Source: Mycobacteriales bacterium | GTDB lineage: Bacteria; Actinomycetota; Actinomycetes; JAFAQI01 | NCBI GenBank assembly: GCA_035550055.1 | Contig: DASZRO010000005.1 | Coordinates: 1 to 64,000 of the forward strand | DNA: 64,000 nucleotides | Direction: 5' to 3' | Program-made: the position numbers and the translations under genes | Part shown: piece after piece, positions 1-64,000 of the stretch | Position numbering within the stretch: position 1 is the stretch's first letter | Layout: each line of letters opens with the position of its first letter | Notes under the pieces: model-generated | Told to the model about the DNA's origin: nothing | The model's database searches: none | Seen by the model: the letters and a program-made list of their open reading frames with translations, nothing else

Positions 1-860
1 GGCATGAGCTTCTCGAGCATCTTGCCGCGCTCCAGGCGGGCAACCGACGCCTCCGACCCGAACCCGATGCCGCGCTTCCCCACCCGCTCCTCGACGATCT
101 TCTCGAGGCCGTCGAAGGCGCCACCGCAGATGAACAGGATGTTCGTGGTGTCGATCTGGATGAAGTCCTGGTGCGGATGCTTCCGGCCGCCCTGCGGCGG
201 GACGCTCGCCGTCGTACCCTCCAGGATCTTCAGCAGCGCCTGCTGGACGCCCTCACCGGAGACGTCGCGGGTGATCGACGGGTTCTCGCCCTTGCGGGCG
301 ATCTTGTCCACCTCGTCGATGTAGATGATCCCGGTCTCGGCCTTCTTGACGTCGAAGTCGGCGGCCTGGATCAGCTTGAGCAGGATGTTCTCGACGTCCT
401 CGCCGACGTACCCGGCCTCGGTCAGCGCGGTGGCGTCGGCGATCGCGAACGGCACGTTGAGCATCTTGGCCAGCGTCTGCGCGAGCAGCGTCTTCCCGCA
501 GCCGGTCGGGCCGAGCAGCATGATGTTGGACTTCGCGAGCTCGACCGGCTCCTTGTCGGTGCCGCCGGCCTGGACCCGCTTGTAGTGGTTGTAGACGGCC
601 ACGGACAGCGTCTTCTTGGCGGTGTCCTGGCCGATGACGTAGGCGTCGAGGAACTCGTAGATCTCGCGCGGCTTGGGCAACGAGTCGAACGACACGTCCG
701 AGGACTCGGTGAGCTCCTCTTCGATGATCTCGTTGCAGAGGTCGATGCACTCGTCGCAGATGTAGACGCCGGGCCCAGCGATGAGCTTCTTGACCTGCTT
801 CTGGCTCTTCCCGCAGAAGGAGCACTTGAGCAGGTCGCCACCGTCACCGATGCGTGCCAC
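1..860 (-). CDS. clpX: ClpX, ATP-dependent Clp protease ATPase subunit (3' part missing)
   Basis: AAA+ unfoldase that recognises substrates and threads them into the ClpP barrel in the cytoplasm. About 286 N-terminal residues are visible. The zinc-binding domain has Cys13, Cys16, Cys35 and Cys38 (CSFC ... CDEC). Walker A is GPTGCGKT, the pore loop is GYVG and Walker B is IIYIDEVDK. The reading frame runs off the left edge at [10 protein letters not shown], so the C-terminal third lies outside the window. The GTG start at 858-860 is preceded by an AGGAGA ribosome-binding site. It lies downstream of clpP1-clpP2 in the same direction after a 337-base spacer from clpP2 stop to clpX stop side is not relevant here; the actual gap to clpP2 is 166 bases. 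The order is standard for actinobacteria. Confidence 0.97.
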
Positions 861-1026
861 TCGGTCTCCTCTGGTAGGCGCCGTGCCTGGGTCGGCCTAT
901 CCGCCGTTCCGCAGCGTCAGGCTCGCTACGACGGTATCGCGCCAAACCGACATCGCACCCTCAAATGCCGCTCCGGATTGCCCGGCTGGCGTGTCGTGGC
1001 GAGCGTCCCGACGGTTCGCCGCCCGG

Positions 1027-1689
1027 TCAGGAGGCGTTCGGTACGGCGGTGAGCTTGCGGCTGCGGATGACCTCGTCGATCAGCCCGTACTCGACCGCCT
1101 CTTCAGCGGTGAGGATCTTGTCGCGCTCGATGTCTTCCTTGACCTGCTCCGGCGTGCGCCCGGTGTGGCGGGAGATCATGGTCTCGAGCAGCGATCGCAT
1201 CCGCAGGATCTCCCGCGCCTGGATCTCGATGTCGCTGCCCTGGCCGCCGCCCTCGCTGTAGGGCTGGTGGAGCAGGATCCGGGAGTTCGGCAGCGCGAGC
1301 CGCTTGCCGGGGGTGCCGGCGCCGAGCAGCACCGCCGCCGCCGAGGCCGCCTGCCCGAGGCAGACCGTCATGATCTCGGGACGGATGAACTGCATGCAGT
1401 CATAGATCGCGGTGAGCGCGGTGAACGAGCCGCCCGGGGAGTTGATGTAGATCGAGATGTCGCGGTCGGGGTCCATCTGCTCGAGGCAGAGCAGCTGCGC
1501 CATCACGTCATCGGCGGAGGCGTCATCGATCTGCACGCCGAGGAAGATGATGCGCTCCTCGAACAGCTTGGTGTACGGCGAGAGCTCCTTGAAGCCGTAG
1601 CTCGTGCGCTCGGTGAACGTCGGCAGGATGTACCGACCCTGAGGTGCGCGTCCCGCGTCGTACATGCCGGTCTCCCGTGAGTTCGTCAT
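1027..1689 (-). CDS. clpP2: ClpP2, Clp protease proteolytic subunit 2
   Basis: Serine peptidase subunit that forms a mixed ClpP1P2 tetradecamer in actinobacteria. The 220-residue protein has the nucleophile in GQAASAAAV (Ser116), the catalytic His in [10 protein letters not shown] (His141) and a probable Asp near 190 in ERDK. The AASAAA and [12 protein letters not shown] signature matches mycobacterial ClpP2 rather than ClpP1. The ATG at 1687-1689 follows the clpP1 stop by two bases, so the pair is translationally close and surely one operon. An N-terminal extension of about 30 residues before the fold is usual for ClpP2 and is probably a propeptide. Confidence 0.96.
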
Positions 1690-1691
1690 GG

Positions 1692-2306
1692 TCAGGAAAC
1701 CGCGCCTTCGGACGGCACCTGGTTGGCCCGGGCGACGACGTGGTCGACGAACCCGTAGTCCCGCGCCTCGTCCGCAGTGAACCAGCGGTCGCGGTCGGAG
1801 TCGCGCTCGATCTGCTCCACCGTCTGGCCGGTGTGGAAGGCGATCCGCTCCTGCATGGTCCGCTTGGTGTAGAGCATCTGCTCGGCCTGGATCGCGATGT
1901 CGCTCGCCGAGCCGCCGATGCCGCCGGAGGGCTGGTGCATCATGATCCGCGCGTGCGGGGTGGCGTAACGCTTGCCGTTCGCCCCGGCGCACAGCAGGAA
2001 CTGGCCCATGCTGGCCGCCAGGCCGACCGCCACGGTGGCGACGTCGTTGGTGACGAACTGCATCGTGTCGTAGATCGCCATGCCGGCGCTCACCGAGCCG
2101 CCGGGCGAGTTGATGTAGAGGAAGATGTCGCGGTCCGGGTCCTCCGCCGACAGCAGCAGCAGCTGCGCGCAAATCGTGTTGGCGATGGGATCGTCGACCT
2201 GGCTGCCGAGGAACACGATCCGCTCACGGAGCAGCCGCTCGTACACCGAGTCGTTGAGGTTCAGGCCGGAGCCGACACCTCGCATGTCCGGGGTCAAAGG
2301 ACTCAT
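1692..2306 (-). CDS. clpP1: ClpP1, Clp protease proteolytic subunit 1
   Basis: First gene of the clpP1-clpP2 operon. The 204-residue protein has the catalytic triad Ser99 (GLAASMGQ), His124 (MMHQPSGG) and Asp173 (in SDRDRWF), at the same spacing as mycobacterial ClpP1. The oxyanion-strand motif YINSPGGS is present. ClpP1 pairs with ClpP2 to make the active protease that takes substrates from ClpX or ClpC. The ATG at 2304-2306 is chosen because the N-terminus then aligns with the family. The 161-base gap upstream, shared with the divergent ACT gene, should hold the operon promoter. Confidence 0.96.
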
Positions 2307-2467
2307 GCGACGACACTAACCTCCACCACCGCCAGCTTCAGGGCGGCGTGCCCGGTGTTCGCTGTGAGCGTGCGAGCTTCGCCGGGCGTGGACAGGACGC
2401 CGTTCACGTGAGCGCAACATGAGCCCGGCACAGTGTCGGCGAGGCCGTCGACCGAAAGGACCGATCA

Positions 2468-3097
2468 GTGTTGTTGCGCGCGCGGGTCAGTGTGCTCGAC
2501 CGACCCGGATCGCTGCTCGGCTTGGCCAAGGCGATCGCCGGGCTCGGCGGCAACATCGTCGACATCGAGGTCCTCGCAAGCTCGGACGACCGGGTGGTGG
2601 ACGATCTGATCGTCGACCTGGCGGGCAACGATCCCGAAATGCTCATGAAGGAACTCGCCAACGCCGGCGCCGAGGTGCTCGACCTGCGCCGTACCGTGCA
2701 GGTCACCGGACAGCGCGGAGATCTGGATCTGCTCGCCCGGGTGGCTGCCGAACCGGCCAGCGCGATGGCGACGGTCGTCGCGCTCGCCCCCGCCCTGTGG
2801 TGCGCCGACTGGGCCGCGCTCGGCAGCGCAGCGCCCGGATCGACGCCGCGGCATGCCACGCCCGGGGCGCCACAGCCGCTGCCGGCCGGGCTGCCCGAGC
2901 CGCTCGGCCCGCTCCCGCGGCGAGGTACGACGCAAGGCGACAACGGGGTGGCCTACGAGGTCGCGGGCATGCCGTGGGGCAGCCACACCCTCTACCTCGG
3001 CCGCACGGACGGGCCGCTGTTCTTGCAGGTCGAGCTCGTCCACCTGCGCCGCGTCGTCGAGCTCGCCGCGGCACTCGCGGCCGGCGTCGAGAGCTAG
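2468..3097 (+). CDS. ACT-domain protein of unknown role
   Basis: A 209-residue protein with an N-terminal ACT domain (about residues 2-77; VSVLDRPGSLLGLAKAIA then GGNIVDIEV, the usual ligand-site loop and helix). The rest contains a Pro/Ala-rich linker near 120-150 and a C-terminal part (GVAYEVAGMPWGSHTLYLGR) that I do not recognise. ACT domains bind amino acids and regulate enzymes or transcription, but no catalytic domain is seen. The GTG start has GAAAGGA about seven bases upstream. It is inserted in the opposite orientation between tig and clpP1, which are often direct neighbours in actinobacteria. Its stop codon overlaps the tig stop codon in the shared bases CTAG. Confidence 0.75.
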   Translation: MLLRARVSVLDRPGSLLGLAKAIAGLGGNIVDIEVLASSDDRVVDDLIVDLAGNDPEMLMKELANAGAEVLDLRRTVQVTGQRGDLDLLARVAAEPASAMATVVALAPALWCADWAALGSAAPGSTPRHATPGAPQPLPAGLPEPLGPLPRRGTTQGDNGVAYEVAGMPWGSHTLYLGRTDGPLFLQVELVHLRRVVELAAALAAGVES

Positions 3098-4530
3098 TCG
3101 GCGACCTGGTCGGCCTGCTCTGCCGCCGCGGCCTCGTCCGGCTGGTCGGCTTCGGCGGGTTGGTCGGCCTCGTCGGCCTCGTCGGATTGGTCGGCCGCAG
3201 CGGGCGAGTCCGCGCGACCGCTCAGCTTCTCCAGGTCGACCGGGCGGCCTGACGCGTCGGTGATCTTCGCCCGTTCCATCACGCCGGCCAGCGCCTTGCC
3301 GCGCAGGATGTCCGACATCAGCGAGCCGAGCGCACCGGCGTTGACGATCTGCTGTGCGAAGGCGTCGGCACGCATCCCGGAGCGAGCCGCGCGGCGAACG
3401 ATCTCCTCGGTGAGGTCGGACTCGTCGACGCTCAGCTCTTCCTTCTTCGCGATCGCGTCGAGGATGAACTGCGAGCGAATGGCCTTGGCGGCGTTGTCCT
3501 CGAGCTCGGCGTCGATCGCTTCGGCCGTGGTGCCCTCGGCGGCGGCGTAGTCGTCCTTGGTGATGCCGGCCGCCTTCAGCTGGCTGTCCAGCTCGTCGCG
3601 GCGGTAGTGGACCTCGTCGTGGAGGACGTGTTCCGGGACCGGCACCTCGATCTTGTCGAGGAGGGCCTCCAGGACCTTCTCGCGCGCCTGCACGCCCTGG
3701 TTGAGCGCCTTGATCCGCGCGAACCGGTCGCGCACGTCGCTACGGAGCTCCTCGATCGTGTCGAACTCACTCGCCGTCTGCGCGAAGTCGTCGTCGAGGT
3801 CGGGGACCTGCTTCTCCTTCACCGACCGCACCGTCACGGTCGCGGTCGCCGCCTGCCCGCCTTCGTCGCCGGAGCGCAGCTGCGTCTCGAACTCCTTGGA
3901 CTCCCCCACCGACAGGCCGATCAGCGCCTCGTCCAACCCGCTGACGAGCGCGTCGCTGCCGACCTCGTAGGAGAGGTTGCTCGCCGACGCGTCCTCGACA
4001 GGGGCACCGTCGACGGTCGCCGTCAGGTCGATCGAGACGAAGTCGCCGGAGGCGACGGCGCGCTCGACGCCCGCCAGGGTGGCGAATCGGTCACGCAGCG
4101 CTTCGAGCTGCTGCTCCACGTCGGCCTCGTCGACATCGGCATCCTCCACCGAGACCGGCAGTCCGTCGTACTCGGGCAGCTCGATCTCCGGGCGGACGTC
4201 GACCTCAGCGGTGAACGCGAGCTGCTCACCGTCTGCGAAGTTCGTGACCTCGATCTCCGGGTGGCCCAGGATCTCGAGCTCCTGCTCGCGCACCGCGTTG
4301 CCGTAGAACGTCGGCAGCGACTCGTTGACCGCCTCTTCGAGCACTGCGCCGCGACCGACGTGCTGGTCGATCAGCCGAGCGGGGACCTTGCCCGGCCGGA
4401 AGCCCTTGATGCGCACCTGCTGCCCGATCTTGCGGTACGCCGCGGTCAATGCCGGCTCGAGCTCGTCGAACGGCACCTCCACGGTCAGCTTGACGCGGGT
4501 AGGCCCGAGGGTCTCGACGGCGCTCTTCAT
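3094..4530 (-). CDS. tig: Trigger factor, ribosome-associated chaperone
   Basis: Peptidyl-prolyl isomerase and chaperone that binds nascent chains at the ribosome exit tunnel. The N-terminal domain carries the ribosome-binding signature GFRPGKVP (near residue 44). An FKBP-like middle domain and a helical C-terminal domain follow, total 478 residues. The last 40 or so residues are a low-complexity acidic tail made of repeated Asp/Glu/Ala/Gln units (DEADEADQPAEADQP style), as in many actinobacterial trigger factors. The ATG at 4528-4530 fits the family N-terminus MKSAVETLGPTR. It lies upstream of clpP1P2, separated by the opposing ACT gene. Confidence 0.96.
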   Translation of the reverse strand: MKSAVETLGPTRVKLTVEVPFDELEPALTAAYRKIGQQVRIKGFRPGKVPARLIDQHVGRGAVLEEAVNESLPTFYGNAVREQELEILGHPEIEVTNFADGEQLAFTAEVDVRPEIELPEYDGLPVSVEDADVDEADVEQQLEALRDRFATLAGVERAVASGDFVSIDLTATVDGAPVEDASASNLSYEVGSDALVSGLDEALIGLSVGESKEFETQLRSGDEGGQAATATVTVRSVKEKQVPDLDDDFAQTASEFDTIEELRSDVRDRFARIKALNQGVQAREKVLEALLDKIEVPVPEHVLHDEVHYRRDELDSQLKAAGITKDDYAAAEGTTAEAIDAELEDNAAKAIRSQFILDAIAKKEELSVDESDLTEEIVRRAARSGMRADAFAQQIVNAGALGSLMSDILRGKALAGVMERAKITDASGRPVDLEKLSGRADSPAAADQSDEADEADQPAEADQPDEAAAAEQADQVAD

Positions 4531-4583
4531 GACGGCGCGGCTCTCCTGTGCAGCTTGGGTTTTGCGTGAGGACGGTGGCGCAG

Positions 4584-4656
4584 TCGGGGCGGGGAGACTC
4601 GAACTCCCGATCTCCTGCTCCCAAAGCAGGCGCGCTAGCCACTACGCTACGCCCCG
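4584..4656 (-). tRNA. tRNA-Pro (anticodon UGG)
   Basis: Read on the minus strand, the acceptor stem is CGGGGCG pairing with CGCCCCG. The anticodon arm is CCTGC-TTTGGGA-GCAGG, giving anticodon TGG, and the T-loop is TTCGAGT. Length is 73 nt with discriminator A. The bases after it read CTG, so CCA is not encoded. It sits divergently 36 bases from tRNA-Gly. Confidence 0.95.
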
Positions 4657-4692
4657 CGGCGTGCCCTGCGATCTTAGGTCGGCACCGCCTGC

Positions 4693-4764
<72 letters not shown>

Positions 4765-4774
4765 CCCTTCCGTT

Positions 4775-4840
4775 TCGCCGAGCCCTACGTTCTTGGTCTT
4801 TCGGACCCCCTTGAAAGACCGTTTTCGTTGGGCTCGGCGA
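4775..4840 (+). repeat. Stem-loop repeat copy R1 behind tRNA-Gly, terminator-like
   Basis: Perfect 11-bp outer arms TCGCCGAGCCC (4775-4785) and GGGCTCGGCGA (4830-4840) enclose an inner hairpin GGTCTTTC (4795-4802) with GAAAGACC (4813-4820). The inner hairpin is followed by GTTTTCGTT, so it looks like the intrinsic terminator of tRNA-Gly nested in a larger inverted repeat. Two further copies lie at 25441-25506 and 26360-26425, each behind a tRNA-Gly 3' fragment. Confidence 0.85.
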
Positions 4841-4850
4841 TGATGGCGGT

Positions 4851-5846
4851 GTGACGGACAACGGGCGCGACAGCGTTGGAAGTCCGGGAGCTACCGGACG
4901 AGCCGTGCGACTCGAGTCGTTCGGCGGACCCGAGGTCTTGCGCATCCACGAACTTCCCGTGCCGCGACCTGACACGGGACAGATCCGGGTGCGGGTCAAC
5001 GCAGCCGGACTGAACCCGATGGACTGGATCATGACGGCCGACGCACAGACCGCGGCCCGGTTCGGCTTGAGTCTGCCGGCGGGCTTCGGCACCGACTACG
5101 CCGGCGTGGTGGACGAGGTCGGCGACGGCGTCACCGGGTTCGCAGTCGGCGACCGGGTGTACGGCGGTGCCGTTTCCCGCGCCGTTGCCGACTTCGTCGT
5201 CATCGACGCGGCGGGGACCATCGCGGGTGGCGGCGTGGCACATCGCACCCCGGGCGCCCTCGACGACCGCACCGCCGCGACGTTGACGATCGGGGCCTCT
5301 ACCGCCCTCGCGGCGCTGGCGGTGGTGAAGCCCGGACCAAGCGACACGGTGCTGATCGGTGGCGCGGCAGGCGGTGTCGGGGTGTTCGCCGTCCAGCTCG
5401 CGCGTCGGGCGGGGGCGCGAGTGATCGGGACCGGGGCACCGACATCGGCCGACTTCCTGCGCAGCCTCGGCGCCGAGCCCGTCGCCTACGGCGATGGGCT
5501 GGCCGACCGGGTCCGCGCCCTCGCTCCCGGCGGCGTCACCGCGGCGATCGATCTGTACGGCGACGAGGTGGTGTACGCCGCACGCGAGCTCGGCATCCCG
5601 GATCAGCGCATCACCACGATCGCTGCCCAGGTCGACGGGGTGATGCCGGCGAACGGCGCCAATGCCGCGCCCAGCTCGCTGGAGGAGGTGGCCGGCCTCG
5701 TCGCGGCCGGTGAGGTGCGCGTCCCGATTGCCGCGACCTTTCCGATCGAGCAGATCCGCTCCGCCGTCGAGCTACAGGCGGGCCGGCACGTGCACGGCAA
5801 GGTCGTCATCGACCTGCAGGGGCCGCCGCCGCTCCGTACGAAGTAG
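4851..5846 (+). CDS. NADP-dependent quinone oxidoreductase-like protein (MDR family, zinc-free)
   Basis: A 331-residue medium-chain dehydrogenase/reductase of the quinone oxidoreductase branch. The N-terminal GroES-like domain includes NAAGLNPMDW and GTDYAGVVDEVG. The nucleotide-binding Rossmann motif is GGAAGGVGVFAVQLA (about 169-183). The Cys/His ligands of zinc alcohol dehydrogenases are absent, so it should reduce quinones or enals with NADPH. The GTG start at 4851 lies only 10 bases after the R1 stem-loop and has no strong ribosome-binding site; a weak GATGGCGG precedes it. The gene stands alone between tRNA-Gly and a convergent hydrolase. Confidence 0.88.
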   Translation: MTDNGRDSVGSPGATGRAVRLESFGGPEVLRIHELPVPRPDTGQIRVRVNAAGLNPMDWIMTADAQTAARFGLSLPAGFGTDYAGVVDEVGDGVTGFAVGDRVYGGAVSRAVADFVVIDAAGTIAGGGVAHRTPGALDDRTAATLTIGASTALAALAVVKPGPSDTVLIGGAAGGVGVFAVQLARRAGARVIGTGAPTSADFLRSLGAEPVAYGDGLADRVRALAPGGVTAAIDLYGDEVVYAARELGIPDQRITTIAAQVDGVMPANGANAAPSSLEEVAGLVAAGEVRVPIAATFPIEQIRSAVELQAGRHVHGKVVIDLQGPPPLRTK

Positions 5847-5990
5847 CACACACTGTGCCGCCGCGTGTCCCACGATGCGCCGCTTGTCCGGTTCCGGGGC
5901 GACGTTGTGTGCTGCTTCGAAACGGCACGCTCGATTCCAACGGCGCCGGCGCCGCCGCTGCGGTGGCGTCGCGGCTTCGGCGGGTGCGGC

Positions 5991-6977
5991 TCACAGCGAG
6001 GTGAGCCACTCCACCAGGAGCCGGTTGACCTCGTCGGCCTTCTCCTGCTGCACCCAGTGGCCGCAGTCGGAAAGGATGTGGCTGCCGCGCAGGCCCGGCA
6101 GGCTCTGCGGGAACCGCTTGATCGCGTTCTGGCCCCAGATCACCGGGCCGTCCTTCTCCCCGCCGATGAACAGCGACGGCTGGCGGATCGGTACGCCGGT
6201 CCAGGCGCGCAGGTCGATCCAGTCGCGGTCGACGTTGCGATAGCGGTTAAGCGGCCCGCGAAAGCCGTTGCGCTCGAACTCCGCGGCGTAGAAGTCGAGG
6301 TCCTCGTCGGTCAGCCACTCCGGCAGCTCGTCGGGCAGGCCGATGCGGTCGAGCAGCAGCTTTCCCTTCGCGACGGTGCCCATCGTCCCGCCGTCCGGAC
6401 TGCGCCGCGCCTGCGCCGACGCGCCGACGTAGAACTTCAGCAGCGAGGTACGGACGTCGGCTTCGAACTCACGCTCCGCGCGCCCGGGCTCCTGGAAGTA
6501 GTTGATGTAGAACTCTTCCTCGAGTCCGGTCAGCTGGCCGGCGGCCTCACCGAATCGGTCGAAGGCTTCGGTCGGCCGCGGGCCGCCGGGTGCGTTGTAC
6601 GGCACGCTGAGCATCGCGACCGCGGTGAAGATGTCCGGGCGCAGCAGCGCGGAGTGCGCGGCGATCGGCGAGCCCCAGTCGTGGCCGATGACAATCGCCT
6701 GCGACCCGGCGCCACCGAGGGCCTCGACCACCCCGACGTTGTCGCCGACGTGATGCACCATCCCGTACGCCTCGACCTCGTGCGGCGCCGACGACCGGCC
6801 GTAGCCGCGTACGTCGATCGCGACCGCCCGGAACCCGGCGTCGGCGATCACCGGCAGCTGGTGGCGCCAGGAGTACCAGGACTCCGGGAAGCCGTGGACG
6901 AGCAGGACGAGCGGCCCGGTCCCCGCCTCGACGCAATGAATACGCGTCCCGCGGGCGTCGACGATCTGATGCTTCAT
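5991..6977 (-). CDS. Alpha/beta hydrolase, epoxide hydrolase family
   Basis: A 328-residue protein with the epoxide hydrolase pattern: oxyanion motif HGFPESW (about 29-35), nucleophile Asp in GHDWGS (near 98), a lid region with tyrosines (YINYF, NRYRN) and a C-terminal catalytic His in SDCGHWVQQEK. Such enzymes open epoxides to diols through an Asp ester. It is transcribed with the neighbouring hydrolase at 7008-7877 (30-base gap), so the two probably form one unit starting near the TetR operator. The physiological substrate cannot be told. Confidence 0.88.
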   Translation of the reverse strand: MKHQIVDARGTRIHCVEAGTGPLVLLVHGFPESWYSWRHQLPVIADAGFRAVAIDVRGYGRSSAPHEVEAYGMVHHVGDNVGVVEALGGAGSQAIVIGHDWGSPIAAHSALLRPDIFTAVAMLSVPYNAPGGPRPTEAFDRFGEAAGQLTGLEEEFYINYFQEPGRAEREFEADVRTSLLKFYVGASAQARRSPDGGTMGTVAKGKLLLDRIGLPDELPEWLTDEDLDFYAAEFERNGFRGPLNRYRNVDRDWIDLRAWTGVPIRQPSLFIGGEKDGPVIWGQNAIKRFPQSLPGLRGSHILSDCGHWVQQEKADEVNRLLVEWLTSL

Positions 6978-7007
6978 GACCGTGAGGCTAGGGACTTCGG
7001 GCCGGGA

Positions 7008-7877
7008 TTACCGCCCGGCGGGGACCGGTACGAAGTCGGCGATCAGCTCGGTGAGGACGTCCGGCTTGTCGAGGGAGACGAAGGCCTGCGACCCGGGTAC
7101 GGTCTCCAGCCGGCAGTCGGGGATCAGCGCGGCGAGCCGGCGGGCGAGCTTCACCGGGAAGGCTCGGTCGTCCTCGCCCCACACGAGCATCACCGGCACC
7201 TCGACGGCGGGCAGCGCTTTCGCCGCGGCCATCGTGTGACGGGTGTTGATCCCGCGCAGCACCGCCGCCGCGTCACGGCGTACCTCGCGGTCGGTGATCA
7301 GCGACTCGGTCCAGTCGAGCGCCACCTCGTCCGACACCCCGGCGTGGGTGAGCAGGCCGAAGCCGAGTGGCGAACGTCGCGTGGCCTCGTGGCGGGTCGC
7401 CTTCCCCACCCGCGCGAGCAGCCCGGGCGCGTAGCCCAGCGCTTGCAGGTGTCGGAACAGAGGCGGGAAGAAGTGGCGGAAGCAGTCGCCGCTGGTCATG
7501 ACCGCGCCGCCTGCGACGCCCGGATGCCGGGTGAGGACGAGCTGGGCGATCGCGGTGCCGGTGTCGGTGGAGACCAGGGTCGGCGCCTGCAGGCCCATGG
7601 CAGCGACCAGGTCCGCCACCAGGCGCGCGAGACCGGGCGGGGTCAGGTCGGCGCGGGGCCGCATCGGCGTACGGTGCGCACCCATCGGCAAGGTCGGCAT
7701 GATCACCCGGAAGCCGCGCGCGGCGAGCGGCTGCGCCACGGGTTGCCACACCTGCCAGCCGGCTAGGGCGCCGTGCAGGAACAGCAGCGGCGCCCCGTCG
7801 CCGACCTCGTGGACCTCGATCCGACCCGCCGGGATCGCGACGCTGTGCACGCGCATCTGGGACATCGGCACCTCCAT
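7008..7877 (-). CDS. Alpha/beta hydrolase lacking the usual catalytic His
   Basis: A 289-residue alpha/beta-hydrolase fold protein with oxyanion motif LFLHGALAGW. The nucleophile elbow reads VSTDTGTA, so an Asp stands where G-x-S-x-G proteins have Ser. The C-terminal loop reads VPGSQAFVSLDKPD; relatives have PGAGHF, so Ala replaces the catalytic His. It may be inactive, have a rearranged triad or another role. It reads divergently from the TetR gene with a well-formed operator between, so it is the likely regulatory target. The ATG at 7875-7877 is used; MSQM four codons later is an alternative start. Confidence 0.8.
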   Translation of the reverse strand: MEVPMSQMRVHSVAIPAGRIEVHEVGDGAPLLFLHGALAGWQVWQPVAQPLAARGFRVIMPTLPMGAHRTPMRPRADLTPPGLARLVADLVAAMGLQAPTLVSTDTGTAIAQLVLTRHPGVAGGAVMTSGDCFRHFFPPLFRHLQALGYAPGLLARVGKATRHEATRRSPLGFGLLTHAGVSDEVALDWTESLITDREVRRDAAAVLRGINTRHTMAAAKALPAVEVPVMLVWGEDDRAFPVKLARRLAALIPDCRLETVPGSQAFVSLDKPDVLTELIADFVPVPAGR

Positions 7878-7884
7878 GATGATC

Positions 7885-7925
7885 GACCGACCGTTAGTCG
7901 GTCAGCGACTTATAGTCGGTCAGCG
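7885..7925. promoter_or_regulatory. Probable TetR operator between hydrolase and TetR gene
   Basis: Perfect 7-bp inverted repeat GACCGAC (7885-7891) and GTCGGTC (7897-7903) with a 5-base spacer. The half-site and its flank AGTCGGTCAGCG (7896-7907) are repeated directly at 7914-7925, a period of 18 bases. A TATAGT hexamer at 7911-7916 is a possible -10 element for the rightward gene. Binding here could repress both divergent genes, as TetR proteins usually do. Confidence 0.8.
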
Positions 7926-7939
7926 TAGGCTTCCGACCC

Positions 7940-8545
7940 GTGACTGGCAAGTCGAGGCGCGAGGAGTACGCCGCTCAGACGCGTGCCGCGGTCATCGCCG
8001 CCGCCGTCGAGCTGTTCGCGGACAAGGGGTACGCCGCGACAACGATGGACGCCGTGGCGGCGCAGGCGCGCGTGGCCAAGGGCGGGGTCTACCACCACTT
8101 CGCGAACAAGGCTGAGCTGTTCGAAGCGACGTTCATCGCGATGGAGGAGCGCCTGCTCGGCCGGGTGATGACCGTCATCGAGTCCACGCCGGACACCGAG
8201 CAGATGGTCGTCGCGGGGATCGACACCTTTCTCACCGAGTGCTTCCAGCCGCAGTTCCGCCGGATCGTGCTCGAGGAGGCGCCGGCCGCTCTCGGCTGGC
8301 AACGATTCAAGGAGATCGACGAGAGCTTCTTTCTCGGCCTGATGAAGGGAGGCCTCGCCGACCTGGCGAGCACCGGCCGCTACGCCGTCGCCGACGAAGA
8401 CCTCACCGCTCGGGTCCTGCTCGCCGCCCTCACCGAGGCCGGACTGTCGGCAGCCAGTGCGTCCGACCCGGACGCCGCGCTCGAGCAGGCGCGGGCGCTG
8501 GCTGCTCAGCTGCTCCGCGGTCTGCGAAGCGACGCGACGACATGA
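7940..8545 (+). CDS. TetR-family transcriptional regulator
   Basis: A 201-residue repressor. The helix-turn-helix occupies about residues 12-58 (AAVELFADKGYAATTMDAVA, then VAKGGVYHHFANKAELF). The ligand domain follows and is not diagnostic. The GTG start at 7940 lies just downstream of the operator at 7885-7925. It reads divergently from the two hydrolases and overlaps the GH5 gene by ATGA, so it is probably autoregulated and co-transcribed with the secreted glycosidase. Confidence 0.93.
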   Translation: MTGKSRREEYAAQTRAAVIAAAVELFADKGYAATTMDAVAAQARVAKGGVYHHFANKAELFEATFIAMEERLLGRVMTVIESTPDTEQMVVAGIDTFLTECFQPQFRRIVLEEAPAALGWQRFKEIDESFFLGLMKGGLADLASTGRYAVADEDLTARVLLAALTEAGLSAASASDPDAALEQARALAAQLLRGLRSDATT

Positions 8546-10047
8546 GGCGCACCCGACGCGGCCGCTGGTGTGCCGTCACGTGTGTCGCCCTGCTCGCTGG
8601 CCTGCTGCCCGCCGCCGCGTCGGCAGGTACGTCGGCGCCGCGCCACGCCCCTCGCGTCACTTGGCACGACGCCACGCAGGTCCCCTCGTCGGATCCGCAG
8701 CTTCGCCGGCGCGGACCGTTCCTGATCGACGGGTCCGGCCGAGTCGTGATCATCCACGGCGTCAACGCGGTCTACAAGCACGCTCCGTACGTCGCCCCCG
8801 CCACCGACCGCGGGTTCACCGCGCGCGACGCGAGGTTCCTCGCCGCCAACGGCATCAACGGTGTACGACTCGGCGTCCTGTTTGCCGGCGTCATGCCCCG
8901 ACCCGGCGTGATCGACCACCACTACCTCGACCGGGTCGACCGGATCGTGAAGCTGCTCGCGGCTCAGCACATCTGGGTGCTGCTCGACTTCCATCAGGAC
9001 GCCCTCAACGAGAAGTTCGACGGCGAGGGCTTCCCGGCCTGGGCGGTCCACGACGACGGGCTGCCGTTCGTCAACCTCGGCTCGTTCTTCGTCAACGACC
9101 AGGAACCCGCGGTCGAGGACGCCTACTCCCACATCTGGAACGACGACTTCGATCTGTGGCGCTACTACACCCAGGCCTGGGTGGCCGTTGCCAGGAAGTG
9201 GCACGACCAGCCCTACCTCATGGGCTACGACCTGTTCAACGAGCCCAACGGCGGCCTCCAGATGCTGACCTGCGCCAACCCGCTCGGCTGCCCCCTCTTC
9301 GACGCGACCCTCGAACGCTTCTACAACCACATCCGTACCGCGATTCGCAAGGTCGACCCCCACAACCTCGTCTGGTACGAGCCGCAGTTCCTGTTCAACG
9401 CGATCTCGGCGTCCAACTTCACTCCCACCGGGGACCCGGTAGTCGCGCTGTCCTGGCACGACTACGCCTGCACCCCGGCGTTCGTCCAGAGCGACGTCGT
9501 GCCGGGCGACCTGGACTGCAAGGTCAACGAACCGAGGGTCATGGACGACGCCGCGGCGCAGATCAGGCGCATGAGCAGCGGCGGCCTGATGACCGAGTTC
9601 GGCGCCGGCGACGACCTGACCGACCTTGCCGGCCTGACGCGGGACGCCGACCAGCACCTGACCGGCTGGATGTACTGGCAGTACAAGCATTGGACCGACC
9701 CGACCGGCGGATCACAGGAGGGGCTGTTCGCCGACGACGCGCGCCTGTCGACGGTCAAGACGGCGAAGCTCGACGTGTTGTCGCACCCCTATCCGCAGGA
9801 GATCGCAGGTACGCCGACCGCGATCTCGTGGGACCCGACCGACAAGGTGCTGACGTTCAGCTACACCCCTCGCCGAACGAGCGCACCGACCGTCGTGTTC
9901 GTCCCGCGACGGATGCACCCACGACGGTTCGTCGCGACGGTCACCGGCGGCCGGGTCGTGAGCGGTGCCGGCACCAGCCGCATCGGCATCGCGGCGAACC
10001 CGTCATCGCTGCGCGTCACCGTCACGCTGCGGCCGCGGCGCGGCTGA
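8542..10047 (+). CDS. Secreted GH5 glycosidase, endoglycosylceramidase-like
   Basis: A 501-residue exported protein. The signal peptide is about residues 1-30 (Arg-rich start, hydrophobic stretch, AAASA cleavage region). The GH5 barrel shows GVNAVYKHAPY, VLLDFHQD, the acid/base Glu234 in DLFNEPNGG and the nucleophile Glu352 in LMTEFGA. A C-terminal beta domain follows. The layout fits actinobacterial endoglycosylceramidases, which release the glycan from glycosphingolipids. The ATG at 8542 overlaps the tetR stop (ATGA), giving translational coupling. Next to it are other secreted hydrolases. Substrate is inferred from family likeness only. Confidence 0.88.
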   Translation: MRRTRRGRWCAVTCVALLAGLLPAAASAGTSAPRHAPRVTWHDATQVPSSDPQLRRRGPFLIDGSGRVVIIHGVNAVYKHAPYVAPATDRGFTARDARFLAANGINGVRLGVLFAGVMPRPGVIDHHYLDRVDRIVKLLAAQHIWVLLDFHQDALNEKFDGEGFPAWAVHDDGLPFVNLGSFFVNDQEPAVEDAYSHIWNDDFDLWRYYTQAWVAVARKWHDQPYLMGYDLFNEPNGGLQMLTCANPLGCPLFDATLERFYNHIRTAIRKVDPHNLVWYEPQFLFNAISASNFTPTGDPVVALSWHDYACTPAFVQSDVVPGDLDCKVNEPRVMDDAAAQIRRMSSGGLMTEFGAGDDLTDLAGLTRDADQHLTGWMYWQYKHWTDPTGGSQEGLFADDARLSTVKTAKLDVLSHPYPQEIAGTPTAISWDPTDKVLTFSYTPRRTSAPTVVFVPRRMHPRRFVATVTGGRVVSGAGTSRIGIAANPSSLRVTVTLRPRRG

Positions 10048-10108
10048 TCAGCCGACCCGGGAGCGTGATCGCCCCGATTGTCGGGAGGGACGCCGCCGGC
10101 GGCGACGA

Positions 10109-12481
10109 ATGATGACCGCTATGACGCCACACCGCCGTAAGTCCCTGCCCGCCGGACGCAGCTTCGCGGCGGCCGTCGCGTTGCTGGCGAGCCTGATCGT
10201 CGGCGTCGGCGCCGCGTCCGCCAGCCCGCACGCCGGGGCGGGGCCGCTGTCGGTGACGGGCAGCGTCAACGAGGTCTTCGCGACCGGCGTCGCGCCGGGC
10301 GCGACCGCCGAGCTGACCGACTCGGCCGGCAAGGTCGTGGCGAAGCAGGCCGCGGACTCCCTCGGCGGCGTCATCTTCTACAAGGTCAAGGCGGCCAGCG
10401 GCTACCGCGTCGTCGCCGGCGGGAAGACCAGCAAGCCGGTGACCGTGCACACCAAGCGGTCGGCGCCGTGGGACCCGTCGGTCTACAACCAGTCGATCCC
10501 CGACTCCGGGTACGGCTACCTCACGACGCGTGACGGCACGAAGCTCGCGATCGACGTCCACCCGCCGACCAGCCCGGCCGGCCTTGGCCTGCCCGACATC
10601 ACCTTGCCGAGCGGGCTGCCCGACTACGCCCCGCCGTACCCGACGCTGATCGAGTACTCCGGCTACGGCTACGCCAACCCGTCAGGCCCGGAGAACGGGA
10701 TCGCGGTCATCGCCAACCTCATGGGGTTCGCGGTCGTGGACGTGAACATGCGCGGCACCGGATGCTCGGGCGGCGCGTTCAACTTCTTCGAGGCGCTGCA
10801 ATCCCTCGACGGCTACGACGTGATCCAGACCATCGCCCGCCAGCCGTGGGTCAAGGGCCACAAGGTCGGCATGATGGGCATCTCCTACGGCGGCATCAGC
10901 CAGCTGTTCACCGCCTCGACCCGCCCGCCTGCCCTCGAGGCGATCGCGCCGATGTCGGTGATCGACGCGACGGCCACGACGCTCGAGCCGGGCGGCATCC
11001 TCAACACCGGCTTCGCGGTCGCTTGGGCGGAGGAGCGTCAGCAGAACGCCGAGCCCGCCACCGGACCGACCAAGGGCCAGGGATGGGCGTACAAGCGGAT
11101 CCAGTCGGGAGACCAGACCTGCAAGAGCGACCAGGTCCTGCACGGTGAGGCCGAGAACCTGCTCGACGTCATCCGGGCGAACACCCACTACCACCCGGCG
11201 TTCGCCGACTCCCTCGACCCGGACACGTTCGTCCACAAGATCGACGTGCCGACCTACATGGACTGCCAGTTCGAAGACGAGCAGACCGGCGGCCACTGCA
11301 TGGCCCTCGCTGAGCACTTCACCGGGACCAAGCACAAGTGGTTCACGTTCACCAACGGGGTGCACTTCGACTCACTCGACCCGTACCAGCTCGACCGCAT
11401 GTACGACTTCCTGGAGATCTACGTCGCCCACCAGCCGCCGCTGCTCAACGCGGCGGTGATCAACGCGGCAGCGCCGCTGGTCTACCAGATGGGCGCGGGC
11501 TTCCCGTCGAGCGATCTGGTCACCTTGCCGGCCGACCCGATCCAGCTCCAGCCGACGTACGCCGGCGCGCTTGCGGCGTTCCAGAAGCTCCCGGAGATCC
11601 GGGTGTTGTTCGACAACGGCGCCGGACCCGACCCGCTCGGCCAGGTCACCCCGGGCAACCCGTACCCGGCGTTCGAGAAGTCCTTCGCCAAGTTCCCGAT
11701 CCCCGGCACCGTCGCGAAGCGGTGGTTCCTCGGCCCGGGCGGGACGCTGACCGACCACGCCGCCACGTCGTCCCACGTGGACATTTACACCTCGAACCCG
11801 CACGCGCTGCCCATGACCGACTTCGGGCCGAACACCGGCGGCGGCGGGCTGTGGGGCGACGCCTCGCAGTGGTCGTGGAGCTGGAAGCAGAACCCGAAGG
11901 GGACCGCGGTCTCCTACGTCACAGCTCCCCTGACCACCGACACGACCGTGATCGGCGCAGGCGCCATCCACCTGTGGGTGAAGTCGTCGACCCCCGACGT
12001 CGATCTGCAGGCGACCGTGAGCGAGATCGACCCGGGCGGTCACGAGGTGTTCGTGCAGAACGGCTGGATGCGGGCCAGCGAGCGCAAGCTCGCCACCGGC
12101 AAGCACACCATCTTCGGCAGGCCCAGCACGCTGCTTCAGCCGGTGCCCAGCTTCAAGCAGTCGGACTCCGCCCCCATGCCGAAGGGCAAGTTCGTCGAGG
12201 TCGTGATCCCGCTCTACTACGAAGGCCACGTCTACCGGGCCGGCACCCGGATCCGGATCACCATCGCCGCGCCGAACGGCACGCAGCCGATCTGGGCGTT
12301 CAAGGAGACCAGGCCGGCGAAGGGCACCAGCCAGGTGTCGATCGCGTTCTCCAAGACCCGCCCGTCGAGCCTCTACCTGCCGGTGGTCCCCGGGGTGTCC
12401 GCCCCGACCGGGATCCCGGCGTGCGGGAGCCTTCGCAACGAGCCCTGCCGCGCGTACGTCCCCACCGCGAACCAGCGCTGA
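10109..12481 (+). CDS. Secreted S15 (X-Pro dipeptidyl-peptidase/CocE-NonD) hydrolase 1
   Basis: About 790 residues. A signal peptide ends near SASPHA. An extra N-terminal beta domain (GAGPLSVTGSVNEVFATG) precedes the alpha/beta-hydrolase domain. The nucleophile elbow is MMGISYGGISQ, a candidate Asp/His pair includes GVHFDS, and a C-terminal jelly-roll domain (VIPLYYEGHVYRAGTRIRI) completes the S15 fold. Members cleave X-Pro dipeptides or ester/amide side groups. Three in-frame ATGs at 10109, 10112 and 10121 compete as starts and no good ribosome-binding site chooses between them. Confidence 0.88.
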   Translation: MMTAMTPHRRKSLPAGRSFAAAVALLASLIVGVGAASASPHAGAGPLSVTGSVNEVFATGVAPGATAELTDSAGKVVAKQAADSLGGVIFYKVKAASGYRVVAGGKTSKPVTVHTKRSAPWDPSVYNQSIPDSGYGYLTTRDGTKLAIDVHPPTSPAGLGLPDITLPSGLPDYAPPYPTLIEYSGYGYANPSGPENGIAVIANLMGFAVVDVNMRGTGCSGGAFNFFEALQSLDGYDVIQTIARQPWVKGHKVGMMGISYGGISQLFTASTRPPALEAIAPMSVIDATATTLEPGGILNTGFAVAWAEERQQNAEPATGPTKGQGWAYKRIQSGDQTCKSDQVLHGEAENLLDVIRANTHYHPAFADSLDPDTFVHKIDVPTYMDCQFEDEQTGGHCMALAEHFTGTKHKWFTFTNGVHFDSLDPYQLDRMYDFLEIYVAHQPPLLNAAVINAAAPLVYQMGAGFPSSDLVTLPADPIQLQPTYAGALAAFQKLPEIRVLFDNGAGPDPLGQVTPGNPYPAFEKSFAKFPIPGTVAKRWFLGPGGTLTDHAATSSHVDIYTSNPHALPMTDFGPNTGGGGLWGDASQWSWSWKQNPKGTAVSYVTAPLTTDTTVIGAGAIHLWVKSSTPDVDLQATVSEIDPGGHEVFVQNGWMRASERKLATGKHTIFGRPSTLLQPVPSFKQSDSAPMPKGKFVEVVIPLYYEGHVYRAGTRIRITIAAPNGTQPIWAFKETRPAKGTSQVSIAFSKTRPSSLYLPVVPGVSAPTGIPACGSLRNEPCRAYVPTANQR

Positions 12482-12498
12482 ACGCGTCGGGGTAGCAC

Positions 12499-13290
12499 GT
12501 GAAGCTGGCAGGAGCGGTGGTCGTCGTGACGGGCGCTTCGCGCGGCATCGGCGCCGAAGTCGCCCGTCAGGCGGCCGCCAAGGGCGCTCGGGTCGGACTG
12601 CTCGCCCGTAACGCCGACGAGCTCGGTGAGCTCGCCGCCGCGTTCCCCACTCAGTCACTGGTCGTGCCCGTCGACGTGACGGACGCGGCCGACCTGGTTG
12701 CCGCGTTGCGCCGGGTCCGGACCGAGCTCGGACCGATCGACGTACTCGTCAACAACGCCGGTATCGGCGCCTACTCGCCGTTCGTCGACGGTGGCGCCGA
12801 CGACCTGGCGAAGCTGTGGCCGATCAACGTGCAGGCCGTCGCTAACGCGATGGCGGAGGTCCTGCCGGACATGCAGGCTCGGGGCAGCGGGGTGATCGTG
12901 AACATGACCTCGATCGCCGGTCGGATCGGTGCCCCGGGCGAGGCGGCGTACTGCGCGAGCAAGTTCGCCGTCATCGGGCTCAGCGAGACCGTGCGCGCTG
13001 AGGTGGCGCCGTACGGCGTGAAGATCTGCCTGATCAACCCGGGGCCGGTCGCCACCGCGTTCGGCGAGGCGCGCGGCCACCCTTACGACCGCAGCTTCCC
13101 CAAACCGGTGTCGGCGGCGCACGTCGCCAAACGCACGATCCGCTCGATCGAGCGAGGGACGCCGGAGATCTTCATCCCGCGCTGGCTGCGCCCGTCGCTG
13201 ATCTTCAAAAACCTCGCGCCGCCGCTGTTCGACCTCGGCGTCCGCCCGGAGGCGAAGCGCATGCTCGCCAAATGGAAGTCGACGCACTAG
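12499..13290 (+). CDS. Short-chain dehydrogenase/reductase
   Basis: A 263-residue classical SDR. The cofactor motif is VTGASRGIGAE (about 10-20), NNAGIG is at about 88, and the catalytic Ser-Tyr-Lys set is SIAGRIG then AAYCASK. The C-terminus (RWLRPSLIFKNLAPPLFDLG) is amphipathic, as in membrane-associated SDRs that act on lipids. The GTG start follows the S15 gene by 17 bases in the same direction. The reductant and substrate cannot be read from sequence. Confidence 0.9.
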   Translation: MKLAGAVVVVTGASRGIGAEVARQAAAKGARVGLLARNADELGELAAAFPTQSLVVPVDVTDAADLVAALRRVRTELGPIDVLVNNAGIGAYSPFVDGGADDLAKLWPINVQAVANAMAEVLPDMQARGSGVIVNMTSIAGRIGAPGEAAYCASKFAVIGLSETVRAEVAPYGVKICLINPGPVATAFGEARGHPYDRSFPKPVSAAHVAKRTIRSIERGTPEIFIPRWLRPSLIFKNLAPPLFDLGVRPEAKRMLAKWKSTH

Positions 13291-13311
13291 CCAGTAAGAC
13301 GCGTCTCTACC

Positions 13312-15333
13312 TCACGGCTTGCGGAACTCGACCTCCAGCGACGACGGCGTCGCGCCGCCGAGCTTGATCGAATACACGCCGCCGACCATCTGCGCGAGGT
13401 CCGACGGGATCGGCAACAGGTGCGGTACGTCGGAGGACGACAGCGTCACCCGCAGCCGGTCGCCTTTGCCGATCGTGGCGAGCGTCGGGAAGATCTCGAT
13501 CTGGTACTTCGTCAGCTGCCCGGGCACGACCGGACTGGCGGACGCCTCCGTGTACGGGTGGTAAGGCAACACGGTCATGCCGTTCGACGTCCACGAGCGC
13601 CTGCGATCGACCTTGCGCAACGAACCGAGCAGGGCGCCTTCGGTGAGCGGGTAGGACAGGCCGCTCGGTGTCACGTCGTCGATCTGCGCCACCCACTCCG
13701 TGTTGGCGGTGTTGGCGGTCGCATAGACGGTCGCGGTGATGGGGCCGGCGATCGCCTCCGCAGAGCTGAACGGCGCCGTGTCGAAGCTCATCTGGCCCGG
13801 CCCGAGCTTCGACAACGAGTCGTCGTCGGCGCATGGCGCCTCCAACCCGGCGATGTGCGACGGGATGGACAGCGCCCCCATCGACCATTGGTCGACCGGC
13901 CGGCCGCACGGGCTTCCCGCGGGCGTCCACGCGATCGAGGCGTCGCCGGCGGCGGGTCGGGTCACCGACAACGAGCCGCCACCACCGAGGTAGAGCTTGG
14001 TGGCCTTCGCGCCGCTGAACGGGTACGTCGTCGTCTCGTCGAACTTTCCGGTGCCCAGGTCGTAGTAGTGCAGCGGCGTCTTCGTCCGGGCCATGCCGGT
14101 GTGCTCGTGCTTGAGCCAGGTGTCGAACCATTCGAGCTCGAGGTAGTCCAGCCCGACGCTGGACCCGTTGAGGTGCTCCCACGGCCCGTCGATCAGCTGG
14201 TAGCGCCCGGTCGTGTGCTGACCCGGCTTCATCGGCGCGGTCACGCTGCGCCCGGCCCACGCGTTCTGCAGCTCGGCGTAGTTGATCGGCTCGCCGTGCT
14301 GGAAGATGTCGAACTCGCCGCCGACCAGGAACGCCGGAATGTGGTTCGCGACGATCCGCTTCAGCAGCTCCTGCGGCGCCCGCTGCTTCCAGTACGTCTC
14401 GTCGTAGGCCTGCTCGCCGCCGGCGAGCAGGGACAAGGTGAAGCCGGCGTCGTAGCTCGCGAGACCCCCGGCGTGATCCGTGGTCTCGCTCAGCAGGTCC
14501 TTGAGCGTCTGCGTGTCGGTGACGGCGTCCTCGACCGGGCTCACCGTGTTGAGGGCGCCGGTCAGCCCCAGGTACGCCGTACTGAACTCCGAGTCGAGCA
14601 GTCCGCCCATGAAGATCGTGTCCCGGTAGGCGTCGTTGGCGGTCACCACCGGGAAGATCGCCTTCAGTGGCGAGTGCTTCCCCACGGTGCCGGCGAGCAA
14701 CGCCTGGTCGATGCCGAGATAGGACGGCCCGTAGGTCCCGACCCGGCCGTCGGAGTTGGGCAGATGGGCGGCCCAGTGCAGGACATGGATCGCGTCCTGC
14801 TGCTGGATCGGCTCGAACGGATCCCACTCGCCGCCCGAGTCGCCGGTGCCCCGGACGTCCTCCACGACGTTGATGTAGCCGCGCTCCACGAGGTAGTCGT
14901 CCGCGCCGCCGGTCACACTTCCCCCGCCGGGGTTCTGCGCCGAGCCCGGCTTGCTCGACCCGCCGCTGCCCTTCCCGTACGGCGTCATCGTCAACACGAC
15001 CGGGAACTTGCCCTTCGCGGGCTGGCCGTCCTTCGTCGTCGGGTAGATCTCGTTGACCCGGATGATCGTGCCGCCCGCGCCCTTGACCGGGATGTCGTTG
15101 CGCGAGGCGGTGCCGTAGGTCGCATGCTCCGGGCGCCACTTGCTGTTCGCCGCGGTGCTGGCCGTGACGACGTCCTGCGGCAGCGTCGGCGTGAGGTTCA
15201 CCAGGCTCGTCGGCGCCGTCAGAACCGCCGGCGCCCCGGCCGGAGCCGCTCCGGCCGCAGACACCGCCGGTGCGGCGGCGGCCAGCGCAGCCACGAGGAC
15301 AGCGCAGGGACCCAGAACCCGCAGTGACTTCAT
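13312..15333 (-). CDS. Secreted S15 (CocE/NonD) hydrolase 2
   Basis: A 673-residue exported protein with a signal peptide (about 1-30, ending AVSAAG). The hydrolase domain has TPYGKGSG and EDVRGTGDSGGEWD, and the nucleophile lies in GTYGPSYLGIDQ. GPWEHLNG is a candidate for the catalytic His. The C-terminal jelly-roll includes PGQLTKYQIEIFPTLATIGKGDRLRV. It is only distantly similar to the S15 protein at 10109-12481, so the two are not a recent duplication. It is followed nine bases upstream by the lipase gene in the same direction, suggesting a secreted-hydrolase operon. Confidence 0.88.
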   Translation of the reverse strand: MKSLRVLGPCAVLVAALAAAAPAVSAAGAAPAGAPAVLTAPTSLVNLTPTLPQDVVTASTAANSKWRPEHATYGTASRNDIPVKGAGGTIIRVNEIYPTTKDGQPAKGKFPVVLTMTPYGKGSGGSSKPGSAQNPGGGSVTGGADDYLVERGYINVVEDVRGTGDSGGEWDPFEPIQQQDAIHVLHWAAHLPNSDGRVGTYGPSYLGIDQALLAGTVGKHSPLKAIFPVVTANDAYRDTIFMGGLLDSEFSTAYLGLTGALNTVSPVEDAVTDTQTLKDLLSETTDHAGGLASYDAGFTLSLLAGGEQAYDETYWKQRAPQELLKRIVANHIPAFLVGGEFDIFQHGEPINYAELQNAWAGRSVTAPMKPGQHTTGRYQLIDGPWEHLNGSSVGLDYLELEWFDTWLKHEHTGMARTKTPLHYYDLGTGKFDETTTYPFSGAKATKLYLGGGGSLSVTRPAAGDASIAWTPAGSPCGRPVDQWSMGALSIPSHIAGLEAPCADDDSLSKLGPGQMSFDTAPFSSAEAIAGPITATVYATANTANTEWVAQIDDVTPSGLSYPLTEGALLGSLRKVDRRRSWTSNGMTVLPYHPYTEASASPVVPGQLTKYQIEIFPTLATIGKGDRLRVTLSSSDVPHLLPIPSDLAQMVGGVYSIKLGGATPSSLEVEFRKP

Positions 15334-15341
15334 GGCAACGA

Positions 15342-16637
15342 CTATTCCAGGGGCGCCAGCGAGTTGCCGCGCTGGATCGCGCTGCAGTTGCTCTCGACCG
15401 GCGCGCCGACGAAGCGGCTCTGCAGATAGGCGATGCCCTGCGGGAAGAACGCGACCCCGGCGTCATCGTGGTCGAGCTTCGAGAGCTGCTCGAACTCCAC
15501 CGGCACTCCTTGATGGCAGTACTCGTACGCGAGCTGCTGCTCGTCGCGTTCCACCATCACGCCGTCCCCCGTGCCGTCGGAGTTCCCGGCCACCATCAGC
15601 ATCGGCTCCTGCGGGTGCCCGGGCACCGAGCCCATGATCAGCTTGTTGAGGGTCCGCCGGAAGATCGGGATCCGGAAGACGTCCCGGTACCGCTTCTTCA
15701 CGAACTGCGCGACGGTCAGGTTCGGGTACGCGCCCTGGAACTGCCCGATGCACTCGTGGGACTCCGCCGCGACGATCTTCTTGCCGTAGCGGGACAGGTA
15801 CTTCGCGAAGTCGATGTGGAACGACCGGGTGATCCCGATCATCGAGGCCGGCATGACGTCCGACCAGGACGGCGAGCCGTTGATGTAGGTCAGGTTGTGC
15901 GCGAGGTCGACCGGGATGCCACCCATCGCCGTGCCGACGAGGTTCAGGTGCGGCGCATAGCTCGGCGCGAGCTCTGAGGCCCAGTCCGCAGCGATCGAAC
16001 CGCCCGAGTAGCCCATGAGCCCGACCGGGGTTGCGTCGCCGAGACCGAGCACCGACAGCGTCGCGGTGATGCCGTCGAGCGTGCTCTGCCCGGACTCGGT
16101 CCCCGCGACGTAGTCGACGCGCTCGTCCTCGAAGTCGGGGATGGTCACGATGTCGCCGGATGCCCGCAGGGACTCGACGAGCGCCTGCTCGATCTCTGCG
16201 GTGGACTCGTTGAGCGACCCGGCGTCCCCGCCGCGCAGCGTGTACGACGGGTCACATCGCGAGGTCAGCGCGTCGTAGAAGCTCAGGTAGGCGGCGACCT
16301 TCGGCGCCACGGTGCCGGTGGCCGGCAGGACTACCGTCGTGACGCTCAACGCGGGCTTGCCGACCGCGTCGGTGGTCCGGTAGAGGATCTGCTCGGCGGG
16401 CAGCGGGGTCGCATCCGTGAGCAGGCCGAGGGTCACCGCACGCTCGGCCAGGGCGGTGCCGTGCGGCACCTGCGCGAGCGGCGTCCGCCCCGTGTAGCGG
16501 TAGAACGGGTCGTGCGCGGGCGGCAGCAGACCGCCCGCCGCCGACGCCGCGGTCGCGCCGCTGACGGCGACCGGCGCCGCCACCGCGAGCGCGAGCGTCA
16601 CGACCACGGGCATCACCCGGAAGACGCGCGTATGCAT
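15342..16637 (-). CDS. Secretory lipase (LIP family)
   Basis: A 431-residue secreted protein: signal peptide about 1-34 (VAVSGATAASA), then the lipase fold. The nucleophile elbow is GLMGYSGGSIAADW (G-Y-S-G-G). GNSDGTGD and LDHDDAG supply likely Asp and His positions. The pattern DPFYRYTG and ILYRTTDAVGKP is typical of the fungal/actinobacterial LIP family, which hydrolyses triglycerides or esters. The ATG at 16635-16637 is chosen because it begins a good signal peptide. It is upstream of S15 hydrolase 2 and downstream of the CtaG-like gene. Confidence 0.88.
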   Translation of the reverse strand: MHTRVFRVMPVVVTLALAVAAPVAVSGATAASAAGGLLPPAHDPFYRYTGRTPLAQVPHGTALAERAVTLGLLTDATPLPAEQILYRTTDAVGKPALSVTTVVLPATGTVAPKVAAYLSFYDALTSRCDPSYTLRGGDAGSLNESTAEIEQALVESLRASGDIVTIPDFEDERVDYVAGTESGQSTLDGITATLSVLGLGDATPVGLMGYSGGSIAADWASELAPSYAPHLNLVGTAMGGIPVDLAHNLTYINGSPSWSDVMPASMIGITRSFHIDFAKYLSRYGKKIVAAESHECIGQFQGAYPNLTVAQFVKKRYRDVFRIPIFRRTLNKLIMGSVPGHPQEPMLMVAGNSDGTGDGVMVERDEQQLAYEYCHQGVPVEFEQLSKLDHDDAGVAFFPQGIAYLQSRFVGAPVESNCSAIQRGNSLAPLE

Positions 16638-16678
16638 CCCTGATCGTTCGGCGCGGGCCGAGGCCGGACCTGCCGGGC

Positions 16679-17656
16679 TCAGCGTTCCGGTCGGCGCCAG
16701 CCGTAGCGGTTCGCCCGGTCGGCCAGCGGCCCCGGATCCACCTCCCACCACGGTCGGTCCGTCACCGGCTCCTCGTCGGCGGGGGTGGCTGCCCGGGTGC
16801 GCGCCTCGGCGCTGTCGAGTGCGGCGTCGATGGCCTTGGCGTAGTGGGTGTCCTCCTTGATCCATGCGCCGTACAGGATCGCCACGAACGGCACCGCGAC
16901 GACCTCGGCGACCGTCAGCATCAGCCCGCCGGCGATCGTCTGGTCCCACGACCGGGTCGGCCCCCAGGAGCGGTGGACGGTTGCGTAGAAGTGGTGCGCC
17001 ACCAACGCCCCGTTCGTCATCACCGCGATGCCGGGAATCGCGTCGAGCAGCCCGTCCATTGCGGCGAACGTCATGCGCACCGGCTGGGTGCACCAGCTCG
17101 GCAACACCTCCACGCCGAGCAGCGGCAGCGCGAACAGGCAGCCGGTGACGACAAGCTGAAGCTCCAGCAGACGCATGACGATGGCGCTGTGCTGGGCGGC
17201 GCCGAAGTAGCCGGTGAAGAACACCAGGAACTGGGTGGCGATGGCCAGGACCGGCGACACCGCGGGGAAGGTCAGGATGCGGACCGGCAGGCTGCGCAGC
17301 AAGCCTTGCCATCGGGCCGCCCCGGCCGGCGAGAGCAACGCCGACACCAGTCCGATCGGGTCGCCGAGCCCGAGTCCGACCGGCACGATGGTGAGCAGGA
17401 GGGTGACCCGCAGCGCCATCGGCCACAGCAGGACCGGGGAGTACACCGCAAGTGCGGACATCGTCGCCACGACCAGCACGCCGATCCCGAGCACGCCGAA
17501 CGCGGCAACGCGGACCATCGGCCACGCCTCACCGCGCGCCCGCAGCCGCCGTACGCCGGCCAGGTACGGCGCGGAGACGACCACGCACGCCGCGGCCACC
17601 CACGGATCGAAATGCCACGCGCTGACGAAGCGTCCTGGAGTCAGCGGTGACAGCAC
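16679..17656 (-). CDS. CtaG/Caa3-type cytochrome c oxidase assembly membrane protein
   Basis: A 325-residue polytopic membrane protein with about eight hydrophobic segments. It shows the family features FDPWVAAACV near the N-terminus, LVFFTGYFGAAQHSAIVMRLLELQLVVTG split by polar turns, and AMDGLLDAIPGIAVMTN. Such proteins are involved in copper delivery to, or assembly of, terminal oxidases. No oxidase genes are nearby, so its partner is elsewhere. A hydrophilic C-terminal tail of about 60 residues follows the last helix. It starts 96 bases from the divergent DUF2510 gene. Confidence 0.85.
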   Translation of the reverse strand: MLSPLTPGRFVSAWHFDPWVAAACVVVSAPYLAGVRRLRARGEAWPMVRVAAFGVLGIGVLVVATMSALAVYSPVLLWPMALRVTLLLTIVPVGLGLGDPIGLVSALLSPAGAARWQGLLRSLPVRILTFPAVSPVLAIATQFLVFFTGYFGAAQHSAIVMRLLELQLVVTGCLFALPLLGVEVLPSWCTQPVRMTFAAMDGLLDAIPGIAVMTNGALVAHHFYATVHRSWGPTRSWDQTIAGGLMLTVAEVVAVPFVAILYGAWIKEDTHYAKAIDAALDSAEARTRAATPADEEPVTDRPWWEVDPGPLADRANRYGWRRPER

Positions 17657-17752
17657 GCCTTACAGAATCGCCCGACTCCCTTCCCCCGCGACATCCGGGT
17701 CACGTACGGTGCGATACGGACGTGTCAGACCGACGCAGCCCGGGGGGAAACC

Positions 17753-18382
17753 ATGAGTGACGTTCAGCCGCCGACCGACGCCCAGCCGCCTGCCGGCTGG
17801 TACCCGGACCCGTCGGACGCGACGCAGCAGCGCTACTGGGACGGATCGACCTGGACCGGTCACACCGCGGCGAGCGGCGCCACCGCGGCAGTGCCGACCG
17901 GACCAGCGGTGGCGGCCGGCGCCGCGCTGCCCACCGGCATGCCGTCCTGGCAGATGCCGGCGGGAGGTACGTCGTTCCCGGCGCAGCAGAAGAAGCCGTG
18001 GTGGAAGCTCAAGCGAGTCTGGATCCCCGCGCTCGTCGTCGTCGCGCTGATCATCATCGGCGCCGTCGCATCGGGCGGGGGCGACCACTCGAACGCGCTC
18101 GAGAAGTCGATCCTCCAAAACGGCCAGAAGCAGCTGCAGGACTCGGTCAGCCAGGCGTATCCGGGCGCGACGGCCAAGATCACTGCGGTCAACTGCGTCG
18201 AGACCGGCGACACCCAGCAGTACAACTGCCATGTCCACTTCACGCTCACCAGCCCGGACGGCAGTCAGACGCTGAAGATGGTCCAGACCGCGACCGGTTC
18301 GTGCGACAACAAGACGGAATACCACTGCCTCTGGCAGGGCACGGGTCAGCCGGTGCAGGACAACAGTGACGGCTCGGGCTGA
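17753..18382 (+). CDS. DUF2510 membrane-anchored protein
   Basis: A 209-residue protein. The N-terminal DUF2510 motif is PPAGWYPDPSD then QRYWDGSTWTGHT (about 12-42). An Ala/Pro-rich linker, a basic patch KKPWWKLKRVW and one transmembrane segment (about 93-108) follow. The outside domain has four Cys (NCVE, NCHV, SCDN, HCLW) and resembles DUF4333-type extracytoplasmic domains. The ATG is preceded by GGGGGGAAACC. Function is unknown; the family is common in actinobacterial envelopes. It heads the run of cell-wall enzymes to its right. Confidence 0.82.
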   Translation: MSDVQPPTDAQPPAGWYPDPSDATQQRYWDGSTWTGHTAASGATAAVPTGPAVAAGAALPTGMPSWQMPAGGTSFPAQQKKPWWKLKRVWIPALVVVALIIIGAVASGGGDHSNALEKSILQNGQKQLQDSVSQAYPGATAKITAVNCVETGDTQQYNCHVHFTLTSPDGSQTLKMVQTATGSCDNKTEYHCLWQGTGQPVQDNSDGSG

Positions 18383-18421
18383 CCGAGCCAACCCAACCAC
18401 CCTCCCGCACGTAGAGACGGT

Positions 18422-18907
18422 GTGAACCCGGCACAACTGCTCACCTCGCTGCTGACGGCGCTGCTGGTGGCCGTCGGTGGCCACGCGCCCCGCTCCACGC
18501 ACGCCGCATCACCGTGCGGCGGCCACCGCGGTGGTCAGCTCGTGATCGTGAGCATCGAGCGACAGCACCTGTGGGCGTGTGATGGATCGCGCGCCGTCAT
18601 CAGCACCGCGGTCACCACCGGCGCCACTCGACGCGGGGACGCCACGCCTCGCGGCACGTTCGCCGTCGAGGGCTTGGACCGCAACACGACCCTCACCACG
18701 AGCGGCGGCGCGTCGTTCCACGTTCGGTACTGGATCCCGTTCCACGTCGGCGTGTGGGGCTTCCACGACGCGTCCTGGCAGAAGATCCCGTTCGGCAGCC
18801 GCCGCTACGTCAACCGCGGGTCACACGGGTGCGTACACCTGCCGCTCGCCGCGATCCGCCGACTGTTCCACTGGGTGAAGTACGGGACGAGGGTGCAGAT
18901 CCGCTGA
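18422..18907 (+). CDS. L,D-transpeptidase 1 (YkuD domain)
   Basis: A 161-residue exported protein with signal peptide (about 1-29). The YkuD domain begins LVIVSIERQHLWAC and ends with GFHD (His115) and the catalytic SHGCVHLPL (Cys137). L,D-transpeptidases make 3-3 cross-links in peptidoglycan or attach proteins to it. The GTG start at 18422 is tentative, as no strong ribosome-binding site is seen. It is a tandem paralogue of the next gene, sharing the blocks VSIE-QHLWAC, VTTG, GDATPRG, YWIPF and GFH. Confidence 0.88.
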   Translation: MNPAQLLTSLLTALLVAVGGHAPRSTHAASPCGGHRGGQLVIVSIERQHLWACDGSRAVISTAVTTGATRRGDATPRGTFAVEGLDRNTTLTTSGGASFHVRYWIPFHVGVWGFHDASWQKIPFGSRRYVNRGSHGCVHLPLAAIRRLFHWVKYGTRVQIR

Positions 18908-18970
18908 ACCCGCGGCGACCGATCCGCGCGAGACCCGCATCCAACCCGGGGGCTCACTCGTAATCCTGGT

Positions 18971-19600
18971 GTGACCTCCGCGCGGCGCGGCCGCACGCTG
19001 CTCGGTGCCGCGATCTCACTCACCCTCGCCGCAGGCGTCGCCACCGCGGTCGCGGCGTCACCGGCGCAGACTCCTACGCCGGCGGGCACCAGCCGGGTCT
19101 CAACGCTGCCGTCGTACGCCCGGCTGTTGACCGCTCCGCTGCGGGGCGACTCCGCCGACCCCACGTTGCAGGCGGCGGCCCACACCGCCGCCGCGAACTC
19201 CTCGCCCTGTGCCGGCAACACCCGCCGCCGACTGGTGCTGGTCAGCATCGAACACCAGCACCTGTGGGCATGTTCAGCCGGGAAGGTGTCGCTGAGCACG
19301 CCGGTCACCACGGGCAAGGCGACTGCGGGCGACGCGACGCCGCGGGGCGACTTCGTCGTCAACGCGCGCGTCGCCGACACGACGCTGCACCCGGCCAGCG
19401 GCCTGGTCATCCCCGTCGCCTACTGGATCCCGTTCAAGGGTGACATCTACGGCTTCCACAACGCACCGTGGCAGACCATGCCGTACGGCAGCCGCGACTA
19501 CCGAACCGAGGGGTCGATCGGCTGCGTGCACGTTCCGCTCGAGGCCCTGCGCCGGCTCTTCGACTGGGTCCACGTCGGGACCGCAGTGCGGATCAGCTGA
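18971..19600 (+). CDS. L,D-transpeptidase 2 (YkuD domain)
   Basis: A 209-residue exported protein: signal peptide about 1-30, a spacer of about 50 residues, then a YkuD domain from LVLVSIEHQHLWAC to the catalytic Cys185 in SIGCVHVPL. The family usually has SHGC, so Ile replaces His two positions before Cys, unlike its paralogue at 18422-18907. GFHN (about 161-164) supplies the other catalytic His. The tandem arrangement points to duplication followed by divergence. The GTG start at 18971 is chosen from the signal peptide. Confidence 0.87.
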   Translation: MTSARRGRTLLGAAISLTLAAGVATAVAASPAQTPTPAGTSRVSTLPSYARLLTAPLRGDSADPTLQAAAHTAAANSSPCAGNTRRRLVLVSIEHQHLWACSAGKVSLSTPVTTGKATAGDATPRGDFVVNARVADTTLHPASGLVIPVAYWIPFKGDIYGFHNAPWQTMPYGSRDYRTEGSIGCVHVPLEALRRLFDWVHVGTAVRIS

Positions 19601-19627
19601 CCGATCCGGCAAGGTCCGCCTGAGCTG

Positions 19628-20317
19628 TCAGCGGCCGTTGACCGAGAAGTGCTGGTAGTCCGGCGATCCGGACCAGCTCCCGCCCCAGCCCCACCCGACG
19701 GCGGCGAACGCCCGCACGACCGGACCGTTCGCGAAGATCATTCCGGGGCGCCGCTTCGAACGGTCGGCGTACTGCGTCGCCGCCGGCGGCAGCACCCGTC
19801 CGTCGAGCTCGTACGGATTCTCGAACGTGTCAATGTCGACCGCCTCGCCGTAGGCGTGCTCCGACCAGCTCTTCGGTCCGTCGGTCACCGCCAGCCGACA
19901 GTTGAAGGCGGACGTGTTGTCGTGCGCCATCGAACGGTTGTCGTTCCCGCCGTACGCCGCCACCGGCTCCATCAGCCGGATCGGGAACCTCGCCCGCTCG
20001 ATCGCGGCGAACGCGGTACGGATCGCAGCGACCGCGGCCGAGTTCACCACCAGCACACCGGTGTGGCGGCGGCCGTCGAAGCCCCAGTAGCCGACCTCCA
20101 TCGCCCGCAGCCGGCTCGGGCCGACCGGGCAGCCAAGGTGCCAGCTCTTGCCGAGCTCGGCAGCGCTGACCCGGCTCACGCCCTTGTCGTTGAAGTGCAG
20201 CCCGTTGCGCCACGACTGCCGGCCCAGCCCGGACGCCGGCGTTCCCGCCGAGGCGGCCCCTGCCAGCACTGCCGACAGCGCGACGCAGCAGGCCACGACG
20301 ACGCCCCGGCGCACCAT
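19628..20317 (-). CDS. M15-family peptidase (D,D-carboxypeptidase or endopeptidase type)
   Basis: A 229-residue exported protein with a signal peptide (about 1-28). The zinc site is SEHAYGEAVDID, matching S-x-H-x-x-G-x-A-x-D, with a third ligand in DYQHFSV near the C-terminus. RSMAHDNTSAFNCR upstream also fits the M15 extended family. These enzymes trim peptidoglycan stems (D-Ala-D-Ala carboxypeptidase or L-Ala-D-Glu endopeptidase). It lies between L,D-transpeptidases and would act on the same stem peptides. It is divergent from L,D-transpeptidase 3 with 20 bases between the starts. Confidence 0.87.
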   Translation of the reverse strand: MVRRGVVVACCVALSAVLAGAASAGTPASGLGRQSWRNGLHFNDKGVSRVSAAELGKSWHLGCPVGPSRLRAMEVGYWGFDGRRHTGVLVVNSAAVAAIRTAFAAIERARFPIRLMEPVAAYGGNDNRSMAHDNTSAFNCRLAVTDGPKSWSEHAYGEAVDIDTFENPYELDGRVLPPAATQYADRSKRRPGMIFANGPVVRAFAAVGWGWGGSWSGSPDYQHFSVNGR

Positions 20318-20337
20318 GAGGCCAGACTAGAAGCGCC

Positions 20338-21045
20338 ATGCAAACTCGACGCGCCGCTCTGGCAGCGACCACCGCAGCGCTGCTCGCGGTGACGGCACCC
20401 GCCGCCGGGCGAGCCGACGCGGGGCGCGCCGCAGGCCGGGTGCTCCCGAGCCACCTGCGCGGTGTCGGCGACGCGAGCCAGGTGGTCGAGGTGGTCAACG
20501 GCGGGTACGGCGAGACCACCGCGCTCGTTCGAGCGTTCGAGGTGCGCGACGGCACGTGGCGACAGGTCTTCGGACCGTGGACAGCCAACGTCGGCTACAA
20601 CGGCTTCGCCCCGCCGGGCCAGAAGCGTGAGGGCGACGGCCGCACACCGAGCGGGTCCTTCGGCTTCTCCTTCTTCTTCGGAGTGGACCGCCGGCCCAGT
20701 GGCATCCGCTTCCCGTGGCGGCACGCCTACTCCTACGACTACTGGGACGACGACCCGGCAAGCCCGCGCTACAACGAGTGGGTCGACACCCGCAGGCACT
20801 CCGCCGGCCGCGACCCCGAGCCGATGCTCGACCTGCCGTCGTACCAGGACGCCGCGGTGATCGCCTACAACGTCCGCCGAGTGCCGGGGCGTGGCAGCGC
20901 CATCTTCCTGCACGTCACACATCACGACGCGACGACCGGGTGCGTGTCGCTGCCCCGGCCGGACGTGATCGCGCTGCTGCGCTGGCTCGATCCGGCCGAC
21001 CACCCGCGAATCGTCATGGGAACCGCCGCTACCGTGACGCGGTGA
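20338..21045 (+). CDS. L,D-transpeptidase 3 (divergent YkuD-like family)
   Basis: A 235-residue exported protein with signal peptide (about 1-27). It belongs to the branch of YkuD-like proteins with KREGDGRTPSGSFGF, HVTHHDATTGCVSLP and an overall layout different from its two neighbours. The catalytic Cys is in TTGCVSLP. It probably cross-links or edits peptidoglycan. The ATG at 20338 lies 20 bases from the divergent M15 gene. Its stop overlaps the GTG start of the CoA enzyme (GTGA), although the two have no obvious common task. Confidence 0.85.
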   Translation: MQTRRAALAATTAALLAVTAPAAGRADAGRAAGRVLPSHLRGVGDASQVVEVVNGGYGETTALVRAFEVRDGTWRQVFGPWTANVGYNGFAPPGQKREGDGRTPSGSFGFSFFFGVDRRPSGIRFPWRHAYSYDYWDDDPASPRYNEWVDTRRHSAGRDPEPMLDLPSYQDAAVIAYNVRRVPGRGSAIFLHVTHHDATTGCVSLPRPDVIALLRWLDPADHPRIVMGTAATVTR

Positions 21046-22229
21046 CCGCAGCCGACACCGCCACACCAAAGACCGGCCCGCTCAAGGGCATCAAAGTCAT
21101 CGAGCTCGCCGGCATCGGGCCGGCGCCGTACGCCTGCATGCTGATGTCGGACCTCGGTGCCGAGGTGCTGCGGTTGGAACGCTCCCGCGGCGGGATCATG
21201 GGCGCGATCGCGGGCTTCGACGTCCTGTCGCGCGGCCGGCGCTCGGTCGCCATCGACCTCAAGGCCCCCGGGGCGCGCGACCTCGTGCTCGATCTCGTCA
21301 AGCAGGCCGACGTGCTCATCGAGGCGTTCCGGCCCGGCGTCGCCGAGCGACTCGGCCTCGGGCCCGAGGACTGCCGGGGAGCCAACCCGAGGCTGGTCTA
21401 CGCCCGGATGACCGGGTGGGGGCAGACCGGGCCGCTCGCCGACCGGGTCGGGCACGACATCAACTACGCGTCGATCACCGGCGCGATCGCCGCGGTCGGA
21501 GAGAAGGGCCGCAAGCCCGTGCCGCCGCTGAACCTGGTCGCCGACTTCGGCGGCGGGTCGATGTTCGCGGTGATGGGGATCCTCGCGGCGCTGATCGAGC
21601 GCACCACCAGCGGCGAGGGTCAGGTCATCGACGTGGCCATGGTCGACGGGGTCACCAGCCTGCTGTCGATGGCGCACGGCCAGCAGGCGGCCGGCATGAT
21701 GCCGGACGCCCGCGGCAGCAGCCTGCTCGACGGCGGCGCGCCGTACTACGACACCTACCTGTGCTCGGACGGCGAGTACATGTCGGTCGGCGCGATCGAG
21801 CCGCAGTTCTTCGAGGCGCTCAAGCAGACCCTCGACCTGCCCGACCTGCCCGGTCAGGGCGACCACGCGAACTGGCCGAAGATGCGCGAGATGATCGCCG
21901 CGAAGTTCGCCACCAAGACCCGCGAGGAGTGGACCGCGATCTTCGACGAGGTCGACGCCTGCGTCGCGCCGGTCTACTGGTTGTCCGAAGCCAAGACCCA
22001 TCCGCACCTGGTGGCCCGCGGCACCCTCACCGACGTCAACGGCATCTACCAGCCCTCACCGGCGCCGCGGTTCTCCCGCACCCCCGGCCAGGTGGGGCAT
22101 CCGGCCCAGACGCCGGGCACCGACACCGTCGAAGCCCTCACCGACTGGGGGGTCGCCAAGGACGACCTCAACCGCCTGCTGGCGGCCGGCGTCGTCACCC
22201 AGGCCCAACCCGACCCTTCCTCGACGTAG
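21042..22229 (+). CDS. CaiB/BaiF family enzyme, alpha-methylacyl-CoA racemase type
   Basis: A 395-residue enzyme beginning GPLKGIKVIELAGIGPAPYACMLMSD split across domain 1. Racemase signatures are RPGVAERLGLGP, the His in GHDINY and the Asp in NLVADFGGGSM, which correspond to the proton-transfer pair of alpha-methylacyl-CoA racemase. CSDGEYMSVGAIEPQF is also typical. It would interconvert (2R)- and (2S)-methylacyl-CoA for branched fatty acid or sterol side-chain breakdown. The GTG start at 21042 overlaps the preceding stop. No other beta-oxidation genes adjoin it. Confidence 0.92.
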   Translation: MTAADTATPKTGPLKGIKVIELAGIGPAPYACMLMSDLGAEVLRLERSRGGIMGAIAGFDVLSRGRRSVAIDLKAPGARDLVLDLVKQADVLIEAFRPGVAERLGLGPEDCRGANPRLVYARMTGWGQTGPLADRVGHDINYASITGAIAAVGEKGRKPVPPLNLVADFGGGSMFAVMGILAALIERTTSGEGQVIDVAMVDGVTSLLSMAHGQQAAGMMPDARGSSLLDGGAPYYDTYLCSDGEYMSVGAIEPQFFEALKQTLDLPDLPGQGDHANWPKMREMIAAKFATKTREEWTAIFDEVDACVAPVYWLSEAKTHPHLVARGTLTDVNGIYQPSPAPRFSRTPGQVGHPAQTPGTDTVEALTDWGVAKDDLNRLLAAGVVTQAQPDPSST

Positions 22230-22241
22230 CGCACCAACGGG

Positions 22242-23351
22242 TCAGGTGCGCCAGATGAGGACCAAGGCGCGGTCGTCGCTGGCGTTGGGCGAGGTCTCGT
22301 CGAGCAGCCGCTGCGCGGCGCCGTCGAAGCCGCTCGGGATGAGCCGCTCGGCCGCGCCGAGCAGCCGGTCGATGCCGACCGCGAGATCGCGCCCCGGCAC
22401 CTCCACCAGCCCATCGGTGTAGAGCAGCAGCGCGTCGTAAGGCTTGAGCTGGCCTTCGACCGACCCGAACTCGGCGTCGTCGAGCAACCCCAGCACGGTG
22501 CCTTCCGGCTCGACCAGCCCCCACGTCCCGGTCCCGCCCGAGTAGTGCACCGCGGGCAGGTGGCCGGCGTTGGTGATCCGGTAGCGGCCGGTGGCGAGCT
22601 CGATCGTCAGGTGCAGCGCGGTGGCGAAGCCCTCCATCCATTCCTGGCGGACGAGGTACTGGTTCGCGCCGGCCAGGAACTGGTCCGGGCGCACCGAGCC
22701 GAGCAACCCGCCCAGCGCCCCGGAGAGCAGGAGTGCCCGCGTGCCCGCGTCGAGGCCCTTGCCGGACACGTCGACCAGCACGAGCTCGAGCGATCGCCCG
22801 CCGTCCGTGAGCCCGGCGAGCAGGAAGTCACCGCCGAAGCTGGCTCCGCCGGCCGACTGCTGCTCGACCTCGGCGCACCAACCCGCGGGCAGCGACGGCA
22901 TCTCGCCTTGCAACCGGAGCCGGTCGCGAAGCTCGAGCAGCATCGCCTCGCCGCGGCCCGCGGACAGGCCGAGCCGCTGCCGGTCGCTGGACTGCTTGAG
23001 CGCGATGGCGGCGACGATGGCCACGACGATGTAGACGCCGGGTCGCACCGTGCTGCTGCCGACCCCGGCGTTCTCGGCGACGATCACCGCGAATGCGCCG
23101 ACGATCACCCCGCCCAGCGAGACCGGCCCGAGCAGCAGGCCACCGAGGATCACCGGTACGACGGTGGTGGTCGGTGGGAACGCGACCGCGCCGACCTGGG
23201 CGTTGAGGACCAGACATAGGACGTCGAGCAGCAACACCACGCCGAGCACGATGCGCTGGTCGCGGACGGACTCCGGAGCGGTCAGCATGCTCAGCCTGCG
23301 CCGAGCCCGCTCCGCAACCGGTGCCCGCTGCTGCTCCGGATGGCCCATCAC
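22242..23351 (-). CDS. RsbU/SpoIIE-type PP2C phosphatase with membrane domain
   Basis: A 369-residue protein. Residues about 33-118 form three to four transmembrane segments (IVLGVVLLLDVLCLVL, VVPVILGGLLLGPVSL, YIVVAIVAAIAL). The cytoplasmic SpoIIE/PP2C domain has the metal-site residues in GGDFLLAG, LVDVSGKGLDAG, LYTDGLVE and ASDDRALVLI. Such phosphatases act on phosphorylated anti-anti-sigma factors in partner-switching stress control. No anti-sigma gene is near. Two ATGs at 23351 and 23348 are possible starts. It is 48 bases downstream of rpiB. Confidence 0.9.
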   Translation of the reverse strand: MMGHPEQQRAPVAERARRRLSMLTAPESVRDQRIVLGVVLLLDVLCLVLNAQVGAVAFPPTTTVVPVILGGLLLGPVSLGGVIVGAFAVIVAENAGVGSSTVRPGVYIVVAIVAAIALKQSSDRQRLGLSAGRGEAMLLELRDRLRLQGEMPSLPAGWCAEVEQQSAGGASFGGDFLLAGLTDGGRSLELVLVDVSGKGLDAGTRALLLSGALGGLLGSVRPDQFLAGANQYLVRQEWMEGFATALHLTIELATGRYRITNAGHLPAVHYSGGTGTWGLVEPEGTVLGLLDDAEFGSVEGQLKPYDALLLYTDGLVEVPGRDLAVGIDRLLGAAERLIPSGFDGAAQRLLDETSPNASDDRALVLIWRT

Positions 23352-23399
23352 CGCTGACCCTAACGGGCGGCGGTTATCTCGGTCAGCGGTTTGGGCGCG

Positions 23400-23888
23400 T
23401 CACGTCGCCGGCGGCAGGTCCTCACGCCGCGGCGGCAGCTCACCGGTCGCCTCGTACTCGCTGAGCAGACCGATCCGCCGGACGTGCCGCTCCGCGCCGC
23501 TGAACGGTGTCGCGACGAACGCCTCCGCGTAGCTGATCGCGGCCGCCCCGTCGTACATCCGCGCGCCCAGGCTCAGCACGTTGGCGTCGTTGTGCTCGCG
23601 CGCCAGCTGCGCGGTCTCGACGCTGAACGCCACCGCGCAGCGGACGCCGCGAACCTTGTTCGCCGCGATCGCCTCGCCGTTGCCCGACCCGCCGATCACG
23701 ATGCCGAGGCTGCCCGAGTCGCCCATCACCTTCGTGCCCACCAGCAGGCAGTACGGCGGGTAGTCGTCGGAGTCGCGCAGCACCTCCGGGCCGCAGTCGA
23801 CCGGCTCGTGGCCGAGCTCGGCCAGCCGCTCGATCAACCGGGCCTTGAGCGCGAAGCCGGCATGGTCGGACCCGAGATACACCCGCAT
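23400..23888 (-). CDS. rpiB: Ribose-5-phosphate isomerase B
   Basis: A 162-residue LacAB/RpiB protein that interconverts ribose-5-phosphate and ribulose-5-phosphate. The phosphate and sugar residues are in YLGSDHAGF and RMYDGAAA. The active-site loop is IGGSGNGEAIAANK; the base is Glu72, as in mycobacterial RpiB, rather than the Cys of E. coli RpiB. The ATG at 23886-23888 is preceded by a short gap (32 bases) to the aldehyde dehydrogenase. The gene is part of the conserved tig-rpiB-DsbA-PepN neighbourhood in mycobacteria. Confidence 0.95.
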   Translation of the reverse strand: MRVYLGSDHAGFALKARLIERLAELGHEPVDCGPEVLRDSDDYPPYCLLVGTKVMGDSGSLGIVIGGSGNGEAIAANKVRGVRCAVAFSVETAQLAREHNDANVLSLGARMYDGAAAISYAEAFVATPFSGAERHVRRIGLLSEYEATGELPPRREDLPPAT

Positions 23889-23920
23889 GCGCGCAGTATC
23901 CCGAAGCGTCCGACTCCCGG

Positions 23921-25342
23921 TTACAGCTGCATCGACTTCGGCTGCAGGAACTCCTCGATGCCGTAGCGGCCGAGCTCGCGCCCGATGCCGGAGCGCTTGT
24001 AGCCGCCGAACGGGGCGATCGGGTTGAACGATCCGCCGTTGACGTCGACCTGACCGGTCTTCATCTTCTTGGCGAAAGCGATCGCCTTGTCCTGGTCTCC
24101 CGCCCACACCGCGCCGGCGAGGCCGTACTGCGAGTCGTTGGCGATCCGCAGCGCCTCCTCCTCGTCGGAGTAGGAGATGATCGACAGCACGGGCCCGAAG
24201 ATCTCCTCCTGGGCGATGGTCATGTCGGTCGTGACGTCGGCGAACACGGTCGCGCTGACGAAGTGGCCCTTCTCGTGCGGCCGCTCGGCGCCGCCCACGA
24301 CCACCCGGGCGCCTTCAGCGATCCCCTTCTCGATGTAGCCGACCACCCGCTCGCGCTGCGCGCCCGAGACCAGCGGCCCGAGCCGGGTGGCGTCGTCGAG
24401 CGGGTCGCCGGTGACGTACGCCGCCGCGCCCTCTGCCGCGATCTGCACGGCCTCGTCGTACTGCGACTCGTGCACGAGCATCCGGGTCCAGGCGGTGCAG
24501 GTCTGGCCGGAGTTGATGAAGCAGTTGGCGAGCCCGACCTTGACCGCCTTCGTCAAATCCGCGTCGGGCAGGATGACGTTCGCACTCTTGCCACCGAGCT
24601 CGAGCGCGATCTTCTTCACTGTCGCAGCGCCGAGCTCGGCGACCCGCGTACCGGCGCGGGTGGATCCGGTGAACGACACCATGTCGACGTCGGGGTGCGA
24701 CGCGATCGCCTCACCGACCGTCGGGCCGTAGCCCGTGACGAGGTTGACCACGCCCGCCGGCAGGCCGATCTCGTGGATGGCCTCGAAGAGGATGTACGCC
24801 GACAGCGGCGAGACCTCGCTGGGCTTGAGGACGACCGTGCAGCCGGCGGTCAGCGCGCCGCCGATCTTCGCCGTCACCTGGTGCAGCGGGTAGTTCCAGG
24901 GCGTGATCGCCCCGACGACGCCCACCGGCTCGAGCACGACGGTCGAGTTGCCGATCTGCTCGGTCCACTTGATCTCACCGACGCTGCTCGCCGCCGTCGC
25001 GATGTCCGACAGCGGCAGGCCCGCCTGCACCAGCTGCGCGAACTTCAGCGGAGCGCCCATCTCGGCGGAGATCGTGCGCGCGATCTCGTCCATCCGGCTT
25101 GCCATCGCCTCTTGCAGCCGGGTCAGGAACTTCGCCCGCTCCTCGGGCGCGGTCTGCGACCAGCTGTCGAATGCGGCGCGAGCCGCCGCGACCGCACGGT
25201 CGACGTCAGCGGCGGTGCCCGACGGGACCTTGCCGATGATCTCCTCGGTCGCCGGGTTCTCGACCTCGATGAAGTCGGTGCCACTGGGAGCGACCCACTG
25301 GCCATCGATGTAGAAGGTGTCGCGGGTGATCGTCTCGGTCAT
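23921..25342 (-). CDS. Aldehyde dehydrogenase
   Basis: A 473-residue NAD(P)-dependent aldehyde dehydrogenase. Key elements are [28 protein letters not shown], the general base Glu in LELGGKSAN, the nucleophile Cys in NSGQTCTAW and [10 protein letters not shown]. It oxidises an aldehyde to the acid; the substrate cannot be told. Its start codon (25340-25342) is 17 bases from the first tRNA-Gly fragment, so its promoter must lie in the repeat region. It is probably co-transcribed with rpiB. Confidence 0.94.
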
Positions 25343-25358
25343 GCCGCTGAGCGTATGC

Positions 25359-25406
<48 letters not shown>

Positions 25407-25440
25407 AGCTGAAGTGGCAGGTCAGGCGGATCCCGATCGT

Positions 25441-25506
25441 TCACCGAGCCCTACGTACTTGGTCCTTCGGACCCTCTTGAAAGACCATTTTCGTTGGGCT
25501 CGACGA
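25441..25506 (+). repeat. Stem-loop repeat copy R2
   Basis: Homologous to R1 and R3. Arms TCACCGAGCCC and GGGCTCGACGA pair over their inner seven bases. The inner hairpin has GGTCCTTC opposite GAAAGACC with one mismatch, or alternatively GGTCC-TTC-GGACC. ATTTTCGTT follows. The 34-36 bases between the tRNA fragment and this repeat also match the corresponding spacer of copy 3 (GAAGTG-CAGGTCAGGCGG). Confidence 0.85.
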
Positions 25507-25525
25507 TTTCGGCGGCCGTTGTGTC

Positions 25526-25562
25526 TTGTGATTGGTCCGGCTTGGTGACTAGAATCCTAGTC
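25526..25562 (+). promoter_or_regulatory. Promoter and autoregulatory palindrome of the toxin-antitoxin pair
   Basis: TTGTGA (25526-25531) and TAGAAT (25550-25555), 18 bases apart, resemble -35 and -10 elements. The perfect inverted repeat GACTAG-AATC-CTAGTC (25547-25562) covers the -10 and ends on the base before the ATG. Transcription would start within about a base or two of the start codon, and no ribosome-binding site is present, so the message is probably leaderless. Binding of the antitoxin to the palindrome would block the promoter. Confidence 0.72.
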
Positions 25563-25841
25563 ATGGAGACCTTGCCGCTTGCCACCGTGAAGGCGCAACT
25601 GTCGAGTTTGGTCGACCAGGTGGAGGACACACACCAGCGCGTTGTGATCACCCGCAACGGCAAGCCCGCCGCGATGCTCATCAGCCTGGATGACATCGAG
25701 GGCTTGGAAGAGACCCTCGAGATCCTCTCCGACAACGAGACGATGAAGCAGATCAGGCAATCGCATGCCGACATCAAGGCGGGTCGAGTCGAGACCCTCA
25801 CCAAGGAAGACGCGCACAAGCTGATCAATCGCGGCCGTTAA
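25563..25841 (+). CDS. Phd/YefM-family antitoxin
   Basis: A 92-residue antitoxin. The N-terminal DNA-binding part is TVKAQLSSLVDQVEDTHQRV and VITRNGKPAAMLISLDD split by a turn, the standard Phd/YefM fold; the acidic helical C-terminus (EILSDNETMKQIRQ) would wrap the toxin. The ATG at 25563 is preferred over longer upstream starts because the promoter and palindrome lie just before it. One 60-base line of the gene (25681-25740) counts 34 G+C, clearly below the 43 of a pepN line, hinting at foreign origin. The stop abuts the toxin start. Confidence 0.9.
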   Translation: METLPLATVKAQLSSLVDQVEDTHQRVVITRNGKPAAMLISLDDIEGLEETLEILSDNETMKQIRQSHADIKAGRVETLTKEDAHKLINRGR

Positions 25842-26114
25842 ATGCCGCCGGTCTACCGGATCGAGTGGACCGCCACCGCCAAACGCGGACTGGCCCAGCT
25901 TCCGGAGAGGGTCGCTACCGCGCTTGTCGAGTTCATCTACGGACCACTTGCCGAGTCGCCCCATCGCTTCGGCCATGAGTTGCACCTGGAACTCGCCGGG
26001 CATCACTCAGCACGCCGCGGAACCTTCCGCGTGATCTACATCATCGATGACGACGATCGACGAGTAGTGATCACCGACGTCAAGCATCGCGGCGATGCCT
26101 ACCGCCGCCATTAG
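25842..26114 (+). CDS. RelE/ParE-family toxin
   Basis: A 90-residue RelE-type toxin, which in this family cleaves mRNA on the ribosome. It has the small alpha-beta fold motifs YRIEWTATAKRGLAQLPE, LELAGHHSARRGTFRVIY split across strands, and the C-terminal VVITDVKHRGDAYRRH with basic and His/Tyr residues that form the active site in RelE/YoeB proteins. The ATG directly follows the antitoxin TAA with no spacer, so the pair is translationally coupled. Its stop codon TAG directly abuts the C1 repeat. Confidence 0.9.
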   Translation: MPPVYRIEWTATAKRGLAQLPERVATALVEFIYGPLAESPHRFGHELHLELAGHHSARRGTFRVIYIIDDDDRRVVITDVKHRGDAYRRH

Positions 26115-26187
26115 CCCACGCAGGCGTACCCGGAGACGTACCGCTCGACGTACCCCTGCGTGTTCACTTCGTGCCCGATCTCGCGGA
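26115..26187. repeat. Tail repeat copy C1, behind the toxin gene
   Basis: Starts CCCACGCAGGCGTACCC and ends GTTCACTTCGTGCCCGATCTC. It is homologous to C2 at 26426-26508. Inside, the motif (G)CGTACC recurs three times at 11-12 base steps, giving an iteron-like appearance. The remaining bases up to the next tRNA fragment at 26284 show no gene or structure I can name. Confidence 0.78.
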
Positions 26188-26283
26188 TACTGGCGGCGCC
26201 CAACAAGCTCGATTGGAGATCGCTTGAGATGACTGCCTGCGCACACCAGCGCAGCAGTCGGTCAGGGATCGCCGGTCCTGTCG

Positions 26284-26324
<41 letters not shown>

Positions 26325-26359
26325 CTGCATGAAGTGCCAGGTCAGGCGGTTGCTGTCGT

Positions 26360-26425
26360 TCACCGAGCCCTACGTACTTGGTCCTTCGGACCCCCTTGAA
26401 AGACCATTTTCGTTGGGCTCGGCGG
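26360..26425 (+). repeat. Stem-loop repeat copy R3
   Basis: Third copy of the stem-loop, with arms TCACCGAGCCC (26360-26370) and GGGCTCGGCGG (26415-26425). The inner hairpin uses GGTCCTTC opposite GAAAGACC and is followed by ATTTTCGTT. Its right arm runs straight into C2, with nothing corresponding to the toxin-antitoxin genes present behind R2. Confidence 0.85.
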
Positions 26426-26511
26426 CCCACGCAGGCGTACCCGACGCCTGCCGCTCGACGTACCCCGAGACGTACCCCGACGGGTTCACTTCGTGCCCGA
26501 TTTCACGGCGG
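26426..26511. repeat. Tail repeat copy C2, fused directly to R3
   Basis: Shares CCCACGCAGGCGTACCC, CCGCTCGACGTACCCC and GTTCACTTCGTGCCCGAT with C1. It carries one extra GACGTACCCC-type unit, so the iterated motif differs in number. Bases 26512-26651 beyond it contain no gene that I can support. Confidence 0.78.
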
Positions 26512-26651
26512 ATGTCAGGCCAAGCTCCGCAGCGGGGCCTGCCGCGATCGGCGCATAGAGCAGCGACACGCGCCAGTCCAGCCCAACGCTTCGGACCGGG
26601 CTCGGACTCCCTCGAGACGTCCGTATGTTGGCCTCGGTGGTCGAAGGCTGG

Positions 26652-27254
26652 CTAGTCGAATGTCGGGCGCTCGTCCCTGCTGCGTTTGATCTCGTAGAAG
26701 CCTGGGGTGTTCGCGACCAGCAGCACGCCGTCCCAGAGCTTCCCGGCTGCCTCGCCCTTCGGTGCGGGCGTCACGACGGGACCGAAGAACGCCGACTCGC
26801 CCACCCGGATGACCGGCGTACCGACGTCCATGCCGACCAGCGAGATGCCCTGCTCGTGCGAGGCCCGGACCGCGTCGTCGTACGACGTGTCGTCCCAGGC
26901 GTCGATCAGCTCGGCGGGCAGACCGGCATCGGCGAGCGCCGCCGCGACCGTCTCGCGGTTGTTCTCCTCCTGGCCGGGGTGGAACCGGGTGCCGATCGCG
27001 GTATAGACGGCGCCGAGCACGTCGTCGCCGTCGGCCTGCGCCGCGGCGATGCAGACCCGGACCGGCCCCCACGCCTTGCGCATCAGCTCGTTGTACTTCT
27101 CTCCGAGGTCGCGGCCCTCGTTGAGCACAGCGAGGCTCATGACGTGCCAGCGGACCTCGACGTCGCGGACCTTCTCGACCTCGAGCATCCAGCGCGAGGT
27201 GAGCCACGCCCACGGGCAGAGCGGATCGAACCAGAAGTCGGCGATCGTTGTCAT
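26652..27254 (-). CDS. DsbA-family protein, mycothiol-dependent nitroreductase (Rv2466c-like) group
   Basis: A 200-residue thioredoxin-fold protein with an inserted helical domain. It begins IADFWFDPLCPWAW and continues TSRWMLEVEKVRDVEV, HVMSLAVLNE and VGTPVIRV (cis-Pro loop), ending KLWDG and FYEIKRSR, all close to mycobacterial Rv2466c as I recall it. The active site is CPWA, whereas Rv2466c has CPWC, so the resolving Cys is absent. Rv2466c uses mycothiol and activates nitro-drugs. It is divergent from pepN across 44 bases, as in mycobacteria. Confidence 0.88.
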   Translation of the reverse strand: MTTIADFWFDPLCPWAWLTSRWMLEVEKVRDVEVRWHVMSLAVLNEGRDLGEKYNELMRKAWGPVRVCIAAAQADGDDVLGAVYTAIGTRFHPGQEENNRETVAAALADAGLPAELIDAWDDTSYDDAVRASHEQGISLVGMDVGTPVIRVGESAFFGPVVTPAPKGEAAGKLWDGVLLVANTPGFYEIKRSRDERPTFD

Positions 27255-27298
27255 CGCAACTACTTTAGCCCCGCGAGCGCCGTGCCAAACTCGGGGAG

Positions 27299-29836
27299 GT
27301 GCCCGCCGAGAACCTGACCCGTGACGAGGCTGCCGCCCGCAGCCGCCTGCTCGACGTCTCCACCTACGACGTCCATCTCGATCTGACGACCGCCAAGGAC
27401 GAGCCCCAGCACTTCCTGTCGACCTCGACGGTGAGCTTCACCTGCCGCGAGGCGGCCGCGACGACCCACATCGACATCACCGCCGACCGGATCGTGTCGG
27501 CCACCCTGAACGGCGAACCGCTCGACACCGCCACTGCCTTCACCGGCCGGCGGCTCACCGTGTCGCCCGCCGAGGGGCCGAACGAGCTCCAGGTCGTGGC
27601 CTGGTGCGTCTACTCCCGCTCCGGCGAGGGACTGCACCGCTTCGTCGACCCCGTCGACAAGGAGGTCTACCTCTACACCCAGTTCGAGACCTTCGATGCG
27701 CACCGGATGTTCGCCTGCTTCGACCAGCCGGACCTGAAGGCCAGCTTCCGGTTCGTGGTGGACGCTCCCGAGGAGTGGCTGGTGCTGTCGAACATGCCGT
27801 CGGACAGTGCCGACGGTCACCACGTGTTCGAGCCGACGCCGGTGCAGTCGACCTACATCACCGCCATCGTGGCCGGCAGGTACGAAGGCGTCACGGCCGA
27901 GCACGACGGGATCCCGCTCGGCGTCTACTGCCGCAAGTCGCTCGTGCAGTACCTCGACGCCGACGACATCATCGAGATCACCCGGCAAGGCTTCGACGCC
28001 TACCACCAGCTGTTCGAATCCCGCTACCCGTGGCCGAAGTACGACCAGGTCTTCGTGCCCGAGTTCAACGCCGGAGCGATGGAGAACGCCGGCTGCATCA
28101 CCTTCACCGAGCAGTACGTCTTCCGGTCGCGGCAGACCGACGCGTCGTACGAGCGACGTGCCGTGACGGTGCTCCACGAGATGGCCCACATGTGGTTCGG
28201 CGACCTGGTGACGATGAAGTGGTGGGACGACCTGTGGCTCAACGAGTCGTTCGCCGAGTACGTGTCCACCCACGTCACGGCGCTGCACACCCGCTGGCCT
28301 GACGCGTGGACGTCCTTCTGCAACATCGAGAAGACGTGGGCCTACCGGCAGGACCAGCTGGTCACGACCCATCCGATCGCCGCGGACATCGTCGACATCG
28401 AGGCGGTGCTGACCAACTTCGACGGCATCACCTATGCCAAGGGCGCGTCCGTGCTCAAGCTGCTGTCGCACTGGGTCGGTGAGGACACGTTCTTCGCAGC
28501 GACCCGCGCGTACTTCTCCCAGCACGCTTACGCCAACACGACCTTGCCGGACTTCCTGTCGGCGCTGGAGACGGCCAGCGGCCGCGACATGTCCGCCTGG
28601 GCGAAGGAATGGCTGCAGACGTCCGGGGTCAACACGCTGCGACCGTCGTTCGAGGTCGACGACGAGGGCCGGTTCAGCTCTTTCGCCGTCGAGCAGACCG
28701 CCATCCCCGAGCACCCGACGTTGCGCTCGCACCGGGTGCGGATCGGGCAGTACGCCGACGGCCCCGACGGCCTTCGTCGTACCGGCCAGATCGAGGTCGA
28801 CGTGACGGGCGCCCGTACCGAGGTGCCCGAGCTGGTCGGAGTGGCGCAGCCGGACCTGCTGCTGCTCAACGACGACGACCTCACCTACGCGAAGATCCGC
28901 CTCGACGACCACTCGTGGCAGACGCTGGTGTCCTCGATCGGCCGACTGGACGACCCGCTGGCCCGAGCGCTGTGCTGGACGGCGGCGTGGGACATGACCC
29001 GCGACGCCGAGGTCAGCGCGGGCGACTACCTCGACTTGGTGCTGAACGGGATCGGCCACGAGACCGAGGTCGGCACGGTGGAGGCACTGCTGCGGCTGGC
29101 GAGCCAGGCGATCGACCCGTACGGCGACCCGGCGCGCGCGGATGAGCGACGGCGGCGGTTCGCCGAGCGCATCTTCGAGCTGCTCGACGCCAGCGAGCCC
29201 GGCAGCGGGCTTCAGCTCGCCTATGCGAGAGCGGCCGCCACCAACGCGATGGAGGACGCACAGCTGGCACGCATCGAGGCGCTGCTGTCGGGCGAGGAGG
29301 CAATCGAGGGTCTCGTCGTGGACACCGATCTTCGCTGGTTGCTGCTGCGCCGGCTGGTCTCGAAAGGCCGAGCCACGGCGGACGCGATCGACGCGGAGCT
29401 CGCTCGCGACGACACCGCGGCCGGCCGCCGCTTCGCGCTGACCCTGCGTGCGGCTGCGCCCAACGCCGAGGCCAAGGCGGCGGCCTGGCGGTCGATGGTC
29501 GAGGAGGACACCCTGCCCAACGCGGAGCTCGCCGCCACGATCGCCGGGTTCGTCAGCTTCGAGCAGCGCGACCTGCTGGTGCCCTACCTCGACCGCTACT
29601 TCGCCTCGATCGGCGACATCTACCGCAGCCGGTCGCACGAGATGGCGGAGCAGGTGATCGCCGGCCTTTACCCGATGTGGGTCAGCGAGACCTCGACGCT
29701 CGACCGGACCGAGGCGTACCTGCGCGACGAGCAGCCGGGCGCTGCGCTTCGGCGCACCCTGATGGAGTCCCGCGACGCACTCGCCCGAGCGCTACGCGCC
29801 CGCGACTTCGACGTCGCGTCCGCCAAGGCCGGGTGA
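27299..29836 (+). CDS. pepN: Aminopeptidase N (M1 family)
   Basis: An 845-residue zinc aminopeptidase that removes N-terminal residues from peptides in the cytoplasm. The exopeptidase motif is GAMENAG and the zinc site is HEMAH (His293, Glu294, His297) with the third ligand Glu in LNESFAEY. TYAKGASVLKLL and the ERAP1-like helical C-terminal domain (from about 530) complete the actinobacterial PepN layout. The GTG start is overlapped by GGGGAGG, so either it is nearly leaderless or an internal start is used. Its stop directly abuts the stop of the convergent PLD-like gene. Confidence 0.95.
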   Translation: MPAENLTRDEAAARSRLLDVSTYDVHLDLTTAKDEPQHFLSTSTVSFTCREAAATTHIDITADRIVSATLNGEPLDTATAFTGRRLTVSPAEGPNELQVVAWCVYSRSGEGLHRFVDPVDKEVYLYTQFETFDAHRMFACFDQPDLKASFRFVVDAPEEWLVLSNMPSDSADGHHVFEPTPVQSTYITAIVAGRYEGVTAEHDGIPLGVYCRKSLVQYLDADDIIEITRQGFDAYHQLFESRYPWPKYDQVFVPEFNAGAMENAGCITFTEQYVFRSRQTDASYERRAVTVLHEMAHMWFGDLVTMKWWDDLWLNESFAEYVSTHVTALHTRWPDAWTSFCNIEKTWAYRQDQLVTTHPIAADIVDIEAVLTNFDGITYAKGASVLKLLSHWVGEDTFFAATRAYFSQHAYANTTLPDFLSALETASGRDMSAWAKEWLQTSGVNTLRPSFEVDDEGRFSSFAVEQTAIPEHPTLRSHRVRIGQYADGPDGLRRTGQIEVDVTGARTEVPELVGVAQPDLLLLNDDDLTYAKIRLDDHSWQTLVSSIGRLDDPLARALCWTAAWDMTRDAEVSAGDYLDLVLNGIGHETEVGTVEALLRLASQAIDPYGDPARADERRRRFAERIFELLDASEPGSGLQLAYARAAATNAMEDAQLARIEALLSGEEAIEGLVVDTDLRWLLLRRLVSKGRATADAIDAELARDDTAAGRRFALTLRAAAPNAEAKAAAWRSMVEEDTLPNAELAATIAGFVSFEQRDLLVPYLDRYFASIGDIYRSRSHEMAEQVIAGLYPMWVSETSTLDRTEAYLRDEQPGAALRRTLMESRDALARALRARDFDVASAKAG

Positions 29837-30862
29837 CTATCCGGTCCAGTCGGCACTCATCGCGAAGTCGGTCGCGATCACCGTGGCGATCCGGCCCACG
29901 CTTGTCGGGTCGAGCAGCACCAAGCCGAGTTCGCGGTCGTGCAGCAACGACGCGTCGGTGAGGTTCTCCGAGCCGACGAATGCGACGCGGTGGGGTGTCC
30001 CCGCGTCGATGGCGAACAGCTTGGCGTGCAGGTAGAGCGGCCGCTCGCCGTACATCACGTGTATCTGAACGCCCGCCGCTCGCAGCCGCTCGAACGCCGG
30101 ACGCCAGTCGTCGGCGTAGGTCATGGCGACCGTCACCCGCACCCCACGCTTCGCCGCGCCGGTGAGGGCGTCCACCACGGAAGGGCTGCTGAGCTCTTCG
30201 GACTCGAGCGCGACCGACACGCGGGCGTGTGAGATGAGGGAGAGCAGGTCGGCCGACGACTGTCCCGGGCTCCACACCAGGTCGTCTGCCGCGGGAGTGG
30301 CCGAACCGCCGCCGCGGAGGTCGGCGGCGAAGACCGACTCGATCGCCGCGACGTCGGCGGGGTCGCGATCGACGACCGCGACGTCACGGGTCGTCGCGTA
30401 GTACTGGCTCGTCAGGTTCAGCGACATGACGACCGCGATCGCGCCGTCGACGACGAACGCCTTCTCGTGCGTCGCGAAGAACCTCCCCGACGACCACTCG
30501 ACGAGTACGCCGCGGCTGCGCAGGAACTCATACGCCGGTGAGTTGCGGGCCTGCTCGAGCCGGCCGTCAAGGATCACGCGCACCCGCACGCCTCGCGCCG
30601 CGTCGGCCGCGAGCAACGACTCGGCCGTCGGGTCCGACAGCTCGTACATCGTGAGGTCGAGGCTGCGCCGCGGCGAGGCCAGCAGGTCGTCGATGCCCGA
30701 CATGCCGTCGTCGGGCTCGACGATGACCCGATCCCCCGCGGCGGCGGCCGGCGCGACGATCGGCAGCACCGGATGCCGAACGGCGCCGCCAGTGTCACGA
30801 TGCCAGGCGGCCAGGCAACAGGCAGCCAGCAGCACCGCAATCAGCCCACGACGTCGGCGCAC
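29837..30862 (-). CDS. Secreted phospholipase D-like protein with two HKD motifs
   Basis: A 341-residue protein. The GTG start at 30860-30862 gives a signal peptide RRRRGLIAVLLAACCLAAW. Two HKD half-sites are complete: HEKAFVVD followed by SLNLTS, and HAKLFAID followed by GSENLTD. This two-HKD layout is that of phospholipase D, cardiolipin synthase and nuclease members; the substrate is not evident. The signal may be a lipoprotein type because of the CC pair, but no clear lipobox is seen. It overlaps no gene and starts 43 bases after the permease stop. Confidence 0.86.
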   Translation of the reverse strand: MRRRRGLIAVLLAACCLAAWHRDTGGAVRHPVLPIVAPAAAAGDRVIVEPDDGMSGIDDLLASPRRSLDLTMYELSDPTAESLLAADAARGVRVRVILDGRLEQARNSPAYEFLRSRGVLVEWSSGRFFATHEKAFVVDGAIAVVMSLNLTSQYYATTRDVAVVDRDPADVAAIESVFAADLRGGGSATPAADDLVWSPGQSSADLLSLISHARVSVALESEELSSPSVVDALTGAAKRGVRVTVAMTYADDWRPAFERLRAAGVQIHVMYGERPLYLHAKLFAIDAGTPHRVAFVGSENLTDASLLHDRELGLVLLDPTSVGRIATVIATDFAMSADWTG

Positions 30863-30905
30863 CGCGTCACCGTCCCGTCGGGGACCGACAGGTTCCCGCA
30901 GCGGG

Positions 30906-32201
30906 TCAGCGTGCTGTGGACCGCGCCGCGGACTTCCTGGCGGGTGTGGACTTCTTGGCGGCCGTCTTCTTCGCCGGAGCCGTCTTCTTGGCCGCCGTCT
31001 TCTTGGCCTGCGCCGCCTTCTTGGCAGGGCTGCGCTTGACCGGCGGGTCGGTCTGCTCCGGGTCCGGCGGGTCGCCGCCGAGTGGCTCGATTCCGGGCGC
31101 GCCCAACGATGACGCGTCGCCCCGCGGCGGCGACTCGCCGCCGGTCGCCAGCGAGTAGATGACCGCATAGAGCACCGCAACGACCGGCACGGCGAGAACC
31201 GCTCCCGCGAGTCCCTCGATGACCGTGCCGGCCGCGATCGAGACCGCGACCGCCAGTGGGTGCAGCCGCACGTATCGACCGACCAGGAACGGCTGCAGCA
31301 CGTGCGCCTCGATCTGGTTGTCGATGATGAAGATGCCGATCAGCACGACCCCGAGCACCCAACCCTGGGTGACGAAGGTGACGGCGACCGCCAGCGCACC
31401 GAACCCGATCGAGCCCACGATGGGCAGGAAGCTGCCGACGAAGATCAGCAGCGCGAGCGGCGCGACGAGCGGCACGCCCATCGCCCCCAGTGCGATGGCG
31501 GCGACCACCCCGTGCACCAGCGCGATGATGAAGGTGCCGTGCACGAAGCCCGACAGCCGGCCCCAAGCCTGTTCGCCCGCCGCCTGCGCACGCGCCCGGC
31601 CGCGCGGCGGCAGCAGCCGCACGAACCAGTTCCAGATGTTGTGGCCGTCGTAGAGCAGGAAGAAGGTCATGAAGAACCACAAGACGGCGCCGGCGAGGAT
31701 CTCGCCGACCGTCGTGATCCCGTTGAGCGCTCCCGAGGCGACGGCCGACTGGTGCTTCTGCAGGAAGTCGGTGATCGTCTTCTGGATGCTCGACGTGGAC
31801 GAGGACTTCAGGTGCAGGTTGTGGGTCAGGAAGTGCTGGAACTTCGTGACCGCGGCGTTCACCTGGCTGACGAGGTCGGAGTACTGGCTGACCGCGCGGT
31901 TGACGACGAAGATGCCGACGCCGACGGTGATGATCCCGACGACGATGACGGTCAGCCAGGTGGCGAGCGCCCGGGGCGTGCCGCGCTTGGCCAGCCAGTT
32001 GACGATCGGGTAGGCGAGCGCGGTTGCGAACAGCGCCGCGAAGAACGGGAGTACGACGAAGTACAGGACGTTGATGAACTTCAGCAGCTCGACGACGGCG
32101 AAGCCGAGGATGATCAGCCGCCAGGCCCAACCGGCGAGATCCTCCAGCACCGGCGGCACAGGCATCGGTGACCGACGTCGATCTCCCCCGGGTTCGGTCA
32201 T
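30906..32201 (-). CDS. AI-2E family permease with a histone-H1-like Lys/Ala tail
   Basis: A 431-residue membrane protein with seven to eight hydrophobic segments (about residues 25-350) in the AI-2E/PerM pattern, with DNQIEAHVLQPFLVGR near the end. The family includes exporters of varied small molecules or ions. The last 45 residues are a basic tail built from KKAA, KKTA and KKSTPA units, like the C-terminus of histone H1 or mycobacterial Lsr2/HupB-type tails. A Pro/Asp-rich linker (GGDPPDPEQTDPP) separates it from the membrane part. The start codon abuts the stop of the upstream DUF5130 gene. Confidence 0.87.
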   Translation of the reverse strand: MTEPGGDRRRSPMPVPPVLEDLAGWAWRLIILGFAVVELLKFINVLYFVVLPFFAALFATALAYPIVNWLAKRGTPRALATWLTVIVVGIITVGVGIFVVNRAVSQYSDLVSQVNAAVTKFQHFLTHNLHLKSSSTSSIQKTITDFLQKHQSAVASGALNGITTVGEILAGAVLWFFMTFFLLYDGHNIWNWFVRLLPPRGRARAQAAGEQAWGRLSGFVHGTFIIALVHGVVAAIALGAMGVPLVAPLALLIFVGSFLPIVGSIGFGALAVAVTFVTQGWVLGVVLIGIFIIDNQIEAHVLQPFLVGRYVRLHPLAVAVSIAAGTVIEGLAGAVLAVPVVAVLYAVIYSLATGGESPPRGDASSLGAPGIEPLGGDPPDPEQTDPPVKRSPAKKAAQAKKTAAKKTAPAKKTAAKKSTPARKSAARSTAR

Positions 32202-32582
32202 CTAGACGGGCTTACCCGCAGCTTCCGCCAGCATTCGCACGCCGGTCACGATTCCGCCGGCGAGGTCGCCCCCGGTGAACGCGGCGGACATCGACAACGC
32301 GGCGAGTGCGCACGCCCGGTCGGTGAGCCGGCGCGCCGCCGCCTCACCGGTGACGATCTCCAGGTAGCGGTCTGCCGGAGAGGTCACGACGAGGACGGTG
32401 TCGGTGGCCGCCGCGCCGAACTTGGCGTGCATCGCCTCGGCGGCGTCCCGCATGTCGCCTTCGACGTCGCCGACGTAGACCGAGAACCGCAGCCCGGTTT
32501 CGGCACTCGCGACCGAGAGGACGTGCTCGATGTCGGCGTACTGCTCGTTGGTGAACGGCTCACCACTCGGCACTTGCGCCAC
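32202..32582 (-). CDS. DUF5130-like (TPM-type) protein
   Basis: A 126-residue soluble protein. FTNEQYADIEHVLSVAS, VYVGDVEGDMRDAAEAMH and TVLVVTSPADRYLEIVTG recall the actinobacterial DUF5130 family, which has a TPM/TLP-like fold. Its function is unknown. The GTG start at 32580-32582 lies inside the end of the upstream membrane-protein gene (23-base overlap), and its stop abuts the permease start. The three form a tightly packed operon. Confidence 0.78.
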   Translation of the reverse strand: MAQVPSGEPFTNEQYADIEHVLSVASAETGLRFSVYVGDVEGDMRDAAEAMHAKFGAAATDTVLVVTSPADRYLEIVTGEAAARRLTDRACALAALSMSAAFTGGDLAGGIVTGVRMLAEAAGKPV

Positions 32583-32913
32583 CTCGCGTGCCGGCGGCGG
32601 GCGCGGCCTCGCCGTCGTCCTGGGGCCCGTTGAACCACCGCGCGCCGAACTCCCACGGCCGGCCGGGGCGGTATCGCGGGCGCGACAGCGCGGAGGGCAG
32701 CAGCGCCAGGCCGCCGATGACCAGGAACGCCCCGAGCGGGATGACCACGAAGTAGAACAGGGTCAGCCCGACGCCGAGGGACGGGTTGTGGGTGGAGCCG
32801 CCGTCGTCGCGGTGCAGGGCGAGCGCCGGCGCGGCAGCGGTCAGCACCGGCACCGCAGCGCCCAGCGCGACGGTGACGGTTCGGGCGAGCAGGCGCCTGG
32901 TGCGGTTCCTCAC
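32560..32913 (-). CDS. Small exported or membrane protein of unknown function
   Basis: A 117-residue protein with a signal peptide (about 1-32, ending APALALH), a short polar stretch, one strong transmembrane segment (LGVGLTLFYFVVIPLGAFLV, followed by more hydrophobic residues to about 73) and a hydrophilic C-terminus containing RPRYRPGRPWEFG. I do not recognise a named family beyond actinobacterial conserved membrane proteins. Its 3' end overlaps the DUF5130-like gene, so the two are probably functional partners. The ATG at 32911-32913 fits the signal peptide. Confidence 0.75.
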   Translation of the reverse strand: MRNRTRRLLARTVTVALGAAVPVLTAAAPALALHRDDGGSTHNPSLGVGLTLFYFVVIPLGAFLVIGGLALLPSALSRPRYRPGRPWEFGARWFNGPQDDGEAAPAAGTRGGASAEW

Positions 32914-32941
32914 GATCGTGAACTTATCGAACCCCGGCCGT

Positions 32942-34357
32942 TCACCAGCACTCGGGACGCCGTGACGCCCACGGTGTCGCGGCTTCGAGCTGGGCGGCCA
33001 GCCGCAGCAGCGTGGCCTCGCCGTACGGTCGGCCGACCAGCTGGATCCCGATCGGAAGGCCTGACGCCGTCCAGTGCAACGGCAACGTCACCGCCGGCTG
33101 CCCGGACATGTTGTACGGCGAGGTGAACGGCGTGAAGCGCTTCTGCGCCTCGAAGTCCGCCGCCGGGTCGTCGTCGTTGCGCAACGCGCCGACGAGGACC
33201 GGGGGCTGCGCCAGCGTCGGAGTGAGCACCGCGTCGAACCCGGCGGTGGCCACCAGCTCGGCGCGCGTCGCAGCGCGCAGCCTCCCGAGCGCGGCGTAGA
33301 TCTGCTCGCCGGTCGTGGCCCGACCGCGGTCGCGCAGCCACCGCGTGATGGGACGGGCCCGCGCCTCCTCGTCGGGTTCGAGCGGCAAGGAGAGAAAGTC
33401 CTGCGACCACACGACCTCGAACGCTTCGACCAGATCGCCCGGATAGCTCGTGGTGTGGTCGACGACCTCGTGACCGAGCGAGTCGAGCAGCCGGCTGGCC
33501 GCGTCATAGGCGGCGAGGCAGTCCGGGTGCACCGGCCCGTCGGCGATCACCGGTCGCGTGTAGCGGCCGATCCGCAACCGTCCCGGGGACTCCTCGCACG
33601 CCGCGAGGAACGACGTCGCCGGCGGCGGCGCCCAGTGCCAGTCGCCGGCACCCGGCCCACTCATCGCGTCCAACATCGCGGCGGCGTCCCGCACGGTTCG
33701 GGCGAGCGGACCTTGGACGCCGAGGCCGCTGATCTCCGGCGAGACGGGCCCGTTCGAGACCCGGCCGCGCGAGGGCTTGACGCCGACGAGCCCGCAGACG
33801 CTGCCCGGGATGCGGATCGAACCGCCCGCGTCGCTTCCCTGCGCGGCCGGCACCAAGCCGCTGGCGACAGCGGCGGCAGCCCCGCCGCTCGACCCGCCGG
33901 CGGAGCGTTCGAGGTCCCACGGCGTGCGCGCCGGCGGCGCGATGTCGGGCTCGGTGTAGCAGGGTGAGCCGAACTCAGGAGTGTTGGTCTTGCCGAGGAA
34001 GACCGTGCCGGCGGCCCGCAGCTTCGCGGTGACCGCGTCGTCCGCGTCCGGCACCCTGCCCGACGGCCAGATCGCGGTGCCGAAGCGGGTCGGTACGCCG
34101 GCGACCGCGTTGAGGTCTTTGATCGCCGTGGGGACACCGTGCAGGGGCGGGAGGTCGGCCCCGTTCGTCACGGCGTGCTCCGCGGCGTGGGCGTCGGCGA
34201 GCGCCGACTCAGCCGTGACGGTGACGAAGCCGCCGACGGCGTCGCTGAGTCGCTCGATGCGGCCGAGGTAGTACTCGACGAGCTCCACCGGCGACACCGA
34301 CCGGCGCCGGACTGCCGCGGCCTGTTCGAGCAGCGTCAGGTCGTGCAGCTGCGACAC
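32942..34357 (-). CDS. Amidase (amidase signature family)
   Basis: A 471-residue amidase. The Ser-cisSer-Lys triad is visible: Lys in PTAIKDLNAVAG, cis-Ser in SAGGSSGGAAAAVA and the nucleophile Ser in GSDAGGSIRIPG. The C-terminal segment (YNMSGQPAVTLPLHW, LPIGIQLVGR) is also canonical. It hydrolyses an amide, but the substrate is unknown; no GatB or GatC genes are near, so it is not obviously GatA. The GTG start at 34355-34357 is seven bases downstream of the DUF4232 gene stop. Confidence 0.92.
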   Translation of the reverse strand: MSQLHDLTLLEQAAAVRRRSVSPVELVEYYLGRIERLSDAVGGFVTVTAESALADAHAAEHAVTNGADLPPLHGVPTAIKDLNAVAGVPTRFGTAIWPSGRVPDADDAVTAKLRAAGTVFLGKTNTPEFGSPCYTEPDIAPPARTPWDLERSAGGSSGGAAAAVASGLVPAAQGSDAGGSIRIPGSVCGLVGVKPSRGRVSNGPVSPEISGLGVQGPLARTVRDAAAMLDAMSGPGAGDWHWAPPPATSFLAACEESPGRLRIGRYTRPVIADGPVHPDCLAAYDAASRLLDSLGHEVVDHTTSYPGDLVEAFEVVWSQDFLSLPLEPDEEARARPITRWLRDRGRATTGEQIYAALGRLRAATRAELVATAGFDAVLTPTLAQPPVLVGALRNDDDPAADFEAQKRFTPFTSPYNMSGQPAVTLPLHWTASGLPIGIQLVGRPYGEATLLRLAAQLEAATPWASRRPECW

Positions 34358-34364
34358 GGCAGCT

Positions 34365-34994
34365 CTACGCGCCGCTGCCTGGTGTCACCGGGGTGACCGA
34401 GGTCGCTCCTGCGGCCGTCGTGCAGATCGCCGCGGCGTAGGAGATCGTGAGGGCGCCGTAGTCGCCCGGCGGGTAGACCTGCAGCTTCGACGAGGTCGCC
34501 TGCTGGCAGCCGGACGCGGAGAAGTTCCCGGTGTCGGGCAACCCGAGCTGGGCGTTCGCCGTACCGTGCGGCGCGAGGGTCACCACGCCCTCCGCACCGC
34601 CGGTGTGCGTCGCAGGAACCCCGAGCTGCTTGCCGGCGGCGTCGAGGAACGACACGCCCGGGTAGCCGTAGAGGGTGCACGGCTTCGAGCCGGTGTTGGT
34701 GAACACGAGGGACACGTACGACGTGCCGGCTGCGCCCTGCCCCTGCCCGACCGACAGCGACAGGCTGCCGGTGGCGCACGTCTGCGTCGCCTTGATCGTC
34801 GTCGGAAAGGTCGGCGTGAGGCTCGGCGACGGCGAGGGGGTCGCGGACGCTGACGGGGTCGTCGACGCCGACGTGCTGACCGACGGCACTCCGGTCGGGG
34901 TGCCGCCGGACGGGGTGCCGCCGTTCGACGAGCCGCCGCTGCAGCCGGCTGCGGCGAGGACGGCAACCGCAGCGAGGAGGATGCGGGTGTTCAC
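34365..34994 (-). CDS. DUF4232 lipoprotein
   Basis: A 209-residue lipoprotein. The lipobox is LAAAGC at about residues 14-19. A Ser/Thr/Pro-rich linker (about 20-70) leads to a DUF4232 beta domain with SLVFTNTGSKPCTLYGYPGV, LAPHGTANAQL and a terminal Cys pair. Such domains are extracytoplasmic and of unknown role. The GTG start at 34992-34994 is chosen because it begins the lipoprotein signal. It lies between HNH and amidase genes in the same direction. Confidence 0.85.
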   Translation of the reverse strand: MNTRILLAAVAVLAAAGCSGGSSNGGTPSGGTPTGVPSVSTSASTTPSASATPSPSPSLTPTFPTTIKATQTCATGSLSLSVGQGQGAAGTSYVSLVFTNTGSKPCTLYGYPGVSFLDAAGKQLGVPATHTGGAEGVVTLAPHGTANAQLGLPDTGNFSASGCQQATSSKLQVYPPGDYGALTISYAAAICTTAAGATSVTPVTPGSGA

Positions 34995-35004
34995 GCCACC
35001 GACC

Positions 35005-35526
35005 CTAGGCGGTCGCGGCTTCGGCGTCGTACCCGTCGTCACCCAGGTACGGGCGCCACTGCGGGTCCATCCGGCCCGTGCCGAGCACCCGCCAGGCGAT
35101 TCCGGTCGGCGCGGCCGGCTGGCGCGGCATCCGCCATCCGAGCTCGGAGATCGCCCGGTCGGCCTTGGTGTGGTTGCAGCGGCGGCAGCACGACACCACG
35201 TTCTCCCACACGTGGCTGCCGCCACGGCTGCGCGGGACCACGTGGTCGATGCTGGTCGCCGGGGCCAGGCAGTACACGCACCGGCCACCGTCGCGGGCGA
35301 ACACCGCGCGGCGGGTCAGCGGGACCGGACCGCGATACGGGACACGCACGAACCGCGCCAGTCGTACGACGAGGGGCAGTCGCAGACTCAGCCGCTCGCT
35401 GTGCAGCACCTCGTCGGCGGATTCGACGGCGACCGCCTTGCCGGTCAGCACCAACACCACGGCTCGCCGCTGCGAGACCACGCACAAGGGCTCATAGGTC
35501 GCGTTGAGAACGAGCGCGTGAGCCAC
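35005..35526 (-). CDS. HNH endonuclease
   Basis: A 173-residue HNH_5-type protein. A N-terminal part ([20 protein letters not shown]) precedes the nuclease domain: CVYC, the HNH His in [12 protein letters not shown], then [16 protein letters not shown] with the second zinc Cys pair. The GTG start at 35524-35526 follows GGGAGG by six bases. It corresponds in position to mycobacterial Rv2469c, next to glbO, as I recall that locus. A stand-alone, highly conserved actinobacterial HNH gene of unknown cellular role; it is unlikely to be a mobile intron nuclease. Confidence 0.9.
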
Positions 35527-35600
35527 CGGGTGCCTCCCAAACTTGGGCTCAGCGTAGCCCGACCATGACGCGAACGGCGGGTACCAGAATGGGTGGCGTG

Positions 35601-36020
35601 ATGGAAGCGCCCGGCCCGCAGCCGATCTCGATCGAAGGTGTCGACTCGGCGGCGACCTTCTACGACGCGGTCGGCGGCCACGACACCTTCGAGCGTCTGG
35701 TGAGTGGCTTCTACGCCCGCGTCGCGAACGACCCGGTCCTCGTCGAGATCTACCCGCAGGACGACTGGGCCGGCGCCGCGCAGCGGTTGCTGCTCTTCCT
35801 CGAGCAGTACTGGGGCGGACCGCGCACCTACTCCGAGACGCGAGGCCACCCACGGCTGCGTGCCCGGCACGTGCCGTTTCGCATCGACGCGGTTGCGCGT
35901 GATCACTGGCTGGCCCACATGCGGGCCTCGCTCGACGACGTCGCGTTGCCCGCGGAGGCCGACGAGATCCTGTGGTCCTACCTGACCAACGCCGCCGACG
36001 TGCTCGTCAACAGCGACTGA
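35601..36020 (+). CDS. glbO: Group II truncated hemoglobin, GlbO
   Basis: A 139-residue trHbO-type globin that binds O2/NO via haem. Visible landmarks are Tyr B10 in FYARV, Tyr CD1 in [20 protein letters not shown], the proximal His in RHVPFRI and Trp G8 in DHWLAHM. The N-terminal 15 residues extend past the mycobacterial start. ATG at 35601 is chosen; ATGs at 35589 and 35565 are in frame and would lengthen it. It is divergent from the HNH gene, as in mycobacteria. Confidence 0.92.
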
Positions 36021-36040
36021 GCCGAGGCCGTCGGGGGACG

Positions 36041-36865
36041 TCATGGCGTCGTCGTGACGAGGCGCACGCCGAGAGCGTGCAGCGCGAGGGTGACGGGTGT
36101 GAAGTAGAACGGGCACCTGCCGGGCCTGGCCTGGCCGCCGGAGAGGATCCCCACGGCGTAGGCGACGCCGCCGCGCCGGATGAACACCGGCGAGCCGGAG
36201 TCCCCCTTGGCCGAGGTGCACGTGGCTGCCGTGGCGCGCCACTCGTTGCTGATCGCGATCTTGGCGTGGGCGCGGGAGGAGCTGAACGCGACCGTCTGCG
36301 GCCAGCCGACCACGGTGTAGCCGCAGTGCTCTCCCGTCGCGGCGCCGGAGTAGCAGACGTGCTCCCCCGCTTTGACCGTTGCGGTCCCGACCACCGGGAT
36401 CGACCGCCGCGACGTCATGCCGCCGGTGAAGACGGCCGGTTGGGCGGTGATCCCGGCGGCGAGCCGGACGAACGCGCTGTCCCCCGACTCGCCGACCGTG
36501 TAGCTCGACGCCGACACCGTCCCGAGCAGGTCGCCGGGCTCCGTGTCGTCGCCGGAGAGCCGCTCGGTCTGATGCACGAGGTAGGCCGGTCCGCCGGTCA
36601 GTGTCGACAGGCAGTGACCGGCCGTGAGCATCCCGAGCGCGTGCGTGCTGACCGAGCGGACCGCGAAGGAGACGGTGCACCCGCTGCCGGACTCCTCGCT
36701 GGCATGGCTGCTCCACACATAGATGTCACCGCCGGCGATGCCGACGCCGCTGTCGCGGCTCTGCCGGCCTGCCGGCGTCACTGCCGCGGCGGGCGCGGCG
36801 GCCGATGCGAGCATCGGTGCAACGACGGTCGCGGCGAGGCAGGCCGCGAGGAGTCGACGCCTCAC
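36041..36865 (-). CDS. Secreted chymotrypsin-like serine protease (S1)
   Basis: A 274-residue exported protein with signal peptide (about 1-28). The catalytic triad is in LTAGHC, ESGDSAFVRL and CTSAKGDSGSPVF. The layout resembles streptogrisin/alpha-lytic-like proteases, but there is little room for a prodomain (about 20 residues after the signal). The GTG start overlaps the stop of the methyltransferase gene (GTGA), so the secreted protease is translationally coupled to a cytoplasmic enzyme. Confidence 0.9.
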   Translation of the reverse strand: MRRRLLAACLAATVVAPMLASAAAPAAAVTPAGRQSRDSGVGIAGGDIYVWSSHASEESGSGCTVSFAVRSVSTHALGMLTAGHCLSTLTGGPAYLVHQTERLSGDDTEPGDLLGTVSASSYTVGESGDSAFVRLAAGITAQPAVFTGGMTSRRSIPVVGTATVKAGEHVCYSGAATGEHCGYTVVGWPQTVAFSSSRAHAKIAISNEWRATAATCTSAKGDSGSPVFIRRGGVAYAVGILSGGQARPGRCPFYFTPVTLALHALGVRLVTTTP

Positions 36866-37665
36866 GCCGCCGCCCGGTGACCGACGGCGAAGGTCCGGGT
36901 GAACGGGAAGACCGTCCCGGCCGGTCCGGCCGGATAGGCCTCACGCAGCCCGGCGCCGCAGTCGGCGAGGAACTCCTCGGTGGCCGCCGGGTCCCCGTCA
37001 AGTGCGGTGAGGGCCGGTCGAAGCGCGGTTCCCTTCACCCAGTCCAAGACCGCGTCGTCACCGTGCAACAGGTGCAGGTACGTCGTCTGCCACACGTCGG
37101 GTTCGAGGCCGGCCGCGGCGAGCACCGCGAGATAGTCCTCGGGCGCCGCGACGCGGGCCTCCACCCGGCGGGCGTCAGCGAGCCGGTCGCGCCACCTCGG
37201 CGAGGAGCACACGTCTCGGATCACCCGATGGGAGGGAGCGTCGAAGTTCGCCGGGACACCGAACGCGAACGCCCCGCCCGGAGCTACCGAACCGGCGATG
37301 CGCTCGATCAGGCCCAGCTGGTCGGGAAGCCACTGGAACACCGCGTTGGACACGACCACGTCCGGCGCGCCGTCGGGGTGCCAATCCCGCAAATCGGCGC
37401 ACACGTAGGTCAAACGATCAAACCGCCCCGAAGTCTCGGCCGCGGCCGCGATCATTTCGGGCGAGCTGTCGACGCCGACCACCGCGGCGTGCGGCCAGCG
37501 CCGCGCCAGCGTCGCGGTGAGGTTGCCGGGACCGCAGCCGAGGTCGACGACGAGCCGCGGGGCCTGCACCCGGACCCGCGCCAGCAGGTCGAAGAACGGC
37601 CGGGACCGTTCGTCGGCGTACCGCAGGTACTGCCCAGGGTCCCATCCCGGCCCGGCAGCCGCCAT
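36862..37665 (-). CDS. SAM-dependent methyltransferase, trans-aconitate 2-methyltransferase-like
   Basis: A 267-residue class I methyltransferase. It begins WDPGQYLRYADERSRPFFDLL, followed by the SAM loop VVDLGCGPGN, VVGVDSSPEM, CADLRDWHP and SNAVFQWLPDQ. These blocks match Tam proteins, which methylate trans-aconitate to relieve aconitase inhibition. The substrate is inferred from likeness only. It sits five bases downstream of ettA in the same direction and overlaps the protease start. Confidence 0.88.
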   Translation of the reverse strand: MAAAGPGWDPGQYLRYADERSRPFFDLLARVRVQAPRLVVDLGCGPGNLTATLARRWPHAAVVGVDSSPEMIAAAAETSGRFDRLTYVCADLRDWHPDGAPDVVVSNAVFQWLPDQLGLIERIAGSVAPGGAFAFGVPANFDAPSHRVIRDVCSSPRWRDRLADARRVEARVAAPEDYLAVLAAAGLEPDVWQTTYLHLLHGDDAVLDWVKGTALRPALTALDGDPAATEEFLADCGAGLREAYPAGPAGTVFPFTRTFAVGHRAAA

Positions 37666-37670
37666 CGAGC

Positions 37671-39347
37671 TCAGTCCCGGGCGAGCCGGCGGTGGGTCAC
37701 CCGGTGCGGGCGCGCCGCGTCCTCGCCGAGTCGCTCGACCTTGTTGCGTTCGTAGTCGGAGAAGCCGCCCTCGAACCAGTACCAGCGACCTGGCTGCTCC
37801 TCGGTGCCCTCCCACGCCAGGATGTGGGTCGCGACCTTGTCGAGGAACCAGCGGTCGTGGCTGATCACGACGGCGCAGCCCGGGAACTCCTCGAGGGCGT
37901 CCTCGAGTGAGCGAAGGGTCTCCACGTCGAGGTCGTTGGTCGGCTCGTCGAGCAGCAGGACGTTGCCGCCGGCCTTCAGCGTCAGTGCCAGGTTGAGGCG
38001 GTTGCGCTCACCGCCTGACAGCACGCCGGCCGGCTTCTGCTGGTCAGGACCCTTGAAGCCGAACGAAGCGACGTAGGCGCGACTGTTGATGTCGGTCTTG
38101 CCCACGATGATGTGGTCGAGGCCGCCGGAGACCACCTCCCACAAGGTGAGCTTCGGGTCGAGGCCGCCGCGACCCTGGTCGACGTAGGAGATCTCGACCG
38201 TCTCGCCGATCTTCAGCTCCCCGGCGTCGGGCTTCTCCTCGCCGACGATCGTCTTGAACAACGTCGTCTTGCCGACGCCGTTGGGACCCATGATCCCGAC
38301 GATGCCGCCGCGCGGCAGCGAGAACGACAGGTCGTCGATCAGCACCCGGTCCCCGAAGCCCTTGGTCAGCCCGACCGCCTCGATGACCTGCGACCCGAGA
38401 CGCGGGCCCGGCGGGATCTGGATCATGTCGGTCTCGATCGGGGCGCTGCGGTCGGCCTCCGCGACGAGCTCCTCGAAGCGGGCGAGCCGGGCCTTGCTCT
38501 TGGCCTGCCGCGCCTTCGGGTTCGAGCGCACCCACTCGAGCTCCCGCTCGATCGCCTTCTTGCGTTTGGCGTCCTTCGCGCCTTCGACCTTGATCCGGGC
38601 GGCCTTGGCGTCCAGGTACGTCGTGTAGTTGCCCTCGTAGGGGTAGGCACGGCCGCGGTCGAGCTCGAGGATCCACTCGGCGACGTTGTCGAGGAAGTAA
38701 CGGTCGTGGGTGACGGCCAGCACCGTCCCGGGATAGGTCGCCAGGTGCTGTTCGAGCCAGTTCACGCTCTCGGCGTCGAGATGGTTCGTCGGCTCGTCGA
38801 GCAGCAGCAGGTCGGGCTGTTCGAGCAGGAGCTTGCACAGCGCCACCCGGCGCCGCTCGCCGCCGGACAGGACGGTGACGTCGGCGTCGCCCGGCGGGCA
38901 GCGCAGCGCATCCATCGCCATCTCGATGCGGCTGTCGATGTCCCAGCCGCCGGCGTGGTCGATCTGCTCCTGCAGCACGCCCATCTCGGTGCCGAGCTCG
39001 TCGGTGTACTCCGTCGCCATCTTCTCGGCGACCTCGTTGAACCGGTCCACCAGCGCCTTCGTCGCCGCAACCGCCTCGTCGACGTTGCCGCGGACGTCCT
39101 TGGTCTCGTCGAGCGGCGGCTCCTGCAGCAGGATGCCGACGCTGTAGCCCGGGCTCAGCGTTGCGTCGCCGTTCGAGGCGGTGTCGAGGCCGGCCATGAT
39201 CTTGAGGACGCTGGACTTGCCCGCGCCGTTCGGACCGACGACGCCGATCTTCGCTCCGGGCAGGAACGACAGCGTGACGTCGTCGAGGATGACCTTGTCG
39301 CCGTGTGCCTTGCGGACGTTACGCATCGAGTAGATGTACTGAGCCAC
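37671..39347 (-). CDS. ettA: EttA, energy-dependent translational throttle ABC-F ATPase
   Basis: A 558-residue ABC-F protein with two ATPase domains and no membrane part. Walker A motifs are GPNGAGKS and GPNGVGKT, signature motifs are LSGGERRR and LSGGERNR, and Walker B motifs are LLLLDEPTNHLD and VLLLDEPTNDLD. Between the domains lies the tRNA-interacting linker (EGAKDAKRKKAIERELEWV). It gates entry into elongation at the ribosomal E site according to ATP/ADP level. The gene is next to the second ssb, as in mycobacteria. Confidence 0.96.
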   Translation of the reverse strand: MAQYIYSMRNVRKAHGDKVILDDVTLSFLPGAKIGVVGPNGAGKSSVLKIMAGLDTASNGDATLSPGYSVGILLQEPPLDETKDVRGNVDEAVAATKALVDRFNEVAEKMATEYTDELGTEMGVLQEQIDHAGGWDIDSRIEMAMDALRCPPGDADVTVLSGGERRRVALCKLLLEQPDLLLLDEPTNHLDAESVNWLEQHLATYPGTVLAVTHDRYFLDNVAEWILELDRGRAYPYEGNYTTYLDAKAARIKVEGAKDAKRKKAIERELEWVRSNPKARQAKSKARLARFEELVAEADRSAPIETDMIQIPPGPRLGSQVIEAVGLTKGFGDRVLIDDLSFSLPRGGIVGIMGPNGVGKTTLFKTIVGEEKPDAGELKIGETVEISYVDQGRGGLDPKLTLWEVVSGGLDHIIVGKTDINSRAYVASFGFKGPDQQKPAGVLSGGERNRLNLALTLKAGGNVLLLDEPTNDLDVETLRSLEDALEEFPGCAVVISHDRWFLDKVATHILAWEGTEEQPGRWYWFEGGFSDYERNKVERLGEDAARPHRVTHRRLARD

Positions 39348-39365
39348 GCCGCCAGGCTAGGCGAC

Positions 39366-39770
39366 CTATGCGGCGACCTCGGCAGGGGTCGGCGGCGCCT
39401 CCGCGGTCGCGCGCGACGGACGGCGCAGATCGGCCGCGCAGCGGTTGAGGTCCGGCCCCACCACCAGGGCGTCGATCTCGAACTGCGTGCGGTGGACGCC
39501 CTTCGTGTCGTCGTACTCCCGGTACAGCAGCCGGCCGTGGACGATGACGCTGTCTCCCTTGCGGAGGGTCGCGAGGACGTGACTGCCGAGGTTTCGCCAG
39601 CAGGTGGCATTGATGAACATAGGGTCCATGTCGCGGTACTCGCCGGACTGCTTGTCGAAGCGCCGCGCGTTCGACGCGACGCGGATCTTGACCAGGCTGG
39701 CCCCGCTCGCCGTGGTCGTGGCGACGGGGTCAGCAGTGAGATTGCCCTGCACAGTGACGTAGGTCTCCAT
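39366..39770 (-). CDS. Second single-stranded DNA-binding protein
   Basis: A 134-residue OB-fold SSB beginning METYVTVQGNLTADP with FINATCWRNLG and SVIVHGRL. It lacks the acidic DDIPF-type tip that in the main SSB recruits partner proteins; the end is TPAEVAA. Such paralogues next to ettA occur in mycobacteria and streptomycetes, where the second SSB acts in development or recombination. The ATG at 39768-39770 is preferred because it matches the family start. It is 18 bases upstream of ettA in the same direction. Confidence 0.93.
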   Translation of the reverse strand: METYVTVQGNLTADPVATTTASGASLVKIRVASNARRFDKQSGEYRDMDPMFINATCWRNLGSHVLATLRKGDSVIVHGRLLYREYDDTKGVHRTQFEIDALVVGPDLNRCAADLRRPSRATAEAPPTPAEVAA

Positions 39771-39917
39771 CGTTCGCTCCGCTCGTCAGTTGGCCGGCCC
39801 TCCCCGGCTGCCGTCACCGTCTCGACCTGCGCCGACACGACCGGCCGGGCGGCGCCACCCCTGTTGACGGCCGACCGGACGGCAACGCCTGTGGACGGGT
39901 GTGCCAGCGTGTTCGGC

Positions 39918-40646
39918 ATGAGCGAACGCGTTGCGCTGGTCACAGGCTCGACCTCCGGGATCGGGAAGGCGGTCGTCGAGCGGTTCGTCCGCGAGGGGCT
40001 GCGGGTCGTGGTCAACTCCACGAAGTCCGTCGAGGCCGGCACTGCGATGGTGGCCGAGCTCGGGGAACGCACGCACTACCTGCAAGGCGACGTGTCCGAT
40101 CCGGCCGATGCGACCCGGCTCGTCGAGGGCACGGTCGAGCGCTTCGGACGCCTGGACGTGCTGGTCAACAACGCCGGGACCACCGTGCGGATCCCGCACG
40201 ACGACTTCGAGACGGCCTCGCCCGAGGTGTTCCGCCGGCTCTACGACGTCAACGTCGTCGGCACGTGGCAGGTCACCACCGCCGCGATCCCGCACCTGCG
40301 CGAGTCGGGCGCCGGCTGCATCGTCAACGTCGGGTCAGTGGCCGGAGTCCGGCCCACCGGCTCGTCCGTCCCGTACGCCGTCAGCAAGGCGGCTCTGCAC
40401 CACCTCACCGCCCTGCTGGCGAACACGCTCGCTCCGGCGGTGCGCGTCAACGCGGTGGCTCCGGGCCTGGTCGACACCCCGTGGACGGCGGAGTGGGGCG
40501 ACCTGCACGAGGCCATCAAGTTCGTCGCGCCGATGCAGCGTGCCGCCGTCCCCGACGACGTGGCCGAGGTCGTCCAGACCTTCGTCGACTCGACCTACGT
40601 GACCGGGCAGGTCTGGGTGATCGACGGCGGCCTGAGCCTGCGCTGA
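39918..40646 (+). CDS. Short-chain dehydrogenase/reductase
   Basis: A 242-residue classical SDR: cofactor motif TGSTSGIGK, NNAGTT, catalytic Ser in NVGSVAGVRP and Tyr-Lys in PYAVSKAAL, then NAVAPGLVDTPW and a C-terminal VIDGGLSL typical of FabG-like reductases. The ATG at 39918 is used; a GTG nine bases earlier is in frame. It lies alone, divergent from ssb and convergent with the phosphotransferase gene. The substrate is not evident. Confidence 0.9.
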   Translation: MSERVALVTGSTSGIGKAVVERFVREGLRVVVNSTKSVEAGTAMVAELGERTHYLQGDVSDPADATRLVEGTVERFGRLDVLVNNAGTTVRIPHDDFETASPEVFRRLYDVNVVGTWQVTTAAIPHLRESGAGCIVNVGSVAGVRPTGSSVPYAVSKAALHHLTALLANTLAPAVRVNAVAPGLVDTPWTAEWGDLHEAIKFVAPMQRAAVPDDVAEVVQTFVDSTYVTGQVWVIDGGLSLR

Positions 40647-40695
40647 CCTGCGCTGATCCGGCCGTCGCCCTTCTCAGGGCGCCGAACGCCGGTCG

Positions 40696-41766
40696 TCAGA
40701 GCCCGTCGGTGAGCGCCTGGTGCCCGGCGTTGACCAGCGGTGAGATCCGCGCGGCCATCTCGACGAAGCCGTCACCGATCATCGCCCCCGCCATGCCTCG
40801 GGCCGCGACGCCGGCGACGATCACCGCGAGCTTGAAGCAGGCAAAACCGACGTACCACGGCAGCTGCGACAGGTCGCGCCCGCTGCGCGTCGCGTAGCGG
40901 TCGAGCAGCTCGCGTCGCTTGGGGAAGCCGGGCAACGTCGTGACGGTCGGCAGGATGCCCGCGGTCAGCTCGCTGGTCTGCTCACCCGCGTCCTGCCAGT
41001 AGATGAAGAACAGCCCGAGGTCGGCGAGCGGGTCGCCGAGCGTGGACAGCTCCCAGTCGAGCACCGCAGCGATCGCGCCGGGCGTCACCGGGTCGAGCAG
41101 GACGTTGTCCATCCGGTAGTCGCCGTGCACGATCGGGCCGGTCGCCGACTCGGGCACCGCTTCGGACAGCCTGGTTGCCAGCCGGTCGAGGTCGCTGCCG
41201 GTCGCCTGGATCGCATCCCGGGTGGCCTCCCATTGCGAGGTCCAGCGCCGGATCTGGCGTTCGAGGTAGCCGTCGGGCCTGCCGTAGTCGGTCAGGCCGA
41301 CTTCCGACGGCACAACCGCGTGCAGATCGGCCAGGACGTCGATCAGGCCGTTCGCGATCGCGAGTCGCTCCTCCGGCGACGTCGCGTAGCCCTCCGGCAG
41401 CGAGTCGCGGACGATGTGGCCGGCGACCCGGTCCATCACGTAGAACGGCGCACCGATGACGTCCTCGTCCCCGCACAGCGCGAGTGTCTTCGGGACCGGT
41501 ACGGCGGTCGACCACAGCGCCGTCATGACGCGGTGCTCGCGCCCCATGTCGTGGGCGGTCGGCAGCCGGTTCGACAGCGGCGGCCGGCGCAGGACCGCCG
41601 TGCCGGCCGACGCGGTGACCCCGAAGGTCAGGTTCGACTTGCCGCCCGCGATCAGCTCGAGGCGGCAGTCACGCCATCCGTCGTCGCCGAGCCGTTCGGC
41701 GAGGTAACGGCCGACCGCTTCGTGCGGCACGGCCTGCTCGGTGAGCTCTGCCAGCTGGTCTGTCAC
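40696..41766 (-). CDS. Aminoglycoside-phosphotransferase-fold family protein (ACAD10-like)
   Basis: A 356-residue kinase-fold protein. ELIAGGKSNLTFGV is the nucleotide loop, Brenner's motif is HGDYRMDN and the metal motif is VLDWELSTLGDP. The sequence is closest to the phosphotransferases that accompany acyl-CoA dehydrogenases (ACAD10/FadE36 group) rather than to drug-resistance enzymes. The GTG start at 41764-41766 is chosen from the N-terminal MTDQLAELT. The fatty-acid role is inferred. Confidence 0.85.
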   Translation of the reverse strand: MTDQLAELTEQAVPHEAVGRYLAERLGDDGWRDCRLELIAGGKSNLTFGVTASAGTAVLRRPPLSNRLPTAHDMGREHRVMTALWSTAVPVPKTLALCGDEDVIGAPFYVMDRVAGHIVRDSLPEGYATSPEERLAIANGLIDVLADLHAVVPSEVGLTDYGRPDGYLERQIRRWTSQWEATRDAIQATGSDLDRLATRLSEAVPESATGPIVHGDYRMDNVLLDPVTPGAIAAVLDWELSTLGDPLADLGLFFIYWQDAGEQTSELTAGILPTVTTLPGFPKRRELLDRYATRSGRDLSQLPWYVGFACFKLAVIVAGVAARGMAGAMIGDGFVEMAARISPLVNAGHQALTDGL

Positions 41767-41796
41767 GTGGTCATCCTTGCGCCTCAGCCCGAAGAC

Positions 41797-41832
41797 GTGA
41801 CAGGCGGCTCGGTGAACCGAGCCGCCTGTCAC
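41797..41832. terminator. Strong 16-bp stem-loop behind the liv binding-protein gene
   Basis: Perfect 16-bp arms (GTGACAGGCGGCTCGG and its complement) with a four-base loop. It lies 12 bases past the stop of the gene at 41845-43176 and upstream of the phosphotransferase start. There is no T-run on the minus strand, as is common for GC-rich actinobacterial terminators. Confidence 0.82.
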
Positions 41833-41844
41833 TGGTGGACTTGC

Positions 41845-43176
41845 TCAGTCCGTGGGGATCCCGTTCGCCGGCGCGGTCGGCTGCGCCGTGGTGTACGGCG
41901 TGATCGGACCGCTGCCGTCGTCCGTCGTCTCCGGAGTGCCGACGGGCGAGATCGCCAGACCCTTGATGATCCCGATCTGGGTCCCGATGTAGCCCGAGTG
42001 GTCGCTGGCCGAGTAACCGAACGGCACCAGACCCGGACCGGTGAACCCGCCCTTCTCGACGGCCTGGACGAGGCTTTCGCGGGTCGGGTTCTGACCCGCG
42101 GCCTCGAGCGCCTGCGCGAACGTGTACGCCGCGGCCATGCCGTACTCCACGTTGCCGTCGAAGGGCAGCTTCGGGATGTAGGTGTCGTGGATCTTCTTGA
42201 ACAGCTGGATCCAGCTGTTCGACGGGTCGGACGGCGACGCGAGGTAGCCGTCGGTGATGATGCCCTGGATCAGGTCCTTGCCTTGCACCGCACCCTTCGA
42301 GAACTGCGTGAGCAGGCCCGACAGCGTGATCGGGTCCGAGCCGACGTTGCTGACGACGAGCGCCTTGGGCTGGAACTTCAGCTGGGCCGCCGTGAGTTGG
42401 TAGAGCGCGGTGAACGCCGGCACGCTGAACGAGACCACGACCTGCGCGCCCGACTGTGCGATGTTCTGCACGAGCGGCGTGACGGTGGTGTTGGTCGGGT
42501 TGTAGTACTGCACCGTCGCCACGTCGCTCGAGGCGACCTCGTCCTCGAGGCCCTTGACGCCGTTGTGACCGAAGTCGTCGCCCTGCGCGAAGATCGCGAC
42601 CTTGTCGCCGGCGAAGTGCTGCTTGATGTAGCTGCCGAGGATCTTGCCCTCGCGCGTGTAGTCGGGCTGCCAGCCGAAGGTCTCGGGGTCGGAGCTGGGG
42701 TTGTTCCAGCACAGGCAGCCCGAGGCGACGAACAGATCCGGCACCTTCTGCTGGTTCAGGAACGGGACGACCGCCTCGTGGGTCGGCGTGCCGAGGCCGT
42801 TGAAGATCGCGAAGACCTTGTCCTGCTCGACGAGCTTGTGGACGTCAGCGACCGTCTTGGTCGGGTCGTAGGCGTCGTCGAGGTAGGTGTACTTGATGGT
42901 GCGGCCGTTGATGCCGCCGTTGGCGTTGACGTACTGGAAGTAGGCGTTGGCCGCCGGTGCGATCTCGTCGTAGCCCGGGGCCGCGACGCCGGTCAGCGGC
43001 TGGTGGCTGCCGATCGTGACGGTGGTCGCGGTCACTCCGGGAGCGGACGCGGTGTTGGTCCCGGAGCTGCCGCCGCTGGTGGGGTTGCCGCCCCCGCTGC
43101 TGCTCCCGCCACAAGCCGCAAGTCCGAGTGCCGCTACCGCACCGAGCGCGGCGAGCCGCAGTGGTGCCTTCGTCAT
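41845..43176 (-). CDS. Branched-chain amino acid-type ABC transporter, substrate-binding lipoprotein
   Basis: A 443-residue LivK-type lipoprotein. The lipobox is LAAC followed by a Gly/Ser linker, then a periplasmic-binding fold (VTIGSHQPLTGVAAPGYDEI, GRTIKYTYLDDAYDPTKTV). The ATG has AGGAGG six bases before it. Proteins of this type bind Leu/Ile/Val, but many in actinobacteria bind aromatic or other acids, so the ligand is open. It is followed downstream by the 16-bp terminator. Confidence 0.92.
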   Translation of the reverse strand: MTKAPLRLAALGAVAALGLAACGGSSSGGGNPTSGGSSGTNTASAPGVTATTVTIGSHQPLTGVAAPGYDEIAPAANAYFQYVNANGGINGRTIKYTYLDDAYDPTKTVADVHKLVEQDKVFAIFNGLGTPTHEAVVPFLNQQKVPDLFVASGCLCWNNPSSDPETFGWQPDYTREGKILGSYIKQHFAGDKVAIFAQGDDFGHNGVKGLEDEVASSDVATVQYYNPTNTTVTPLVQNIAQSGAQVVVSFSVPAFTALYQLTAAQLKFQPKALVVSNVGSDPITLSGLLTQFSKGAVQGKDLIQGIITDGYLASPSDPSNSWIQLFKKIHDTYIPKLPFDGNVEYGMAAAYTFAQALEAAGQNPTRESLVQAVEKGGFTGPGLVPFGYSASDHSGYIGTQIGIIKGLAISPVGTPETTDDGSGPITPYTTAQPTAPANGIPTD

Positions 43177-43266
43177 ATGTCCTCCTGATCGTGGAGATCT
43201 GCTCGGCGGCAACATATTCCGAATGCGATTCGATGCATAGCGACTCGCGAGATCGTGTCCGACGCG

Positions 43267-44319
43267 TTACCGAGCGGCGCGCACCCGGCGTACCCGAACG
43301 CGCGCCTCTCGCGAGACGCGGGTGAGCAGTCCCTGGATTCCGTGGGGCAGCAGCAGCATCGACACGACCAGTGCGCACCCGAAGACGGTCGTCGGGAGGT
43401 TGGCGCCGACCTTGGACGTGGCGGACAGGCCGGACACGTCCTGTGCCCAGCTCGGCAGGAAGGTGATCAGCACCGCGCCGTACGCCGCTCCGGACAGCGT
43501 GCCGAGCCCGCCGATCACCGACGCGGCGAGCAGATCGAGAGACAACGTCAACGGGAACGACAGCGGGTCGACCTGGCCGGCGGTGAGCGCGTAGAGCCCA
43601 CCGGCCAGGCCCGCGGCCGCCGCGCTCACGACGAACGCGAGCACCTGCACCCGCGCGACGGACAACCCGGCGAGCGACGCCGCCACCTCATCGTCGCGGA
43701 CCGCCTCGAACGAACGGCCCACCCGGCTGTGGATCAGGTTGTAGAGCAAGAAAAGCGTGATGACCGCGCATGCGCAGCAGATCCACGCCTGCCAGCGCGC
43801 GAAGTCGATGTTGTCCAGCGAGTTCGGAATGTTGACGACCAGGCCGGTGTGGCCGCCGAGCTTGCCTGACAGGTGCGAGTACGTCGGCAGCTCCGGCAGG
43901 CCGAGTGCGAGGGCGAGCGTCACGCCCGCGAGGTAAGGGCCCCGCAGCCGGGCCGCGGCGAGACCCGCCAACGCGCCTACCGCCGCCGACACCGCAACCG
44001 CGACGAGCAACGCGAGGATGAACAGCTTGTTCGTGGTCGGCGAGTTCGGGAACGTGTGGTGCTTGAGCATGAGCGCCACCGAGTAGCCGCCGACGAACAG
44101 GAAGGCGCCGTGGCCGAGTGAGACCTGACCCGAGCGCCCGATCAGCACCGTGAGGCCGGCGATCGCGCAGAAGTTGAGCGCGACGGAGGCCAGCTGCGAG
44201 TTGCGGTATTCGCCGATCGACTCGCTGAGGACGAAGAGCGCGAGCGCGGTCACGAGGGCGATCAGGACGCTGCGAAGCAGCGTCGAGCGACGGACCAGCT
44301 GCACTCCCGGAACCCTCAT
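43267..44319 (-). CDS. ABC transporter permease, LivM type
   Basis: A 350-residue permease with about nine to ten hydrophobic segments. Family blocks are LTVLIGRSGQVSLGHGAFLFVGGY (shown in parts), AARLRGPYLAGVTLALAL and the EAA-like loop VGRSFEAVRDDEVAASLAG. The ATG at 44317-44319 overlaps the livH stop. It is a partner of LivH at the membrane for the binding protein downstream. Confidence 0.92.
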   Translation of the reverse strand: MRVPGVQLVRRSTLLRSVLIALVTALALFVLSESIGEYRNSQLASVALNFCAIAGLTVLIGRSGQVSLGHGAFLFVGGYSVALMLKHHTFPNSPTTNKLFILALLVAVAVSAAVGALAGLAAARLRGPYLAGVTLALALGLPELPTYSHLSGKLGGHTGLVVNIPNSLDNIDFARWQAWICCACAVITLFLLYNLIHSRVGRSFEAVRDDEVAASLAGLSVARVQVLAFVVSAAAAGLAGGLYALTAGQVDPLSFPLTLSLDLLAASVIGGLGTLSGAAYGAVLITFLPSWAQDVSGLSATSKVGANLPTTVFGCALVVSMLLLPHGIQGLLTRVSREARVRVRRVRAAR

Positions 44320-45200
44320 ACCCGCCGCTCCTGGTGCCGCGAGAACAAGCCGTTCGGACGGACCATGAGGACCGCGAGCAGGAGCAGCAGGACGAAGAAG
44401 CTGTCGATGTCGTTGCTGACGTAGCCGTCGAGCACCTGGAGCACGACGCCGAGCAGCAGTCCGCCGACGATGGCGCCGATCGGTGAGTCGAGACCGCCGA
44501 TCACCGCTGCGGTGAACCCGAGGATGAGCAGTCCGTCGAACCCGTTGGGGCTGACGTAGTTGCCGGGGATGCCGGCAATCAGCACGCCGGCGACGGCGCC
44601 GACCACCGCTGCGAGCGCCCAGCCGAGCGTCAGGAGCCGGCTGACCGGCACCCCCAACAGCCGGGCGACCTCCGGGTTGAACGCCGCCGCCCTCATCCGC
44701 AACCCCACCGGGGTGCGCTGGAAGAGCAGGTAGAGGGCGACCGCGATGGCCGTGACGGCGAGCACGACGAACAGCAGGTCGGAGTTGAACAGGATCACCT
44801 GGTGACCGGCGTGGTAGTAGACGAGCGAGAACTCCGCCGGGAACGTGTTGTTGTTGTTGCCCCACACCATCCCGGCGCCGCCCTCGAGGACGAGCAACAG
44901 CCCGAGCGCGACGATCACCGGGTTGAGCGGTGGCCCGTTCTCGACCGGCCGGATCAGGATCCGTTCCACCGCGCCGCCGAGCACGAGCCCGGCAGCCATC
45001 GCGACGACCAGCCCGACCCAGAAGCTCTGGTTGTGGCGTACGACGAGGTCCCACGCGATGAACGTCGTCACCATGACCATCCCGCCCTGCGCGAAGTTCA
45101 CGATCCGCGTGGAGCGCCAGATGAGGACGAGCGAGAGGGCGACCGCGGCATAGATGAAGCCGTTCGCCGCGCCGTAGATGACGTCGTTGACGAAGTTCAC
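44316..45200 (-). CDS. ABC transporter permease, LivH type
   Basis: A 294-residue permease with eight or so transmembrane segments. Typical blocks are GANGFIYAAVALSLVLIW-like GFIYAAVALSLVLI, VNFAQGGMVMV, RTPVGLRMRAAAFNPEVARL and FTAAVIGGLDSPIGAIVGG. The GTG start at 45198-45200 lies 18 bases downstream of the livF gene. The stop overlaps the livM start by four bases. Confidence 0.92.
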   Translation of the reverse strand: MNFVNDVIYGAANGFIYAAVALSLVLIWRSTRIVNFAQGGMVMVTTFIAWDLVVRHNQSFWVGLVVAMAAGLVLGGAVERILIRPVENGPPLNPVIVALGLLLVLEGGAGMVWGNNNNTFPAEFSLVYYHAGHQVILFNSDLLFVVLAVTAIAVALYLLFQRTPVGLRMRAAAFNPEVARLLGVPVSRLLTLGWALAAVVGAVAGVLIAGIPGNYVSPNGFDGLLILGFTAAVIGGLDSPIGAIVGGLLLGVVLQVLDGYVSNDIDSFFVLLLLLAVLMVRPNGLFSRHQERRV

Positions 45201-45218
45201 GTGTCGGACCCGCCCGTC

Positions 45219-45930
<712 letters not shown>

Positions 45931-45944
<14 letters not shown>

Positions 45945-46716
45945 CCTCGGCCGTCGTCTCGTCGATCTGCTCGCCGAGATAGGCCTCGAGGACCTTCGGG
46001 TCGTTGCGCACCTCGTCCGGTGTCCCGGTCGCGATGCAGCGCCCGAAGTCGAGCACCACGATCCGGTCGCAGACCCCCATGACGAGGTCCATGTGGTGCT
46101 CCACGAGCAAGACGGCGGTGCGTGACTTCAGGTCGCGCAGCAGGTCCGCCAGCTCGTCCATCTCGGCCGAGGACAGGCCGGAGGCGGGCTCGTCGAGCAG
46201 CAAGAGGCTCGGCTCGGCGACGAGGGCACGCGCGAGGGCGACCCGCTTCTGCACGCCGTAGGGCAGCTGGCCGGGAAACGAGCCGGCGGCGTCCGCGATG
46301 CCGAGCGAGCCCAGCGCTTCGAGGGCCTGGTCGCGCAGCCGGCGTTCGTCTCGGTCGCTGCGGGGCAACGCGAACAGCGCCGAGGCGAAGCCCGTCTTGG
46401 CGTTGTGGTCAGCCCCCACCATCACGTTGTCGAGCGCCGTCATGTGCGGGTAGAGGCCCAGCCCCTGCAGCGTCCGGGCGATCCCGAGCTTCGCCAGCTG
46501 GTGCGGGCGATGACGACGCAACGGCTGGCCGCGCCACCGCAGCTCACCGTCGTCGGCACGGACGAAGCCGCAGATGACGTTGAACAGCGTCGTCTTCCCG
46601 GCGCCGTTCGGGCCGATGACGCCGACGACCTCGCCCTCGTCGACCGACGCCGAGACGTCGGCGAGCGCGGTGAGCCCACCGAAGCGCACCGTGACGTGCT
46701 CGACTTCAAGCAGCAC
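45931..46716 (-). CDS. ABC transporter ATPase, LivG type
   Basis: A 261-residue ATPase: Walker A GPNGAGKT, GIARTLQGLGLYPHMTALDNV, the signature degenerated to LPYGVQKRVALARAL, Walker B LLLLDEPASGL and switch LVEHHMDLVM. The degenerate signature (normally LSYGxQRR) is usual for LivG. It starts the transporter operon livG-livF-livH-livM-livK, which runs to the terminator at 41797, with the cyclase gene 31 bases upstream in the same direction. Confidence 0.93.
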
Positions 46717-46747
46717 GGGCGCACCATAGCCGCGTCAGGCGGCTACG

Positions 46748-48283
46748 TCAGACATCCACGCGAGGCAGGAACACGCGGGTTGCGGCGACGCGACCGCGCA
46801 GCTCGACCTCTGACACGGCACTCCAGCCCTCGCAACGCGCCGCGTCGACCGTGTCGCCGGAGGCTGCGACCCGCCCCGGCAAGCCCTTCGCCAGCTCGCC
46901 GAGCCGCGCCGCCTCGTTCACCGGATCGCCGATCACGGTGTACTCGAACCGGCGGGTGGCGCCGACGTTGCCGGCCACCGCCACCCCGGACGCGACCCCG
47001 ATCCCGAAGTCGACCTCCGGCACCTCTTCGGCGACTCGCCGGGCCAGGTTGCGGGCGGCGTCGAGTGCCCGCAGGTGGCGGTCGTCCTGCGGCACCGGGG
47101 CGCCGAAGATGGCCAGGGCGGCGTCCCCGGCGAACTTGTTGATGAAGCCGCCTTCGGCCTCGACGACGTCGATCACCGTCGCGAAGAACCGGTTGAGCAG
47201 CTCGACCACCTCGACCGGCGGCAGCCGGCCGGCGATCTTCGTCGACCCGACGATGTCGATGTAGAGCACGGCGACGTCACGCTGTTCGCCGCCCAGCTGA
47301 ACCTCGTGCTCGAGCGCGTGCCGTGCGACGTCGACACCGACGTGGCGGCCGAACAGGTCGCGCAACCGCTCGCGCTCCCGCAGCCCGGCCGCCATCCGGT
47401 TGAAGCCGGCCTGCAGCAGGCCGATGTCGGTCCCGTCGTACACCGGCACCGACACGTCGAGCTCGCCCTGCTCGATGCGGGCCAGCGCGCGGCGTACCGA
47501 GATGATCGGATCGGCGGTGGCCCGCGTGACGAACAGCGTCGTCAGGAAGCCGGCCAGCAGGCAGTTGGCGCCGAGCACCGCGGTGGCGATGGCGAGCTCG
47601 CGACGGGTGCCGACACCGTCGACCAGGCTCGCCACGCCGAGCAGCACCACCCCGAACACGGGCGCGCCGGTGCCGGCCACCCAGGTCATGAGCGACCGGA
47701 CCGCCACCGACTGCGCGATCCGTTGGGGGTGGTCCGAGGCGCTGAGCGCTCGGGCGGCGGCTTCGCGGAGCAACCGCTCGGCGAGCCGGAACGTCACCGC
47801 GCTGGTGATCACGCCGCTGAGCCCGACGATTGCGGCGATCCGCAGCGCCGCATCAGTCGAGTAGTGGGCGGTGAGCGCGCCGAAGAGCACCGTCGCGCCG
47901 AGCCAGAGCACGCCGATGCCCCGAGCGAGGCTCCGCGGGCCGCGCAGCACCCGGAGCTGCTGCTCAGGCGTGGGCGGCCGCTCCGACGGCAGCCACTCGG
48001 CGAGGCTCGACAGCGAGCGGACGCCCATCACGACGCCGCCGACGATCGCCGCGACGAAGTAGATCGCTGCCAGGACGATGTATGTCGTCAAGCTGGCGTC
48101 GGCCTTGAGCTGCTGCGGCTCCGGGACGACGAACACCGCCACCAAACCGGTCGCGATCGCGCCGAGGACGTTCAGGACGAGCAGCGAGGCGATGAGGCTG
48201 ACGGTCGCCCGGACGAGCACCGCCTTGCCGGTTCCCCACCAGCGCCGCCGAGCCTCGATCCGCTCGGTATGGCTGCCTCCCAC
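46748..48283 (-). CDS. Membrane class III adenylate/guanylate cyclase with HAMP domain
   Basis: A 511-residue protein. The N-terminal part (about 1-255) has about six transmembrane segments. A HAMP domain (VTRATADPIISVRRALARI then VPVYDGTDIGLLQAGFNRM) follows. The cyclase domain has the first metal Asp in LYIDIVGSTKIAG, the second in NKFAGDAALAIFGAP with the substrate Lys, and TVIGDPVNEAARL with the Asp, Asn and Arg of catalysis; thus it looks active and adenylate-specific. The layout is that of mycobacterial Rv1318c-Rv1320c proteins. The GTG start lies two bases past the tRNA-Arg gene, so it may be read from the tRNA promoter. Confidence 0.9.
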   Translation of the reverse strand: MGGSHTERIEARRRWWGTGKAVLVRATVSLIASLLVLNVLGAIATGLVAVFVVPEPQQLKADASLTTYIVLAAIYFVAAIVGGVVMGVRSLSSLAEWLPSERPPTPEQQLRVLRGPRSLARGIGVLWLGATVLFGALTAHYSTDAALRIAAIVGLSGVITSAVTFRLAERLLREAAARALSASDHPQRIAQSVAVRSLMTWVAGTGAPVFGVVLLGVASLVDGVGTRRELAIATAVLGANCLLAGFLTTLFVTRATADPIISVRRALARIEQGELDVSVPVYDGTDIGLLQAGFNRMAAGLRERERLRDLFGRHVGVDVARHALEHEVQLGGEQRDVAVLYIDIVGSTKIAGRLPPVEVVELLNRFFATVIDVVEAEGGFINKFAGDAALAIFGAPVPQDDRHLRALDAARNLARRVAEEVPEVDFGIGVASGVAVAGNVGATRRFEYTVIGDPVNEAARLGELAKGLPGRVAASGDTVDAARCEGWSAVSEVELRGRVAATRVFLPRVDV

Positions 48284-48284
48284 G

Positions 48285-48357
48285 CGCGCCCGGCAGGGAT
48301 CGAACCTGCGACCAACTGCTTAGAAGGCAGTCGCTCTATCCGCTGAGCTACGGGCGC
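48285..48357 (-). tRNA. tRNA-Arg (anticodon UCU)
   Basis: On the minus strand the acceptor stem GCGCCCG pairs with CGGGCGC. The anticodon arm is ACTGC-CTTCTAA-GCAGT giving TCT, and the T-arm is GCAGG-TTCGATC-CCTGC. Length is 73 nt with discriminator G and no encoded CCA. The cyclase GTG start follows after one intervening base. Confidence 0.95.
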
Positions 48358-48419
48358 CGAACGGCCGGAACGATCATTTCCGGCCATGGCAAGGGTAGGT
48401 CCGTGCAACCCTTGTCGTC

Positions 48420-49076
48420 ATGACGACCGACCAGCGCATCGGTGGTCCGCTGGTCTGGATCGACTGTGAGATGACCGGCTTGGACCCTCAGCGCAACGTG
48501 CTGGTCGAGATCGCCGCGGTCGTGACCGACGCCGAGCTCAACCGCCTCGACGACGGAATCGACATCGTGATCTCGGCGACGCCGTCCCAGCTCGTCGCCA
48601 TGGACCAGTTCGTCCGCGACATGCACACGGCGTCCGGCCTGCTCGACGAGATCCGTCACACCGCCACGACCGTGGAGCAGGCAGAGGCGCAGGTCATGGA
48701 CTACCTCCTGCAACACGTTCCCGAGGCGGGAAAGGCGCCGCTGTGCGGCAACACGATCGCCACCGACCGCGCCTTCATCGCGCGGTACATGCCGCGGCTG
48801 GACGCGCACCTGCACTACCGGATGATCGACGTGTCGTCGATCAAGGAGCTGGCCAGGCGTTGGTACCCAAGGGCGTACTACAACGCGCCGGCCAAGAACG
48901 GCGGTCATCGCGCGCTCGCCGACATCATCGAAAGCATCGATGAGCTGCGGTACTACCGCTCGACGGTGATGGTCCCGGCGCCCGGACCCGACACCGACAC
49001 CGCGCGGGCGGCGGCGCGCGCACTCGGCCTGGGCGCGCCCGCTCCGGCCGACCCGAGCCGGGCGGTGTCCGACTAG
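48420..49076 (+). CDS. orn: Oligoribonuclease
   Basis: A 218-residue DEDDh 3'-5' exonuclease that degrades RNA dinucleotides to mononucleotides and is usually essential. Active-site blocks are [11 protein letters not shown] (Asp, Glu), [12 protein letters not shown] (Asp) and [11 protein letters not shown] (His, Asp). About 30 Ala/Pro-rich residues extend the C-terminus. The ATG at 48420 is in a gap of 62 bases after the tRNA-Arg gene. tRNA-His lies 37 bases downstream. Confidence 0.96.
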
Positions 49077-49113
49077 ACTCTGCGCTCGCGGTACGACGAG
49101 AACGGACCGCTTT

Positions 49114-49190
49114 GGTGGGCGTAGCTCAGCTGGTAGAGCACCGGGTTGTGGTCCCGGGGGTCGCGGGTTCGAGCCCCGTCGCTCACCCCA
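49114..49190 (+). tRNA. tRNA-His (anticodon GUG)
   Basis: The acceptor stem GTGGGCG pairs with CGCTCAC (one G-T wobble). The extra G at position -1 (49114) can pair with discriminator C. The anticodon arm is CCGGG-TTGTGGT-CCCGG giving GTG. The CCA end is encoded (49188-49190), unlike the other three tRNAs here. Confidence 0.95.
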
Positions 49191-49194
49191 CCCG

Positions 49195-49228
49195 AAGAAG
49201 GCCCGCGGGATCACCCGCGGGCCTTCTT
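49195..49228. terminator. Strong intrinsic terminator after tRNA-His
   Basis: Perfect 15-bp stem AAGAAGGCCCGCGGG with its complement and loop ATCA, followed by TCGAC with the stem itself ending CTTCTTTC. It lies between tRNA-His and the end of the convergent ABC permease gene, so it can serve both directions. Confidence 0.9.
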
Positions 49229-49233
49229 TCGAC

Positions 49234-50301
49234 TCAAACCAGCCGACGGCGTACCCAGTAGACGGTCAACCCCACGAGCACCGCGGCCAGCCCGAGGAAA
49301 ACCAGCGACTCGAGCCACTGCAGCTCCCAGAATCGAGACTCCGGCTGGTAGGTGACCGCCTCGTGGAACCGCAGGCCGAGGTTGTGCAGGCAGCTGGCGA
49401 AGTCGTGCTGGATCTGCGGCGTGACCTGTTTGTGCACCGGGCCGGGGCCGGTGGCCCGATCGGCGGCCGGCGGCGGCGTCTGGTTGATCAACGCCTGGCA
49501 GGCGGCCTGCACGTCGGCGGAGGTCGGCGAGTTGCCCGCCGCGTCAACGATCTTCGCGTCGGTCACCCACGCCGCGTGCACGGAGGGCTTCCCAGCGAGG
49601 TTGACGCTGAACGCGCCGCCGAACGACCGCGAGATGCCGACACCCAGCTGGCTGGTGAGAGGCAGGATTTTGTGCAGCGGTGAGACCAGCCTCGGCCGGA
49701 CGTAGAGCTGCGTGAGCACCCGCACCGCGATGAAGCCGGTCAACGTGGTCGCGAGCGCGCCGAGCGTGCGGCGCACGACCGCGCTTGCGGCGACGCCGAG
49801 CGCAAAGGCGAACAGCGCATACGCGACCGGCACGACGCCACGCTCGGTGAACGTCATCGGGTCGATGCGATCGGCGTTGACCCGGTCCAGCGGGATCGCC
49901 CACCACGTCATGGCGAACGTCAGGATGCCGACCGCCACCGCGCTCACCGCGGCGCCGACGGCGAGCTTGACGACGATCCAGCGGGTGCGGCTCACGCCTT
50001 GTGTCCACGCGAGGCGGAACGTCCCGCTTTCCAGCTCCCGGCTGACCAGCGGGCCACCCCAGAAGATCCCGGCTGCCGCCGGCGCGGCGATGACCAGCAG
50101 CTCGATGAGGTCGATCCGCGGGTAGCGGGTCAGCAGCCGGGTGAACGCCGAGTTGCACGTCACGCCGCTGCAGTCGCGGTAGTCGGTGTAGAGGTGGTTC
50201 ATCTGCACCCCGGTGACCGCGAGGATCGCCGCGATGACCGCCAGCGCACCGCCGACCACCAGCACCGACGTGCGCAGCTGGCGCCAGCTCATCCAGGTCA
50301 C
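49234..50301 (-). CDS. ABC-2-type transporter permease
   Basis: A 355-residue permease with about six transmembrane segments. An unusually long extracytoplasmic loop (about 220-320, with QTPPPAADRATGPGP and two Cys) lies between the fifth and sixth. The block RELESGTFRLAWTQGVSRTRW is typical of exporters regulated by YtrA-type GntR proteins. Its start overlaps the ATPase stop by four bases. It probably exports an antibiotic or lipid or senses envelope stress, but no ligand is known. Confidence 0.87.
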   Translation of the reverse strand: MTWMSWRQLRTSVLVVGGALAVIAAILAVTGVQMNHLYTDYRDCSGVTCNSAFTRLLTRYPRIDLIELLVIAAPAAAGIFWGGPLVSRELESGTFRLAWTQGVSRTRWIVVKLAVGAAVSAVAVGILTFAMTWWAIPLDRVNADRIDPMTFTERGVVPVAYALFAFALGVAASAVVRRTLGALATTLTGFIAVRVLTQLYVRPRLVSPLHKILPLTSQLGVGISRSFGGAFSVNLAGKPSVHAAWVTDAKIVDAAGNSPTSADVQAACQALINQTPPPAADRATGPGPVHKQVTPQIQHDFASCLHNLGLRFHEAVTYQPESRFWELQWLESLVFLGLAAVLVGLTVYWVRRRLV

Positions 50302-51218
50302 CGCAGCACCCCCATCGTGGAGCGCCCGGCGGATACCGCCTCGTCCGCCCCGCCCATGTAGGCGAGGACGATGTCTTCGAGGCTGAGCTCCTCGACCTGC
50401 CAGGCCGGATCGAGAATCGGTGCGGTAGTTCGTACGACGGCGGTCGACTGGCGATCGGTGTGGCTTTCCCAGACGAGCTGCTGGTCGGCGGGCAACGTGG
50501 CCAGATCCCGGCGCGGGCCGCTGATCCGTCGATGGGTGGCGAGCAGCTCGTCGACGTCGTCGGCGAGCTGCACCCGCGCCGCCGAGACCAGCACGAGGAA
50601 GTCACACACCCGTTCGAGGTCGGCGAGCAGGTGCGAGGACAGGATCACGCTGATGCCGTGCTCCGCGACGTACGACGACAGGATCGCCAGGAAGTCGCGG
50701 CGGGCAAGCGGATCCAACGCGGCCACCGGCTCGTCGAGGACGAGGAGCTCGGGACGCTTGGCGAGGGCGACGGTGAGCGCGACCTGCGCCCGCTGACCGC
50801 CGGAAAGCCCGCCGGCGGGCTGTGCCGGGTCGAGCTGGAGCTGGGCGATGCGTTCGCGCGCGAACTCGCCGTCCCATCTCGCGTTGGTGTGGGCGCCGAA
50901 CCGGAGATGATCGGCGACGGACAGCGACGCATATAGAGGTGCGTCCTGCGCCAGGAACCCGACCCTGCCGAGCTGTTCCGGGTTCGCCGCCGGCCGCTCG
51001 CCGAGCACCTCGAGCGATCCTTCGGTCGGGGTGAGCAGGCCGACGGCGCACTGCAGCAGGGTGGTCTTGCCCGCGCCGTTGGGACCGACGAGGCCGGCAA
51101 TGCGGCCCGCGGGAATCTCGACCGTGCACCCACGCAGCGCCCACTTGCGGCCGTACCGCTTACCGAGGCCCGCCGCGCGCAGGGTCGAGGCCGCCGTCGG
51201 GGTCGAGAAGGTGCTCAC
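50298..51218 (-). CDS. ABC transporter ATPase, exporter type
   Basis: A 306-residue ATPase with Walker A GPNGAGKT, signature LSGGQRAQ, Walker B LLVLDEPVAALD and switch His in SSHLLADL. A C-terminal extension of about 80 residues follows the ATPase domain. The start overlaps the gntR stop by four bases and the stop overlaps the permease start, so all three genes form one operon. It energises the permease at 49234-50301. Confidence 0.91.
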   Translation of the reverse strand: MSTFSTPTAASTLRAAGLGKRYGRKWALRGCTVEIPAGRIAGLVGPNGAGKTTLLQCAVGLLTPTEGSLEVLGERPAANPEQLGRVGFLAQDAPLYASLSVADHLRFGAHTNARWDGEFARERIAQLQLDPAQPAGGLSGGQRAQVALTVALAKRPELLVLDEPVAALDPLARRDFLAILSSYVAEHGISVILSSHLLADLERVCDFLVLVSAARVQLADDVDELLATHRRISGPRRDLATLPADQQLVWESHTDRQSTAVVRTTAPILDPAWQVEELSLEDIVLAYMGGADEAVSAGRSTMGVLR

Positions 51219-51607
51219 GCGATGTCCCGGATCGCCGCCGCGCGAAAGGAGTCGCGAAACATCGCCTCGATGCTCTCCTCGTCGAGTCCGGCGGCGCGCG
51301 CCTTGACGATCCAGCGATCGAGCTCGCGGCGCAGCGGGAGCTGGGCGGCTGCCGGTGCGTCGGGCAGCGTCGCGGTGATGAACGTCCCGACGCCGGGACG
51401 GCCTGCGGCGAGTCCCGCATGTTCCAGCTCGCGGTAGGCCTTGAGGACGGTGTTCGGATTGATGGCGAGTGAGGCGACGACGTCTTTGACCGTGGGCAGC
51501 TGCTCACCGGGGGTGAGCATCCCCAGCCGCAGGGCGTGCCGGACCTGCTGGACGAGCTGAAGGTACGGCGAGACCCCCGACCGGCTGTCCAGGTGGAACT
51601 CGATCAC
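51215..51607 (-). CDS. GntR-family regulator, YtrA subfamily
   Basis: A 130-residue protein: winged helix about 10-75 (YLQLVQQVRHALRLG, LPTVKDVVASLAINPNTVLKAY split, GRPGVGTFIT) and a short helical C-terminal domain typical of the YtrA subfamily, which controls adjoining ABC transporters. The GTG start has GAGGGG upstream. It is the first gene of gntR-ATPase-permease. The palindrome at 51618-51651 lies just upstream, so autorepression is expected. Confidence 0.92.
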   Translation of the reverse strand: MIEFHLDSRSGVSPYLQLVQQVRHALRLGMLTPGEQLPTVKDVVASLAINPNTVLKAYRELEHAGLAAGRPGVGTFITATLPDAPAAAQLPLRRELDRWIVKARAAGLDEESIEAMFRDSFRAAAIRDIA

Positions 51608-51617
51608 CGCGACCCCT

Positions 51618-51651
51618 CATCTATTTACCTAGGAAACTAGTTAAATAGATG
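51618..51651. promoter_or_regulatory. Probable GntR operator, 34-bp palindrome with CTAG core
   Basis: CATCTATTTA (51618-51627) and TAAATAGATG (51642-51651) are perfect 10-bp inverted repeats. They enclose two CTAG tetranucleotides (51629-51632, 51637-51640) around GAAA, extending the symmetry. On the minus strand TAAATA is a possible -10 hexamer for the gntR operon. The AT-rich block stands out in this GC-rich genome. It ends 152 bases before the secreted protein gene, which might also respond. Confidence 0.88.
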
Positions 51652-51757
51652 GAACCATCGACCCTCCCGCCACGTCAATGCCGCAGCGCGAGTTCGCAAG
51701 GCCGGTGGCGTCACGGCAGCGACAGGAAGTTGCCGCCGCGCGTCGAAGTGGTCGACC

Positions 51758-51779
51758 ATGACGCTGACACCGGCGTCAT
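51758..51779. promoter_or_regulatory. Inverted repeat upstream of the secreted protein
   Basis: ATGACGC (51758-51764) and GCGTCAT (51773-51779) form perfect 7-bp arms with an 8-base spacer, 24 bases before the ATG. It could be a binding site or a stem in the leader. No matching regulator is recognised. Confidence 0.35.
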
Positions 51780-51803
51780 AGATCGTCACTGGAGGCACCC
51801 GCC

Positions 51804-53210
51804 ATGCGTCGCTTGTTGCCGAAGCTGTCGGTCACCGGGCTCGCCGCGATCACGCTCTCGATGGGCGCCGCCGGCGCGGCGTACGCGGTGAGTGGCGGCA
51901 CCTACAGCGCACCCGGGCAGGACTGCAACTGGACCGACAGCTCGTGGAACACCCCGCAGTACATGGAGTACCCGGGCTGCCACAGCGCGCAGCTCTCGCT
52001 CGAGAGCGGTGGCATCACCGACGGGAACCCGAACAACGGCTGGAACGACTCCGCGACCTACGGCAAGCACGGCGCGACCGACACGTCATGGGCGCAGGTA
52101 GGCATCAACGAGTCGCCGATCGATCCGGCCTCCAAGGGCACACACACGATCTACTCGCTGGCCTACCCAGGACAAAGCGGCGCGCCCCACGCCGGCTGCA
52201 TCTCGGTGAACACCGACGGCACCGGCGCCACCGCGCCGGTCGGGACGAGGCCCGAGAAGACGTCGAAGGCCAACAGCCAGAACACCTACGGCTGCGGCAA
52301 CAACAAGGCGGGCACCGGCTTCGGACTGAACTTCGACTACTACCAGTACTACTGCCCCATTGCCGGAGCAATCCCGGGCTTCCCGTACAAGTGCGAGGAC
52401 ATGCCCGGTGGCGAGGCCGGCAAGAGCCACCTCCAACTGGACTCCGGGCTGAAGCAGAGCGTCACCAAGGTGCTCACGCAGGGGCTGATCCTCTACTACG
52501 GCATGGACGACAACAGCGACAACGGCGAGCACGACGGCGAGGGCCCGGGCAGCTCCCCGGAGAGCCAGGCGGGCGCCAACGGCCCGTCAGACGGCGGCGG
52601 CGTGATGCTCGCCCTCACCCCGCAGCGGCTCGCGCAGTCGGGTTCGTTGAGCCAGCCCGAGGGCCTGCTCAACGCGTCGGTCGGCTTCTGCGCCGACGGC
52701 ATCTGCGCGGCGTCGACCACCGAGAAGCAGGTTGCCTACTACGGGTGCGATGCCAACTCGGGCGAGGACCCGAGGCTCGACAAGTGCGAAGGGCACAGCA
52801 GGAACTCCGAACGCGACACCGTCGACTACTCCGGCAAGCAGTGGGACCCGTACGCATGCAACAGCGGCGGCGAGCAGCCGGGCGACGACGGGAAGGGCAA
52901 GGGCTACTACCCGGACAACCCGGCCTCCTGCGACACCTCCAAGAAGAACGTGTCCCCCAGCGGGGCGAAGAACCCCAGGGGCGGGATGAACTACTGGCGG
53001 CAGCACGAGGTGCACAAGGTCAACAACGAGCCCGGGTTCCAGTTCTACGAGGACCCTGACGCGATGGGCTCGCCGGCCCTGCCGATCTACCCGCTGCCGG
53101 CGATCTACGTGGGCAGCTGTGGGGTCACCCTCGGCGGTGGCGGTATGAAGCTGCCGAGCACGCCGCTGACCAACAAGGCCGGGCAGATCCGGATCTCGAC
53201 CGGCTGTTGA
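51804..53210 (+). CDS. Secreted Cys-rich protein of unknown function
   Basis: A 468-residue exported protein. The signal peptide is about 1-29 (LSVTGLAAITLSMGAAGAAYA). Fourteen Cys are visible in the mature part, an even number suggesting disulfides. Gly, Asn, Ser and Tyr are abundant. Motifs such as GFCADGICAA, YYGCDANSG and the terminal GSCGVTLGGGGMKLPS do not match a family I know. A weak acidic run is DDNSDNGEHDGEGPGS. GGAGG lies eight bases before the ATG. The stop overlaps the next gene by one base, so the two are probably partners. Confidence 0.7.
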   Translation: MRRLLPKLSVTGLAAITLSMGAAGAAYAVSGGTYSAPGQDCNWTDSSWNTPQYMEYPGCHSAQLSLESGGITDGNPNNGWNDSATYGKHGATDTSWAQVGINESPIDPASKGTHTIYSLAYPGQSGAPHAGCISVNTDGTGATAPVGTRPEKTSKANSQNTYGCGNNKAGTGFGLNFDYYQYYCPIAGAIPGFPYKCEDMPGGEAGKSHLQLDSGLKQSVTKVLTQGLILYYGMDDNSDNGEHDGEGPGSSPESQAGANGPSDGGGVMLALTPQRLAQSGSLSQPEGLLNASVGFCADGICAASTTEKQVAYYGCDANSGEDPRLDKCEGHSRNSERDTVDYSGKQWDPYACNSGGEQPGDDGKGKGYYPDNPASCDTSKKNVSPSGAKNPRGGMNYWRQHEVHKVNNEPGFQFYEDPDAMGSPALPIYPLPAIYVGSCGVTLGGGGMKLPSTPLTNKAGQIRISTGC

Positions 53211-53743
53211 TGTCGGACGGGGCGGGACCCTCCGCCCGCCGAGCGTGGGCCGAGGTCGTCCTTGTCGTCGTCGTCGTGTTCTGCGCGGCGCTCGCCGGCT
53301 TCGAGTGGCATCGCGCCGACCGGGACCGGTCGCAGCTGACGGCGGCGACCACCGCTGACGACGAACGCCGGGCCGTCGCCGATGTCGCAGCCAAGGAAGC
53401 GGTCGCCCTGTTCACCTACGACTACCGAGATCTGGCGGCCACTCAGTCGCGGATCGCCTCGCTCGCCACCGGCAGCTTCGCCCGCCGCGACGCGTCAGGT
53501 AACGCCGCGGTGCAGCGCCAGCTGCTCGCGGCCAAGGCGACCGGCTCGGCGACGGTCCTCGAGGAGACGGTGTCCGACGCGGACGCGGGTCACGCGAGCG
53601 CCTTCGTCGTACTGTCGACCAGGTCGTCCAGCAACGGCGGGCCGATGTCGACCGCGACCGTCGACCTGCACCTCGACCTCCAGCAGGTCGACGGCTCGTG
53701 GAAGGTCTCCGAGGTGCAGACCTTGAAGTCGGCGAGCGACTAG
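53210..53743 (+). CDS. Membrane-anchored Mce-associated-like protein
   Basis: A 177-residue protein with a N-terminal membrane segment (about 14-30, VVLVVVVVFCAALAGF), then an extracytoplasmic domain with a SnoaL/NTF2-like feel: DVAAKEAVALFTYDYRDLA, SFARRDASGNAAV and DLQQVDGSWKVSEVQTL. These features recur in conserved Mce-associated membrane proteins of actinobacteria, but no mce genes are near. ATG at 53210 uses the last base of the previous stop (TGATG). Its stop overlaps the convergent gene stop as CTAG. Confidence 0.7.
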   Translation: MSDGAGPSARRAWAEVVLVVVVVFCAALAGFEWHRADRDRSQLTAATTADDERRAVADVAAKEAVALFTYDYRDLAATQSRIASLATGSFARRDASGNAAVQRQLLAAKATGSATVLEETVSDADAGHASAFVVLSTRSSSNGGPMSTATVDLHLDLQQVDGSWKVSEVQTLKSASD

Positions 53744-54852
53744 CCGACCTGCGCGGCGAACCGTTCGGCCGCCTCGAGGTAGCCCGCCACCATCTCTTCC
53801 ACCACCTGTCGCGCCGGCCGGATCTGGTCCATCAGACCGACGCCCTGGCCGACGAAGTACGTCGCGAGCTGCTCGGCGCCGCTGCCCGGCGTCCGGGCGT
53901 CGCGGGCGATTCGCTGCTGCGCGGACGCGACGAGCAGGGTCTGCAGCGGCATCGAGAGCGGCGACGGCGCGTCGTCGGCCTCCCACTCGTCGGTCCAGGC
54001 CGTACGCAGCATGCGAGCCGGCTTGCCGGTGAGCGAGCGGGACCGCACGGTGTCACTCGACGATGCGGCGAGCATCTTCTGCTTCACGACCGGATCGGTC
54101 TCCGCTTCGGCGGTGGTCAACCAGACCGACCCGCACCACACCCCCTGGGCGCCGAGCGCCATTGCGGCGGCGACCTGCGCGCCGGTCACGATCCCGCCGG
54201 CGGCGAGCACCGGCAGCGGCGCGACGGCGCGCACCACTTCCGGGACGAGAACCATCGTCGAGACGGTGCCGGTGTGGCCGCCGGCCTCGGTCCCCTGGGC
54301 GACGATCAGGTCGACGCCCGCTTCCTGCTGGCGGCGGGCGTGGGATGCGGCCCCGATGAGGGCCGCCACGAGGATGTCCCGCCCGTGCGCGCGGTTGATC
54401 AGCTCCGGGCTCGGCGGCCCGAGCGCGCTCGCCAAGAGCCGGATCGGGTGGTCGAGCGCGACGTCGAGCAGCGTGTTGTTCGCTTCCGGGGACACGCTCA
54501 TCGAGGCCCGCCGCGCGTCGACACCCTCGGGCAGCGGCGGCACACCATGACGCTGCAGAAGGTCCTCGACGAAGGCCACCTGCTCCGGCGGGAACAGGTC
54601 GTCGGTCTTGGGTTGCGCGGTCTCCGTCGCGACGAAGTTGACGGGCAGCAACAGGTCGACGCCGTACGGCTTGCCGCCGACCTGCTCGTCGATCCACGCG
54701 AGGTCGGTCTCCAAACCAGCCGGGCTGTGGGCGACCGCCCCGAGTACGCCGATCCCGCCGGCGTTGGTCACTGCAGCGACGACGTCGCGGCAGTGACTGA
54801 AGGCGAAGATCGGGTATTCGATCCCGAGGCGGTCGCAGATCTCGGTGCGCAT
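53740..54852 (-). CDS. Nitronate monooxygenase-type FMN protein
   Basis: A 370-residue TIM-barrel enzyme of the NMO/2-nitropropane dioxygenase family. AAVTNAGGIGVLGAV, LIVAQGTEAGGHTG, VLAAGGIVTGAQVAAAMALGAQGV (in part) and a loop for FMN phosphate are visible. It would oxidise propionate-3-nitronate or a related compound, or act as a NAD(P)H-quinone reductase; the exact reaction is open. It reads convergent to the Mce-associated-like gene with overlapping stops. Confidence 0.88.
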   Translation of the reverse strand: MRTEICDRLGIEYPIFAFSHCRDVVAAVTNAGGIGVLGAVAHSPAGLETDLAWIDEQVGGKPYGVDLLLPVNFVATETAQPKTDDLFPPEQVAFVEDLLQRHGVPPLPEGVDARRASMSVSPEANNTLLDVALDHPIRLLASALGPPSPELINRAHGRDILVAALIGAASHARRQQEAGVDLIVAQGTEAGGHTGTVSTMVLVPEVVRAVAPLPVLAAGGIVTGAQVAAAMALGAQGVWCGSVWLTTAEAETDPVVKQKMLAASSSDTVRSRSLTGKPARMLRTAWTDEWEADDAPSPLSMPLQTLLVASAQQRIARDARTPGSGAEQLATYFVGQGVGLMDQIRPARQVVEEMVAGYLEAAERFAAQVG

Positions 54853-54978
54853 GCGGGCATTAGATCACTCGCGCTTCAGCCCGATTTGTGAAGCGTCATC
54901 TGTCGCCTGGGGCATCCAACCCTCCCGATTCGACTGCACCGCCACCGCGTTGCCGCGGCCCGTCGGTAGCCTGCGGGC

Positions 54979-55761
54979 GTGCCTGAGGTCTTGCTCGAGG
55001 TCGACGCCGGCGTCGCAGTCCTGACACTCGACGATCCGGAGCGGAACAACGCGTGGTCGCCGGAGATCGAGACGATCTTCTACGACCGCCTCGCGGCGAT
55101 CGAGGCCGATCCGGCGGTGCGGGTGGCGATCCTCACCGGCAAAGGACGGATGTTCTGTCCAGGTGCCAGCACCGATCGGCTCAACCACATCGCCGAGGTC
55201 GGCCTCGACTACAGCGACCGGATTCCGTTCACGAAGACGCTGGAGTTCAGCAAGCCGCTGATCGCCGCGATCAACGGCGGATGCGCCGGCATCGGGTTCA
55301 TCCAGGCCATGTTCTGCGACATGCGCTTCGTGTCGTCGACGGCGAAGCTGACGACCGCATTCGTGCGCCGAGGTCTGCCCGCCGAGCACGCGATCTCCTG
55401 GCTGCTCCCTCGCATCGTCGGGGTCGAGCGCGCAATGGACCTGCTGCTGTCCGGCCGGACGGTCACCGCACAAGAGGCGCTGCGAATCGGCCTGGTGAGC
55501 CGGGTCGCGCCGCCTGAGGAGCTGATGACCACGGCCCTGGACTATGCCAAGGACATTGCGGCGAACTGCGCGCCGAAAGCCATGGCAATGATCAAGCGGC
55601 AGGTGATCGACGATCTGGGATCGACGTACGCCGACGCGCTGGAGCGCGCCTACGCCCTCACCGTCGAAGCGTCTCGCGGCGAGGAGTTCCGCAACGCGGT
55701 CGAAGCGTTCACACGTGCCGCCGCTACACGCCGAGCGAGCGACCGACGATCTCCTTCATGA
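54979..55761 (+). CDS. Enoyl-CoA hydratase/isomerase (crotonase family) 1
   Basis: A 260-residue crotonase. FCPGASTDRLNHIAEVG covers the CoA-binding region, and GGCAGIGFIQAMFCDMRF and the oxyanion-hole helix follow. AEHAISWLLPRIVG places a Glu where one catalytic residue is expected. It would hydrate enoyl-CoA in beta-oxidation. The GTG start at 54979 is tentative. Its 3' end overlaps the opposing acyl-CoA dehydrogenase by 38 bases. Confidence 0.88.
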   Translation: MPEVLLEVDAGVAVLTLDDPERNNAWSPEIETIFYDRLAAIEADPAVRVAILTGKGRMFCPGASTDRLNHIAEVGLDYSDRIPFTKTLEFSKPLIAAINGGCAGIGFIQAMFCDMRFVSSTAKLTTAFVRRGLPAEHAISWLLPRIVGVERAMDLLLSGRTVTAQEALRIGLVSRVAPPEELMTTALDYAKDIAANCAPKAMAMIKRQVIDDLGSTYADALERAYALTVEASRGEEFRNAVEAFTRAAATRRASDRRSPS

Positions 55762-56866
55762 TCTCCGTCGTACCGCCGAAGATCGTCTGCACCCGCGCAT
55801 CGAGGTAGAACTTCGCGATCGGGTACTCGAGCATGTAGCCGTACCCGCCGTGCAGCTGGAGGCAGGTGTCGACGACCCGCTTCTGAAGCTCGGTCGTCCA
55901 CCACTTCGCCATGGCCGCATCGACCGGCGAGAGCCGCTCCTCGTTGAGCTCGAGGATGCACTTGTCGATGTAGTGCCCGGCGATCTCGACCTCGGTCGCC
56001 ATCTCGGCGAGCCGGAAGCGGGTGTTCTGGAACGCGCCGATCGGCTTGCCGAACGCGGTGCGGGTCTTGCAGTACTCGATCGTCAGCTCGAGCGCCTTCT
56101 CCGCGGCCGCCAGCCCGGCGATCGCGATGGCCATCCGCTCCTGCGGCAGGTTCTCGGACAAGTGGACGAAGCCGCCGTGCAGGTTGCCGATGATGTTGGA
56201 CTCCGGCACCCGGACGTCTTCGAAGATCAGCTCCGCGGTGTCCTGCGCCTTCCAGCCGATCTTGTCGAGGTTGCGACCGCGATCGAAGCCCGGCATGCCT
56301 CGTTCGATGCCGAAAAGCGTCAGACCGTGGGCACCCTTGATCTCGTCGGTCTTGACGGCGGTGACCACGAGGTCGGCGTTGATGCCGTTGGTGATGAAGG
56401 TCTTGCGACCGTTGACGACCCAGTCGTTGCCGTCCTTGACCGCCCTGGTCTGCATGCCGCGCAGGTCGGACCCGGCTGCCGGCTCCGACATCCCGATCGC
56501 CGAGATGATCGAGCCGTCGCAGAATCCCGGCAGCCACCGTTGCTTCTGCTCGTCGTTGGCCAGGCGCGTGATGTACGGCGCGACGACGTCGTTGTGGGTA
56601 CCGATCGCCAACCCCTGTGCGCCGGCCTTCGTGAGCTCGGTGCGGATGATCGCGTTGTAGCGGAAGTCCTTGATCCCACCGCCGCCGTACTGCTCGTCGA
56701 TGTCGGTGCCGAGCAGACCCTGCTTGCCCGCCTCGACCCACGCCTCGCGCGGCGCGATGCCGGCCTTCTCCCACTCGTCGTAATGGGGTTCGACGTGGCG
56801 GGCGATGAACTCGCGGACCGTATCGCGGAAGGCTTCGTGGTCGGCCGTGTAGAGGTTGCGCTCCAT
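55724..56866 (-). CDS. Acyl-CoA dehydrogenase 1
   Basis: A 380-residue FAD enzyme that introduces a trans-2 double bond into acyl-CoA. The signatures are AIGMSEPAAGSDL, VNGRKTFITNG, IGAFQNTRFRLAEMA, LHGGYGYMLEYPI (catalytic Glu region) and FGGTTEIMKEIVGRSLGV at the C-terminus. The N-terminus FRDTVREFIARHVEPHYDEWE is standard. It is placed directly behind the thiolase (stop and start adjacent at 56866/56867), in the same operon. Confidence 0.95.
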   Translation of the reverse strand: MERNLYTADHEAFRDTVREFIARHVEPHYDEWEKAGIAPREAWVEAGKQGLLGTDIDEQYGGGGIKDFRYNAIIRTELTKAGAQGLAIGTHNDVVAPYITRLANDEQKQRWLPGFCDGSIISAIGMSEPAAGSDLRGMQTRAVKDGNDWVVNGRKTFITNGINADLVVTAVKTDEIKGAHGLTLFGIERGMPGFDRGRNLDKIGWKAQDTAELIFEDVRVPESNIIGNLHGGFVHLSENLPQERMAIAIAGLAAAEKALELTIEYCKTRTAFGKPIGAFQNTRFRLAEMATEVEIAGHYIDKCILELNEERLSPVDAAMAKWWTTELQKRVVDTCLQLHGGYGYMLEYPIAKFYLDARVQTIFGGTTEIMKEIVGRSLGV

Positions 56867-58012
56867 CTAGGAGACGAGCTCGACGAGCGTGGCGTTGGCT
56901 GTTCCGCCGCCCTCGCACATGGTTTGCAGGCCGAAGCGCAGCCCGTTGTCCCGCATGTGATGGATCATCCGCGTCATCAGCGCGGCGCCGGACGCGCCGA
57001 GCGGATGGCCGAGCGCGATCGCCCCACCGAGCGGGTTCACCCGCTCGAGGTCGGCGCCGGTCTCCGCCAGCCACGCCAGCGGGACCGGCGCGAACGCCTC
57101 GTTGACCTCGAAGACGTCGATGTCGCCGATCGCCAGCCCGGTGCGCTTGAGCAGCTTCTCGGTCGCGGGGATCGGACCGGTCAGCATCATCTTCGCGTCG
57201 GCGCCGCTGACCGTGCCGGTGTGGAAGCGCACCAGCGGTGTCAGGCCCAGCTCGGCCGCCCGCTCACTCGTGGTGACGATCATGGCCGCCGCGCCGTCGG
57301 AGATCTGTGAAGCGTTGCCCGCGTGGATCACGCCGTCCTCTTTGAAGGACGGCTTCAGCTTCGCGAGGCTCTCGACGCTCGTCCCTCGGCGTACCCCTTC
57401 GTCGGTGTCGACCGTCCCGGCTTCGGTCCGGATCGGCACGATCTGCTCGGAGAAGGCACCGGCGTCGATCGCGGCGGCAGCGAGCTCATGGGAGCGAGCA
57501 GCGTACTCGTCGACCCGCTGGCGCGAGAAGCCCCACTGCTCGGCGATGAGCTCGGCCGAGATGCCCTGGTTGAACTCGAAGTTGTCGTAGCGCTCCAGCA
57601 CCCGGGGACCGTAAGGGAAGCCGGTCGCCCGCGCCGCGCCGAGGGGCACCCGGCTCATCGACTCCACGCCGCCGGCAACCAGCAGCTCCCGCTGCCCGGA
57701 CAGGACCGCCTGTGCGGCGTACTCGATCGCCTGCTGGCTCGACCCGCACGCCCGGTTGATCGTCACGCCGGCAATGTGGTCCGGCCACCCCGCGGCGAGC
57801 ACCGCCCACCGCCCGACGTTGCTGGACTGGTCGCCCACCTGCGACACGCACCCCCACACGACGTCGTCGACGACCTCCGGGTCGAGCCCGGTCCGCGCGA
57901 CGATCGCGTTCAGGATGTCGGCTGAGAGATCGACCGGATGCACGTCGGCGAGACCGCCATTGCGCTTGCCAATGGGAGTGCGTACGGCGGAACAGATCAC
58001 GGCGTCGCGCAT
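56867..58012 (-). CDS. Acetyl-CoA acyltransferase (thiolase) 1
   Basis: A 381-residue thiolase. The acyl Cys is Cys89 in NRACGSSQQ, the base His is in GHPLGASGA and the second Cys in CEGGGTANA. It would carry out thiolysis of 3-ketoacyl-CoA. The ATG at 58010-58012 has GAGAGG about eight bases before it. It is ten bases downstream of the TetR gene in the same direction. Confidence 0.94.
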   Translation of the reverse strand: MRDAVICSAVRTPIGKRNGGLADVHPVDLSADILNAIVARTGLDPEVVDDVVWGCVSQVGDQSSNVGRWAVLAAGWPDHIAGVTINRACGSSQQAIEYAAQAVLSGQRELLVAGGVESMSRVPLGAARATGFPYGPRVLERYDNFEFNQGISAELIAEQWGFSRQRVDEYAARSHELAAAAIDAGAFSEQIVPIRTEAGTVDTDEGVRRGTSVESLAKLKPSFKEDGVIHAGNASQISDGAAAMIVTTSERAAELGLTPLVRFHTGTVSGADAKMMLTGPIPATEKLLKRTGLAIGDIDVFEVNEAFAPVPLAWLAETGADLERVNPLGGAIALGHPLGASGAALMTRMIHHMRDNGLRFGLQTMCEGGGTANATLVELVS

Positions 58013-58022
58013 CGCGTACCTC

Positions 58023-58703
58023 TCATCTCTGGATTCCGTGGAGCAGCAGGTCCCACAGATCTTCCGCCGGGTCGCTGCCGTCCGCCTGGACCGGGACCCC
58101 GCCGATCGTCGCCGCAAAGGCGTTGAACATCGTCGCCTGGAGCATCACGCCGGCGATGCGCGCGTGCGGCAGGCCGGCGCGGATCGACCCGTCCGCCTCC
58201 GCCGCGTCGAGCAGGCCGACGACGATCTCGGTCAAGGGCGTGAAGGCGTGCGAGGCCTCCACCGGGTGCTCGGTGAGCAGCTGCTGAGCGAAGGTCGCGA
58301 ACGCCGGCGCGAACCCTTTCTTCGCGCCGCGGCCCCTCGCCGGGGGCTGGCACAGGTGGTAGTACTCGACGGCGAAGCGCCGCAACGAGTCCAGCGGCGA
58401 CTGACCGTCCTCGACGACCGCGCGCATCTGCTCGGCGGAGGTGTGGATCGCGTCCTCGAACAGCGCCAGCAGGAGCTCGTACTTGCCGTCGAAGTGCTGA
58501 TAGAAGCTGCGCAACGACTGGCCGGAGCGTTCGATGACCTCCTGCACGGTGAAGTCCTGGCCGGACTCGCCGTTGACGAGCTCCTGGGCAGCCTCGAGGA
58601 AGGCCTTCACCTTGCCTTCGGCGCGCTCCCGAGCCGGATCCAGCACGCGCGCGACCGCCAGCTCGCGCCGTGAGACCGACTTGCGGGAAGCGGGTGGGGT
58701 CAC
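58023..58703 (-). CDS. TetR-family transcriptional regulator
   Basis: A 226-residue regulator. The helix-turn-helix covers about 30-80 (KAFLEAAQELV, FTVQEVIERSGQSLRSFYQHF split, KYELLLALFEDAI). An N-terminal basic extension of about 28 residues precedes it. It lies between the CoA transferase and thiolase 1, all in one direction, and is the likely controller of the catabolic cluster. I see no clear palindrome in the 30-base gap at 58704-58733. Confidence 0.9.
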   Translation of the reverse strand: MTPPASRKSVSRRELAVARVLDPARERAEGKVKAFLEAAQELVNGESGQDFTVQEVIERSGQSLRSFYQHFDGKYELLLALFEDAIHTSAEQMRAVVEDGQSPLDSLRRFAVEYYHLCQPPARGRGAKKGFAPAFATFAQQLLTEHPVEASHAFTPLTEIVVGLLDAAEADGSIRAGLPHARIAGVMLQATMFNAFAATIGGVPVQADGSDPAEDLWDLLLHGIQR

Positions 58704-58733
58704 GACGGAAGATTACTCTCAGAAGCGAGAACG

Positions 58734-59870
58734 TCACTCCCGCTCGAGCTCGGCGCGCACCGCGTCGGTGTGCTCGCCCAGCGCCGGCACCACGCCCGGC
58801 TGCCAGTCCCACGTGCTCACGTCCGCCGGCGGCCGCAGGCTCTGGAAGCTCCTGCCCGGCGCCTGCGTGGTCACCCAACGGCCGCGCTCCGCGAGCTGCG
58901 GATGGTCGAGGACCTCGAGCGGGGTGTTGAAGCGTGCCCAGCCGATGCCGGCCGCCTCGGCGCTCTCGCTCGCCTCCCGGAAGCTCGTTGCGGCGGCCCA
59001 CGCGGCGATCGTCGCGTCGAGCTCCGCCCGGCGCTCGATGCGCAGGGGGTTGGTCGCGTAGCGGGCGTCCGCCGCAAGGTCCGGTCGTCCGAGCACCTGG
59101 GTCGCCAACCGCTGCCACTCGCCGTCGTTCGTCGTACCGATCACGATCGTCTGGCCGTCGGCGGTCGGGTAGGCGCCGTACGGCGACACCACCGGGCTCG
59201 ACATGCCGATGGGCACCGGATCGCGGCCGGTCGCTCGCGCCTGGTGCAGCGCCCAGCTCATCCAGTCGGTCACCACGTCGAACATGCCGACCGAGATCGC
59301 CGCACCCGTGCCGGTCCGCTCACGGGCGAACAGCGCGGCGAGGACCGCGTTGGCCGCGATCATCCCGGTACCGACGTCGGCGATCGTGATGCCCGGCTTG
59401 GCCGGATGGCCCGCAGTGCCGGTCACTGCACAGGACCCACCCTCGGACTGGACCAGCAGGTCGTAGGCGCGGGAGGCCTCCCGCGGCCCGCCCTTGCCGT
59501 AGCCGCTGACGTCGACCGCCACGAGTCGGGGATGGCGGGCGACGGCCGACTCGGCGTCGAGACCCAGCCGGTGCGCCGACCCGGGAGCCAGGTTCTGGAC
59601 CAGTACGTCGGCTCTTGCCAGCAGTCGCTCCATGAGGTCACGGCCTTCGGCGGACTTCAGGTCGAAGACCACGGACTCCTTGCCGCGACTGGTCCAGGCG
59701 AAGTACGCCGAGACCTCGCCCACCGCGTCGTCGTAGAAGCGAGCGGCGTCGCCGCCGGCCGACTCGACCTTGACGACGCGAGCACCGAGGTCGACCAGCT
59801 GGCGGGTGCAGTGCGGCGCCGACACGGCCTGCTCGAGACCGACGACGAGGATGCCCTCCAGTGGCAGCAA
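58734..59870 (-). CDS. CaiB/BaiF family CoA transferase
   Basis: A protein of about 378 residues. LEQAVSAPHCTRQLVDLGARVVKVE (in part), FAWTSRGKESVVFDLKS, QNLAPGSAHRLGLD and the catalytic Asp in GITIADVGTG are canonical. It would move CoA between acids at the start of a degradation path. The start is uncertain: a TTG at 59868-59870, five bases after the thiolase stop, is the first sensible codon. It could activate the substrate of the cluster. Confidence 0.88.
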   Translation of the reverse strand: MLPLEGILVVGLEQAVSAPHCTRQLVDLGARVVKVESAGGDAARFYDDAVGEVSAYFAWTSRGKESVVFDLKSAEGRDLMERLLARADVLVQNLAPGSAHRLGLDAESAVARHPRLVAVDVSGYGKGGPREASRAYDLLVQSEGGSCAVTGTAGHPAKPGITIADVGTGMIAANAVLAALFARERTGTGAAISVGMFDVVTDWMSWALHQARATGRDPVPIGMSSPVVSPYGAYPTADGQTIVIGTTNDGEWQRLATQVLGRPDLAADARYATNPLRIERRAELDATIAAWAAATSFREASESAEAAGIGWARFNTPLEVLDHPQLAERGRWVTTQAPGRSFQSLRPPADVSTWDWQPGVVPALGEHTDAVRAELERE

Positions 59871-59874
59871 ACGC

Positions 59875-61044
59875 TTACGCCCGCTGCAGGACCATCGCGG
59901 CGCCCATCCCGCCGCCGGCACACATCGACACGACCCCGATCGACTTGTCGCGGCGAGCGAGCTCGTTCAGCATCGTCACGATCATCCGCGCGCCGGTGGC
60001 GGCGATCGGGTGACCGAGGCTTGCGCCGCTGCCGTTGACGTTGGTGATCGACTGGTCGATCCCGAGCTTGCGGGTCACCGCGACCGGTACGGCGCAGAAT
60101 GCCTCGTTGATCTCCCACAGGTCGACGTCGCCGATCGACAGCCCCGCCCGGGCGAGCGCCTTCTCGATCGCGCTGATCGGGGCCAGCCCGGTCTCGACCG
60201 GGTCCACCCCGACGTTGGCCCAGCTGACGACGGTTCCGAGTGGGCGCAGCCCGTGTGCCTTCGCGTAGTCCTCACTGGTCACCATGACGGCGGCCGCCGC
60301 GTCGTTGACGCCCGCCGCGTTGCCGGCGGTGACGGTGGCGTTCTCGATCTCCGGGTGCAGCAGCTTGAGCTCACCGAGCGACTCGACGGTGACGCCGCGA
60401 CGCGGGTGCTCGTCGATCGAGACCACGGTGGTGGTGCCGTCGGCGTTGGTGACGGTCACCGGGACGATCTCCGCGTCGAACCAGCCGTTGTCCTGGCTGG
60501 CAACGGCCTGGCCGTGCGTGTAGGCGGCCCACTCGTCGACGTCACGGCGCGTCAGGCCGGCCAGCCGCGCGGTGTTCTCACCGACCGTGATCGACATGTC
60601 GAAGGCCGGCGCCTCGTCCGAGGTGGGGTGGCTCGGCGGCATCCACTGCGAAGTGGTGCCGTCGGCGTTCATCTTCACCCCGAACGGCATCGTGCTCATG
60701 CTCTCCGTGCCGCCCGCGACGACGACGTCGGCGACGCCGGATCGGATCTGGCCGACCGCGGTCTGCACCGCTACCTGACCTGCCGCGCAGTGCCGGTTGA
60801 CCGACATCCCGGGGACGTTGGTGAGGCCGAGGCTGACTGCCGTGTGGCGGGCGATGACGCCGCCGCCCTGCATGTTCTCGGCGATGACGATGTCGTCGAT
60901 GTCAGCCGCGTCGACGCCGCTGCGGGCGATCACCTCGGGGACCACCACCCGGGCGAGCTCGAACGCATCGACGGACACGAGCCCGCCCTTGCGGCCGCGG
61001 GCGATCGGCGTACGAGCGCCGGCGACGATGACGTTGTTGCGCAC
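59875..61044 (-). CDS. Acetyl-CoA acyltransferase (thiolase) 2
   Basis: A 389-residue thiolase. The acyl Cys is Cys86 in NRHCAAGQ, where most thiolases read NxxCxSG, so it resembles the degradative acetyl-CoA acyltransferases in which AAG is common. GHPIAATGA provides the base His, and CAGGGMGAAM has the second Cys. The GTG start at 61042-61044 has AAGGAGA seven bases before it. It sits between fadD and the CoA transferase. Confidence 0.93.
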   Translation of the reverse strand: MRNNVIVAGARTPIARGRKGGLVSVDAFELARVVVPEVIARSGVDAADIDDIVIAENMQGGGVIARHTAVSLGLTNVPGMSVNRHCAAGQVAVQTAVGQIRSGVADVVVAGGTESMSTMPFGVKMNADGTTSQWMPPSHPTSDEAPAFDMSITVGENTARLAGLTRRDVDEWAAYTHGQAVASQDNGWFDAEIVPVTVTNADGTTTVVSIDEHPRRGVTVESLGELKLLHPEIENATVTAGNAAGVNDAAAAVMVTSEDYAKAHGLRPLGTVVSWANVGVDPVETGLAPISAIEKALARAGLSIGDVDLWEINEAFCAVPVAVTRKLGIDQSITNVNGSGASLGHPIAATGARMIVTMLNELARRDKSIGVVSMCAGGGMGAAMVLQRA

Positions 61045-61057
61045 GGGTGGATCTCCT

Positions 61058-62662
61058 TTAGTTGATTCGACCGCTGCGAAGATCTTCTCGCAGCCGGAAC
61101 TTCTGGACCTTGCCGGATGGGGTACGCGGCAGGTCGGCGACCTGGTAGACGAACTCGGGCCACTTCTGCTTCGCCAGACCCGCCGCGGACAGGTGCTGCT
61201 GCATCGCAGGGATGGTCGGCGGCGCCGCGCCGTCACGGACTCGCACCACGGCCGCGGCCCGCTCGCCGAACTTCTCGTCGGGCACTCCGACTACAGCGAT
61301 CTCGAGGACTGCGTCCATTCCCAGCAGGACGTCCTCGACCTCCTGGGCGCTGATGTTCTCCCCGCCGCGGATGATGATGTCGGACACCCGGTCGGTGATC
61401 GAGAGGTAGCCGTCCTCGTCGAGCACGCCGACGTCGCCGGTGCGGTACCAGCCGTCGGCGTCGAAGGCCGCGGCCGTCAGCGCCGGGTCGGTGTAACCGA
61501 GACACAGCTCCGGCCCGCGACTGAAGATCTCACCGTCCTCCGAGAGCCGAATCTCCACGCCGGGCAGGACATGGCCGTCGGTGCGATTCCGCTTGAGCTG
61601 AGGCTCGTCGATCATCGAGCCCGTGATCGAGGGGTGCTCGGTGCTCCCGTAGGACCGGAAGCACTTGATGCCCAGCTTCTCGGCGCGCTCGGTGACCGAC
61701 GCCGGCACCGTCGACCCGCCGAGGCCGGCGAACGGCATCAGCGCGAGGTGCTCGGCGGTGAAGTCCGGATGGTCGAGCAGGCTCATCAGGAAGTACGTCG
61801 CACCGCCCGCCATCATCAGCTGCTCGTCGAGCATCAGCCGCAGGATGCGGCCCGGGTCGAACACGTCGACGAGGCAGACCGGCATCGTCTTGATCAACGG
61901 TGTGAGGAACGCGTTGACCATGCCGATGAAGTGGCCCACCGGCGCGGCGGTGATCTGCGGCGGGCTGGTCTGCGGGCCCATGCCGGCGAGGTGAACCGCT
62001 TCGCATCCGATCGTGCGGTGGCTGTGAATGACGCCCTTGGGGTCTTTCGTCGTACCCGAGGTGAAGGCGATCACCGCGGGCGAGTCCGGGTCGACCGGCG
62101 CCGGTCCGGCGATCGGCTCGGCGTCGAGCAGCTCGTCGAATCCGGTCGCTGCGGTCGGCAACGCCGTGGACTCGTCGGACTGCACGACGAACCACGGCGG
62201 CGCCCCATGGTCGGGCAACAACGCCTCGTAGGTGTCGAGGAAGCTCGCCGCGCCGAACCGGTCGGCGGTGATGACCGCGTCGGGCTTCGTCACGCGCAGG
62301 ATGTAGTCGACTTCCTTGGCGCCGTAGAAGTGGACGATCGGCACGACTGCGGCACCGAGGTAGGCGGTCGCCCAGTAGGCGATGCCGGCTTCGACCCAGT
62401 TGGGCAGCTGGAAGACGACGACGTCACCCGCGCCGACCCCCCGCGAGCGCAACGAGGTCGCCATGGCCCGAGCGGCGCGGTCGACGTCAGCGAACGTCCC
62501 GTCCCACTGCCTGACCTGCGACCGCACCTTGAAATGAGCGGTGGCTGACCGGGACAAGCCACGCTCGACCAGCTGGCCCAGGCTGTCGTTGGTCCACAGG
62601 CCCTGCTCGAGGTAGTGGGCGCGCAGGTCCGTCGGGACGCTGCGCAGGTTCCATCGGCTCAC
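61058..62662 (-). CDS. AMP-dependent acyl-CoA synthetase (FadD type)
   Basis: A 534-residue adenylate-forming enzyme. The P-loop is FTSGTTKDPKGV, A5 is YGSTEHP, the hinge and A7 is GWYRTGDVG, and the A10 Lys is in TPSGKVQKF. It activates a carboxylic acid as acyl-AMP, then acyl-CoA. The chain specificity is not evident. The GTG start overlaps the upstream enoyl-CoA hydratase stop. It is upstream of thiolase 2 in the same operon. Confidence 0.94.
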   Translation of the reverse strand: MSRWNLRSVPTDLRAHYLEQGLWTNDSLGQLVERGLSRSATAHFKVRSQVRQWDGTFADVDRAARAMATSLRSRGVGAGDVVVFQLPNWVEAGIAYWATAYLGAAVVPIVHFYGAKEVDYILRVTKPDAVITADRFGAASFLDTYEALLPDHGAPPWFVVQSDESTALPTAATGFDELLDAEPIAGPAPVDPDSPAVIAFTSGTTKDPKGVIHSHRTIGCEAVHLAGMGPQTSPPQITAAPVGHFIGMVNAFLTPLIKTMPVCLVDVFDPGRILRLMLDEQLMMAGGATYFLMSLLDHPDFTAEHLALMPFAGLGGSTVPASVTERAEKLGIKCFRSYGSTEHPSITGSMIDEPQLKRNRTDGHVLPGVEIRLSEDGEIFSRGPELCLGYTDPALTAAAFDADGWYRTGDVGVLDEDGYLSITDRVSDIIIRGGENISAQEVEDVLLGMDAVLEIAVVGVPDEKFGERAAAVVRVRDGAAPPTIPAMQQHLSAAGLAKQKWPEFVYQVADLPRTPSGKVQKFRLREDLRSGRIN

Positions 62663-63447
62663 TGCGGCGTGGGCTTGTCGCGCATGCGGTCAAGATTCGC
62701 ACGCAGCTCCGGGCTGTCGAAGGAGCGGTGCTCGGCGGTGAGTGCGTAGTCGATCGTCGCCAACACGGCGCGCTGGAGGTGCAGGTTGATCACCTTGCGG
62801 GTGTCCTCGACGGCCTGCTTGGGCAGCTTGGCGATCTTCTTGGCGCACGCCATCGCCTCGGTCATGACGGCGTCGTCGTCGACGACGTGGTTGACCAGGC
62901 CGATCGCGGCAGCACGCTCGGACGGGATGCGCTCCCCGGTGAGCGCGTACTCCTTGGCGAGCATGAGGCTCGTCATCAGCGGCCAGGTGATCGGTCCGCC
63001 GTCAGCCGCAACCAGACCGAGCAGCACGTGCGGGTCCGCGAGGTGCGCGCTGCGCGCCATGAACGCGACGTCGGACAACGCGACCAGGCTGCATCCCAGG
63101 CCGACCGCCGGGCCATTGACCGCCGCGATGATCGGGACCCGGCAGCCCGCCATGCCGGTGACGATCATCCGGCCGTGGGTGAGGCTGATCTTGCGCAGCG
63201 CCTCGTCGCGGACGAGCTCGTCGATGTAGCCGAAGTCGCCGCCCGCCGAGAACGCCCGGCCGTTGCCGGTGAGCACGACCGCGCGCGCGTCGGCGTCGGC
63301 GTCGATCTGCGGCCAGAGGTGCGCGAGGCCCTCGTGCAGCTCGTGGTTGGTGGCGTTGAGGTGGTCCGGCCGGTTGAGGCGTACGACGCGGATCGGACCA
63401 TCGAGCTCGACCTGGATCGCCTCGGGTACCGAGTAGCTGCTGCTCAT
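62659..63447 (-). CDS. Enoyl-CoA hydratase/isomerase (crotonase family) 2
   Basis: A 262-residue crotonase with AFSAGGDFGYIDELV, NGPAVGLGCSLVALSDVAF and GLVAADGGPITWPLM, where Ala-Asp-Gly replaces the usual Glu-containing pattern. It may be a hydratase or an isomerase. The ATG at 63445-63447 is 13 bases downstream of the acyl-CoA dehydrogenase stop. Its stop overlaps fadD, showing co-transcription. Confidence 0.9.
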   Translation of the reverse strand: MSSSYSVPEAIQVELDGPIRVVRLNRPDHLNATNHELHEGLAHLWPQIDADADARAVVLTGNGRAFSAGGDFGYIDELVRDEALRKISLTHGRMIVTGMAGCRVPIIAAVNGPAVGLGCSLVALSDVAFMARSAHLADPHVLLGLVAADGGPITWPLMTSLMLAKEYALTGERIPSERAAAIGLVNHVVDDDAVMTEAMACAKKIAKLPKQAVEDTRKVINLHLQRAVLATIDYALTAEHRSFDSPELRANLDRMRDKPTPQ

Positions 63448-63460
63448 GCCTTGTCCACTT

Positions 63461-64000
63461 TCACGATGCCGGTAGCCCCAGGATTCTGGTCGCGACGAGG
63501 TTGCGCTGGATCTGTGCGGTCCCGCCCATGACGCTCTGGGCGCGGCTGTAAAGGTAGAGCTTGAGCCAGGTGTCATCACTGCCACCGAGCGCGAGCGCCG
63601 CGTGACCGACAGTCTGCTCGACCTGCGTCATCAGCAGCTTGTCGACCGACCCTTCCGGCCCGTGGGTGATTCCGTCCAGCCGGTCCGAGAGCCGGCGGCA
63701 GACGTGCGATCGCAGCATCTGCGACTCGACGATTGCCCATGCGAGCTGCTCGAGCTGGTCGCTGCGAACGCGATCCGGAGCTTCGGCGGCCCGTTGTGCC
63801 AGCTGTCGCACCGACTTGCGGTAGCGCGCGACGTAGCCGAGCTCGCCGGGCTCGCGCTCGTGGCTCACGACCGTCATGGCCAGACGCCAGCCCTCGCCGG
63901 GGGCGCCGATCATGTCGGCGGCGGCGGCATGGGCGTTGTCGAAGTGGACCTCACCGAACTCGCGGGTGATGCCGTTGATCATCTTCAACGGCCGCTGTTG
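63461..64000 (-). CDS. Acyl-CoA dehydrogenase 2 (5' part missing)
   Basis: The C-terminal 179 residues of an acyl-CoA dehydrogenase; the start lies beyond the right edge. Visible parts are VHFDNAHAAAADMIGAPGEGW, the helical domain and the C-terminal FAD-binding loop MGGTAQIQRNLVATRILGLP. It is the upstream gene of the operon (dehydrogenase, hydratase, fadD, thiolase, CoA transferase) as far as the window shows. Confidence 0.93.
   Translation of the reverse strand, partial: QQRPLKMINGITREFGEVHFDNAHAAAADMIGAPGEGWRLAMTVVSHEREPGELGYVARYRKSVRQLAQRAAEAPDRVRSDQLEQLAWAIVESQMLRSHVCRRLSDRLDGITHGPEGSVDKLLMTQVEQTVGHAALALGGSDDTWLKLYLYSRAQSVMGGTAQIQRNLVATRILGLPAS

Follow-up and report, generated by a model that had tools for sequence, protein, structure and literature searches.

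Dispersed extragenic palindromes, often forming species-specific families, have been described as REP elements or REPINs. According to passages of PMC3733652, they are found mainly behind genes, the gene of the associated RAYT enzyme (TnpA_REP) is itself flanked by the repeats, and the elements measure 20-40 bp and carry an unpaired GTAG or CGTC tag, those of the CGTC type having stems of 8-9 bp and no dedicated transposase (further passages on REP and RAYT are found in PMC2817692, PMC3116915 and PMC8266576). Palindrome recognition of another kind is described in passages of PMC3985639 for AbiEi, the antitoxin of the type IV toxin-antitoxin system AbiE, which binds a 23-3-23 inverted repeat before its own operon. 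Dispersed stem-loop repeats of actinobacteria have already been catalogued, among them Myt-1 of M. tuberculosis (72 nt, 75 copies) and Cod-5 of C. diphtheriae (74 nt, 35 copies); no mobiliser is named in passages of that catalogue (PMC2267715), in the text of which the words 'transposase' and 'endonuclease' occur zero times.

The palindrome considered here, R1, follows a tRNA-Gly gene in a 64-kb window (the whole stretch of 64,000 nucleotides that was analysed) of a draft genome in many contigs, designated G000; other genomes, contigs and loci carry G, C and L numbers. The nested arms of the original prediction are real: the outer arms TCGCCGAGCCC (4775-4785) and GGGCTCGGCGA (4830-4840) form an exact 11-bp inverted repeat, and the 8-bp inner arms GGTCTTTC (4795-4802) and GAAAGACC (4813-4820) are followed by the T-run GTTTTCGTT (4821-4829). 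The RNA fold of positions 4767-4850 reached -48.3 kcal/mol (z -8.25 against shuffles). Two further copies in the window, R2 and R3 (Table 1), are 88% and 86% identical to R1 over 76 nt, a match not seen in any of 100 shuffles, and both fold with a z of -4.7. All three had been placed behind tRNA-Gly 3' ends; this held for the sequence match, and R2 and R3 keep the T-run, but they follow truncated 3' halves, beginning 34-35 nt past the end of the fragment, and ARAGORN recognised a single tRNA-Gly in the window.

Table 1. Positions of the palindrome copies and neighbouring features in the window
Feature	Position	Strand	Evidence
tRNA-Gly(TCC), complete; neighbour of the palindrome, outside the element	4693..4766	+	ARAGORN; Rfam tRNA 69 bits
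R1, ~64-nt palindrome, one of at least 31 copies, T-run subfamily	4775..4840	.	arm sequence, alignment, RNA fold, genome search
Inner hairpin and GTTTTCGTT, terminator-like part of R1	4794..4829	+	terminator scan; sequence
tRNA-Gly 3'-half fragment before R2	25364..25406	+	sequence match; no ARAGORN tRNA here
R2, palindrome copy	25442..25505	.	sequence match; alignment; genome search
Phd/YefM-type antitoxin gene enclosed by R2 and R3 as a passenger; the cognate gene lies elsewhere	25563..25841	+	PF02604 E 3.2e-19 (Pfam match on ORF 25494-25841; ATG at 25563 assigned by eye)
ParE-type toxin gene between R2 and R3	25842..26114	+	PF05016 E 3.1e-7
tRNA-Gly 3'-half fragment before R3	26284..26326	+	sequence match
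R3, palindrome copy	26361..26424	.	sequence match; alignment; genome search

The search of the window's own genome revealed a dispersed family. A 157-nt query gave 43 matches, mostly to the palindrome alone, and a covariance model built from 30 copies found at least 31 clear places spread over many contigs, together with two weak additional places on contig C80 (E 0.004 and 0.99); genome-wide copy numbers of this kind are lower bounds, and the true numbers may be higher. In length and copy number the family is similar to the orphan stem-loop families Myt-1 and Cod-5. The element is a near-perfect palindrome of ~64 nt, because of which both strands match the covariance model. Most copies pair almost continuously over ~28 bp around a loop of ~8 nt (86.8% of the cells are paired in the 30-copy alignment), so that inner and outer arms belong together instead of forming two modules, contrary to the original proposal, and a second fold competing with a terminator becomes superfluous, since there is a single hairpin. 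A TTTT stretch behind the inner stem is present in five of the 30 aligned copies, namely R1, R2, R3, L009 and L010. Identity to R1 is 91-97% for the last four and 73-86% for all other copies, and judging by these values the T-run subfamily looks like a recent burst. Among the copies of this genome, no covariation was detected beyond that of shuffles.

The palindrome copies are mostly intergenic. With gene boundaries set by a simple codon-usage caller and the copies masked with stops, 20 of 31 have the called 3' end of a protein gene no more than 100 bp away (21 when tRNA-Gly is counted), and eight of 31 stand between convergent genes. Without R1, five of 30 copies are flanked by the 5' ends of two divergent genes; R1 was omitted from this count, as tRNA genes were uncounted and it therefore appeared between two 5' ends. 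With unmasked gene calling, three of 32 copies fell inside called ORFs. The view of the original prediction, broadened to a family of tRNA and gene terminators acting in both directions between convergent genes, draws on the preference for gene 3' ends and on the inner hairpin and T-run of R1, which form the sole terminator-like site in 4560-4900 (shuffles average 0.2). The copies between two 5' ends and the restriction of TTTT to five of 30 copies speak against it, and it leaves unexplained the flanking of one gene family described below; we consider it very improbable. Nor does R1 behave as a conserved tRNA-Gly terminator: the GC-rich hairpin and T-run are present, but the palindrome was absent behind tRNA-Gly in all seven tRNA-Pro/tRNA-Gly pairs with a readable flank that were examined (in G001, G002, G003, G007, G012 and G016, and a second G000 pair on C118; the G013 pair and one G012 pair, contig end, were left out). 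As 28 of the 31 copies lie elsewhere in the genome, the tRNA-Gly neighbour is incidental, contrary to the proposed tRNA-Gly-specific feature. The T-run subfamily of R1 may double as a terminator, as a side effect only.

The second pair of the own genome (G000:C118:6765-6947, L036 and L093) is 95% identical to that of the window and has different DNA behind tRNA-Gly; it is either a duplication or a contamination of the draft genome, which is listed at 2.85%.

Related palindromes were found in few relatives. At E 0.001, the covariance model matched in six of 60 genomes, the own one included, and in none of the other 54; with each place counted once, at least 31 places were obtained in G000, 18 in G001 of the same genus, eight in G007, four in G003, three in G059 and one in G011, the 60-genome search having used stricter filters. 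The arm letters differ from genome to genome, being GAGCCCAACG in G000 and G001, GAGTGCGACG in G007, GAGTGAGACG in G011, ACCTTGACG in most G003 copies and GAGACCGACG in G059, and the partner arms match. At arm positions 8-11, CCCA, TGCG, TGAG and ACCG each occur with the matching partner (this count took two of the four G003 copies, which are out of register, and two of the three G059 copies). The outer arms thus covary between genomes. The compensatory stem changes sought by the original prediction are therefore found in the outer arms between genomes, but not within the own genome; further copies, 28 of them, exist as well. In a collection of genome contigs, a strict palindrome pattern gave six loci, of which L110 is by eye a clear member and L112 a possible one, the rest looking like chance; one strict pattern was absent from the viral-contig collection.

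The outer arms had also been proposed as arm sites of a recombinase. The attC sites of integrons carry the consensus RYYYAAC/GTTRRRY, to which GCCCAAC/GTTGGGC in the arms of the G000 and G001 versions conforms. In the listed copies of G007, G011 and G059 and in the ACCTTGACG copies of G003 GTC stands in place of GTT, the palindrome extends beyond the motif, and the copies are scattered over many contigs without arrays. No match to the integron integrase TIGR02249 rose above the cut-off in G000 (there were eight weaker ones, and weak matches below the cut-off were likewise obtained in 14 of 14 controls), and the palindrome is associated with a nuclease of the DUF559 type instead of a recombinase. 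An attC or other recombinase site is hardly credible on these data, and the integron candidate was dropped on the GTC cores and the lack of an integrase over the cut-off.

In G001, G003 and G059, two palindrome copies ~1 kb apart enclose a gene of one family, and in G000 a copy on contig C95 is situated directly in front of a gene of the same family (L017), where one flank is visible because the contig ends. Other pairs of copies enclose unrelated genes (R2-R3 in G000 and the C73 pair in G007). The proteins of this family, ~290 aa long, combine an AbiEi-like N-terminus with a C-terminus of the DUF559/REase_MTES_1575 (Vsr-type) nuclease fold. At E 0.01, Pfam recognised DUF559 in 22, MTES_1575 in 25, AbiEi_1 in nine and AbiEi_4 in one of 28 proteins. 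PADLOC called AbiEi in four of four proteins, and AbiEi_1, scored singly in four proteins, was below the gathering score in three and without a match in one. E196, D229 and D253 are invariant in the 28 proteins and E240, G243, H246 and W265 nearly so, a residue pattern that suggests an intact nuclease active site. The PDB sequence matches were the endonuclease-like 3hrl (E 5e-7) and, second, the mobile intron protein 3r3p (E 0.003), which we take to be the Vsr-like homing enzyme I-Bth0305I. Like Vsr-like (EDxHD) homing endonucleases and other DUF559 proteins, the family thus has a nuclease-fold domain with conserved acidic residues; unlike the homing enzymes, it was seen in no intron or intein context, and its sites are palindromic and have dispersed non-coding copies. 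Likewise, the N-terminal part matches AbiEi models, but the nuclease-type C-terminal domain, the second palindrome behind the gene and the dispersed copies set the family apart from the AbiEi antitoxin.

Homologues were present in 48 of the 60 genomes, with up to 14 per genome. The L017 protein matched one of 50,697 phage records and five of 72,556 plasmid records, and the protein of L168 matched five plasmid records, one of them beyond those found with L017; given these few matches and the absence of the strict pattern from viral contigs, spread by phage or plasmid was rejected.

The flanks of AbiEi-DUF559 genes were surveyed at 44 loci chosen, mostly by rank, from a longer homologue list, the 5' and 3' flanks being compared by local alignment (threshold score at least 36) and three loci (L017, L155 and L159) being dropped for short flanks. 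A repeat common to both flanks was revealed in 29 of the 41 usable loci and in none of 147 control genes (Fisher 8e-25), nor in any of 58 genes of a second control, taken from loci in the large genus of G059; excluding the loci found via palindromes (L017, L042, L046 and L064), the proportion was 27 of 38. These common repeats are mostly palindromes of ~55-75 nt with gene-specific letters, the upstream copies beginning ~54-256 nt before the aligned protein start and the downstream copy from 5 nt before to 36 nt after the last aligned codon. A strict ungapped scan, which was control-free, detected a palindrome in one or both flanks of 32 of the 44 loci, 15 of them having it in both.

The pattern extended to wider samples. 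In a class-wide set of 21 further loci (best match per genome), 10 of 18 usable loci, 17 of which represent other families, were positive. The cross-locus scores, 420 in all, peaked at 46, a value exceeded by eight of the 10 positives and not by the other two; the positives L134 and L141 consist of short repeat arrays and not of clean palindromes (L143, L140 and L124 were dropped for short flanks). Among 23 phylum-wide loci, 11 of 22 usable ones were positive, including eight of the 17 from other classes; here the highest cross-locus score was 51, with seven of the 11 positives above it and four not (L257 was dropped for short flanks). No common flank repeat reached the threshold in 12 of 41, eight of 18 and 11 of 22 loci of the first, class-wide and phylum-wide sets, respectively. 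In named genomes, the repeat pair was present in four of four loci, two in Arthrobacter sp. StoSoilB13 and one each in Arthrobacter sp. ERGS1:01 and Tsukamurella tyrosinosolvens; these come from four of the five plasmid-collection records matching L017, and the plasmid-collection matches in Nonomuraea and a second Tsukamurella fell outside the flank check. Hence, in Actinomycetota, a gene-specific repeat, mostly a palindrome, often stands on either side of an AbiEi-DUF559 gene.

A simpler role for the flanking palindrome would be that of an operator only, a site through which the AbiEi-like protein represses its own gene, with the dispersed copies as regulon sites or passive duplicates. Passages of PMC3985639 report that AbiEi represses abiE via its upstream 23-3-23 inverted repeat, and the position of the upstream copies before the protein start agrees with such a function. 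An operator has no need of a second matching copy at the end of the gene, nor of the preference of dispersed copies for gene 3' ends (20 of 31 no more than 100 bp from one by gene calls), and we regard this explanation as quite unlikely.

Palindrome and protein sequences change together. Across 28 loci, protein identity correlated with palindrome similarity (Mantel r 0.45, 0 of 2000 permutations), and by family the correlation was r 0.74 in f1 (0 of 5000) and r 0.26 in f5 (42 of 5000). Furthermore, for six palindrome versions, dispersed copies were found in the genome carrying the matching gene and none or almost none in the few genomes or records used for comparison. The version of L145 occupies at least 19 places in G000, two of them partial, and at least nine in G001, which holds the related gene L151; none was found in G002, G003, G007 and G011, and one weak place each was found in G005 and G006. 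The version of L168 was found at 17 or more places in G059 and at none in G015, listed in the same genus, and that of L174 at five or more places in G015 and at none in G059. In the plasmid collection, the Tsukamurella version was present in eight of 72,556 records, all of T. tyrosinosolvens, and the StoSoilB13 version in two records, both of that strain. The four places of the ERGS1:01 version, all in a single record, are explicable by two flanking copies on two strands, and dispersal is therefore not established there.

These observations also bear on homing, according to which the palindromes are pre-existing landing sites, of which the DUF559 homing endonuclease cuts one so that its own gene is copied in, the dispersed palindromes themselves being immobile. 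The structural match to 3r3p is in keeping with such a process, and so are the different places of the unit in G000 and G001: L017 adjoins a cytochrome c assembly gene, and its closest homologue, L064 of G001 (69-72% identical), adjoins RelA/SpoT and cyclophilin genes. Homing leaves unexplained why the palindrome versions are missing from the compared genomes that lack the gene, and why R1-R3, L009 and L010 form a subfamily (91-97% identity to R1 vs 73-86% for the rest). It is an unlikely explanation.

Rather, we consider it moderately probable that R1-R3, as non-autonomous members of a dispersed family of palindromic elements, rely on the cognate AbiEi-DUF559 protein encoded elsewhere in the genome (L017 on C95). 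The association itself is shown and is best read as a REP/RAYT-like system with an unrelated nuclease, of which mobility, cleavage and autoregulation are inferred. It shares with REP and RAYT the dispersed palindromes, extragenic here by gene calls and forming species-specific families, their position mainly behind genes, and the repeat-flanked cognate gene; it differs in the length of ~64 nt, in the stems of ~26-28 bp, in a foot that is paired in most copies and hence tag-less, and in having AbiEi-DUF559 instead of an HUH/Y1 enzyme. That the palindromes are classical REP elements spread by a RAYT, a Y1/HUH transposase, is hardly credible despite the comparable habit of palindromic, extragenic and species-specific families: no Y1_Tnp domain (PF01797) was found at E 0.001 in G000, G001, G003, G007, G059 or G015, the first four of which are drafts in many contigs, and the control was positive in five of 14 named genomes. 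Classical RAYT/REP was accordingly ruled out for these six genomes.

In the REP/RAYT-like system with its own nuclease, the AbiEi-like N-terminal part would bind the palindrome arms, a natural expectation given that AbiEi binds an inverted repeat before its own operon. Once folded into a hairpin or cruciform, the palindrome would be nicked or cut by the Vsr-like domain, and its copying to another site would follow from repair or replication. The copy in front of the gene may double as its operator, and R1 would have landed behind tRNA-Gly. In favour of mobility of the unit are the unlike neighbourhoods in which L017 and its closest homologue L064 lie, and the recent-looking subfamily of R1-R3, L009 and L010. 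The palindrome site L035/L045, common to G000 and G001, appears to be old and conserved, which speaks against recent movement everywhere. No movement was observed, and a genus-wide site comparison for an empty and a filled site gave no clean pair, synteny being lost; the tRNA-Gly site of G001 matched R3 on the left side only, as did the gene at 10109-12481 its G007 homologue.

Taken more broadly, the chances are about even that AbiEi-DUF559 proteins are the mobilising enzymes of an undescribed class of transposable palindromes across Actinomycetota, each reading its own palindrome via a winged-helix-like domain, cutting it with the Vsr fold and having it copied by a non-RAYT route, and that they are the missing enzyme of the orphan stem-loop families. 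The data suggest that each nuclease propagates the palindrome belonging to it, as a form of selfish DNA that has been little studied. In a literature search that covered neither subscription papers nor preprints, an association of AbiEi/DUF559 with palindromes or repeats was undescribed among the matches listed, and DUF559 was scarcely mentioned in the same literature and never in a title or abstract. Here, individual genes of a large, little-characterised nuclease family are each linked to a palindrome of their own, and for six of them the link extends to the dispersal of that palindrome. This points to a likely substrate for the nucleases and to a likely engine for the repeats, and it makes dozens of matched protein-site pairs available for studies of DNA recognition. 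The result also bears on the question, left open for CGTC-type REPs in passages of PMC3733652, of whether another dedicated enzyme exists for RAYT-less palindromes.

At L149 (G000:C18) and L153 (G001:C2), longer palindromes of 79-99 nt with the core ACACAAACGT are located beside more distant AbiEi-DUF559 homologues. In G059, the tandem palindromes L168, L191 and L194 are ~94-104 nt apart and resemble clustered REPs. Copies L185, L186, L187, L189 and L190 of the same genome have a short T-rich stretch in front, ending in TTTG, TTG or TTT, for which a target preference is possible.

The R2-R3 region has features of its own. Within 25364-26508, two tRNA-Gly 3'-half fragments, each with a palindrome, surround the Phd/ParE toxin-antitoxin pair, and direct repeats 85% identical to each other (26135-26186 and 26457-26508) are situated on both sides of R3; the region has the appearance of a decayed hot spot for insertions at tRNA-Gly. 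The stretch separating the tRNA-Gly 3' fragment from R3 is similar to what follows tRNA-Gly in G001, where there is no palindrome. Partial matches to the tRNA-Gly 3' half were also seen in relatives (G001:C175:16460-16508, G001:C3:26519-26567 and G013:C9:72704-72750) and may be integration remnants or other tRNA-Gly genes.
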